Below are positions 1 through 32,387 of a stretch of 32,387 nt of DNA, in pieces (position 1 is the stretch's first letter; the number at the start of each line of letters is the position of its first letter). The DNA is taken from positions 1 through 32,387 of the forward strand of contig JAJYJH010000021.1 in NCBI GenBank assembly GCA_021789695.1, written 5' to 3'. The position numbers and the translations under genes were made by a program. Source of the DNA: a bacterium. GTDB lineage: Bacteria > Elusimicrobiota > Elusimicrobia > Elusimicrobiales > UBA9959. The notes below the pieces were generated by a model. The model did not search any database. It had not been told where the DNA came from and saw only the letters and a list, made by a program, of their open reading frames with translations.

Positions 1-933
1 TTCGGCTACCGCACCAAGATAGAGTACAGTTTCACCGGCGAGCCCGGCGCGCTGAGCTTCGCCTTCCACAAGCGCGGCAACTACCGCGAGAAATATCTGC
101 TGCCCGACGGCTGCGCGCTGATAAGCCACGCCGCCAACGCCGCCGCGAAGAAGGTACTGGAGACGCTCAACGGCCTAAAGCTCTCCACCGCAGACCTTAA
201 GACCCTGATAATCCGCGAGGCCAAGAACCCGGGCGCGCGCGTAGCCGCGCTGTTCCTGAAGCGGCAGGACATAGAGTTGCCGGACATGAAGGTGGAGGGG
301 CTCGACGGCTTCCTCGCCGTCTACTCCAACCCGGTCAGTTCCGTCAGCCAGGTGGACGCTATCCTGAAGACCTGGGGGCACGAATTCGTGACCGAGGAGA
401 TACTGGGCGACAAGTTCTATTATGGTTTCGATTGTTTTTTCCAGAACAACGTAGAGCTGTTCACCGAGGCCTTGAAGGAGATCCGCGCCGCCGCTTACAA
501 GTGCGGCAAGCTGGTGGACCTCTATTCCGGAGTGGGCGTGATAGGCCTGTCCATGCGCGACCTCGCCGACAAGGTGCTCGCGGTGGAAGCCTCCGACCGC
601 TCGGCGAAGTACGCCGCGCTGAACGCCGAAAGCCTCGGCGCAAAGAACTTCGAGATGCTCTGCTCGCTGTCGGAGAAGACGAAGGACGACATCTTCGACG
701 GGACGGACATCCTGGTGCTGGACCCGCCGCGCGCGGGACTGCACAACAAGGTGATAAAGCGCGTCATGGAGATTCTGCCGAAGCGCATCATCTACCTGTC
801 CTGCAACCCGATAACGCTAGGCCGGGACGCGGCTTTTTTCCTGGAGAAGTACAAGATAATCAGGGCGACCGGCTTCGACTTCTACCCCAACACCCCTCAC
901 GCCGAGACGCTGCTGGTCTTCGAGCGGACCTGA
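1..933 (+). CDS. TrmA/RlmD-family RNA (uracil-C5)-methyltransferase, 5' truncated by window edge
   Basis: The frame is open from base 1, so the N-terminus lies outside the window; about 310 codons are visible. The C-terminal two thirds is a class I SAM methyltransferase. It has motif I DLYSGVGVIGL, the DPPRAGL motif, the catalytic-cysteine motif LSCNP (Cys at bases 802-804) and the C-terminal PHAETL motif with the general-base Glu. This is the m5U methyltransferase family (TrmA, RlmC, RlmD), which methylates a uridine in tRNA or 23S rRNA through a covalent Cys adduct. The TRAM and Fe-S cysteine region that would separate RlmD from TrmA is not in view, so the substrate is open. It converges on the next gene. 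Confidence 0.88.
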   Translation, partial: FGYRTKIEYSFTGEPGALSFAFHKRGNYREKYLLPDGCALISHAANAAAKKVLETLNGLKLSTADLKTLIIREAKNPGARVAALFLKRQDIELPDMKVEGLDGFLAVYSNPVSSVSQVDAILKTWGHEFVTEEILGDKFYYGFDCFFQNNVELFTEALKEIRAAAYKCGKLVDLYSGVGVIGLSMRDLADKVLAVEASDRSAKYAALNAESLGAKNFEMLCSLSEKTKDDIFDGTDILVLDPPRAGLHNKVIKRVMEILPKRIIYLSCNPITLGRDAAFFLEKYKIIRATGFDFYPNTPHAETLLVFERT

Positions 934-975
934 AGGGCGCGACTTTAGGGCACCATTACCCTGCAGTTGCGCCCT
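934..975. other. inverted repeat between convergent genes
   Basis: Arms of 7 bp (AGGGCGC at 934-940 and GCGCCCT at 969-975) with a nested GGG/CCC pair lie between the converging methyltransferase and the giant secreted protein gene, and reach into the latter's stop codon. It could act as a bidirectional hairpin, but there is no T-run on either strand, so I do not call it an intrinsic terminator. Confidence 0.4.
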
Positions 976-3900
976 ACCTCAGCTGCATGCCGCAGCGGAA
1001 ACCCAGCGTAGCGTCAGAGAACGTCGGGATCTGCCCCATGAAGAAGGACAACGGTCCCGAGGTCGCGCTCGAGATGGGAGTAGTGTTATAAGATCCACCG
1101 CGGGCGGTCATCGCCAGCGGCGCCTGCACCGACCCGGCCGCCATTTCCCCGTCGCCCCAGGCTCCGGCGCCGGTGTTGGGAGTATATAGTCCCCAGTCGG
1201 AGACCAGTTCCCACAGCGAGCCTATCATGTTCTCCGCGCCGAAAGCCGAGACGCAGGCCCCGCCGGCACCGGTAGTAGTAGGGCCGGTGCCGCTGGTGTT
1301 ACAGCTGCCTGCGGGGGTTCCGGCTGCGGCCGCCTGCCATTCCGCGTTAGTTATCAGATGCTTGCCCTCGTTGGCGCATGCCAGATCCGCCTGGAGCCAG
1401 GTGATATAGGCGGAAGGGGTGACCCCTGACACACTGCGCGCGTAGATCGTTTTTCCGGTGCCCGGGCCGCAATCGTGTCCGTCGCTAGAACATGGATAAT
1501 TAGCGGAGGCCGTACCGTATTCAGTACCCCCTGTAGGCGCCGACCAGACGGAGGCCTCGTACTTGTCCACACAGAAGTCTCCGACCTGGACCAGAATATC
1601 GTTAGGGTCATTTGGATTCGTGCAGGAAAGTACGCCCCCTCCGCCTCCCCCGCCGGCGATGTTGCTGGCATAAAAGGCGCCTGTATTAGTCATGCTGGCC
1701 ACTATTACACCCGAAGAATCGCGCCAGACCTGTATATAGCCGCCGCTTCCCGCCACGTCGAGGCGCGCGCCCGCAGAAGCCACGCCGATGGCGACGTTCC
1801 CGAGATTGGTCATCCCAAACCCTCCGGCGTCGCTGCCGGCGGACAGAGTGGCCGAAAGGCTGCCGCCGCCGCCGCCGCCGCCGCCGGCCACCGTGCCGGT
1901 AGCTATCGGCAGGAAAAAGCCGTTAAGATTAACGTAGAGACCTCCCTGGCCAGAGAAGGCGGCCGAATTGTAATAAAGGGCCCCGGCGCCGGCGCCGGAA
2001 GGCTGCGCGGTGAGATTGGCCAGCGCGAGGTAGCCGGAAGCGCTTATCGTGGACGCCAGCAGGCCGCCCGCGGAAACGCCGCCCCCGGCCGAGACGGGGC
2101 CGGAGGCACCGATCCCGCCGGCCACGCCAAGCCCGCCGGAAACCGTCATGCTGGAGTAGGCTGTCAGGTGCCCGGTCTCTGTTATATCTCCGATGTTCAC
2201 CATGTTCTGCCCTCCGGCGTCGCCGCCCGCTGTCAGCACGGAGGAAAGCGTCCCTCCACCTCCGGACGGAAGGTTCCTGAGCTGAGAGCCGTCGGCATAG
2301 AGCACGCCTGACGAGGTCATAGTGGCCACCACGACGCCGCCGGCGTCGCGCCAGAACTGCGCGTAGCCGGCAAGGGAAGGCATGACGTCCAGGCTGGCGC
2401 CTGCCGCTGCCCCTGTCACGCCCAGCGCGCCGCTGACGACAAGGCTGGTGGAGATCTGCACACCCTGCGCCCCAGCCGCGGCCGAAAGGGCGGAAACGTT
2501 CAAGATGTTGAACCCCGCCATATTTATATCTTTGGTGGCTATGTGGTCCCCGAAGTCGTCCCCCCCGCCCACACCGTGGAGAGCCGAACCGTCCAGCGCC
2601 GGCAGTCTGCCTGAGCCATCCAGCTGCACCAGCTGTCCCGCACCGTTGAAGACGTTCCCCTGCAGCGTCACGCTCGAAGCTTTTAGGGTTAACGCTCCGC
2701 CGCCGGCGCCGTCACCGGCAAACTCGTTTGCGTTGGAAACGACTCCCGTCATGCCGCCGCCGCCGGCCACCGTGCCGGTAGCTATCGGCAGGAAAAAGCC
2801 GTTAAGATTAACGTAGAGACCTCCCTGGCCAGAGAAGGCGGCCGAATTGTAATAAAGGGCCCCGGCGCCGGCGCCGGAAGGCTGCGCGGTGAGATTGGCC
2901 AGCGCGAGGTAGCCGGAAGCGCTTATCGTGGACGCCAGCAGGCCGCCCGCGGAAACGCCGCCCCCGGCCGAGACGGGGCCGGAGGCACCGATCCCGCCGG
3001 CCACAATCATACCTGTGGAAATCCGCAGAGCCGGCACTCCCGGAGCTGCGGTAAGGCTGGAGATATTAAGAACGCTGAACCCCGCCATATCTATGTCTTT
3101 GGTGGCGACGTGGTCCCCGAAGTTGTCGGAACCGCTGACTCCGCTGAGAGCAGAGCCGTCTCCGTAATACTTGGCCCCGGCGGGCAGATAGACGTTAGAA
3201 GAGATGTATAGCCCGCCGTAGTACTGGGGCGTGGACGAGGAGATAACTACGTCAGCCGCGACCACAAACCTGGGAGAGGCCACTCCGGAGCCTCCCGTCA
3301 CCGTTACACCTGAGGAGGTAAATATCCCGCCCGAGGCGGTGATGCTGCCCACGTTCACAATGCCGAACCCGCCCGCGTCGTCCCCTGCGGCCAGCGTTGC
3401 GGACAGAGTATCCACGACATTGGCCCCGGTCTGGTCGGAACTGCAGACGAGGTTCCCGCTGAGGTCCACCGTAAGCTTGTCGGTCCCGGTGCAGTGGAAA
3501 GTGTCGAACTTTACCCCGCTGCCTGTGCCGCCGCTTATCTCCAGGCGGGCGGTGGGCGGATTTATCCCAATTCCCACGTTACCGGAGTTCACGGAAAGGC
3601 CTCCGGAGCTGCCGTCCCCGGAAATCCAGTATCCGTTAGTGTCAAGATTGCGAGTCAGAGTATGGTTCCCGAGGTTGTCCCCCGACGGCAGCCCGCGCAG
3701 CGCCGAAGCGTCGGCGTAGAGGACGCCGGCGGCCGACATGGAGGAGACTACGGTACCGTCGGAGGCGCGCCAGATCTGAGTATATCCGCCGGCCGACTGC
3801 ACGTCCAGGCGCGCAGCGGGCGCGGCCACTCCCATGCCTATATTCCCGTCGTCGCGCACCACCAGCAGCGGGCTGAAGGCCTGGTTCTCGGCCAACAATG

Positions 3901-5872
3901 CGTTGGAGGCGGCGGTGTTGTCCGCCCCTGTGACGCGCAGCTTGCTCACGCCCGCGTCCATAGTGCCTATGGCCACCATGGACGATGCCCCCACCGTGTA
4001 TACGGTGTTGGAGGTAACGCCCCAGAGAGAATCCGAGGATTCCAGGTTAAAGGTTCCGTTAAGCGTCACCCAGCCGCCGCCGCTGTAGCCCTGGAATGCG
4101 GCCCCCGTGTAGCGGATAGTGCCGGCGGCAGTTTTGTTGGAATTGCCTATCCGCACTCCTCCGTTGACGTCCAGCGTCTCCTGCGGGGAAGAGGTGCCTA
4201 TGCCGACGCTGCCCGATGCCACTACCAGGCCGGAGGAGATGTAGACACCGGGGACGGAGAGCGCCTGCGCGGTGAAGGCCGCGGTCGAGGAGAAGACGGA
4301 CGCCCCCGCGACGGTCACGCTGGAATATACCGTCACCGGGCCGGAGGCTGTGACGGCGCCGGCGTCCTTCACGTCGAAACCCGACATATTGAGCGCCTGG
4401 GTGGCTGTATGGTTGCCCAGGTTGTCCGCGCTGGGGAGCCCTCTCATATGGGACGCGTCGGCGTAAAAAGCGCCGGTGTCCGTCATGGAGGCAACCGCCA
4501 CTCCGGCTGAATCGCGCCAGATCTGCATATAAGTGCCCGGAGCGGAGGCCTGCACGTCGAGCCTGCCCACCGCAGTCCCTGCTCCGATGGCCACGCTCCC
4601 GAGGTTGACCATCCCATAGCCGCCGGCGTTGGCGCCCGCGTTGAGGGTGGCATCGAGGGGATCCACGATATTTCCGGAGGCGGCGCCTATCCCGGTAAGC
4701 CCCGATCCGTCGCCGTAATATTTCGCTCCGGGGGGGAGGTAGATATTGGTGGAAACCAGGACCCCGCCGTAATAGTTAGGCGCCGCGGAGGAGACGCGCA
4801 CCCCCTGGGACAGCGTCAGCGCGGCGGCCGAAACGCCGCGGACATCCGTTACCGTCAAGCTGCTGATGAAGGTAGCTGGAGAAGAAAGTAACGGCACGTT
4901 CTGGGACAGCCTGGCTTCCGGCAGGGAACCCGAGGCTACAGCCGAAGCGTCCAGCCCCGTCAGGCCGGAACCGTTCCCGTAATATTTCGCTCCGGCGGGG
5001 AGGTAGACGTTGGTGGAGACCAGGATCCCGCCGTATTCGGCTTGGGAAGCCGACGAGATAAGCACTTCTGGCGCAAAGGCGAGGCTGGAAGCGCCCACGG
5101 CGCCGGCGTTCACGATGCTCTGTCCGCCCGCGTCGTTGCCTGCGCCGAGAGTGGCGGACAACGTGTCGACCACGTTGCCGGACGGCAGGTTCCTGAGCCC
5201 GGAAGCGTCGGCAAAAAGCTCGCCAGAAGCGCTCATGGAGGCCACTAGCACCGCGCCGCTGGCGTCGCGCCAGAACTGGGAGTAGCCAGCGCTCGAGGAG
5301 GTGTCAGGCTTAATATCCAGCGCCGCCGCCGGGATGGGCACGCCTATCCCGGCACGGCCTGAGAAAGAGACATAGTAGCCGTTCGCGGACACGCTCCAGC
5401 CGGCAGCGGAGCGCTGCGCTGTGCCGTCAGAAAAGACCAGTTGCCCCGGGCCGGATAGGCGCAGGTCTCCCCCGTTCACGGTAAAAGTCCCGGTGGAGGA
5501 TTCCGCCGTGAGAGAGTGCAGGGCGTAAACGGAGGAATAAAGCGGGTCCGGGGGCAGCGGAACGCCGGACACCGTCATCACCACGTAAGGCGTGATATCC
5601 TTCCAGTCTATCGCGGCGAACTGCGCCCCGTTGGACGCGCCAAGTTGATACCGGAAAAGCCCGGTTGAGACCACAATGTCTGTGGAGCCGGAATCCCAGT
5701 ACCTGGACGCGCCAGAAACGTCGGTAATATAGAACTCCATGGGCACCGTGCCGCTGAAAAGGCGCCCGTCCTTCCTGAGAGTCCCCTGGTAGCTTATCAG
5801 CCCGGGAACAGCCGCGGAAGCGACACCGCAGGCCGCGAACAGGGCCGCTACGACAATATACATCCTCTTCAT
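974..5872 (-). CDS. giant secreted modular repeat protein with C-terminal FGE/SUMF1-like domain
   Basis: 1632 aa. I chose the ATG at 5872 because it starts a good signal peptide (MKRMYIVVAALFAACGVASA) and sits behind GAGGTGAG; an upstream in-frame extension has no such features. After the leader comes a YQGTLRKDG...F domain typical of bacterial tail-fibre-like surface proteins. The body is built from interleaved, imperfect modules: a WRD..G.VVASM...G..YADAS.LR.LPSG unit (about residues 200, 450, 700, 1175, 1385), a YYGG..VSTN.YLPAGAKYYG unit (about 280, 365, 885), and an LSATL.AG.DAGG..MVN unit. From about 1415 to the end lies an FGE-sulfatase/C-type-lectin-like domain (DKYEAS, NAEWQAAAAG, SLWELVSDW, RGGSY, GFRC). 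I see no active-site evidence for formylglycine synthesis, so a binding fold is likelier. It is the last gene of the exported-protein operon. Function unknown; surface adhesin or receptor-binding protein is an inference. Confidence 0.85.
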   Translation of the reverse strand: MKRMYIVVAALFAACGVASAAVPGLISYQGTLRKDGRLFSGTVPMEFYITDVSGASRYWDSGSTDIVVSTGLFRYQLGASNGAQFAAIDWKDITPYVVMTVSGVPLPPDPLYSSVYALHSLTAESSTGTFTVNGGDLRLSGPGQLVFSDGTAQRSAAGWSVSANGYYVSFSGRAGIGVPIPAAALDIKPDTSSSAGYSQFWRDASGAVLVASMSASGELFADASGLRNLPSGNVVDTLSATLGAGNDAGGQSIVNAGAVGASSLAFAPEVLISSASQAEYGGILVSTNVYLPAGAKYYGNGSGLTGLDASAVASGSLPEARLSQNVPLLSSPATFISSLTVTDVRGVSAAALTLSQGVRVSSAAPNYYGGVLVSTNIYLPPGAKYYGDGSGLTGIGAASGNIVDPLDATLNAGANAGGYGMVNLGSVAIGAGTAVGRLDVQASAPGTYMQIWRDSAGVAVASMTDTGAFYADASHMRGLPSADNLGNHTATQALNMSGFDVKDAGAVTASGPVTVYSSVTVAGASVFSSTAAFTAQALSVPGVYISSGLVVASGSVGIGTSSPQETLDVNGGVRIGNSNKTAAGTIRYTGAAFQGYSGGGWVTLNGTFNLESSDSLWGVTSNTVYTVGASSMVAIGTMDAGVSKLRVTGADNTAASNALLAENQAFSPLLVVRDDGNIGMGVAAPAARLDVQSAGGYTQIWRASDGTVVSSMSAAGVLYADASALRGLPSGDNLGNHTLTRNLDTNGYWISGDGSSGGLSVNSGNVGIGINPPTARLEISGGTGSGVKFDTFHCTGTDKLTVDLSGNLVCSSDQTGANVVDTLSATLAAGDDAGGFGIVNVGSITASGGIFTSSGVTVTGGSGVASPRFVVAADVVISSSTPQYYGGLYISSNVYLPAGAKYYGDGSALSGVSGSDNFGDHVATKDIDMAGFSVLNISSLTAAPGVPALRISTGMIVAGGIGASGPVSAGGGVSAGGLLASTISASGYLALANLTAQPSGAGAGALYYNSAAFSGQGGLYVNLNGFFLPIATGTVAGGGGMTGVVSNANEFAGDGAGGGALTLKASSVTLQGNVFNGAGQLVQLDGSGRLPALDGSALHGVGGGDDFGDHIATKDINMAGFNILNVSALSAAAGAQGVQISTSLVVSGALGVTGAAAGASLDVMPSLAGYAQFWRDAGGVVVATMTSSGVLYADGSQLRNLPSGGGGTLSSVLTAGGDAGGQNMVNIGDITETGHLTAYSSMTVSGGLGVAGGIGASGPVSAGGGVSAGGLLASTISASGYLALANLTAQPSGAGAGALYYNSAAFSGQGGLYVNLNGFFLPIATGTVAGGGGGGGGSLSATLSAGSDAGGFGMTNLGNVAIGVASAGARLDVAGSGGYIQVWRDSSGVIVASMTNTGAFYASNIAGGGGGGGVLSCTNPNDPNDILVQVGDFCVDKYEASVWSAPTGGTEYGTASANYPCSSDGHDCGPGTGKTIYARSVSGVTPSAYITWLQADLACANEGKHLITNAEWQAAAAGTPAGSCNTSGTGPTTTGAGGACVSAFGAENMIGSLWELVSDWGLYTPNTGAGAWGDGEMAAGSVQAPLAMTARGGSYNTTPISSATSGPLSFFMGQIPTFSDATLGFRCGMQLR
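1862..1885. repeat. GCC trinucleotide microsatellite (8 units)
   Basis: Eight GCC units encode a poly-glycine stretch on the minus strand. The corresponding site in the other copy of the 252-bp duplication (2753-2764) has only four units, which points to slippage after the duplication. Confidence 0.85.
1874..2125. repeat. 252-bp exact direct repeat, copy A
   Basis: I read this as base-for-base identical to 2753-3004. The offset is 879 bp (293 codons), so the duplication is in frame and gives two identical 84-residue segments in the secreted protein (about residues 1249-1333). The encoded segment runs from a Gly/Ala-rich linker through a YLALANLTAQ...LYVNLNGFFLP block. Confidence 0.95.
2753..3004. 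repeat. 252-bp exact direct repeat, copy B
   Basis: Identical to 1874-2125, encoding about residues 956-1040 of the same protein. All other modules of this protein are diverged, so this pair is a recent duplication or gene conversion, or an assembly artefact. Confidence 0.95.
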
Positions 5873-5877
5873 AAAGC

Positions 5878-6693
5878 TCACCTCTTCAAGTTCCCGGCAC
5901 CGGCCTTCTTGAGGACCAGGGAATGGTAGTACAGCGCTTCCTCGTCCCTGCCGTCGAAGGATAGCACCTTGTCGAAATACGCGGCGGAGCCAGTCCAGCG
6001 GCCACGCGAGTACAGGGAAACGGCCTCCGACATGTTCCACAGCTGCCGCTCGACGATGGCCTTGAGACCGGCTATTTTCTCCGCCCTTTTAAGCTGCGCT
6101 TCCGCGGCGCCGGAAAAAGGCAGGCCGCCGTACTTGGCGTGCAGTTCGGAATCTCTGGAGAAAGCCAGCGCCGCCAGCATCCTGGGATCAGCTGTATCGC
6201 GGCCAAGCGCCAGGTAGGGATAGTTCCTTTTTATGGTCCTGTAAAAAATCCCCATTATCTCCCTGTCGGAGGAATCGAGCAGGGGGGCGGTGTCCGAATA
6301 GACGGGGAAGTCCCTCAGCAGGGCCTCATAGGCCTCTACAGCGCCGCGAACCTTATCCGCGTTGGAGGCCATGGAGCAGGCTTCCGAAAAATCCCGTTCC
6401 CAGGCCCTCAAGCGCCTTTTTTTAGCTTCCATCATGCTTTCCTGGCTCTCCTGCGCCTCCTGAGCCCCGTTCAGCAGGCGCTCACGCTCTGCCTCGGCTG
6501 CCATGCGCCGGGAGTCAACCGCTTGCCTGGCGGCAGCGTCAAGCGCGGCGTGCGCCGAGGCGTCGCGAGGATCCGCCACAACTCTGTCTATAAGCGCGAC
6601 AAGCCCTGCGGGCCGTCCTTGGTCCGCGGCCACTGCGCCAGGGATCCCCAGCAGCGCCGCCAAAGCCGCGGCGGCCAAGACAGGAGGCCTCAT
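5878..6693 (-). CDS. exported TPR-like protein of unknown function
   Basis: 271 aa. The N-terminus is a signal peptide (hydrophobic residues 3-22, ending AVAADQG). Residues about 60-105 are charged and rich in Glu, Gln and Lys, likely coiled coil. The C-terminal third (SLYSRGRWTGSAAYFDKVL, then DEEALYYHSLVLKKAG) looks like TPR helices. No catalytic motif is visible. The ATG overlaps the TGA of the upstream PorV-like gene (ATGA) and the stop lies 5 nt before the giant protein's ATG, so it is translationally coupled within the operon. A periplasmic scaffold for the neighbouring outer-membrane or secreted proteins is plausible but inferred from context only. Confidence 0.75.
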   Translation of the reverse strand: MRPPVLAAAALAALLGIPGAVAADQGRPAGLVALIDRVVADPRDASAHAALDAAARQAVDSRRMAAEAERERLLNGAQEAQESQESMMEAKKRRLRAWERDFSEACSMASNADKVRGAVEAYEALLRDFPVYSDTAPLLDSSDREIMGIFYRTIKRNYPYLALGRDTADPRMLAALAFSRDSELHAKYGGLPFSGAAEAQLKRAEKIAGLKAIVERQLWNMSEAVSLYSRGRWTGSAAYFDKVLSFDGRDEEALYYHSLVLKKAGAGNLKR

Positions 6694-7832
6694 TGCCCCG
6701 GCGCTCCGATAAGGTCCCTGGCTTTGCGCATCAGGTCCATGGCCTCACTGTTTTCCGGATCCAGCATAAGGGCCGAGTTAAGTTCAACTACGGCGTCGTA
6801 ATAGCGGCCATCGGCCATCAACGCTCGCCCTTCGGCCGTTTTTTCCTCCGCCTCCTCCTGCTTCCTGGTCAGATGAGGGGTCACGGAGACCGGCTTGTCG
6901 AACTTGTAAGAGAGGCTGAACCTGTGCGCCGGCCCGTACTTGCCGTACGAGGAGAGGGAATAGTCGAATTGCAGCAGCTTCAGAGTCACGCCACCGCCAA
7001 ATCGCAGACCGCCGCCCAGGTCTTCCCCGGAAATATAGCCGGCGCGTACGGAGATCGTACGCCAGACCTGGTACTCGGCTCCGGCGCAGAGCGCCGCCGG
7101 CGAATTATCGTTCTTCTTTATGTCCGCGGAGAAGGTCACAGGGTCTCCGGCGGCCAGAACGATATAGGAAGCCCCGGCCCTGAAGACGGAAGGCGCGGGG
7201 TCGGAGGTCGAATCGAACTTGAAGCCGCCACCCAGAGATTGCGCCGAAACCCCCAGCGCCAGGGTGCCTCCGGGCGCCTTGCCTATCCATAGCCCTCCGA
7301 GGTCCATCAGCGGCGCCGCCGCGTTCACCCCGGCCAGCTTCTCGCGGGCGTACTTAAGAGTGCCTCCGGCGAACAGTCCGTAGCGGCTGTCCTGCCATGG
7401 GCCGTAGAGGCGAGCGGCATAGCTGAACCCTGCAGCCAGGTCTCCGGCGTTCACCTGTCCGTCGGGAACGCCGTTGTTGTCGTAGGCGTCTATGGACGGC
7501 ATACTCAGTTCCATGACCGAGACTGCCGCCACGCCCGAGCGCAGCGGCTGGGCATAGGCCGCCTCCTGGGTGGCCACCCCCTCCAGCCATGAATTGTAGG
7601 TGAAAGCCGCCTCCCGGTAGCCCGTCCTGGCCAGCGCGGCCGGGTTGAGGGCCAGCGCTCCAAGGAGGTCCCCGTATCCGCCCGCGCCGGACTCTCCCAT
7701 GCCCACCACCCGCGGGCTCTGGACTATGCGCAGGAATTCGGCGCCGACCGTGCCTTCCCCCGCCGCCGCGGCCGAGACTAGCGCCGGCGCAAGACAGAAA
7801 GCCAGAATAGCAGTCTTGTGTCCCCTGTTCAT
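6690..7832 (-). CDS. PorV/PorQ (UPF0164)-like outer-membrane protein with C-terminal TPR
   Basis: 380 aa. I chose the ATG at 7832 because it begins a signal peptide (MNRGHKTAILAFCLAPALVSAAAA) two nt after the preceding gene's TAA. The segment GAEFLRIVQSPRVVGMGESG followed by LNPAALAR is the hallmark N-terminus of the PorV/PorQ/UPF0164 family, FadL-like 14-strand beta-barrels. In Bacteroidetes, PorV is the shuttle that takes C-terminal-domain cargo from the type IX translocon. Many alternating Gly/aromatic strands follow. Residues about 330-375 (ALMADGRYYDAVVELNSALM) form a TPR, an extension I do not associate with canonical PorV. The product directly upstream carries a FlgD/T9SS-like C-terminal domain, which fits a cargo and shuttle relation. 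Confidence 0.82.
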   Translation of the reverse strand: MNRGHKTAILAFCLAPALVSAAAAGEGTVGAEFLRIVQSPRVVGMGESGAGGYGDLLGALALNPAALARTGYREAAFTYNSWLEGVATQEAAYAQPLRSGVAAVSVMELSMPSIDAYDNNGVPDGQVNAGDLAAGFSYAARLYGPWQDSRYGLFAGGTLKYAREKLAGVNAAAPLMDLGGLWIGKAPGGTLALGVSAQSLGGGFKFDSTSDPAPSVFRAGASYIVLAAGDPVTFSADIKKNDNSPAALCAGAEYQVWRTISVRAGYISGEDLGGGLRFGGGVTLKLLQFDYSLSSYGKYGPAHRFSLSYKFDKPVSVTPHLTRKQEEAEEKTAEGRALMADGRYYDAVVELNSALMLDPENSEAMDLMRKARDLIGAPGQ

Positions 7833-7834
7833 CC

Positions 7835-9181
7835 TTATTTTATGACCACCAGCTTGCCGGTCTTGCGGTTCTTTCCCGCCCTGGCTTCCCAGAGATACAC
7901 CCCGCTGGCCACTATCTGGCCGTCGGCATTCTTCACGTCCCATACTACGGACGGCGGAGCGGCGTAGAGCGTGCGCACGAGCGCCCCGGTTATGGTATAA
8001 ATCCTTATCACCGCCGAGGACGGGATACCGCGGAACATTATGCCGCCGCTCCAGCTGCCGTACCTGGCCATGTCCCCTCCGTTAGGGCGGAACGGCACCG
8101 GGGAGGCATAAACGGAACTGACGTCATTGTCCGGCACGGCCATCAGGGCATAATCGGAGAAATGCGTGACCGGCTGGGAAACTGTTCTGGCCGCTGTGTC
8201 CAGAACGGCCCCTCCCTGCCGCTCCCAGAGCGCGGAAGTTTCATTAAGGCGCCAGACCGATAGCGATGAGACCTTCATCTTTGGCGCGGAGGGCGGGCCG
8301 TCTATCAGGCCGTCCCCGGAGGCGTCGGGGTAGGGCAGAGTTATGACGCAGGCGGAATTTGGCTGAGCCGGACGTCCCGAGGCGTCGTAAGGAGAGACGG
8401 AAACGGCGCTGAGCAGTTCCGGGGAGCCAGGCAGCGCGGGCAGCCTTGCGTTTGCCTGCTCGGCGGCCTGGCCGGAAACGCCGGTGGAAACGGCCATGAA
8501 GAAATCCTGGGAATATGAATTGGCGGGAATCGTCACGCGCACTCTGCGGTCCGACAGGGCGGCCGCTGTATTGTCCAGCCTGTGGTCCATGATGACGGAG
8601 AAATAAACGGTGGTCGCCTCAGTCAGGGGAGAGCCGTTTATATCGACTATCCCGGAGGAAAAATAAACGGAAAAGACGCTGCCCTTAGGCCAGGACTCAG
8701 AGGGGACCAGCACCAGCTCCTGGCCCGAATAACTCAGCGTGACCGGCCAACTGGAGCCAGAAACGGAGCCGGCATTGTCGTAGAGCTGCGTCACGTTCAC
8801 TCCGGGGGCCGAGAGGTCCGGAGAGATGTCGTCGCTGAAGACCAGTCCCAGCGACCCCCCGGAGGGAAGACCCCAGAGCGCGCCGTCGGAACTTACCGCG
8901 GAAGAAGTGGACGACAGTGAAGTCAGGCCCTGGGCTACCGCTTCCGCCGGGACAAGCGACAGGTAGCCCGACCATACCGACGAGGCCGCAGCGCTCAGCA
9001 TCGAAGGGCTGGCGCAGCCGTCACCCACCGTGTACGAAACGTCGTATGTCCCAGTGGAGGCGCTTACAACGGCCAAAGGGGCGTCCGAGGAGCGGACCCT
9101 CTCCCAGCCGCAGTAAGAAAGAGGCGGCAACGCGGCGGCGCAGGCCGCCAGCAGGCAGAAAACATGGAGCTTTTTCTTCAT
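7835..9181 (-). CDS. secreted protein with Ig-like region and FlgD/T9SS-type C-terminal domain
   Basis: 448 aa. It starts with a signal peptide (MKKKLHVFCLLAACAAALPP). The middle contains an Ig-like segment (DISPDLSAPGVNVTQLYDN...VYFSSGIVDINGSPLTE) and a long Ser/Thr/Ala-rich beta region. The last about 85 residues match the FlgD-Ig/type IX sorting-domain pattern: ASPVPFRPN, then IRIYTITGALVRTL, WDVKNADGQIVASGVYLW, and a basic KTGKLVVIK end. In Bacteroidetes such tails direct export by the type IX system; here only the PorV-like neighbour is visible. It is the first gene of the four-gene exported operon. A perfect Shine-Dalgarno sequence close to the ATG is lacking; a stem-loop lies just upstream. 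Confidence 0.8.
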   Translation of the reverse strand: MKKKLHVFCLLAACAAALPPLSYCGWERVRSSDAPLAVVSASTGTYDVSYTVGDGCASPSMLSAAASSVWSGYLSLVPAEAVAQGLTSLSSTSSAVSSDGALWGLPSGGSLGLVFSDDISPDLSAPGVNVTQLYDNAGSVSGSSWPVTLSYSGQELVLVPSESWPKGSVFSVYFSSGIVDINGSPLTEATTVYFSVIMDHRLDNTAAALSDRRVRVTIPANSYSQDFFMAVSTGVSGQAAEQANARLPALPGSPELLSAVSVSPYDASGRPAQPNSACVITLPYPDASGDGLIDGPPSAPKMKVSSLSVWRLNETSALWERQGGAVLDTAARTVSQPVTHFSDYALMAVPDNDVSSVYASPVPFRPNGGDMARYGSWSGGIMFRGIPSSAVIRIYTITGALVRTLYAAPPSVVWDVKNADGQIVASGVYLWEARAGKNRKTGKLVVIK

Positions 9182-9185
9182 CAGA

Positions 9186-9211
9186 GGGAGGCTCTTGCGG
9201 GAAGCCCTCCC
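9186..9211 (-). promoter_or_regulatory. stem-loop in the leader of the CTD-protein gene
   Basis: On the minus strand, GGGAGGGCT pairs with AGCCTCCC with one bulged base and a 9-nt loop, ending about 5 nt before the ATG at 9181. The strong purine-rich Shine-Dalgarno-like tract lies in the distal arm, so the stem could either present or sequester it. There is no T-run, so it is not an intrinsic terminator. Confidence 0.35.
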
Positions 9212-9232
9212 CGCTTGCCCGGGACACAGGAC

Positions 9233-10168
9233 CTATCTCTTGAGCGTTTCCACGGACCTCAAGCCGCGCACCACGCCGGCCTCGGTCAGACCCTTCACGT
9301 AGCCGTTGTACCTGGTCTGCACCGGTTTGTCGGGGCCGAGCCCGGCGGGATCGGTCACCATCCTGACGAACGAGGAGCTCACCGGAAAGGCCGTCACCAG
9401 GTAGGTCCGGGACGGCTTGGTGTCGTGCACCGAATAGACCAGCAGATAGGCGTCCCCCGCGGTGACCTTTTCGAACGGAACCAGGTCGGTGCGCAGCGTG
9501 ACGGAGCGCCCCCCGGGCAGCTCCGCGGTCTCGGAGAGCCTCACGTGCGCCACGTCGGAGGAGATGTACTTCTCAAGCGCCGGAGCGCAGTAAGGGCCGA
9601 CCTTCTCCAGCAGGGCGTAGGCGGCAGGATCGCCCTTCAACGCGATGGACCCGGCGAAGCAGGTCACGTTGGTGAGCAGCGTTCCCGAAGACGGGGCCGG
9701 GCCGAGAGAACCCTCCGGCAGCCCGAAGCCGAGTTCTATCTCTGGGTCCACCCAGCGCGCGCGCTTGAAGCCGAAGCTGGTATGCAGCAGGCTGAACAGG
9801 TAGCCGTAGGTATGCTCCAGACCGGCCGGCATTATCCTGCCCTCCGGCTGTTCGGCCCCGGCGGTGCGGGCCAGGAAAGAGAGGAGCGGCGGCCTTACGA
9901 TCTCTCCCTTGGCGAACTCGTCGAAGTTGATGCTCTGCCCCCAGAGCTTGAGGATGAAGCGGTGGGCGCGTATGAATTCCAGCTGCTTCAGCAGGCCGGG
10001 GACGTACTCCGAGAAGTCGCGGCGTATCTCGGCCTGGGAGGTCTTCTCGCCGATAAGCCTGGAGACCCCGGCCCACGGGCAGTCGGCCTTGGTCTCTCCG
10101 GGCGCCGGGCATTCGAAGGAGAAGGCCAGGGAGGGGACCAGCAGCAGGGCGGCCAGCAGCAGCTTCAT
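9233..10168 (-). CDS. exported protein of unknown function
   Basis: 311 aa. The ATG at 10168 begins a clear signal peptide (MKLLLAALLLVPSLAFS) and overlaps the upstream TGA (TGATG), so the longer in-frame extension is rejected. The mature part has four Cys (near FECPAPGETKADCPW, NVTCFAGS and GPYCAPAL) that could form disulfides, and an alpha/beta-looking composition with segments such as HRFILKLWGQSINFDEF. I recognise no family. It is coupled to the small lipoprotein gene upstream and followed after 51 nt by the next operon. Periplasmic or cell-surface location is inferred from the leader. Confidence 0.72.
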   Translation of the reverse strand: MKLLLAALLLVPSLAFSFECPAPGETKADCPWAGVSRLIGEKTSQAEIRRDFSEYVPGLLKQLEFIRAHRFILKLWGQSINFDEFAKGEIVRPPLLSFLARTAGAEQPEGRIMPAGLEHTYGYLFSLLHTSFGFKRARWVDPEIELGFGLPEGSLGPAPSSGTLLTNVTCFAGSIALKGDPAAYALLEKVGPYCAPALEKYISSDVAHVRLSETAELPGGRSVTLRTDLVPFEKVTAGDAYLLVYSVHDTKPSRTYLVTAFPVSSSFVRMVTDPAGLGPDKPVQTRYNGYVKGLTEAGVVRGLRSVETLKR

Positions 10169-10470
10169 CACGCGGCCCTGCGGAAGTCGGAGCGGCTCAC
10201 GGTGTAATAGCGGGTGCCGCACGGATAGCCCGGCCAGGGGCCGCAGTCCTGCTTGGCCGGGGCCGTGCTCTGGTTCACCGAGTTGGCTATATCCTGCAGC
10301 GACCCGGGGCTGGAGGACTGTACCGAGGCCTCCTTCTTCTCCGCCTTGAAGCAGGCGGTCAGGGCGGCGAGGCCCACGGCCAGCAGTCCCAGCACGCCGA
10401 AGCGCGCCACGCGGTTCACCTCGTTCCGGGTCAGGCCCGTCCTGGCGCCGAGTTCGTAAAGTTTCTTCAT
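10168..10470 (-). CDS. small lipoprotein of unknown function
   Basis: 100 aa. I chose the ATG at 10470 because GAGGGGAGACGAT precedes it; an upstream in-frame ATG lacks a ribosome-binding site. An n-region of about 22 residues with Arg/Lys is followed by a hydrophobic stretch ending in the lipobox LTAC (Cys40), then a short charged linker (FKAEKKE), a Ser/Gln-rich stretch and a Cys-containing end (CGPWPGYPCG). The long n-region is atypical but compatible with a type II signal peptide. It overlaps the start of the next exported protein, so the two probably work together. No homologous family recognised. Confidence 0.68.
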   Translation of the reverse strand: MKKLYELGARTGLTRNEVNRVARFGVLGLLAVGLAALTACFKAEKKEASVQSSSPGSLQDIANSVNQSTAPAKQDCGPWPGYPCGTRYYTVSRSDFRRAA

Positions 10471-10544
10471 ATCGTCTCCCCTCTTTATGCCTCTCGCTAA
10501 CACAGAATTCTAGTAATTTTTGTTGCCGGGAGGACAATGGAAAA

Positions 10545-11525
10545 TCAGGCGGATCGGGGTCCGGCCGCCCGGCGCCTGAAAGCCCAGGACGCGGCGGTCT
10601 CAGCGGTGAAAGCGGCCGGGGCGTCCGCGGCGGGCTCCGGCCCGTAGGGTTCGTCCCCGGCCAGCGCCGCCAGTATCAGCCCGCGCCCCAGGGCCATAGC
10701 CGCCTCGTAGGCGGCCCGTTCCGGCACCCTGGCCCCCAATTTGGAGGCGAACTCCGCCGCCAGCCTGCCCTGCGTATCCCAATGAGCTAGCCTGGCGCAG
10801 GCCGCGGCCTCGCGCGACGGGCGAGCCTCGTTCTCCTCCGCCAGCGAAAAATATTCCATCGCGGCCGGAGCGCTGACCAGCGCCAGCTCCAGCTCGGCCG
10901 CGGAGTTGCCGCCGGCCGTCACCAGCCGCCTGACGGCGGTCTCCAGGGCCGCGCTCTCTTCCTCACGCCTGAACGGGACCAGGCCCTTGTCCAGCAGGCG
11001 CCGCCTCAGCGCGGCGTTGAGCGCCTGGCGACCCCCTTCGGTCTTTACGCAGGCGAAACGCAGGGCCGGACGCCACGTCCGGGACATGAATTCCTCTTTC
11101 GAAACGGAAAAGCCGGCCTCACACAGCAGTTCCTCCAGCAGTTCTTTAGGAAAGCAGTAGACGTGGCCCATGCCGGGTGTCTCCGGCCCGTAGACCCAGC
11201 CCAGCGCGGCCTCCCTGGCCCTGTGGTCCCCCTCCAGGAATATCCGGAAGGTCTTCTCTATGTCCGGGGTCTCTATAACTAGCCGGCCGCCAGGCTTCAG
11301 CACGCGCCAGCACTCGGAAAGGAAATACTTGGCCCTGAAGAAGCCCAGGTGCTCCACCAATTGCAGGGCCTTTATCTCCTCCGCGCAGGCGCCGGGGAGG
11401 TCCAGGTCCTGCGCCTCCATCAGGCGGTCGGCGGCCGATTCCGGGCTGGAATCCAGGTTCAGCCAGCCCTCCAGCCTGGCATAGCCGCAACCTATGTTCA
11501 GCCGCAGCGGAGCGGTCTCAGGCAT
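10545..11525 (-). CDS. class I SAM-dependent methyltransferase
   Basis: 326 aa. The N-terminal half is a Methyltransf_11/23-type Rossmann fold: LNIGCGYARLEGWLNLD (motif I and the acidic end of beta 2), ALQLVEHL (motif IV region), WRVLKPGGRLVIETPD (motif V/VI). Such NIGCG...EHL...LKPGG proteins are often small-molecule or sugar methyltransferases encoded in surface-polysaccharide or peptide-modification loci. Residues about 190-326 are an Ala/Glu-rich helical extension without a recognised domain. The ATG lies 8 nt inside the end of the radical SAM gene, so the two are translationally coupled and may act on one substrate; the substrate is not deducible. Confidence 0.82.
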   Translation of the reverse strand: MPETAPLRLNIGCGYARLEGWLNLDSSPESAADRLMEAQDLDLPGACAEEIKALQLVEHLGFFRAKYFLSECWRVLKPGGRLVIETPDIEKTFRIFLEGDHRAREAALGWVYGPETPGMGHVYCFPKELLEELLCEAGFSVSKEEFMSRTWRPALRFACVKTEGGRQALNAALRRRLLDKGLVPFRREEESAALETAVRRLVTAGGNSAAELELALVSAPAAMEYFSLAEENEARPSREAAACARLAHWDTQGRLAAEFASKLGARVPERAAYEAAMALGRGLILAALAGDEPYGPEPAADAPAAFTAETAASWAFRRRAAGPRSA

Positions 11526-12684
11526 CCCTCCTCCTCTTGCCGGAGAAGATGCCGCCCAGCCGCCGGAACGAGGCCCCGCCGGCCAAGCCGCCCAGTTTCA
11601 GTCCAAAATTCCGCAGCGGCCCGGCCTTCTCCGCGGCCAGCAGTTTTTTCTCTATAGAGAGGAAGCAATAGGGGTCGTTGTGCAGGCGCCCGGTTTTCAT
11701 CAGAGACATCTCGCTACAGCCGCCGCCACATGTCTCCGCGTGCCCGCAATCAGCGCACTCGGGCCCGGCTTGCTCTTTTTTGAAGTCCCGGGCGTAAGCG
11801 AAGGCGCCCGGCCTGTTCCAGATGGAGGCGAAGGATTCTCTGCGGACGTTGCCTTCCACGAACGCGGCGTCATTGACGGCAAGGCAGCCCATCACTCCGC
11901 CGTCGCTGCGCACGCCGGCCACCGAGATGCCGGCCTGACAGCCCTCCCATTTCTCGTACAGGGAGACGTTCGTCAGCAGCGCCGAGTGGTAGCCTAGGTC
12001 GTGCGCGCCTATCACCGGCAGTTCGTCGGCAGTATACTGCCTGCGGCAGGCCTCCACAAAGAGCCCTACCGCATAGAAATCCTCCTTGTCCAGCAGCAGG
12101 TCGCGGGAGAAGCGCCCGCCCTCGGCGCCAGCGGTCTGCACCTGCCAGGCTATGCCGCGTCCCTTCAGCAGGTCCCGCAGCTTAGGCAGTTCGGCGATGT
12201 TGAGCTTGTGTACCGTGGTGATGACGCTGACCGGCAGGCCCTCGGCAAGGCAGCGGTCTATGAAGGAGTTGGACTTAGCGAAGGCGTCCTTCATCCCGCG
12301 GATCCGGTCGTGCAAGGCCGGGTCCGCCGCGTCCAGGCTGACGGCCACGGCACGCGGAGAAAGCTCCCTCAGCCCGCGGAAGATCTCCTCGGAATGGACG
12401 GTGCCGTTTGTGATGACCGAAAGCTCCATGCCCAGCTCCCGGACGCGCCTGGCTACGGCGAAGAAATCTCCGCGCAGCAGCGGCTCACCGCCCATAAGCG
12501 CCACCCCCCCGCAGCCTGCCTTCTTCAGGTCGTCGCAGAGTGCCAGCGCCTCCGCCGGAGAAAGCTCGGCTTCGCGCTTACCGCCGGCGGTGGAGCCGCA
12601 GTGCAGGCACTTGAGGTTACAGGCCAGCGTGAGTTCCCAGACCACGCAGGCCGGACCGCGATACAGAGAGGTCTTCATGGACAT
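11518..12684 (-). CDS. radical SAM/SPASM-domain enzyme
   Basis: 388 aa. CNLKCLHC (Cys22, 26, 29) is the CxxxCxxC site for the SAM-binding [4Fe-4S] cluster, and GGEP (65-68) contacts SAM. The C-terminal part has seven Cys in SPASM order (249, 267, 310, 313, 319, 323, 340; GCQAG, CADC, CGGGC), able to hold two auxiliary clusters as in anSME, PqqE and related peptide-modifying enzymes. It is coupled by an 8-bp overlap to a methyltransferase. No obvious short RiPP precursor follows; the nearest candidate substrates would be the exported proteins downstream or the divergent lipoprotein. The start could also be the ATG two codons later. The exact reaction is unknown. Confidence 0.9.
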   Translation of the reverse strand: MSMKTSLYRGPACVVWELTLACNLKCLHCGSTAGGKREAELSPAEALALCDDLKKAGCGGVALMGGEPLLRGDFFAVARRVRELGMELSVITNGTVHSEEIFRGLRELSPRAVAVSLDAADPALHDRIRGMKDAFAKSNSFIDRCLAEGLPVSVITTVHKLNIAELPKLRDLLKGRGIAWQVQTAGAEGGRFSRDLLLDKEDFYAVGLFVEACRRQYTADELPVIGAHDLGYHSALLTNVSLYEKWEGCQAGISVAGVRSDGGVMGCLAVNDAAFVEGNVRRESFASIWNRPGAFAYARDFKKEQAGPECADCGHAETCGGGCSEMSLMKTGRLHNDPYCFLSIEKKLLAAEKAGPLRNFGLKLGGLAGGASFRRLGGIFSGKRRRDA

Positions 12685-12707
12685 TAATCGGACGGACCCT
12701 TTGGCCT

Positions 12708-12713
12708 ATCATA
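12708..12713 (-). promoter_or_regulatory. candidate -10 box for the radical SAM operon
   Basis: TATGAT on the minus strand (5 of 6 to the sigma-70 -10 consensus), 24 nt before the ATG at 12684 in the AT-rich part of the divergent intergenic region. No convincing -35 is present. The rest of 12685-12908 holds a G7T5 tract near 12835 and nothing else I can assign. Confidence 0.3.
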
Positions 12714-12908
12714 CAATATTTGCTTTTGTTGCCCGGCGGCGCCGGCCGCGGAGCGGCGTGGATTACCCTAAAGTCCCATTCCGGGCTGGGCCCTTTTTCC
12801 TGGCCGCCGTAGGACCAATGCCGCTTACCGGGGCGGGGGGGTTTTTGTTTAATATCATTACGGCTCAAGACAGGCCGTTCTTAGATTGCAAGTCAAGGAG
12901 AGTAATAG

Positions 12909-13676
12909 ATGAAAAAGAGAATACTGAAAGGGATCGGCGCCGCCGCAGTGCTGGCCGCGCTGGTCGGCTGCAACGAAATAAACTTCAGCGGCCTTCTCAA
13001 CATCGCCGAGCCGATAACCTTCGCCAACCAGAGCAGGGCCATAGTAACCATCCCTGCGGGGCAGTACCAGACCAAGGCGACCATCGGCCAGTCCGGCAGC
13101 CAGAAGCAGATAACCCTCGAACTGAAGAACGGGAATCAGCCCACCAAAGTCCAGATCAGTTTCGACAAGAACATAAGCATCGGAGAGAACTTCGACCTCA
13201 CCGCAGCCCAGATCGGCCAGAACTTCGACGTTAAGGGCACGATGAAGACCGCCGTCACGAACTCCCCGGACCAGTCCGGCTGGGAGTCCTGCACCTACCA
13301 GCGCCCCCAGACCGTCTGCCGCGGCCCCGAGAAGAGCGCCCAGGACAAGGCTAACGAAGCCTCTCTAAACTCCAACGCCGCCGCCCTCGCCCAAACCGAC
13401 CTCCCGGCCGACCGCACCGCCCCCGAGGCTTCCAACCCTGTTATGGCGGACCGCCCCGGCCCGTATCCAGGCCCGTACCCCGGCCCGTACCCCGGCCCCA
13501 CCTGCAGCACCATCTGGGTCACCCAGTACGGCAATCAGAACGTGACCTATCACTACCAGACCACTACGCGCGACCTGAACGCCAGTTTCGTGCAGGGCGC
13601 CAAGACGCTCGGCACCTACACGGGCCAGTCCTCCGACACCCAGAAGATTTATACCTTCCAGGGTCAGTGCTACTAA
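12909..13676 (+). CDS. lipoprotein with tandem PGPY repeat, function unknown
   Basis: 255 aa. AAGGAG lies 8 nt before the ATG. The leader ends in the lipobox LVGC (Cys21), so this is a lipid-anchored protein. The N-terminal half is beta-rich (AIVTIPAGQYQTKATI, ITLELKNGNQPTKVQISFD). Residues about 140-180 are a low-complexity Ala/Asn/Asp linker. About 183-197 is a tandem PGPY repeat (PGPYPGPYPGPYPGP). The C-terminal part is rich in Thr, Gln and Tyr, with Cys in CSTIW and the last-but-one residue. It is one of only three plus-strand genes here, divergent from the radical SAM operon, and has its own terminator. No family recognised. Confidence 0.8.
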   Translation: MKKRILKGIGAAAVLAALVGCNEINFSGLLNIAEPITFANQSRAIVTIPAGQYQTKATIGQSGSQKQITLELKNGNQPTKVQISFDKNISIGENFDLTAAQIGQNFDVKGTMKTAVTNSPDQSGWESCTYQRPQTVCRGPEKSAQDKANEASLNSNAAALAQTDLPADRTAPEASNPVMADRPGPYPGPYPGPYPGPTCSTIWVTQYGNQNVTYHYQTTTRDLNASFVQGAKTLGTYTGQSSDTQKIYTFQGQCY

Positions 13677-13700
13677 CGGTCGGCATATTAACGCGAAAGA

Positions 13701-13732
13701 GCCGGGCTCCGAAAGGGGCCCGGCCTTTTTTT
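13701..13732 (+). terminator. rho-independent terminator of the PGPY lipoprotein gene
   Basis: A 10-bp stem (GCCGGGCTCC/GGGGCCCGGC, one G-U pair) with a GAAA tetraloop is followed directly by seven T. It lies 25 nt after the stop codon and separates this gene from the convergent tlyA. Confidence 0.92.
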
Positions 13733-13743
13733 CCGGTAACGGC

Positions 13744-14481
13744 TTAAACGGCCTTTCCCAACAGCCAGAGAAATTCCAGGTTCCCCTTGGCCCCTCTTAT
13801 CGGAGAGTCGACGAGCCCTTTCTCGACCGTGCCGGGCAGGGCCACTCGCAGGAAAGAGCGCATCTCTTCCATCGTCTTCAGGCGTGTAGCTTCGTCCTTC
13901 ACGATTCCGCGCCGCAGGTCGGAAGCCTGCAGCTCGAACTGCGGCTTGACCAGGGCCATCACCCTGGCGCCGGGGGCCATGACGGAGAAGACCGGCCCGA
14001 GTATCAGTTTCAGCGAAATGAAGGAGACGTCTATGGCACAGAGCGCCGGGCTTTCGGAAAAAAGTTCCGGCTTCAGGTACCTGGCGTTCGTGCGCGGCAT
14101 AAAGACCACGCGGGGGTCGTTCTTTATCCTTTCGTGTATCTGCCCCTCGCCCACGTCCACGGCGTAGACCTTCGCGGCCCCGGCCTGCAGGAAGCAGTCC
14201 GTGAAGCCGCCGGTAGCCACGCCAACGTCCAGGCAGACCAGGCCCGCCGGCTCCACCCCGAAGGCGTCCAGCGCGCCCTTAAGCTTCAGCCCGCCCCTGG
14301 AGACGTACGGGCATTCGCTCCTGGCCAGGGCTATCTCGTCCTCTTCGCGGACCGGCTGTCCGGCCTTGTCCGCCGGCAGGCCGTTGACGATGACCAGCCC
14401 GGCCATGATGGCCCGCAGGGCCTTCTCCCGGCTTTCAAATAGTCCCCGCTCCACGCAGGCCACGTCGAGGCGCTTCCTCAT
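13744..14481 (-). CDS. tlyA: TlyA-family rRNA 2'-O-methyltransferase (hemolysin A family)
   Basis: 245 aa, the usual TlyA length. Residues 1-62 form an S4 RNA-binding domain (RKRLDVACVERGLFESREKA...VIVNG). The FtsJ-like Rossmann fold follows, with SRGGLKLKGAL (catalytic Lys region), DVGVATGGFTDC as the SAM-binding motif (85-96), AIDVSFISL and VKPQFE (178-183). The family 2'-O-methylates rRNA; in Actinobacteria it methylates C1409 of 16S and C1920 of 23S rRNA, while shorter TlyA-I types methylate only 23S. No Shine-Dalgarno is evident; TAACAT lies 6 nt before the ATG. Confidence 0.92.
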   Translation of the reverse strand: MRKRLDVACVERGLFESREKALRAIMAGLVIVNGLPADKAGQPVREEDEIALARSECPYVSRGGLKLKGALDAFGVEPAGLVCLDVGVATGGFTDCFLQAGAAKVYAVDVGEGQIHERIKNDPRVVFMPRTNARYLKPELFSESPALCAIDVSFISLKLILGPVFSVMAPGARVMALVKPQFELQASDLRRGIVKDEATRLKTMEEMRSFLRVALPGTVEKGLVDSPIRGAKGNLEFLWLLGKAV

Positions 14482-14489
14482 ACCGATAT

Positions 14490-14541
14490 GTTACAAAATA
14501 AAATCCGCGCTTCCCCCCGGCTTCGCCGGTGGAAAGCGCGG
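14490..14541 (-). terminator. rho-independent terminator after the DUF2934/DUF2267 gene
   Basis: The arms at 14505-14521 and 14525-14541 pair at 15 of 17 positions with a 3-nt loop. On the minus strand the stem is followed by ATTTTATTTTG. It lies 16 nt after the stop of the minus-strand gene and insulates tlyA from it. Confidence 0.8.
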
Positions 14542-14557
14542 GCGGCGCGCAAGACTT

Positions 14558-15202
14558 TCAGCGCCGGGAGCGGGCCGCCTCCTCCCAGAGCGCCCGCAGA
14601 TGCTCCGGGAAGCTGCGCCTGACGTCGTTCATCTCCCCCTGCGAGATATGCCGTTCCAGCACCCTGATGATGCCGTGCGTCACGCGCAGAGGATCGGACC
14701 CCTGCGGCAGTTCCGCCGCCACGTGGTCCAGGAACTCGTCCAAATTCCGCATTTTCTCCGGTTTCCCTATCGGGCTCCAGCCGCTGTAATACATCCCCAT
14801 TATCAGCACCGGCATCTGCGAGGCGAACTCGGCGCATTCGTGCACGGGGAGCCTGTCGCGTATGGCGTGCAGCACCGCGCGCAGGGCGCGGTAGGCCTCG
14901 TTCGGGTTGCCGTAGTCCAGTTCCTCCTCCACGTCCTTCAGCCAGGTCCTGGTCTTGGACAGGGCCTTGTCGAAGAGATGCGCCTTCGAGGCCTCGGTTA
15001 TGGTCTCGGGCCACTCCCGCGTCACCAGCTCCGCCTCCCTCCAGTCCCCATCCGCGCTGCCGGGCGCGCCGCCCCTGCGCTCGTATATCTCCTGGGCCAC
15101 CTGGCGCGTGGCCTCCTCCAGGTTTCCGCTGCGCAGGTAGTTGGCGTAGGCCTGCGTATAGGCGTGCCTGGCCAGATTACTTACCCTCATGTTCTTGTTC
15201 AT
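14558..15202 (-). CDS. DUF2934-DUF2267 domain protein
   Basis: 214 aa. Residues about 32-62 (VAQEIYERRGGAPG, then GDWREAE) match DUF2934, a short helical motif found in many soil and sediment bacteria. From about 75 onward the helical region with EELDYGNPNEAYRALRAVLHAIRD and ECAEFASQMPVLIMGMYYSGW is DUF2267, a stress-associated domain of unknown function. The C-terminal helices end basic (AARSRR). The ATG at 15202 follows A7G9 directly on the minus strand; an in-frame ATG four codons later is possible. The gene has its own leader and terminator, so it is probably monocistronic. Confidence 0.8.
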   Translation of the reverse strand: MNKNMRVSNLARHAYTQAYANYLRSGNLEEATRQVAQEIYERRGGAPGSADGDWREAELVTREWPETITEASKAHLFDKALSKTRTWLKDVEEELDYGNPNEAYRALRAVLHAIRDRLPVHECAEFASQMPVLIMGMYYSGWSPIGKPEKMRNLDEFLDHVAAELPQGSDPLRVTHGIIRVLERHISQGEMNDVRRSFPEHLRALWEEAARSRR

Positions 15203-15218
15203 CCCCCCCCCTTTTTTT
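15203..15218. repeat. C9/T7 homopolymer tract in the ribosome-binding region
   Basis: On the minus strand this reads A7G9 immediately before the ATG of the DUF2934/DUF2267 gene. A G9 run is slippage-prone, and a length change would move or alter the Shine-Dalgarno-like purine tract. Confidence 0.7.
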
Positions 15219-15373
15219 ACCGCGTCGGGAGACGCGCACCGGCCGCCCGTAGGACGATCCTGCGGCCTCGTAACGACTCAAAGGTTGTCCCCCAATCCCG
15301 ATACTACCAAGATAGCCGGTCCCGAGGACATAGGCTAAAAAGGCTAACCCTCTTCCTGAGGCGCGTGAAGCGG
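15219..15373 (-). other. structured leader/intergenic region of the DUF2267 gene
   Basis: It contains a perfect 6-bp hairpin (CGCGTC GGGA GACGCG at 15221-15236) just upstream of the A7G9 tract. A second stem has GGCCGC (15241-15246) pairing with GCGGCC (15262-15267) and an inner AGGA/TCCT. Near 15335 there is a short direct repeat AGGCTAA. It may be a structured 5' UTR; I cannot match it to a known riboswitch. Confidence 0.35.
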
Positions 15374-15949
15374 TCAGTTGATTGCGGCGGAGCCGTGGCG
15401 GCTTTCCGCGGCCGCAGAACCCGGCCGGGAAGACCTGCGCAGCAGATAAAGGTAGTAATAAGAGTAATAGCCGGCCAGGATAAAAAAAACGGCGAGCGTA
15501 GCCGGACTGCCGGATATTTCGCCCAAGCTCCGCGACATGGCGGCCGCTGGGTCCGACGGAGGCGGCGCGGAAACGTAAAGCCCGGCGGCGTAGCGGTAGA
15601 CGAGGCGCCCCAGAAAGAGGAGAGAGACGGCTATGCCTGCGTAAGCGTGCGGGACATAGTAGAGCTTAGCGTCACGCACCTCGAAACGGGTCCGCCTCGC
15701 GGCCCATGCGGCCACCGAGATCCCGGCCGCCAGGCCGGCGGAGACGGCCGCGGCGCCGGCCACTGACCTTGCGGCCGGCGCGATGAGCGCCAGGCCCAGC
15801 GCCGAGAAGAGCCCGATTCGCAGCATGAGCGCACCGCGCCTGACACGCTGGGGACCGAAACTCCGGCGCAAGCGTCTGTAGACGAAAAAAGCCGCTACCC
15901 CGGCTCCGACGGCCGCGCCTATTAACTTGTCCAGGTGTTCAGCGGTCAT
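15374..15949 (-). CDS. CcdC-like (DUF1453) membrane protein
   Basis: 191 aa with about five hydrophobic segments (about 10-22, 42-60, 64-84, 100-118, 150-170). The pattern FFVYRRLRRSFGPQ near the N-terminus, then RTRFEVRDAKLYYVPHAYAGIA and LLFLGRLVYRY, fits the DUF1453/CcdC-like family of small integral membrane proteins. CcdC in Bacillus is linked to cytochrome c biogenesis but is not essential for it, and no cytochrome genes are seen here. The gene starts 2 nt after the xseB stop and so ends the rarA-xseA-xseB operon. The family call is from memory of the motif. Confidence 0.58.
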   Translation of the reverse strand: MTAEHLDKLIGAAVGAGVAAFFVYRRLRRSFGPQRVRRGALMLRIGLFSALGLALIAPAARSVAGAAAVSAGLAAGISVAAWAARRTRFEVRDAKLYYVPHAYAGIAVSLLFLGRLVYRYAAGLYVSAPPPSDPAAAMSRSLGEISGSPATLAVFFILAGYYSYYYLYLLRRSSRPGSAAAESRHGSAAIN

Positions 15950-15951
15950 CG

Positions 15952-16227
15952 CTAATGGCCGGCGGGGCGGCCCGCCTGCTTTCCCCCTTCCTCGTCCTCG
16001 AAGTCCTCGAGCTTCAGTTTGCCTTCGGCGTCCTTCTTCAGGACCTCGATCTTTCGCTTCACTTCCTCGAGCTTCACGGAGAGCTCCTTGGAGATGGCCA
16101 CGCCCTCCTCGAAGAGCGTAAGCGACTCCTCTATGGGCGTCGTCTCGTCCTCGAGCCTGGCCACTATCTCCTCGAGCTTGCCGAGCTTCTCCTCGAAACC
16201 GCCTGCGTTCTTTTTAGCCGTCACCAT
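15952..16227 (-). CDS. xseB: exodeoxyribonuclease VII small subunit
   Basis: 91 aa, usual XseB size. FEEKLGKLEEIVARLEDE and PIEESLTLFEEGVAISKEL are the family signature, a two-helix coiled coil. Six XseB copies wrap each XseA to form exonuclease VII, which degrades single-stranded DNA from either end in the cytoplasm. The C-terminal 25 residues are an acidic and then Gly-rich tail. The ATG overlaps the xseA stop by 7 bp, giving coupled expression. Confidence 0.94.
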   Translation of the reverse strand: MVTAKKNAGGFEEKLGKLEEIVARLEDETTPIEESLTLFEEGVAISKELSVKLEEVKRKIEVLKKDAEGKLKLEDFEDEEGGKQAGRPAGH

Positions 16228-17495
16228 AAAGTCTCCTGTTGCGGCCCCTGGCCGCCTTTTTCCGCTCTCTTCGCCGGCGGCCGCGGCTTTTCTCCGGCGC
16301 CGCGCCCCACCACTTCCGCCTCCGCCCGCCCCTCGGCGAACTGCAGGCTCAGCCGGTCGCCAGGAGAAAGGGAGGCCGCGCTCTTCACGGCCCTGCCCCC
16401 GGCGTCCTTCACCACCGCGTAGCCCTTCTTGAGCGGGAACAGCGGGCTAAGCGCGTTGAGCTTGGCCGTCTGCAGATTCAGGCGCTCGCCGGCGCGGCGC
16501 AGCCTGTCCGAGGAGGCCGCGAACAGCCCTTCCACCGCGTCGTCGAGCCGGCGCACCGGCCGCTCCAGCAGCACCAGCGGGTTGACCATCGGCCGGCTGG
16601 AGACCAGGCGGTGGAACTTGCCCTGCAGGTTCTCGTAGTAGATGCGCAGGCCCTGCAGCAGCCGCTTCTCTAGCTGCGCTATGTGCGCGGCCAGCTCCAC
16701 CTTGCTCTTCACTACTAGTTCCGCGGCGGCCGAGGGCGTGGGCGCCCGCAGGTCCGCCACGAAATCGGCTATAGTGAAATCGGTTTCGTGGCCTACGCAG
16801 GAGATAACCGGTATCTTAGAACCGGCGATGGCGCGGGCGACTATCTCCTCGTTGAAGGCCCACAGGTCCTCCATGGAGCCTCCGCCGCGCCCGACGAGCA
16901 GCACGTCCACGTCATGGAAGCCCTCGTTCAGGTCCTTTATGGCCTGCGCTATCTCCTCTTTGGAGCCCGGGCCCTGCACCTTCACGGGCGCGATGATGAT
17001 GTGCATGTTGGCGTAACGCCGCTTCAATATGGAAAGGATGTCCCGTATGGCGGCGCCCGTAGGCGAGGTGACCACCGCGATTTTCTGCGGCAGCGCGGGT
17101 ATCGGGCGCTTGCGGCCCGGGTCGAAGAGCCCTTCGGAGGCCAGCTTTTTCTTCAACTGCTCAAAGGCGAGCTGCAGCGGGCCGACGCCGGCCGGCTCGA
17201 TGGCCTTGGCCATCAGCTGGTACTTGCTCTGCTTGTCGTACGTGGTGATATTGCCACGCACCCGCACCAGCAGGCCGTTGGCCAGCTCGAACTTAAGCCC
17301 CTGCGTGAAGCCGCGGAACATGACGCCGGAAATGTTAGACGCCGCGTCCTTCAGGTCAAAATAGGTATGGCCGAGCGAGGAGACCTTGAGTCCCGAGAGC
17401 TCGCCCTCCACCCACAGCTCGCGGAAATTGGTCTCGAGCAGGGACTTGATGCCCTGGCTGAGTTCGCTCACGGTATATACCCTGGGGCCGGTCAT
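16221..17495 (-). CDS. xseA: exodeoxyribonuclease VII large subunit
   Basis: 424 aa. An N-terminal OB-fold (about 1-105, with YTVSELSQGIKSLLE and LWVEGELSGLK) binds single-stranded DNA. The catalytic domain has VTSPTGAAIRD (142-152) and GRGGGSMEDLWAFNEE (from 202), the nuclease signature, followed by ISCVGHETD. A helical region and a C-terminal basic segment complete the protein. The last about 30 residues are Arg/Gly/Pro-rich, an extension beyond the typical end. It overlaps xseB by 7 bp and lies 25 nt after rarA. Confidence 0.95.
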   Translation of the reverse strand: MTGPRVYTVSELSQGIKSLLETNFRELWVEGELSGLKVSSLGHTYFDLKDAASNISGVMFRGFTQGLKFELANGLLVRVRGNITTYDKQSKYQLMAKAIEPAGVGPLQLAFEQLKKKLASEGLFDPGRKRPIPALPQKIAVVTSPTGAAIRDILSILKRRYANMHIIIAPVKVQGPGSKEEIAQAIKDLNEGFHDVDVLLVGRGGGSMEDLWAFNEEIVARAIAGSKIPVISCVGHETDFTIADFVADLRAPTPSAAAELVVKSKVELAAHIAQLEKRLLQGLRIYYENLQGKFHRLVSSRPMVNPLVLLERPVRRLDDAVEGLFAASSDRLRRAGERLNLQTAKLNALSPLFPLKKGYAVVKDAGGRAVKSAASLSPGDRLSLQFAEGRAEAEVVGRGAGEKPRPPAKRAEKGGQGPQQETLW

Positions 17496-17520
17496 TTCTC
17501 TAGCCTATGGCTGTGCCGCA

Positions 17521-18873
17521 TCAAGAGCTGTGCTCCTCAGGGCGGCCCCCCCGCAGGCGCTTGAGGCGTTTGGCGATCTCCGCCTCGAAGCCCTGGTCCG
17601 TTGGTTCATAGAACCGCACGGGATCGGGCATATACTGCTGCTTCACGTAATGCCCGTCAAAATCGTGCGGATATTTATAGCCCTTGCCGTGGCCGAGGGC
17701 TTCTCCGTCCTTACTGGCGTCGCGCAGATGCAGCGGCACGGCGCGCTCTGGGCCGTTCTTCACTTCCTGCTGCGCCGCGTCCACCGCCATATAGGAGGCG
17801 TTGGACTTGGGCGAGCAGGCCACGTAGATGGCCGCCTGCGCCAGTATTATGCGCGCCTCCGGCATGCCCAGCACCTCGGCCGAATTGAAGGCGTTCTGGG
17901 CCAGCACCAGCGCCATCGGGTTGGCGTTGCCCACGTCCTCCGAGGCGCAGATCAGGATGCGCCGCGCCACGAAGCGCGGGTCCTCGCCGGCCTCGAGCAT
18001 CTTAGCCAGCCAGTACACCGCGGCGTCGGGATCCGAGCCGCGCATGCTCTTGATGAAAGCGGAGATATGGTCGTAATGTTCGTCGGAGCTGCGGTCATAG
18101 CGCAGGCTGCGGCGCTGTATGCTCTCGCGGGCCACGGCCTCGTCTATGCGCCGCACGCCGTCCCCTCCGGGCTTGGTGGTCACGGCGGCGAGCTCCAGAG
18201 CGTTGAGCAGCCGGCGGGCGTCGCCGGAGCAGTTGTCCACCAGGTATTTTTTCGCGCCCGGAGTGAACTCCGCCTTGAGGTTCGCGAGGCCCTCAGGGTG
18301 GGTGACGGCCCGGTCGAAGATATCGGAGAGGTGCTCGGTTTTCAGCGGCTTGAACTCCACCACGATGAAGCGGCTGAGCAGCGCCTGGTTGATGTAGAAG
18401 AACGGGTTCTCCGTGGTCATCCCTATCAGGATGATCTCGCCCTTCTCCACGCTGGGAAGCAGCACGTCCTGCTGCGTTCGGTTGAAATGGTGTATCTCGT
18501 CCAACACCAGCAGCACGCGCTGGTTTTTGGCGAGGCCGGAGCCGAGGCCGCGGGAATACTCGATGATCTTGCGCAGGTCCGGCACGCCGGCCAGCACGGC
18601 GTTCAACTCGAACACCTTGGCGTTGGCGCGGCCGGCTATGTGGCGCGCGAGAGCCGTCTTGCCGCAGCCCGGCGGGCCGTAGAACACGGCGGACTTGAGT
18701 GTGCCGGCCTCTATGGCGCGGCGCAGCAGCTTGCCCTCGCCAAGTATCTCGTCCTGGCCGGAGAACTCAGAAAGTTCCTTAGGCGCCAGGCGAGCGGCGA
18801 GCGGCCGGTAGGCCGGCCCGCCCTCGGGTTCCGCCAGCGCCGGGGGATTATCTTCAAAAAGGGATTCCGGCAT
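17521..18873 (-). CDS. rarA: replication-associated recombination protein A (RarA/MgsA)
   Basis: 450 aa AAA+ ATPase of the clamp-loader clade. RPLAARLAPKELSEFSGQDEIL is the family N-terminal signature. Walker A is GPPGCGKT (66-73) and Walker B LVLDEIH (ending about 128); the sensor region is MTTENPFFYINQALLSR, and the C-terminal tetramerisation region contains HISAFIKSMRGSDPDAAVYWLA and FVARRILICASEDVGNANP. RarA/MgsA acts at stalled replication forks in the cytoplasm. The start codon directly follows the zapA stop (TGAATG), so translation is coupled. Confidence 0.95.
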   Translation of the reverse strand: MPESLFEDNPPALAEPEGGPAYRPLAARLAPKELSEFSGQDEILGEGKLLRRAIEAGTLKSAVFYGPPGCGKTALARHIAGRANAKVFELNAVLAGVPDLRKIIEYSRGLGSGLAKNQRVLLVLDEIHHFNRTQQDVLLPSVEKGEIILIGMTTENPFFYINQALLSRFIVVEFKPLKTEHLSDIFDRAVTHPEGLANLKAEFTPGAKKYLVDNCSGDARRLLNALELAAVTTKPGGDGVRRIDEAVARESIQRRSLRYDRSSDEHYDHISAFIKSMRGSDPDAAVYWLAKMLEAGEDPRFVARRILICASEDVGNANPMALVLAQNAFNSAEVLGMPEARIILAQAAIYVACSPKSNASYMAVDAAQQEVKNGPERAVPLHLRDASKDGEALGHGKGYKYPHDFDGHYVKQQYMPDPVRFYEPTDQGFEAEIAKRLKRLRGGRPEEHSS

Positions 18874-19200
18874 TCAGGGCAGGTGCTCCCAGGGCGGTTC
18901 CGAGGCTTCCTCTCCAAGCGTTTTGCGCAGCTTTTCCACCATCTCGTCTATCTTCTTGGAATCGGCCGTCTGATTGGTCTCGGACCTCTGCTTCAGGTTA
19001 TAAAGCTCCGCGGCGAAGTCGTAGGCGGCCAGAATGGCCAGTTTGGAAGAGTCGGCTATCTTTAGCCTGGTCTCTATCGTCTTTATCTTCTCCTCCACCT
19101 GGTTGGCTATTCCCTCCATCTCCAACGCCGAGAGGCCGTCCACTCCGGGGAACTTTATGACGCGGTTGCAGATCTTCCGCTCGAAATCGTTACTATTCAT
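18874..19200 (-). CDS. zapA: cell division protein ZapA-like
   Basis: 108 aa from the ATG at 19200, which has GAGGAAGG at proper spacing; a GTG one codon upstream is possible. The N-terminus VIKFPGVDGLSALEMEGIANQVEEKI corresponds to the ZapA head domain, here without the usual I.I.G start. The middle SKLAILAAYDFAAELYNLKQ is the conserved ZapA helix, followed by a coiled-coil tail. ZapA bundles FtsZ protofilaments at the division ring. It overlaps the coiled-coil gene upstream by 8 bp. In many bacteria zapA follows pheST; here about 2.4 kb with a two-component pair and an intron-like element lie between them. Confidence 0.8.
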   Translation of the reverse strand: MNSNDFERKICNRVIKFPGVDGLSALEMEGIANQVEEKIKTIETRLKIADSSKLAILAAYDFAAELYNLKQRSETNQTADSKKIDEMVEKLRKTLGEEASEPPWEHLP

Positions 19201-19456
19201 CACCTTCCTCGAACAGGCCCGGTTGCAGTTCGTCCCCCTTCTCTATCCTGGCGCAGATGCGCTCCAGACGGCGCCGCACTCTGGCCTTGAAATCAGCAAG
19301 TTCCCGCGCCGCGGCGTTCCCCGAGGCGGACTTGCCGCGTGCCGCACCCAGCATCTCCACCTGTTTTCTGAGAACCTCGTTCTCCTCCCTTAGCCGCGCG
19401 ATGAGGACGGAGGCGTCGGAGACGAGCTTCTCCAGGCTCCTGATGCGGTTGTGCAT
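19193..19456 (-). CDS. short coiled-coil protein, ZapB-like
   Basis: 87 aa. Residues 2-40 (RIRSLEKLVSDASVLIARLREENEVLRKQVEML) are a heptad-patterned coiled coil with the L..L..EN..L pattern of ZapB or FtsB-like division proteins. A Gly/Ala linker and a second basic helix (FKARVRRRLERICARIE) follow, ending acidic. Translational overlap with zapA supports a division role; the ZapB name rests on this context and the coiled coil only. The ATG is 6 nt after a perfect TATAAT and has no Shine-Dalgarno, suggesting a leaderless transcript. Confidence 0.65.
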   Translation of the reverse strand: MHNRIRSLEKLVSDASVLIARLREENEVLRKQVEMLGAARGKSASGNAAARELADFKARVRRRLERICARIEKGDELQPGLFEEGDE

Positions 19457-19462
19457 TGATAA

Positions 19463-19468
19463 ATTATA
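19463..19468 (-). promoter_or_regulatory. -10 box (TATAAT) for the zapBA-rarA-xseAB operon
   Basis: Perfect TATAAT on the minus strand, 6 nt before the ATG at 19456. The natural initiation point would fall on or next to the A of the ATG. The surrounding 40 nt are AT-rich against a GC-rich background. No clear TTGACA-like -35 was found. Confidence 0.5.
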
Positions 19469-19511
19469 GTAAACAATACGGGGAACGGGAGAGAACGCCG
19501 GCCGGACCGCC

Positions 19512-20564
19512 CTATTTCCAGACCGGCAGGCGGAAATAGAACCGCGCCCCCCGCCCAGGCTCGCTTTCCGCCATCAGGACGCTGCCGTGCGCCTCCAGAA
19601 ACTCCCTCGAGGCTTTCAGCCCTATACCGAAGCCGGCCGCCTCTTTGGCCGCGGTCTCGGTCCGGTAAAAGCCGGAAAGCACCTTTTTTATCTCTTCGCG
19701 CGCTATCCCTATGCCGGTGTCGCTGACTGAAACCTCTACCTGCCCGTCAGCGCCCGGTTCGGAGACGGTTATCGACACTTTGCCGCCGGACGGCGTATAC
19801 TTCACGCCGTTGCCCATCAGGTTCCCTATTATCAGGCCTATCACGTCAGGGTCGCATTTCACCGGGACTATCTCCACGGGGAAGGAGGTGGTTATGGACA
19901 CTCCCTTCTCCTCGGCCAACACGTCGAGCGGGGCCAGCAGCCCGTCCACCAGCTGGCGCAGTTCCACCCTCTGCAGTTCCAGCCTGAATTTACCGGACTC
20001 TAGCCTCGCCTTTGCCAGAAAGGTCTTGACCAGTCTCGACAGTTTGCCCCTGGTCTCTGCCATTATGGCGTAGAACTTCTTGCGGTTCGGGGCTATATTC
20101 TCCCCCTCCTCCTCCTCCTCCAGCAGGTTGGAGGCGAGGCTTATCGCGACCAGCGCGTTGCTCACTTCGTGGCTGACCAGCGAGACCATCTCGGACCTCA
20201 GAGCCGCCAGCCGGCGCTCGCGGTACATGAACCGCCTTATTTTGCAGAGCGAGACCGCCGTTACGGACAAGAAAAGGACCCTGGCCATGGCGTTCCAGTA
20301 GGCGATCGCCTCGGAATTGTACACGTGCCCGGCATCTATGTCCGTCAGATGCCAGATCACGCCGGCGGCCACTGAAACCAGAAGGCCGGTAGGGGCGCCT
20401 ATGAACCAGGCCGCCAGCGCGACCGGGAAAAGATAGAAGAAGGAGACGCTGATCTCGTAGCCCAGCGCGTAGTCCGCCCAGCCCACCAGGGCGAGCAGCG
20501 CGATGATAAGGACCCAGACGACGGCCTTGTGTTTTCCCAAGTACCTGAAAAAATCCGCGCGCAT
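19512..20564 (-). CDS. membrane sensor histidine kinase
   Basis: 350 aa. Four hydrophobic segments (about 14-34, 39-58, 60-76, 92-108) form an N-terminal membrane sensor with almost no periplasmic loop. A short linker leads to the HisKA domain with the H-box VSLVSHEVSNAL (phospho-acceptor His132). The HATPase_c domain has the N-box NLMGNGVKYT, G1 SDTGIG and G2 GFGIGL, so it is apparently active. An acidic LEEEEEGE insert lies in the dimerisation helices. It is divergent from a CheY-like regulator 103 nt away, its likely partner. The ATG has no Shine-Dalgarno; TAGAAT lies 6 nt upstream. Confidence 0.92.
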   Translation of the reverse strand: MRADFFRYLGKHKAVVWVLIIALLALVGWADYALGYEISVSFFYLFPVALAAWFIGAPTGLLVSVAAGVIWHLTDIDAGHVYNSEAIAYWNAMARVLFLSVTAVSLCKIRRFMYRERRLAALRSEMVSLVSHEVSNALVAISLASNLLEEEEEGENIAPNRKKFYAIMAETRGKLSRLVKTFLAKARLESGKFRLELQRVELRQLVDGLLAPLDVLAEEKGVSITTSFPVEIVPVKCDPDVIGLIIGNLMGNGVKYTPSGGKVSITVSEPGADGQVEVSVSDTGIGIAREEIKKVLSGFYRTETAAKEAAGFGIGLKASREFLEAHGSVLMAESEPGRGARFYFRLPVWK

Positions 20565-20570
20565 GCGGAT

Positions 20571-20576
20571 ATTCTA
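20571..20576 (-). promoter_or_regulatory. candidate -10 box for the histidine kinase gene
   Basis: TAGAAT (5 of 6 to consensus), 6 nt before the ATG at 20564, the same geometry as the zapB start. A leaderless mRNA is possible. Confidence 0.4.
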
Positions 20577-20614
20577 TCACTTTCCTGCGCGGCGCGCGGC
20601 GGCGGGTTTATTTG

Positions 20615-20620
20615 TATAGT
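20615..20620 (+). promoter_or_regulatory. candidate -10 box for the response regulator gene
   Basis: TATAGT in an AT-rich patch (5 of 6 to consensus), 47 nt before the ATG at 20668. It faces away from the kinase promoter, so the two genes would share a 103-nt control region. Confidence 0.35.
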
Positions 20621-20667
20621 AACCCCGCCGTCCGTTAAGGCCGGTTCGCGGGGGAGGGTAACAATCC

Positions 20668-21048
20668 ATGTCATCGTTCATGGTGATAGAAGACGATCTT
20701 TCCATGCGTTTCCTGGTCAAGGAGACGCTGAAATATCTCGGCCACACGGAAATAGTCTCCGTGGACAACGTCGAGTCGGCTCTTGGATATCTGAAGGCTG
20801 GGAAAGTGCCGGAGCTGATGTTCCTTGACCTGATACTGCCCGGGGAGCCGGGCTATTCCCTGGCCAAATACGTGAGGGAGAGCCACCCGGAGGTTAAGAT
20901 TATAGTTGTGACCGGCCTGAGCGAGGAGCAGTTGCTGCGCCGCCTCCCGGGACGCAACTACGACGCCGTCCTGTACAAGCCTTTCGACCACCGCCAGCTG
21001 AAGGAAGCCGTTGAAAAGTTTTCCCCTAGTACCCGCGGCAGGGAATAG
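20668..21048 (+). CDS. single-domain (CheY-like) response regulator
   Basis: 126 aa, receiver domain only. The acidic pocket is E8-D9-D10, the phospho-acceptor Asp54 lies in FLDLILPG, Thr82 in VVTG, and Lys104 in YKPF, so all key residues are present. There is no DNA-binding or enzymatic output domain; it may act by protein binding or as a phosphorelay intermediate. GGGGAGG precedes the ATG by about 10 nt. The gene is divergent from the histidine kinase, the probable cognate partner, and runs into the group II intron-like element on the other strand. Confidence 0.92.
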   Translation: MSSFMVIEDDLSMRFLVKETLKYLGHTEIVSVDNVESALGYLKAGKVPELMFLDLILPGEPGYSLAKYVRESHPEVKIIVVTGLSEEQLLRRLPGRNYDAVLYKPFDHRQLKEAVEKFSPSTRGRE

Positions 21049-21068
21049 GATAGGGGCGGAGGCGAATG

Positions 21069-21352
21069 TGCCGCCGGACGTGCGGGTACGCATCCGGCGG
21101 TTCAGAAAGCGGCTTTAACCTCCACACCTGCGAAGTCCGGCGCATAAGCGCTTCGACGTTTCCATCACGCCCGGCGCAGCCGCCTCCGACCGGACGGATA
21201 CATCCCCGTCCTCGGCGTACTGCATGAACGCGCGGCCACGCTTCTTTCAGCGTGTGCCTCGCGCCATACTGCCTTGCGCTTCGCCCGAGTTCCCTGCGAC
21301 CTGTCTCTCCGGAGGACTTTCACCTCCAAGCTTGGTTTCATGCCGGGCGCAG
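21069..21352 (-). mobile_element. ORF-less group IIC intron-like element
   Basis: Read on the minus strand, the element starts CTGCGCCCGGCATGAAACC, like the group II 5' end GUGCGCCCGGC with G1 replaced by C. GGAGGTGAAAGTCCTCC (21327-21311) follows, then a CGCAAGGC segment (21278-21271) and CGCTGAAAGAAGCG (21252-21239), the order seen in domain I of IIC introns. Near the 3' end GAACCGCCGGATGCG pairs with CGCACGTCCGGCGGC (21103-21069): a domain V hairpin with the CGC triad typical of class C (21099-21097) and the two-base CG bulge. Much of distal domain I and domain II appears missing, no reverse transcriptase is present, and I find no domain VI. It lies 3 nt behind a terminator T-run, the classic IIC site. 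Likely a deletion derivative or relic; splicing ability is doubtful. This fills the longest gene-free stretch (21049-21399). Confidence 0.75.
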
Positions 21353-21354
21353 AT

Positions 21355-21377
21355 AAAAAAACCGGACTTTCGTCCGG
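21355..21377 (-). terminator. rho-independent terminator of the infC-pheT-TSCPD operon
   Basis: CCGGAC-GAAA-GTCCGG, a perfect 6-bp stem with a GNRA tetraloop, is followed by seven T on the minus strand, 23 nt after the stop of the TSCPD gene. The intron-like element begins right after the T-run. Confidence 0.9.
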
Positions 21378-21399
21378 CCCGCACCCCTCCGCTCAAGGT

Positions 21400-21636
21400 T
21401 CAGAGAACGCTCTCCAGGGCCCGGGCCAATTGGTCCGAGCAGGAGGTCGGTTTGCTGCCGCAGGTTATGCCTTTTAGCCTCAGGACCGCCTCCTTGACAG
21501 GCATCCCCTCCAGCAGCAGAGACAGCGCCTTCAAATTCCCTGGACAGCCGCTGGAGAACGACACGCCTGTCAACCTTCCTCCCCGCACGCTGAAAGAGAC
21601 CTCCCGCGCGCAGACGCCATTGAGCTTGCGCCTCAT
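21400..21636 (-). CDS. TSCPD-domain protein (TIGR03905 type)
   Basis: 78 aa. The small conserved family is recognised by VCAREVSFSVRGGRL, SSGCPGNLKALSLLLEGM and ITCGSKPTSCSDQLARAL, the last being the TSCPD signature with Ser in place of Pro. The four conserved Cys suggest metal binding; the TSCPD domain also occurs at the C-terminus of class II ribonucleotide reductases, but no function is established for the stand-alone form. The ATG is 1 nt after the pheT stop, so it is coupled to the phenylalanyl-tRNA synthetase genes, and it is followed by the operon terminator. Confidence 0.82.
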   Translation of the reverse strand: MRRKLNGVCAREVSFSVRGGRLTGVSFSSGCPGNLKALSLLLEGMPVKEAVLRLKGITCGSKPTSCSDQLARALESVL

Positions 21637-21637
21637 A

Positions 21638-24025
21638 TCAGGACCTCAGCTTCGCGCCGAAATTCCTGGCCATCCTGTCCAGGATAGCGGCCATGTGGGC
21701 GCTCACGTCTGCGTCGTTCAGGGTCTTCTCCATAGAGGAAAACGTGAAGCGTATCGTGAGGCTGCGGTGACCGGCCGGGATGTTCTTCCCCTTGTAGACG
21801 TCCATCAGCCGGACCGAGGCCAGGTCCTGCACTCCGGAGAAAGAGCGCTCAAGTTCGCCCCATTCGTGCCGCTCCTCCAACACTACGGAGAGGTCGCGCC
21901 AGTTGTGCGGGAACGGGGAGACAGGCTTTATCCGGGCCACCCTCTGCCAGAACTCGGCCTTACCAGCCGCGGCCAGCGCGCCGAGAGGGACCTCGAAGCA
22001 GAGTATATCCCCGTCCTTAAGGTCGCAGGCCGAGGCCACAGCCGGAGCGAGATTGCCCAGATAGCCGGCGGAGGCCCCCCCGAGCTTCATCTCCAGGCAG
22101 CGGCCCGGCTGGAAATAGGGCGGCGCCTTCTGCGGCTTCTCGTAGCGGAAGCCTCCCTTGCCGGCGAAGAGGCGGGTAGTCACGCCCTTTAGCTGATAGA
22201 AGTCCGACGCAGTCCCGCCGCCGACCCAGGAACCTCCCTCCGGCAGCGGGCCGTACATCAGGCCTGCGCAGAGGACGGCCTCCGCCCTGCCGCCGTCCTT
22301 GCGGGAGTAGGCGGTGCCAGTCTCGAAGAGCAACGCCGTCTCGCGGCCGCGGTTAAGGTTGTAGCGCAGCGTTTTCAGAAGACCCGGCAGCAGCGACGGC
22401 CGCAGGTACTGGTAGTCCGAGGAGAGGGGGTTCTTAACCTCCAGCGCGGCCTCCGGGGCCAGCCCGCAGGCCCTCAGTTCCCTGACCGAGACGAAATCGT
22501 AATTAAAGACCTCGCTGAAGCCAAGCGCCGCCAGCGAAGCCTTTAGTTCGGAGGCGGCCGTCCACTGCGGGGTAGGCGCGGAAGGGAGCATCGGCATGGC
22601 GGAGACCGATGGTATCACGTCGTAGCCGACGTAGCGGGCGACCTCCTCCGCCACATCGCAGACCCCCTCGATGTCCTGGCGGTAGGAGGGCGGGACGAAG
22701 TTCCACGGCCTGGAATCCTTCAGGTCCGGCTGGAAAGCCCTAAGGCAGGCCGCTATCTCCCCGTCGGCTATGCCGGTGCCGAGTATGGAATTTATCTGCG
22801 CCGGCCCTACCGCTATTTCCGCCGGCTGGTACTTCACCGGGTAGTTGTCAGTGAACTGCTCCGCCGCGGCGCCCGTGGCGGCTTCCAGTATAAGGCCGGC
22901 CAGCCTGCGAGCGGCCTTCACCGGCAGCTCCGGGTCGGTACCTCGCTCGAAGCGGTAGGACGACTCGCTTTTGATGCCGCTGGTCCTGGAGGCCAGCCGC
23001 ACCGTGGGAGGATCGAACCGCGCCGACTCTATCAGTACGGCGTCGGTCTCGTCCGAGACGGAAGGATCCAGGCCGCCCATCACGCCGGCCAGAGCGACCG
23101 GCCTGGAGGAGTCTGCGATGACCATCATGCCCGGATCCAGTTTCAGGTCCTTGCCGTCCAGGGTCTTTAGCATCTCCCCGGGCAGGGCGCGGCGGACTAC
23201 AATCTTGGAGCCGGAAAGTTTCGCTATGTCGAAACAGTGCGTGGGCTGGCCCAGCTCGTACATCACGTAATTGGAGCCGTCTATCAGGATGTTGCCCTTC
23301 GGATTGGAGCCTATCGCGCGCAGGCGGGAGGCCATCCACTCGGGGGTCCTGGCGCCTTTAACGCCCTTTAGCACCGCGGCTACGTACCTGGGACACATCT
23401 CCGGCACCTTTATCTCCACCGGCACGACCGCCCCGCGAGCCTCCGTCTTTGCGACCGATGGCTCCCTTAGCTTGAGGCCGTAGAAAACGGAAAGTTCGCG
23501 CGCCAGCGCGTAGTGCGAAAGACAGTGGGCCTGATTAGGCAGCACTTCCAGCTCAAGCACGTAATCGGCCCTGGGAAAAAGCGTCGCCGCGTCCGCGCCG
23601 ACCGCCGCCGCCTCAGGGAGTACCAGGATGCCGGAATTATCGTAGCCTTCCAGGCCCAGTTCCTCGGCGGAGCAAATCATCCCCTCGGACTCCACGCCGC
23701 GGATCTTGGCCTTTTTCAACTCCCCTTCCACGAGCTTCGCCCCCACCTTCGCGAAAAGTATCTTCTGGCCCACGGCTATGTTCCTGGCGCCGCAGACCAC
23801 GCGCATCACGTTCGTCCCGTCGTTGACTTCCACCAGCGAGAGCTTGTCCGCGTTCGGGTGCCTGTCTATCTTCTCTATCCGCCCCACGCAGACACCCGAG
23901 AACGACGCGCCGCTCTTGTGCATTTCCTCGATTTTCAAGCCGATGCGGTTGAGCTTGGCCGCGACGTCCTCCGCGGACGGCGGGTTTTCGATAAAATCAC
24001 AAAGCCAGGAGTATAGAACCTTCAT
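21638..24025 (-). CDS. pheT: phenylalanine--tRNA ligase beta subunit
   Basis: 795 aa, normal length. I chose the ATG at 24025 because MKVLYSWLCDFIENPPSAEDVAAKL is the typical PheT N-terminus. Domains in order: the EMAP-like tRNA-binding domain (about 40-150; GRIEKIDRHPNADKLSLVEV), B3/B4 editing domain (about 200-380; YVMYELGQPTHCFD), B5 (about 400-470), the catalytic-like core (LRPSLLPGLLKTLRYN) and the C-terminal FDX-ACB anticodon-binding domain (about 700-795; SPFPHNWRDLSVVL). It forms the alpha2-beta2 cytoplasmic enzyme that charges tRNA-Phe. It lies 52 nt after pheS; no strong Shine-Dalgarno was seen. Confidence 0.97.
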   Translation of the reverse strand: MKVLYSWLCDFIENPPSAEDVAAKLNRIGLKIEEMHKSGASFSGVCVGRIEKIDRHPNADKLSLVEVNDGTNVMRVVCGARNIAVGQKILFAKVGAKLVEGELKKAKIRGVESEGMICSAEELGLEGYDNSGILVLPEAAAVGADAATLFPRADYVLELEVLPNQAHCLSHYALARELSVFYGLKLREPSVAKTEARGAVVPVEIKVPEMCPRYVAAVLKGVKGARTPEWMASRLRAIGSNPKGNILIDGSNYVMYELGQPTHCFDIAKLSGSKIVVRRALPGEMLKTLDGKDLKLDPGMMVIADSSRPVALAGVMGGLDPSVSDETDAVLIESARFDPPTVRLASRTSGIKSESSYRFERGTDPELPVKAARRLAGLILEAATGAAAEQFTDNYPVKYQPAEIAVGPAQINSILGTGIADGEIAACLRAFQPDLKDSRPWNFVPPSYRQDIEGVCDVAEEVARYVGYDVIPSVSAMPMLPSAPTPQWTAASELKASLAALGFSEVFNYDFVSVRELRACGLAPEAALEVKNPLSSDYQYLRPSLLPGLLKTLRYNLNRGRETALLFETGTAYSRKDGGRAEAVLCAGLMYGPLPEGGSWVGGGTASDFYQLKGVTTRLFAGKGGFRYEKPQKAPPYFQPGRCLEMKLGGASAGYLGNLAPAVASACDLKDGDILCFEVPLGALAAAGKAEFWQRVARIKPVSPFPHNWRDLSVVLEERHEWGELERSFSGVQDLASVRLMDVYKGKNIPAGHRSLTIRFTFSSMEKTLNDADVSAHMAAILDRMARNFGAKLRS

Positions 24026-24077
24026 AACTTTAAATTCCCTGAATAAAACGCCTGATCCCGCCGGCGGGGCCAAGCCC

Positions 24078-25127
24078 TTACTGCACTTGCTTTAGGACGC
24101 GGAGGTCGTTCTCGTATAGCATGCGCATATCGTGGATGCCGAACAGCAGCATCGCAAAGCGCTCTATGCCCGCGCCGAACGCGAACCCGCTCCACTTGGC
24201 GGGGTCGTACCTGCAGGCCTTCAGCACGTTAGGGTGCACAAGCCCGGCGCCCATCATCTCCAGCCAACCCGTGCCCTTGCAGACGTGGCAGCGGCCCGCG
24301 CCGGACTTGCAGAAAATACAGCTCATGTCCACCTCGGCGCCCGGCTCCACGAACGGGAAGTACGACGGGTTAAAGCGCGTCTTCACGCCCGTGCCGAAGA
24401 GGTCCTTCATGAACGTGTCCACCGTCCACTTCAGGTCCGCCATGCTCACGCCCTTGTCCACGTAGAGGCCCTCTATCTGATGGAACGTGAACGAGTGGCT
24501 GGCGTCCACGGCCTCCGAGCGGAACACGCGGCCGGTGTGAAACACGCGTATCGGCGGCTCCTGCTTCTCCATCGACCGGATCTGCACCGGCGAGGTGTGC
24601 GTGCGCAGCAGCATATCCTTGCCGGCGGCGTCCTTGGCGTCCACGTAGAACGTGTCCTGCATATCGCGCGCCGGGTGGAAAGGCGGGAAGTTCAGCGCCT
24701 CGAAATTATGGTAGTCGTCCTCCACCAGCGGCCCGTCGGACATCGTGAAACCCAGCTTCAGGAAGCCTTCGGCCAGGCGGTTCATCGTGATGGTCAGCGG
24801 GTGCAGGCTGCCCTTGGGACAGGGCAGGCCGGGAAGCGTCAGGTCTATCCCGGAAGCGGCTGGGCCGGCCGCACGGCCGGCCGCCGCTTTCAGCTCGGAT
24901 AGCCTGGCCTCCATCTCGGCCTTGGCAGAGTTTCCGAGCGCGCCCAGGGCCTTGCGCTCCTCCAGCGGGATGTCTTTAAGGTCCCTCAGCAGCAGCGCCA
25001 GTTCACCCTTGCGCCCCAGAAAGCGCAATTCCAGCGCCTCCGGGTTCTCGGCGGATCTATTCGTTATAGAAACGGAGAAACTGTCCCGTATTGCGGACAG
25101 TTTCTCCTTCCATTCCGTGGCGTTCAC
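24078..25127 (-). CDS. pheS: phenylalanine--tRNA ligase alpha subunit
   Basis: 349 aa. The start is a GTG at 25127, preceded by AAGGA at 9-nt spacing. An N-terminal coiled coil (about 1-85; LGRKGELALLLRDLKDIP) is followed by the class II synthetase core: motif 2 around FRSEAVDASHSFTFHQIEGLYVD and motif 3 GFAFGAGIERFAMLLFGI. A CIFCKSGAGRCHVCKGTGW segment has four Cys able to bind zinc, seen in a subset of PheS. It is the catalytic subunit, preceding pheT in the infC-rpmI-rplT-pheS-pheT operon. Confidence 0.97.
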   Translation of the reverse strand: MNATEWKEKLSAIRDSFSVSITNRSAENPEALELRFLGRKGELALLLRDLKDIPLEERKALGALGNSAKAEMEARLSELKAAAGRAAGPAASGIDLTLPGLPCPKGSLHPLTITMNRLAEGFLKLGFTMSDGPLVEDDYHNFEALNFPPFHPARDMQDTFYVDAKDAAGKDMLLRTHTSPVQIRSMEKQEPPIRVFHTGRVFRSEAVDASHSFTFHQIEGLYVDKGVSMADLKWTVDTFMKDLFGTGVKTRFNPSYFPFVEPGAEVDMSCIFCKSGAGRCHVCKGTGWLEMMGAGLVHPNVLKACRYDPAKWSGFAFGAGIERFAMLLFGIHDMRMLYENDLRVLKQVQ

Positions 25128-25137
25128 GGAGCGTTCC

Positions 25138-25503
25138 TTATTTCGCCGGGACGGCGGCGGCCTTCTTCGCTATTTCGGCAAGCTGCTTGAAAGACTGGGG
25201 ATCGCGGATGGCCATCTCCGACAGCATCTTGCGGTTCAGGGTGATGTTGGCCTTCTTCAGGCCGTCCATAAACCGGCTGTAGGACATACCTTCCTCGCGG
25301 GCGGCCGCGTTCAGGCGGATTATCCACAACTGGCGGATGTCGCCCTTCTTGTCGCGGCGGTGTATGTAGGCAGTGGTCAGGGACTTGTCCACCTGCTGCT
25401 TGGCCTGACGCAGGCGATTGCCCTTGTTGCCGTAGTAGCCCTTGGAGAGCTTTAAGATTTTCTTCTTGCGCTTGTTGCGCGCTACGCTGTATTTTATTCT
25501 CAT
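25138..25503 (-). CDS. rplT: 50S ribosomal protein L20
   Basis: 121 aa. The basic N-terminal extension and helices (ARNKRKKKILKLSKGYYG, RQLWIIRLNAAAREEGMSYSRFM) are diagnostic for L20, an early 23S rRNA-binding assembly protein. In other bacteria L20 represses its own operon by binding the leader mRNA. The gene lies 42 nt after rpmI and 10 nt before pheS. The C-terminus has a short Ala/Lys tail. Confidence 0.98.
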   Translation of the reverse strand: MRIKYSVARNKRKKKILKLSKGYYGNKGNRLRQAKQQVDKSLTTAYIHRRDKKGDIRQLWIIRLNAAAREEGMSYSRFMDGLKKANITLNRKMLSEMAIRDPQSFKQLAEIAKKAAAVPAK

Positions 25504-25545
25504 ATCGCTGCTCCGCGTCCGTGGGCCGCGGCTCCTCTGGTAGTA

Positions 25546-25749
25546 TTATTCGTAGGGCAGGTACTTTTTGAGAACGCGGCCCTCCGCGGAATTCTTTTCC
25601 TCCACCTTCGCGGTGCGCAGGGTGCGGCCCCGCTTGGCGGACATCGGGGTCAGCAGGTGGCGCAGACCGGCTTTCCGGTGCAGCCATTTGCCGGAAGAAG
25701 TTCTCTTGAATCTCTTCTTGGCGCCGCTGTGGGATTTCATTTTAGGCAT
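25546..25749 (-). CDS. rpmI: 50S ribosomal protein L35
   Basis: 67 aa. [21 protein letters not shown] is the classical L35 start, followed by [15 protein letters not shown] and a C-terminal KKYLPYE. It is a small basic protein of the large subunit, encoded between infC and rplT as in most bacteria. 55 nt of AT-rich spacer separates it from infC; I see no independent terminator there. Confidence 0.97.
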
Positions 25750-25804
25750 AATTTTCTCGCTTTATCCTGTTTATTATATAACTTCTGCGGCCGGTTGGGA
25801 AGAC

Positions 25805-26392
25805 TCAGGCCCCTGGAGCGGCCGGCTTCGGGGCCGGGCCCGGCTGGTGCGGCGCGCCGGTCTGGTGCTGCTTGGCCGCGTGCGTCGGGGACAGCATGAT
25901 GCTCATGCGGTTGCCCATCAGCTGCGGCCTGCCCTCTATGATGCCGACTCCGGAGAGATTGTCCTTTATGGACATCAGGATCTCCTCGCCGAGATTGCGG
26001 TGCTGGTTCTCGCGTCCGCGGAACACCACGGTGACGCGCACCTTGTTGTGCTCCTTAAGGAATTCCTCGATATGCTTGACCTTCGTCTGCAGGTCGTGGC
26101 TGGCGATGCGCGGGTTCAGGCGTATCTCCTTGAGCTGGCCGGCCTTCTGTTTCTTGCGGTTCTCGCGGTCCTGCTTCTCCTTCTCGTAGAGGAACTTATT
26201 GAAGTCCATCACCTTGCAGACCGGCGGCTGGGCCTGCGGGGAGATCTCCACGAGGTCGAGGCCGGCGACGCGCGCCATGTTCTGGGCTTCTATGAGCGGC
26301 TTAATGCCTAGCATGGTCCCGTGCATGTCTATCAGGCGAACCTGCGGGGCCGTAATATAGCGGTTGATCCTTACTCTCTTGTCGTTGTACAA
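25805..26392 (-). CDS. infC: translation initiation factor IF-3
   Basis: 195 aa. The start is a TTG at 26392, fixed by a perfect AGGAGG 7 nt upstream and by the family N-terminus (Y.NDKRVRINRYITAPQVRLID). A rare start codon on infC is typical, because IF-3 selects against non-AUG starts and so represses itself. The N-domain and the C-domain (KEIRLNPRIASHDLQTKVKHIEEFLKEHNKVRVTVVFRGRE) are complete. The C-terminal about 20 residues are a Pro/Ala/Gln tail (HQTGAPHQPGPAPKPAAP). IF-3 binds the 30S subunit. First gene of the infC-rpmI-rplT-pheS-pheT-TSCPD operon. Confidence 0.97.
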   Translation of the reverse strand: MYNDKRVRINRYITAPQVRLIDMHGTMLGIKPLIEAQNMARVAGLDLVEISPQAQPPVCKVMDFNKFLYEKEKQDRENRKKQKAGQLKEIRLNPRIASHDLQTKVKHIEEFLKEHNKVRVTVVFRGRENQHRNLGEEILMSIKDNLSGVGIIEGRPQLMGNRMSIMLSPTHAAKQHQTGAPHQPGPAPKPAAPGA

Positions 26393-26399
26393 ACTATTC

Positions 26400-26405
26400 C
26401 CTCCT
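26400..26405 (-). promoter_or_regulatory. Shine-Dalgarno fixing the infC TTG start
   Basis: AGGAGG on the minus strand, 7 nt before TTG at 26392. A perfect site paired with a weak start codon is the arrangement expected for IF-3 autocontrol. Confidence 0.85.
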
Positions 26406-26415
26406 GTGACTTTAA

Positions 26416-26462
26416 GGCGGCTCCGCCGCCTGCGGGCTTACCGGCCCGAAATCAATATTCTA
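26416..26462 (-). promoter_or_regulatory. infC leader: candidate -10 box and hairpin
   Basis: TAGAAT at 26462-26457 is a candidate -10 (5 of 6 to consensus; a poor -35 lies 17 nt upstream). Between it and the start, GGCGGC (26430-26425) pairs with GCCGCC (26421-26416) across a 3-nt loop. There is no T-run, so this may be a leader structure for operon autoregulation rather than a terminator. Confidence 0.35.
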
Positions 26463-26476
26463 CATTTTTTCGGACG

Positions 26477-27226
26477 CTACAAGAACAGGTAATACAGCCG
26501 ATAGTAAACGATGCCTAAATACTCGTTTATCGCAAGCCGGGCGTCCAGATCCCTGCCGGGCAGCCAGTCGCTCATGAAGCGCGGCCCGCCAGACCGGCGC
26601 GCCACCGGGAAAGGCGTTATCGCCACGCCGCCCTCCTTTCTGAAGAGCAGCACGGCCCGGGGAATGTGATAAGCGGAGGTAAGGAGTATTATCCGTTTAA
26701 AACCATTCTCGCGGCAGAGCTTAACGGTGTATTCCGCGTTCTCGAACGTGTCTCGGGAGGATTTCTCCGCCAGCAATTTGTCCTGCGGCACCCCCAGCTC
26801 CCGCAGCCAGGCGGCGGCGGCCTCGGCCTCCGGCTCGGCCGAGAACGGGGCCCCGCCGGAGACGAGGATCGGGAGTTTGGTGTCTTTATAGAGCTTGAAG
26901 GCCGCAGCGGCGCGCTCCAGCGTGGCCGGCGCGAGGCGCTCCGAAGCCGAAAAAGGCCTGCCCCCTCCGCGGAAGCCTCCGCAGAGCAGCACTATGACAT
27001 CCCCATCCGGCCTGGCGGGGGTCGTATAAGCGTTCTCAAGGGGGGCTATTATGGCGTCGGAGAAGACCTTGGAGGTGCCAATCCAGACCAGCGCCGCAAG
27101 CAAAGCGCAGGCGGCGGCCCCGCCCCGCGATCTCCTGCGCAGGTACAAAGCCAGGCCGGCGAGAGTCGGGACCATTACCCCCGGAGGCAGGAGAAAGGCC
27201 TCTAGTACCTTCTTGAACCAGAACAT
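26477..27226 (-). CDS. ElyC/SanA/YdcF-family (DUF218) membrane protein
   Basis: 249 aa. Two N-terminal hydrophobic segments (about 10-28 and 36-53) anchor a DUF218 domain: DVIVLLCGG, then LPILVSGGAP, ELGVPQDKLLAEKSSRDTFENAEYT and IILLTSAYHIPRAVLLF, the conserved D..N....TS..H..R series. ElyC of E. coli, with the same two-segment architecture, acts in cell-envelope (lipid carrier and peptidoglycan) homeostasis; the biochemical activity of the family is not settled. The gene has its own upstream region (TATCAT at 27241-27236) and is followed by the infC leader. Confidence 0.85.
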   Translation of the reverse strand: MFWFKKVLEAFLLPPGVMVPTLAGLALYLRRRSRGGAAACALLAALVWIGTSKVFSDAIIAPLENAYTTPARPDGDVIVLLCGGFRGGGRPFSASERLAPATLERAAAAFKLYKDTKLPILVSGGAPFSAEPEAEAAAAWLRELGVPQDKLLAEKSSRDTFENAEYTVKLCRENGFKRIILLTSAYHIPRAVLLFRKEGGVAITPFPVARRSGGPRFMSDWLPGRDLDARLAINEYLGIVYYRLYYLFL

Positions 27227-27379
27227 GCAGCCTCTATGATACCAAAAACCCGGTCGCCTTTTGCCGGGATATTAGCGCCCCGCCCTCAATTCCGGGATGA
27301 CCTTCGGCCCTGTCCTGGCCGGCGCTTCCCGCCTTTCCGACGGGACACGGCCGGAGTTTTATTTACAGCGCACCCCTAC

Positions 27380-27408
27380 AAAAAAATCCCCGCCGGAGCG
27401 GGGATTTT
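27380..27408 (-). terminator. rho-independent terminator of hppA (possibly bidirectional)
   Basis: A stem (ATCCCCGC/GCGGGGAT) with a 4-nt loop is flanked by A7 and T4 on the plus strand, so the minus strand ends in T7. It lies 20 nt after the hppA stop codon. The rest of the 202-nt gap 27227-27428 shows only the candidate promoter of the DUF218 gene. Confidence 0.88.
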
Positions 27409-27428
27409 CCGTAAGGCGCAGCGGCCCT

Positions 27429-29825
27429 TTATTTGTCGACCTGAATGCGCATGGCGTAGAAGGAGCGCCAGACGAAGATCACGCTTACGGCAAAGAAGCC
27501 AAGCGCCAGCATCTTATCCAGGTTCTCCGGCAAGGTGATCGCCAGTTCCAACGCCAGCAGGCCGAAGAGCGTAGTGAACTTGATAACCGGGTTCATCGCC
27601 ACCGAGGAGGTGTCCTTGAACGGATCGCCCACCGTGTCGCCCACCACGCACGCGTCGTGCAGCGGCGTCCCTTTCATGTTCAGCTCCGTCTCCACCAGTT
27701 TCTTTGCGTTGTCCCACGCGCCGCCGGCGTCCGCCATGAAGATGGCCTGGTACAGGCCAAAGATGGCGATGCTTATCAGGTAACCGATGAATAGGTAGTG
27801 GTTCGCGCAGGCGAAGGCCAGCGTGGCGAAGAATACCGCCAAGAAGATGTTGAACATACCTTTCTGCGCGTACTTCGTGCAGATTTCGACGACCTTCTTG
27901 GAGTCCGCCACCGAGGCCCTCTCCACGCCTTCCAGCTTGATATTCTTCTTGATAAATTCCACCGCGCGATAGGCGCCCGTGGTCACCGCCTGCGTTGAAG
28001 CGCCGGTGAACCAGAAGATCATTGCGCCGCCCGTTATCAGGCCGAGCAGGAACTTGGGGTTCATTATCGAGAGGCCTTCATAGATGCCGTCCGGCCCCAC
28101 GACACCGTACTTGGCCTTCAGCATCTGGATGATGGAGAAGATCAGCGTGGTGGCGCCCACGACGGCCGTGCCTATCAGCACCGGCTTGGCCGTGGCCTTG
28201 AACGTGTTGCCCGCGCCGTCATTTTCCTCTAGGAACATCTTGGCGCTCTTAAAGTCCGGCTCGAAGCCGAACTCCCGCTTGATCTCTTCCTTGATGTTCG
28301 GGATTGCCTCTATCGTCGACAACTCGAACACCGACTGCGCGTTGTCCGTCACAGGGCCGTAAGAGTCCACCGCTATCGTCACCGGGCCCATGCCCAGGAA
28401 GCCGAAAGCCACCAGACCGAAGGCGAAGATGGCCGGGGCGTCCATCATGGCCGCCAGGCCGTGATTGGACACCATGTAGGCCACGCCCATCAGGCCGACG
28501 ATGACCATCCCCATCCAGTAGGCGCTGAAATCGCCGGCCACCAGGCCGGAGAGGATGTTGAGGGAAGCGCCGCCTTCCTTGGAAGCCGTCACCACCTCGC
28601 GCACATGGGCGGAGTTCGTGGAAGTGAACACCTTCACCAGCTCCGGTATCAGCGCGCCCGCGACGGTGCCGCAGGTGATAATCGTGGAGAGCTTCCACCA
28701 TAGCGTCGGGTCGCCGGCCAGGTTCGGGACCACCAGCCAGCTCGCCAGGTAGGTCATGCCTATGGAAACAAACGAGGTCAGCCACACCAGCATGGTCAGC
28801 GGGTGTTCGAAGTTGAATTTTCTGGACTCGGCGTACATGGAACGCGAGATCAGTCCGTTTATCCAATAGGACAGCGCGCTGGTAACGATCATCCCTATCC
28901 GCATCACGAAGATCCACACCAGCAACTGCACCTGCGCCGTAGCGTTCGGCACGGCCAGCAGGATGAAAGTAATCAGCGCAACGCCGGTCACGCCGTACGT
29001 CTCAAAGCCGTCGGCCGTAGGACCTACGGAGTCGCCGGCGTTGTCGCCGGTGCAGTCAGCAATCACGCCCGGGTTCCTTGCGTCGTCCTCCTTGATTTTG
29101 AAGACAATCTTCATCAGGTCGGAGCCGATGTCGGCTATCTTGGTGAAGATGCCGCCGGCGATGCGCAGCGCGGCCGCGCCCAGCGATTCGCCTATCGCAA
29201 AGCCGATGAAGCAGGGCCCCGCGTAGTCGCCTGGCACGAAGAGCAGGATGAAAAGCATCATGACCAGCTCCACGCAGATCAGCAGCATGCCGATGGACAT
29301 GCCGGCCTTCAGCGGTATAGCCATCGTCTGATATGGCAGGCCCTTAAGCCCGGCGAAGGCCGTGCGGGAGTTGGCGTACGTGTTAATGCGTATGCCGAAC
29401 CACGCCACCATGTAGGAGCCAAGCATGCCGATTATGGAAAACAAGACGATGACCGCTATCCTGGTGGCGTCCATAGAGCGGCTGAAGTACCACACCATGA
29501 TGGCGGCTATGAAGACCCACAGAATCGCCAGGAACTTGCCCTGGGTTATCAGGTAGGTCTTGCAGGTCTCGTAGATCAGCTCGGAGATGTCCTTCATGGA
29601 CTTGTGGACCGGTAACCTGGAGATCTGCATCGACTGCACCAGGCCGAACACCATGCCAAGCACGCAGACCAGCAGGCCCCAGAGCAGAAGGTGATGCCCG
29701 GAAATTCCGCCCAGGAACGGGACGGCGTTGAGATCCGGGATCTTCAGCTCTGCCTCACCGGCGAACACGGGAACCGCAGACATCAGCAGTGCCGCCGAGG
29801 CGGCTAGAGTTTTCAGTTTGCGCAT
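27429..29825 (-). CDS. hppA: membrane-bound proton-translocating pyrophosphatase (K+-independent type by motif)
   Basis: 798 aa, about 16 membrane segments. GAGGGG precedes the ATG and the N-terminus is signal-peptide-like. Substrate and metal sites are visible: DIGSDLMK (the DVGADLVGK motif), DDARNPGVIADCTGDNAGD, a second cluster VDSYGPVTDNAQ, and near the C-terminus MADAGGAWDNAKK and HDACVVGDTVGDPFKDTSS. It hydrolyses cytoplasmic PPi and pumps cations across the inner membrane. The GNTFKAT segment has Lys where K+-dependent enzymes have Ala (GNTTAA), pointing to K+-independence and hence H+ rather than Na+ transport. The motif wording differs from the common bacterial form (SVGPTADGFETYG for a VAGMGADLFESY-like stretch), so this is a divergent subfamily. 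It has terminators on both sides and is monocistronic. Confidence 0.95.
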   Translation of the reverse strand: MRKLKTLAASAALLMSAVPVFAGEAELKIPDLNAVPFLGGISGHHLLLWGLLVCVLGMVFGLVQSMQISRLPVHKSMKDISELIYETCKTYLITQGKFLAILWVFIAAIMVWYFSRSMDATRIAVIVLFSIIGMLGSYMVAWFGIRINTYANSRTAFAGLKGLPYQTMAIPLKAGMSIGMLLICVELVMMLFILLFVPGDYAGPCFIGFAIGESLGAAALRIAGGIFTKIADIGSDLMKIVFKIKEDDARNPGVIADCTGDNAGDSVGPTADGFETYGVTGVALITFILLAVPNATAQVQLLVWIFVMRIGMIVTSALSYWINGLISRSMYAESRKFNFEHPLTMLVWLTSFVSIGMTYLASWLVVPNLAGDPTLWWKLSTIITCGTVAGALIPELVKVFTSTNSAHVREVVTASKEGGASLNILSGLVAGDFSAYWMGMVIVGLMGVAYMVSNHGLAAMMDAPAIFAFGLVAFGFLGMGPVTIAVDSYGPVTDNAQSVFELSTIEAIPNIKEEIKREFGFEPDFKSAKMFLEENDGAGNTFKATAKPVLIGTAVVGATTLIFSIIQMLKAKYGVVGPDGIYEGLSIMNPKFLLGLITGGAMIFWFTGASTQAVTTGAYRAVEFIKKNIKLEGVERASVADSKKVVEICTKYAQKGMFNIFLAVFFATLAFACANHYLFIGYLISIAIFGLYQAIFMADAGGAWDNAKKLVETELNMKGTPLHDACVVGDTVGDPFKDTSSVAMNPVIKFTTLFGLLALELAITLPENLDKMLALGFFAVSVIFVWRSFYAMRIQVDK

Positions 29826-29848
29826 TTTTTCCCCTCTGGTTTTTATTT

Positions 29849-29874
29849 AAAAACCCGCCGGGGTCTCCGGCGGG
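29849..29874 (-). terminator. rho-independent terminator of the rplK-rplA operon
   Basis: CCCGCCGG and CCGGCGGG form a perfect 8-bp stem with a 5-nt loop, followed by TTTTTAAATAAAAA on the minus strand, 12 nt after the rplA stop. Confidence 0.9.
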
Positions 29875-29886
29875 TCCTTTTACGCC

Positions 29887-30576
29887 TTAAGCGGCGATTT
29901 TCTGCTCCACGGCCACGGGGATACCCGCCCCCATGGAAGACGACACGAACACGGACTGCATATAGACGCCTTTCGAAGCGGAAGGCTTCACCTTCAGCAC
30001 GGCGTCAATGACGGCCTGCACGTTCTCGGCCAGCTTCTCCTCAGGAAAGGAAACCTTGCCGGCTATCGCGTGCACGATGCCCTGCGGGTCGGCCTTGAAC
30101 TCGATGCGGCCGGCCTTGAGCTCCTTGACGGCCTTGGCGATGTCAAAGGTCACGGTGCCGCTCTTCGGGTTGGGCATCAGGCCCTTGGGCCCCAGCGTCT
30201 TGCCCAATTTGGCGGCGTCCTTCATCATGTCGGGGGTCACGACCAGCACTTCGAAGTCCATGAACCCGCCGAAGATCTTGTCTATCAGGTCCTGCCCGCC
30301 AAACACGTCGGCGCCGGCGGTCTCGGCTTCCTTCGCCTTCTCGCCCTTGGCGATGACGGCTATCTTCTTGGTCTTGCCGGTGCCGTGAGGCAGCGCCACG
30401 GTGCTGCGCACCTGCTGGTCGGACTGCTTCACGTCGATGCCCAACTTCAGATGCACTTCGACGGTCTCGTCGAACTTGGCGTTGGCGTTCTTCTTGACGA
30501 GCGCCACGGTCTCCTTGACACTGTACTGCCTTGAAAGGTCAAGACCTTTCTTTATGTTCGCTATTCTTTTTCCCAT
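29887..30576 (-). CDS. rplA: 50S ribosomal protein L1
   Basis: 229 aa. Two adjacent ATGs occur (30579 and 30576); I prefer the second because GGAG then sits 5 nt upstream. [47 protein letters not shown] is the typical L1 start, [17 protein letters not shown] the conserved L1 signature, and [20 protein letters not shown] follows. L1 binds the L1 stalk of 23S rRNA and in many bacteria represses the rplKA operon. It is followed by a terminator, not by rplJ-rplL. Confidence 0.97.
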
Positions 30577-30600
30577 CATTTCTCCTCGAGGTGCGAGCGC

Positions 30601-30630
30601 GGGGGCCTTGCGGTCCCCGCTCCCTCAATT
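30601..30630 (-). promoter_or_regulatory. intercistronic hairpin between rplK and rplA
   Basis: On the minus strand GAGCGGGGACC pairs imperfectly with GGCCCCCGCGCTC across a GCAA tetraloop, about 20 nt before rplA. It could be a processing site or an autoregulatory L1 target; the sequence alone does not decide. Confidence 0.35.
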
Positions 30631-30650
30631 TCCGCCGCGGTACGGCGAAT

Positions 30651-31085
30651 CTATTCTACGATGTCCACGCCCATGCTGCGGGCGGTACCCTTCACCATCT
30701 CCATCGCATGCTTGACGTCCTTGGTGTTGAGATCCGGCAACTTCTGCTTCGCCACTTCCTCCACCTGCTTGAGCGTCAGCTTGCCGACCTTGTCTTTGTT
30801 CGGCGTGCTGGAGCCCTTGGCGAGACCGGCGGCCTTCAGCACGAGCACCGACATCGGCGGCATCTTCGTGATGAACGTGAAGCTGCGGTCCTCGTACACG
30901 GTGATGACCACGGGGATGCGCACACCCTGCTCGAGCTTCTTGGTTTTCTCGTTGAACTGCTTGCAGAAGTCCATGATGTTGACGCCGTGCTGTCCGAGCG
31001 CCGGGCCGACGGGCGGCGCGGGATTGGCCGAGCCGGCCGGTATCTGGAGCTTTATGAAGGTCTTTACCGCTTTTACTTTAGCCAT
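30651..31085 (-). CDS. rplK: 50S ribosomal protein L11
   Basis: 144 aa. [41 protein letters not shown] is the L11 N-terminal signature, and the C-terminal RNA-binding domain with [11 protein letters not shown]-like end ([15 protein letters not shown]) is complete. L11 forms the GTPase-associated centre with 23S rRNA. It follows nusG by 111 nt. The start has no close Shine-Dalgarno, and a perfect inverted repeat lies just upstream, suggesting controlled translation. Confidence 0.97.
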
Positions 31086-31095
31086 GATGATAAGA

Positions 31096-31120
31096 TTTAA
31101 GGATTCCTGTTTTCCTTAAA
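31096..31120 (-). promoter_or_regulatory. perfect inverted repeat in the rplK leader
   Basis: TTTAAGGA (31096-31103) and TCCTTAAA (31113-31120) are perfect 8-bp arms around a 9-nt spacer, ending 10 nt before the rplK ATG. In RNA the hairpin would hold AGGA-type Shine-Dalgarno sequences in its stem. Autogenous control of rplKA by L1 is known in E. coli from a site in this leader; a different operator is equally possible. Confidence 0.5.
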
Positions 31121-31196
31121 CTCTCCTTTCTGATCTGTCCTGGATCTCCGCGTAACTACGGACACCCTTAAGCCGCGGAAGCGCGCGGCCCTAGAC

Positions 31197-31730
31197 TTAT
31201 ACTTTCTCTACCTGCAGAAAATCCAGCTCCACCGGGGTGGGGCGGTCGAAAACGGTGACGGTGACGCGCAACTTGGCCTTCGCCTCGTTGACGTCCTCCA
31301 CAAGGCCCATGAAGTGCTTGAACGGCCCCTCGACGATGCGCACGTTCTCGCCTTTCTCGAACTGTACGGCCGGCTTGGGTTTCTCGGCGCTGGTGGAGTT
31401 CTGCAGTTCCAGTATCTGCTGCACCTCCTCCTCTCCCATCGCCACCGGTTTCGGATCGCCCAGGAAGCCGCTGACCCCCTGCACGGCGCGTATGGCCCAG
31501 TAGGTGTTGCTGTCGAGTTCCATGTTAACCAGCACGTAGCCGGGGAAGAACTTGCGCTTGGAGACTTTCTTCTGGTTGTTCTTGACCTGCATCACGTCCT
31601 CAGTGGGGATGAGGACCTGCGCGATGCGGCCCGCGAACTCCGGCGAGTCCGCCTTGGAGCGCAGGGTCTTGAAGACCTTGTCCTCGAAACCCGTGCGTGT
31701 GTGTATGACGTACCAAGCCTTATCTGCCAT
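31197..31730 (-). CDS. nusG: transcription termination/antitermination factor NusG
   Basis: 177 aa. I chose the ATG at 31730 because MADKAWYVIHTRTGFEDKV is the NusG start, with GGGAGG 6 nt upstream; the longer frame is rejected. The NGN domain (about 5-110, with KFFPGYVLVNMELDSNTYWAIRAVQGVSGFLG) binds RNA polymerase, and the C-terminal KOW domain (FEKGENVRIVEGPFKHFMGLVEDVNEAKAKLRVTVTVFDRPTPVEL) is complete. The ATG overlaps the secE stop (TAATG). Confidence 0.97.
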   Translation of the reverse strand: MADKAWYVIHTRTGFEDKVFKTLRSKADSPEFAGRIAQVLIPTEDVMQVKNNQKKVSKRKFFPGYVLVNMELDSNTYWAIRAVQGVSGFLGDPKPVAMGEEEVQQILELQNSTSAEKPKPAVQFEKGENVRIVEGPFKHFMGLVEDVNEAKAKLRVTVTVFDRPTPVELDFLQVEKV

Positions 31731-31918
31731 TAGCGGCCTCCCAGTATGGTCCTGAGCGCGGCCTGCAGCACCAGGTCCACCCCGCTCACATAGATGGCCA
31801 CAAGTATCACCACGACGCTCACAGCTATCGTGGAGCTTATCACATCCTTGCGGCTCAGCCAGGTGACCTTGCCCAGCTCCTCCCATACTTCCTTCAGAAA
31901 ACCGGTGTATTTGTTCAT
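31730..31918 (-). CDS. secE: preprotein translocase subunit SecE
   Basis: 62 aa, the short single-span form found outside Gammaproteobacteria. The amphipathic helix FLKEVWEELGKVTWLSRKDV with the conserved W.S..E/D motif is followed by one membrane segment (about 28-48). It stabilises SecY in the inner membrane. It lies between tRNA-Trp and nusG, the usual rpmG-trnW-secE-nusG order. Confidence 0.95.
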   Translation of the reverse strand: MNKYTGFLKEVWEELGKVTWLSRKDVISSTIAVSVVVILVAIYVSGVDLVLQAALRTILGGR

Positions 31919-31956
31919 AAGCCCGTTGTCCGGCCGCGTGAGGCGGCTCCAAATCT

Positions 31957-32030
31957 TGGCGGGAGCGGAAGGAATCGAACCCTCAGTTGCGGTTTTGGAG
32001 ACCGCTGGTTTACCGTTAACCGACGCTCCC
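31957..32030 (-). tRNA. trnW: tRNA-Trp (anticodon CCA)
   Basis: A 74-nt cloverleaf on the minus strand: acceptor GGGAGCG/CGCTCCC, anticodon stem GCGGT/ACCGC with loop CTCCAAA (anticodon CCA), T arm GAGGG-TTCGATT-CCTTC, and a genome-encoded 3' CCA. It lies between rpmG and secE, its usual place. Confidence 0.95.
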
Positions 32031-32039
32031 GTCTTATAT

Positions 32040-32195
32040 TCAGGACTTCACTTCCTTGTGCGGGGTCTGCTTGCCGCACTTGCGGCAGAACTTCAGTAGT
32101 TCGATCTTGAACTCCTTTTTCTTGCCCCTGGCGTAGTGGTAGTTCTTGTTCTTGCAGACCGTGCAGCCTAAGGTGATATGTATTCTTTCAGCCAT
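32040..32195 (-). CDS. rpmG: 50S ribosomal protein L33 (zinc-ribbon type)
   Basis: 51 aa (MAERIHITLGCTVCKNKNYH..., ending HKEVKS). CTVC and CRKC form the Cys4 zinc ribbon of the zinc-containing L33 form. GGAG lies 7 nt before the ATG at 32195. In the usual tuf-rpmG-trnW-secE-nusG order it follows tuf. Confidence 0.95.
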   Translation of the reverse strand: MAERIHITLGCTVCKNKNYHYARGKKKEFKIELLKFCRKCGKQTPHKEVKS

Positions 32196-32208
32196 TATAA
32201 AACTCCAT

Positions 32209-32250
32209 TAAAATCGGCCGGCGGCGGCCCCGTGAAAGGGGCCCGCCGCC
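32209..32250 (-). terminator. hairpin with short T-tract after tuf
   Basis: GGCGGCGGGCCCC pairs with GGGGCCGCCGCC with one bulge, followed after a few bases by ATTTTAA on the minus strand. The stem is strong but the T-tract short and offset, so this may be a partial terminator between tuf and the rpmG-secE-nusG-rplKA genes. Confidence 0.5.
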
Positions 32251-32260
32251 GCAATGCCGT

Positions 32261-32387
32261 TTACTCTATGATCTCGCTGACGACGCCCGATCCCACGGTG
32301 TGGCCGCCCTCGCGGATAGCGAAGCGCAACCCCTTCTCCATGGCGATCGGCGAGATCAGCTCTACGGTCATCTCGGCGTGGTCGCCG
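32261..32387 (-). CDS. tuf: elongation factor Tu, C-terminal end (cut by window edge)
   Basis: The last 41 codons of EF-Tu ([20 protein letters not shown], then [16 protein letters not shown], ending SEIIE); the rest lies beyond the window. These residues belong to domain III, the tRNA T-stem-binding barrel. Its position upstream of rpmG on the minus strand is the usual tuf-rpmG-trnW-secE arrangement. Confidence 0.97.

Follow-up and report, generated by a model that had tools for sequence, protein, structure and literature searches.

The window, by which we mean the whole 32,387-nt stretch of DNA that was analysed, carries on its minus strand, at 21045-21352, an element of about 308 nt which, when aligned with full-length relatives, is a real group IIC intron derivative and no compact ribozyme; in the same alignments it is resolved into two intron ends with a shred of a reverse transcriptase (RT) gene between them. 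Compared with six sister copies in the same genome, it is the most decayed of the seven; it is a dead relic, neither spliceable nor mobile, and most likely has no role. The window copy is an ordinary relic, and it is the family that deserves a second look. We think it probable that the copies are non-autonomous group IIC introns with internal deletions, forming a family specific to this genome, and that an intact relative supplied the RT and the targeting RNA. The family can be accounted for in either of two ways, as miniatures mobilised in trans or as full-length insertions overwritten by recombination. The parts of the window copy and its immediate neighbours are the following.

20668-21048, plus strand: convergent receiver-like (response-regulator-like) gene, from the list of open reading frames
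21045-21070, minus strand: the intron 3' end (...CCCCTATCCTAT) with the 3' half of domain VI, placed by comparison with sister copies, e.g. C49
21071-21123, minus strand: end of the open reading frame (ORF) and domain V (hairpin 21101-21071)
21131-21238, minus strand: RT ORF remnant (108 nt) around the active-site motif, with YADD changed to YAED, from its translation
21239-21352, minus strand: intron positions 1-114, that is, the 5' end (G1 changed to C) and the first domain I hairpins
21355-21377, minus strand: Rho-independent terminator CCGGAC-GAAA-GTCCGG followed by T7, from the sequence, 3' of the pheT operon gene

Full-length introns of 1,851 nt with a group II RT are present in the congeneric genomes G015, G003 and G023, while that of G027 is cut by a contig end. 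The RT of the full-length intron scores 414 bits with TIGR04416, and its closest solved structure is the GsI-IIC RT (E 1.5e-130). Against the G015 intron, window copy positions 21239-21352 are 86% identical to intron positions 2-114, positions 21131-21238 are 83% identical to 1152-1266, and positions 21071-21123 are 92% identical to 1753-1805, the copy jumping from intron position 1266 straight to 1753. The sequence-only reading had placed the 5' end of a class C intron at 21352 of the minus strand (CTGCGCCCGGCATG, with G1 changed to C), followed in order by a GGAGGTGAAAGTCCTCC hairpin, a CGCAAGG, a GCTGAAAGAAGCG segment and a domain V hairpin. All of these were recovered, and the class assignment holds, as both positions 1-114 and the 3' end, including the domain V hairpin, align with the full-length relatives. 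Positions 1-114 also occur in the six sister copies, where G1 is present; in C4, domains V and VI are intact too. The domain V triad has a G-U pair in G015 and a G-C pair in the window copy.

Other parts of that reading had to be revised. The element does not stop at 21069 after about 285 nt, but ends at about 21045. It had been described as having no clear domain VI; half of this domain is present, its 5' arm having been lost in a deletion of about 19 nt between two GTCCGGCGG repeats. The absence of an RT was only partly right because the middle of the element (21238-21131) is an RT gene remnant around the YADD motif, although nearly all of the RT has indeed been lost. The idea of a shrunken ribozyme fails: the element lacks EBS1, domains II-III and the greater part of domain I, and RT coding sequence makes up part of the supposed core. 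The term relic was well chosen for the window copy, in which the 5' splice site has C in place of G1 and both the 5' end and domain VI are broken. By descent, the element belongs to IIC, as both homology to a group II intron with a class C RT and insertion at a terminator were found. It retains domain V and is without the domains I-III, EBS1, G1 and intact domain VI of a functional group II intron; it does not encode the RT of an autonomous retroelement, of which only the 108-nt remnant is left; and the helper RT that would accompany a trans-mobilised ORF-less intron was not found in the same genome.

The 5' exon, or target motif, of the window copy is the pheT terminator, which ends ...TTTTTTTAT at 21353. 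At its other side, the 3' end of the copy supplies the TAG stop (21046-21048) of the convergent receiver-like gene, which in the empty allele of the sibling species G007 stops at a TAA over the terminator. Elsewhere in the window, positions 974-6040 of the minus strand encode a very long Gly/Ser/Ala-rich repeat protein (ORF call of 1688 aa), the C-terminal part of which, judged by eye, resembles a formylglycine-generating-enzyme or sulfatase-modifying domain.

The element was recognised only via its full-length relatives, because Rfam failed on the window copy. A scan of the window at the gathering score returned tRNA only and no intron element, and the group II check suggested by the sequence-only reading gave no model match at E<=10, where the region of the element produced chance matches only. 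In the sister copies C4 and C59, the domain V model RF00029 reached 31.7 and 28.5 bits, both below its cut-off of 40 bits. The full-length G015 intron was matched by RF02001 (131 bits, positions 85-254) and RF01998 (50 bits, positions 272-357), which cover domains I-IV, and by RF00029 (41.6 bits). Sister copies were also considered as complete ORF-less ribozymes of ~550 nt, a candidate ruled out by comparison with the full-length introns, in which copy positions 115-230 correspond to RT sequence.

The genome is a 2.45-Mb metagenome-assembled genome (MAG), 95.7% complete and in 63 contigs. Six further copies match the window copy at 94-96% identity over 229-230 nt, with E-values as low as 1e-104, and one more match covers the first 61 nt only; these matches are far beyond chance. 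The proposed genome search was thereby borne out for the copies, while the RT sought with them was found only as remnants. The window copy (W), C2, C4, C5, C42, C49 and C59 share one internal deletion of ~1 kb, and C50 is an eighth copy. The common deletion removes intron positions 115-1158, with its junction at a 7-bp repeat (AGAAGCG), and takes with it domains II-III and the greater part of both domain I, including EBS1, and the RT gene. Secondary deletions are common to C4, C49 and C59 (1510 to 1745) and to C2 and C5 (1350 to 1605); C42 has a separate secondary deletion and is also missing its 3' end and the DNA flanking it, and all of the seven except C42 keep both intron ends. The RT shreds of the sister copies match TIGR04416 positions 203-335. 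C50 keeps intron positions 1-53, the ancestral GTGTGCCCAGC end and an RT shred, and its junction differs from that of the seven; it therefore decayed independently. Each of the copies (8/8) is located directly behind a terminator ending TAT.

In G007 the site orthologous to that of the window copy is empty: the same terminator stands there with TTAT behind it, and the terminator and TTTTTTAT are followed directly by the downstream sequence. G007 is contiguous across the junction for five loci (W, C4, C59, C49 and C5), and the element is also absent from its C42 and C50 loci, where the neighbouring sequence differs as well. The flanks of C2 gave no orthologue in this 79%-complete genome, and no match to the 5' end of the element was detected in it. 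Given these empty sites, the simplest reading is that the insertions postdate the separation of the two species. The TAT is already in place at the orthologous empty sites of W, C4, C59 and C5, and at that of C49 with a shifted alignment.

Over 222 aligned positions, 25 bases are common to all seven copies and differ from both full-length outgroups. These include the change from YADD to YAED and several other amino-acid changes in the RT shred, a stretch in which G015 and G003 differ by one residue. Derived bases at positions 4 and 9 are present in all seven copies. Because the 25 shared substitutions, set against the full-length introns, look like drift before separation, the seven most likely descend from one already dead derivative. 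It should be noted that some of the shared changes may already have been present in the lost full-length intron of this species, and these are indistinguishable from such drift. Among the informative sites, 13/28 pairs are incompatible with a single tree, and most of these pairs include site 67 or 86; the cause may be gene conversion or repeated mutation. C2 looks mosaic, having the deletion type and positions 22/26 of C5 and positions 184/189 as in C4 and C59, a pattern that suggests recombination between dispersed copies.

The part of the intron that chooses the target could be located in the full-length relatives. EBS1 was assigned to intron positions 182-184 from covariation with exon positions -3 to -1, with 20/21 pairs formed (best of 5040 permutations) in seven copies that retain the region and have seven different exon endings (six copies come from congeneric genomes, the seventh is from an Omnitrophica MAG); complementarity to the 5' exon end is full in 6/7 of these. 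A truncated, degenerate copy in G004 lies outside the pattern used for this count and does not fit the pairing, having an exon that ends TAT and CAA at the place of EBS1. As EBS1 is inside the shared deletion, the seven copies cannot choose targets themselves. Insertion was most likely steered by an intact intron RNA, because EBS1 is deleted and yet the eight sites and the orthologous empty sites carry TAT.

No such intact intron was found in the 95.7%-complete MAG. A search of this genome with PF00078 gave no RT match, one with TIGR04416 gave only remnants and no RT above the cut-off, no full-length intron was detected, and no intron end lies at any contig end, as judged from the search matches. 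In contrast, contigs of relatives with multi-copy introns (among them G002, G017 and G047) break inside the intron. In the absence of an RT and of dangling intron ends in the assembly, unlike in these relatives, we consider that the helper intron is probably gone from the genome; it may have acted in the past or may lie in the 4% of the genome that is missing.

Congeneric species thus have a full-length, terminator-targeting class C intron of ~1.85 kb, and in the present lineage one derivative has lost intron positions 115-1158. Seven terminators are occupied by copies of this derivative, and further deletions have given sub-types that are each found at two or three sites. We propose that both the RT and the RNA that chose the targets came from an intact relative, now lost or unassembled, since every site has a 5' exon ending in TAT though the copies are without EBS1. 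The window copy would later have undergone the change of G1 to C, the removal of the remaining RT fragment and the loss of half of domain VI. The derived bases 4 and 9 at the very end of every copy and the nested deletion types at several sites speak for spread in trans, and a miniature moved in trans, which the sequence-only reading had offered among its suggestions, may explain the seven copies. The upstream part of domain IV is the binding place of the RT in other group II introns, and its loss from the copies counts against such spread; with EBS1, most of domain I and domains II-III absent as well, a known retrohoming route is hard to draw. In its strongest form, the proposal would make these elements a bacterial counterpart of group III introns, cut down to the 5' end and domains V and VI, spliced and inserted in trans by the ribozyme and RT of an intact relative, directed to targets by its EBS1, and spread to seven or more terminators with further loss of sequence along the way; we advance this version only tentatively and regard it as rather unlikely.

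The same distribution could have come about without any movement of the miniature, if each terminator first received a full-length intron by normal insertion and one dead deletion copy later replaced these introns through homologous recombination (gene conversion). This would explain the TAT exon end at all sites without help in trans and needs no new biochemistry, and the incompatible site pairs and the mosaic C2 speak for it; however, conversion would have had to reach the very end of the element seven times, given the derived bases 4 and 9, while C50 keeps GTGTGCCCAGC, and neither a partly converted nor a full-length copy is left in the genome. We view conversion as a serious possibility that falls short of being likely. 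Independent origin of the same deletion in several full-length copies is highly improbable: the exact AGAAGCG repeat at both deletion ends could favour recurrence, but the 25 shared substitutions, including the change in the RT active site, speak against it unless they were already in the full-length intron of the species, the nested secondary deletions in subsets point to common descent after decay, and C50 demonstrates that such events give a different junction. Finally, the sequence-only reading had raised an intron-derived RNA put to another use. The minus strand of the window copy does fold better than shuffles (z -3.5), as a domesticated structured RNA with a new function might; however, the predicted helices pair the intron with the RT remnants, unlike group II architecture, and the z-score was therefore set aside as evidence of function. 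Across the seven copies, the 5' RNA part (11/114) has as high a share of variable sites as the dead ORF part (12/108), and no selection for a new RNA role is therefore seen. As the window copy has moreover lost G1 and half of domain VI, and the insertion is absent from G007, domestication is barely credible.

Group IIC introns insert behind terminators, and most bacterial intron copies are truncated or inactive (PMC4424553). The window copy resembles the group IIC introns B.h.I1, O. iheyensis and GsI-IIC in its place behind an intrinsic terminator (PMC4424553), a GUGYG 5' end, a class C domain V and an RT closest to that of GsI-IIC, but differs from them in that the RT, EBS1 and domains II-III are absent, domain I is reduced to 114 nt and domain VI to one half, and G1 is replaced by C. 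Like truncated or degenerate bacterial copies, the present ones are decayed and partial; simple truncation in place, however, contrasts with seven copies that share one internal deletion and, except for C42, both ends. Introns without an ORF are uncommon, and a related RT is nearly always present alongside them (PMC4424553). In Thermosynechococcus elongatus, 17 copies that were moved in trans derive from a single ORF deletion and have an intact ribozyme (PMC2882425). This TeI3 family is similar to ours in that one deletion with identical break-points occurs in many copies with ORF remnants on either side, and its spread was inferred to have followed the deletion, promoted in trans by the RTs of related introns (PMC2882425). 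The TeI3 deletion affects domain IV only, with both the ribozyme and the EBS/IBS pairing left intact, whereas the present copies lack EBS1 along with most of the ribozyme, and the genome yielded no helper RT; the reduction in the present family goes much further. The group III introns of Euglena likewise retain only intron ends (domain I-like and VI-like), with activity that would need help in trans (PMC4424553). Those introns are organellar, about 90-120 nt long and spliced in vivo, while the present elements are bacterial, lie in intergenic positions behind terminators and keep domain V. A search of the literature on non-autonomous or Elusimicrobia group II introns returned nothing specific.

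Under either account of the family, the window copy is an inert relic. If miniatures without EBS1 and most of the ribozyme do reach new terminators, a group II ribozyme can serve a degenerate partner in trans in bacteria, and such action in trans is the step usually postulated between group II introns and the spliceosome. Should recombination instead have overwritten full-length introns, the family would clearly exemplify how a dead deletion allele can spread among dispersed copies and eliminate an active retroelement.

Decay and dispersal of this intron were also seen beyond the genome studied here. An otherwise full-length intron in G003 (locus L060, G003:C25) is an inactivated copy: its RT gene is interrupted by an in-frame TAA, and the frame is broken near the QGGPLSP motif. 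An intron of the same family and of full-length size is located behind a terminator in an Omnitrophica MAG (locus L058, contig CAILQW010000056.1), and its RT stretch is 64% identical over an 85-aa query; its occurrence in another phylum suggests horizontal transfer or bin contamination. Solitary 5'-end fragments of this intron were found directly behind terminators at L088 (G003:C34, 33 nt), L080 (G018:C37, 33 nt), L038 (G044:C344, 41 nt) and L074 (G004:C380, about 220 nt), and based on these fragments, loss of the 3' part of insertions seems to be common in related species.
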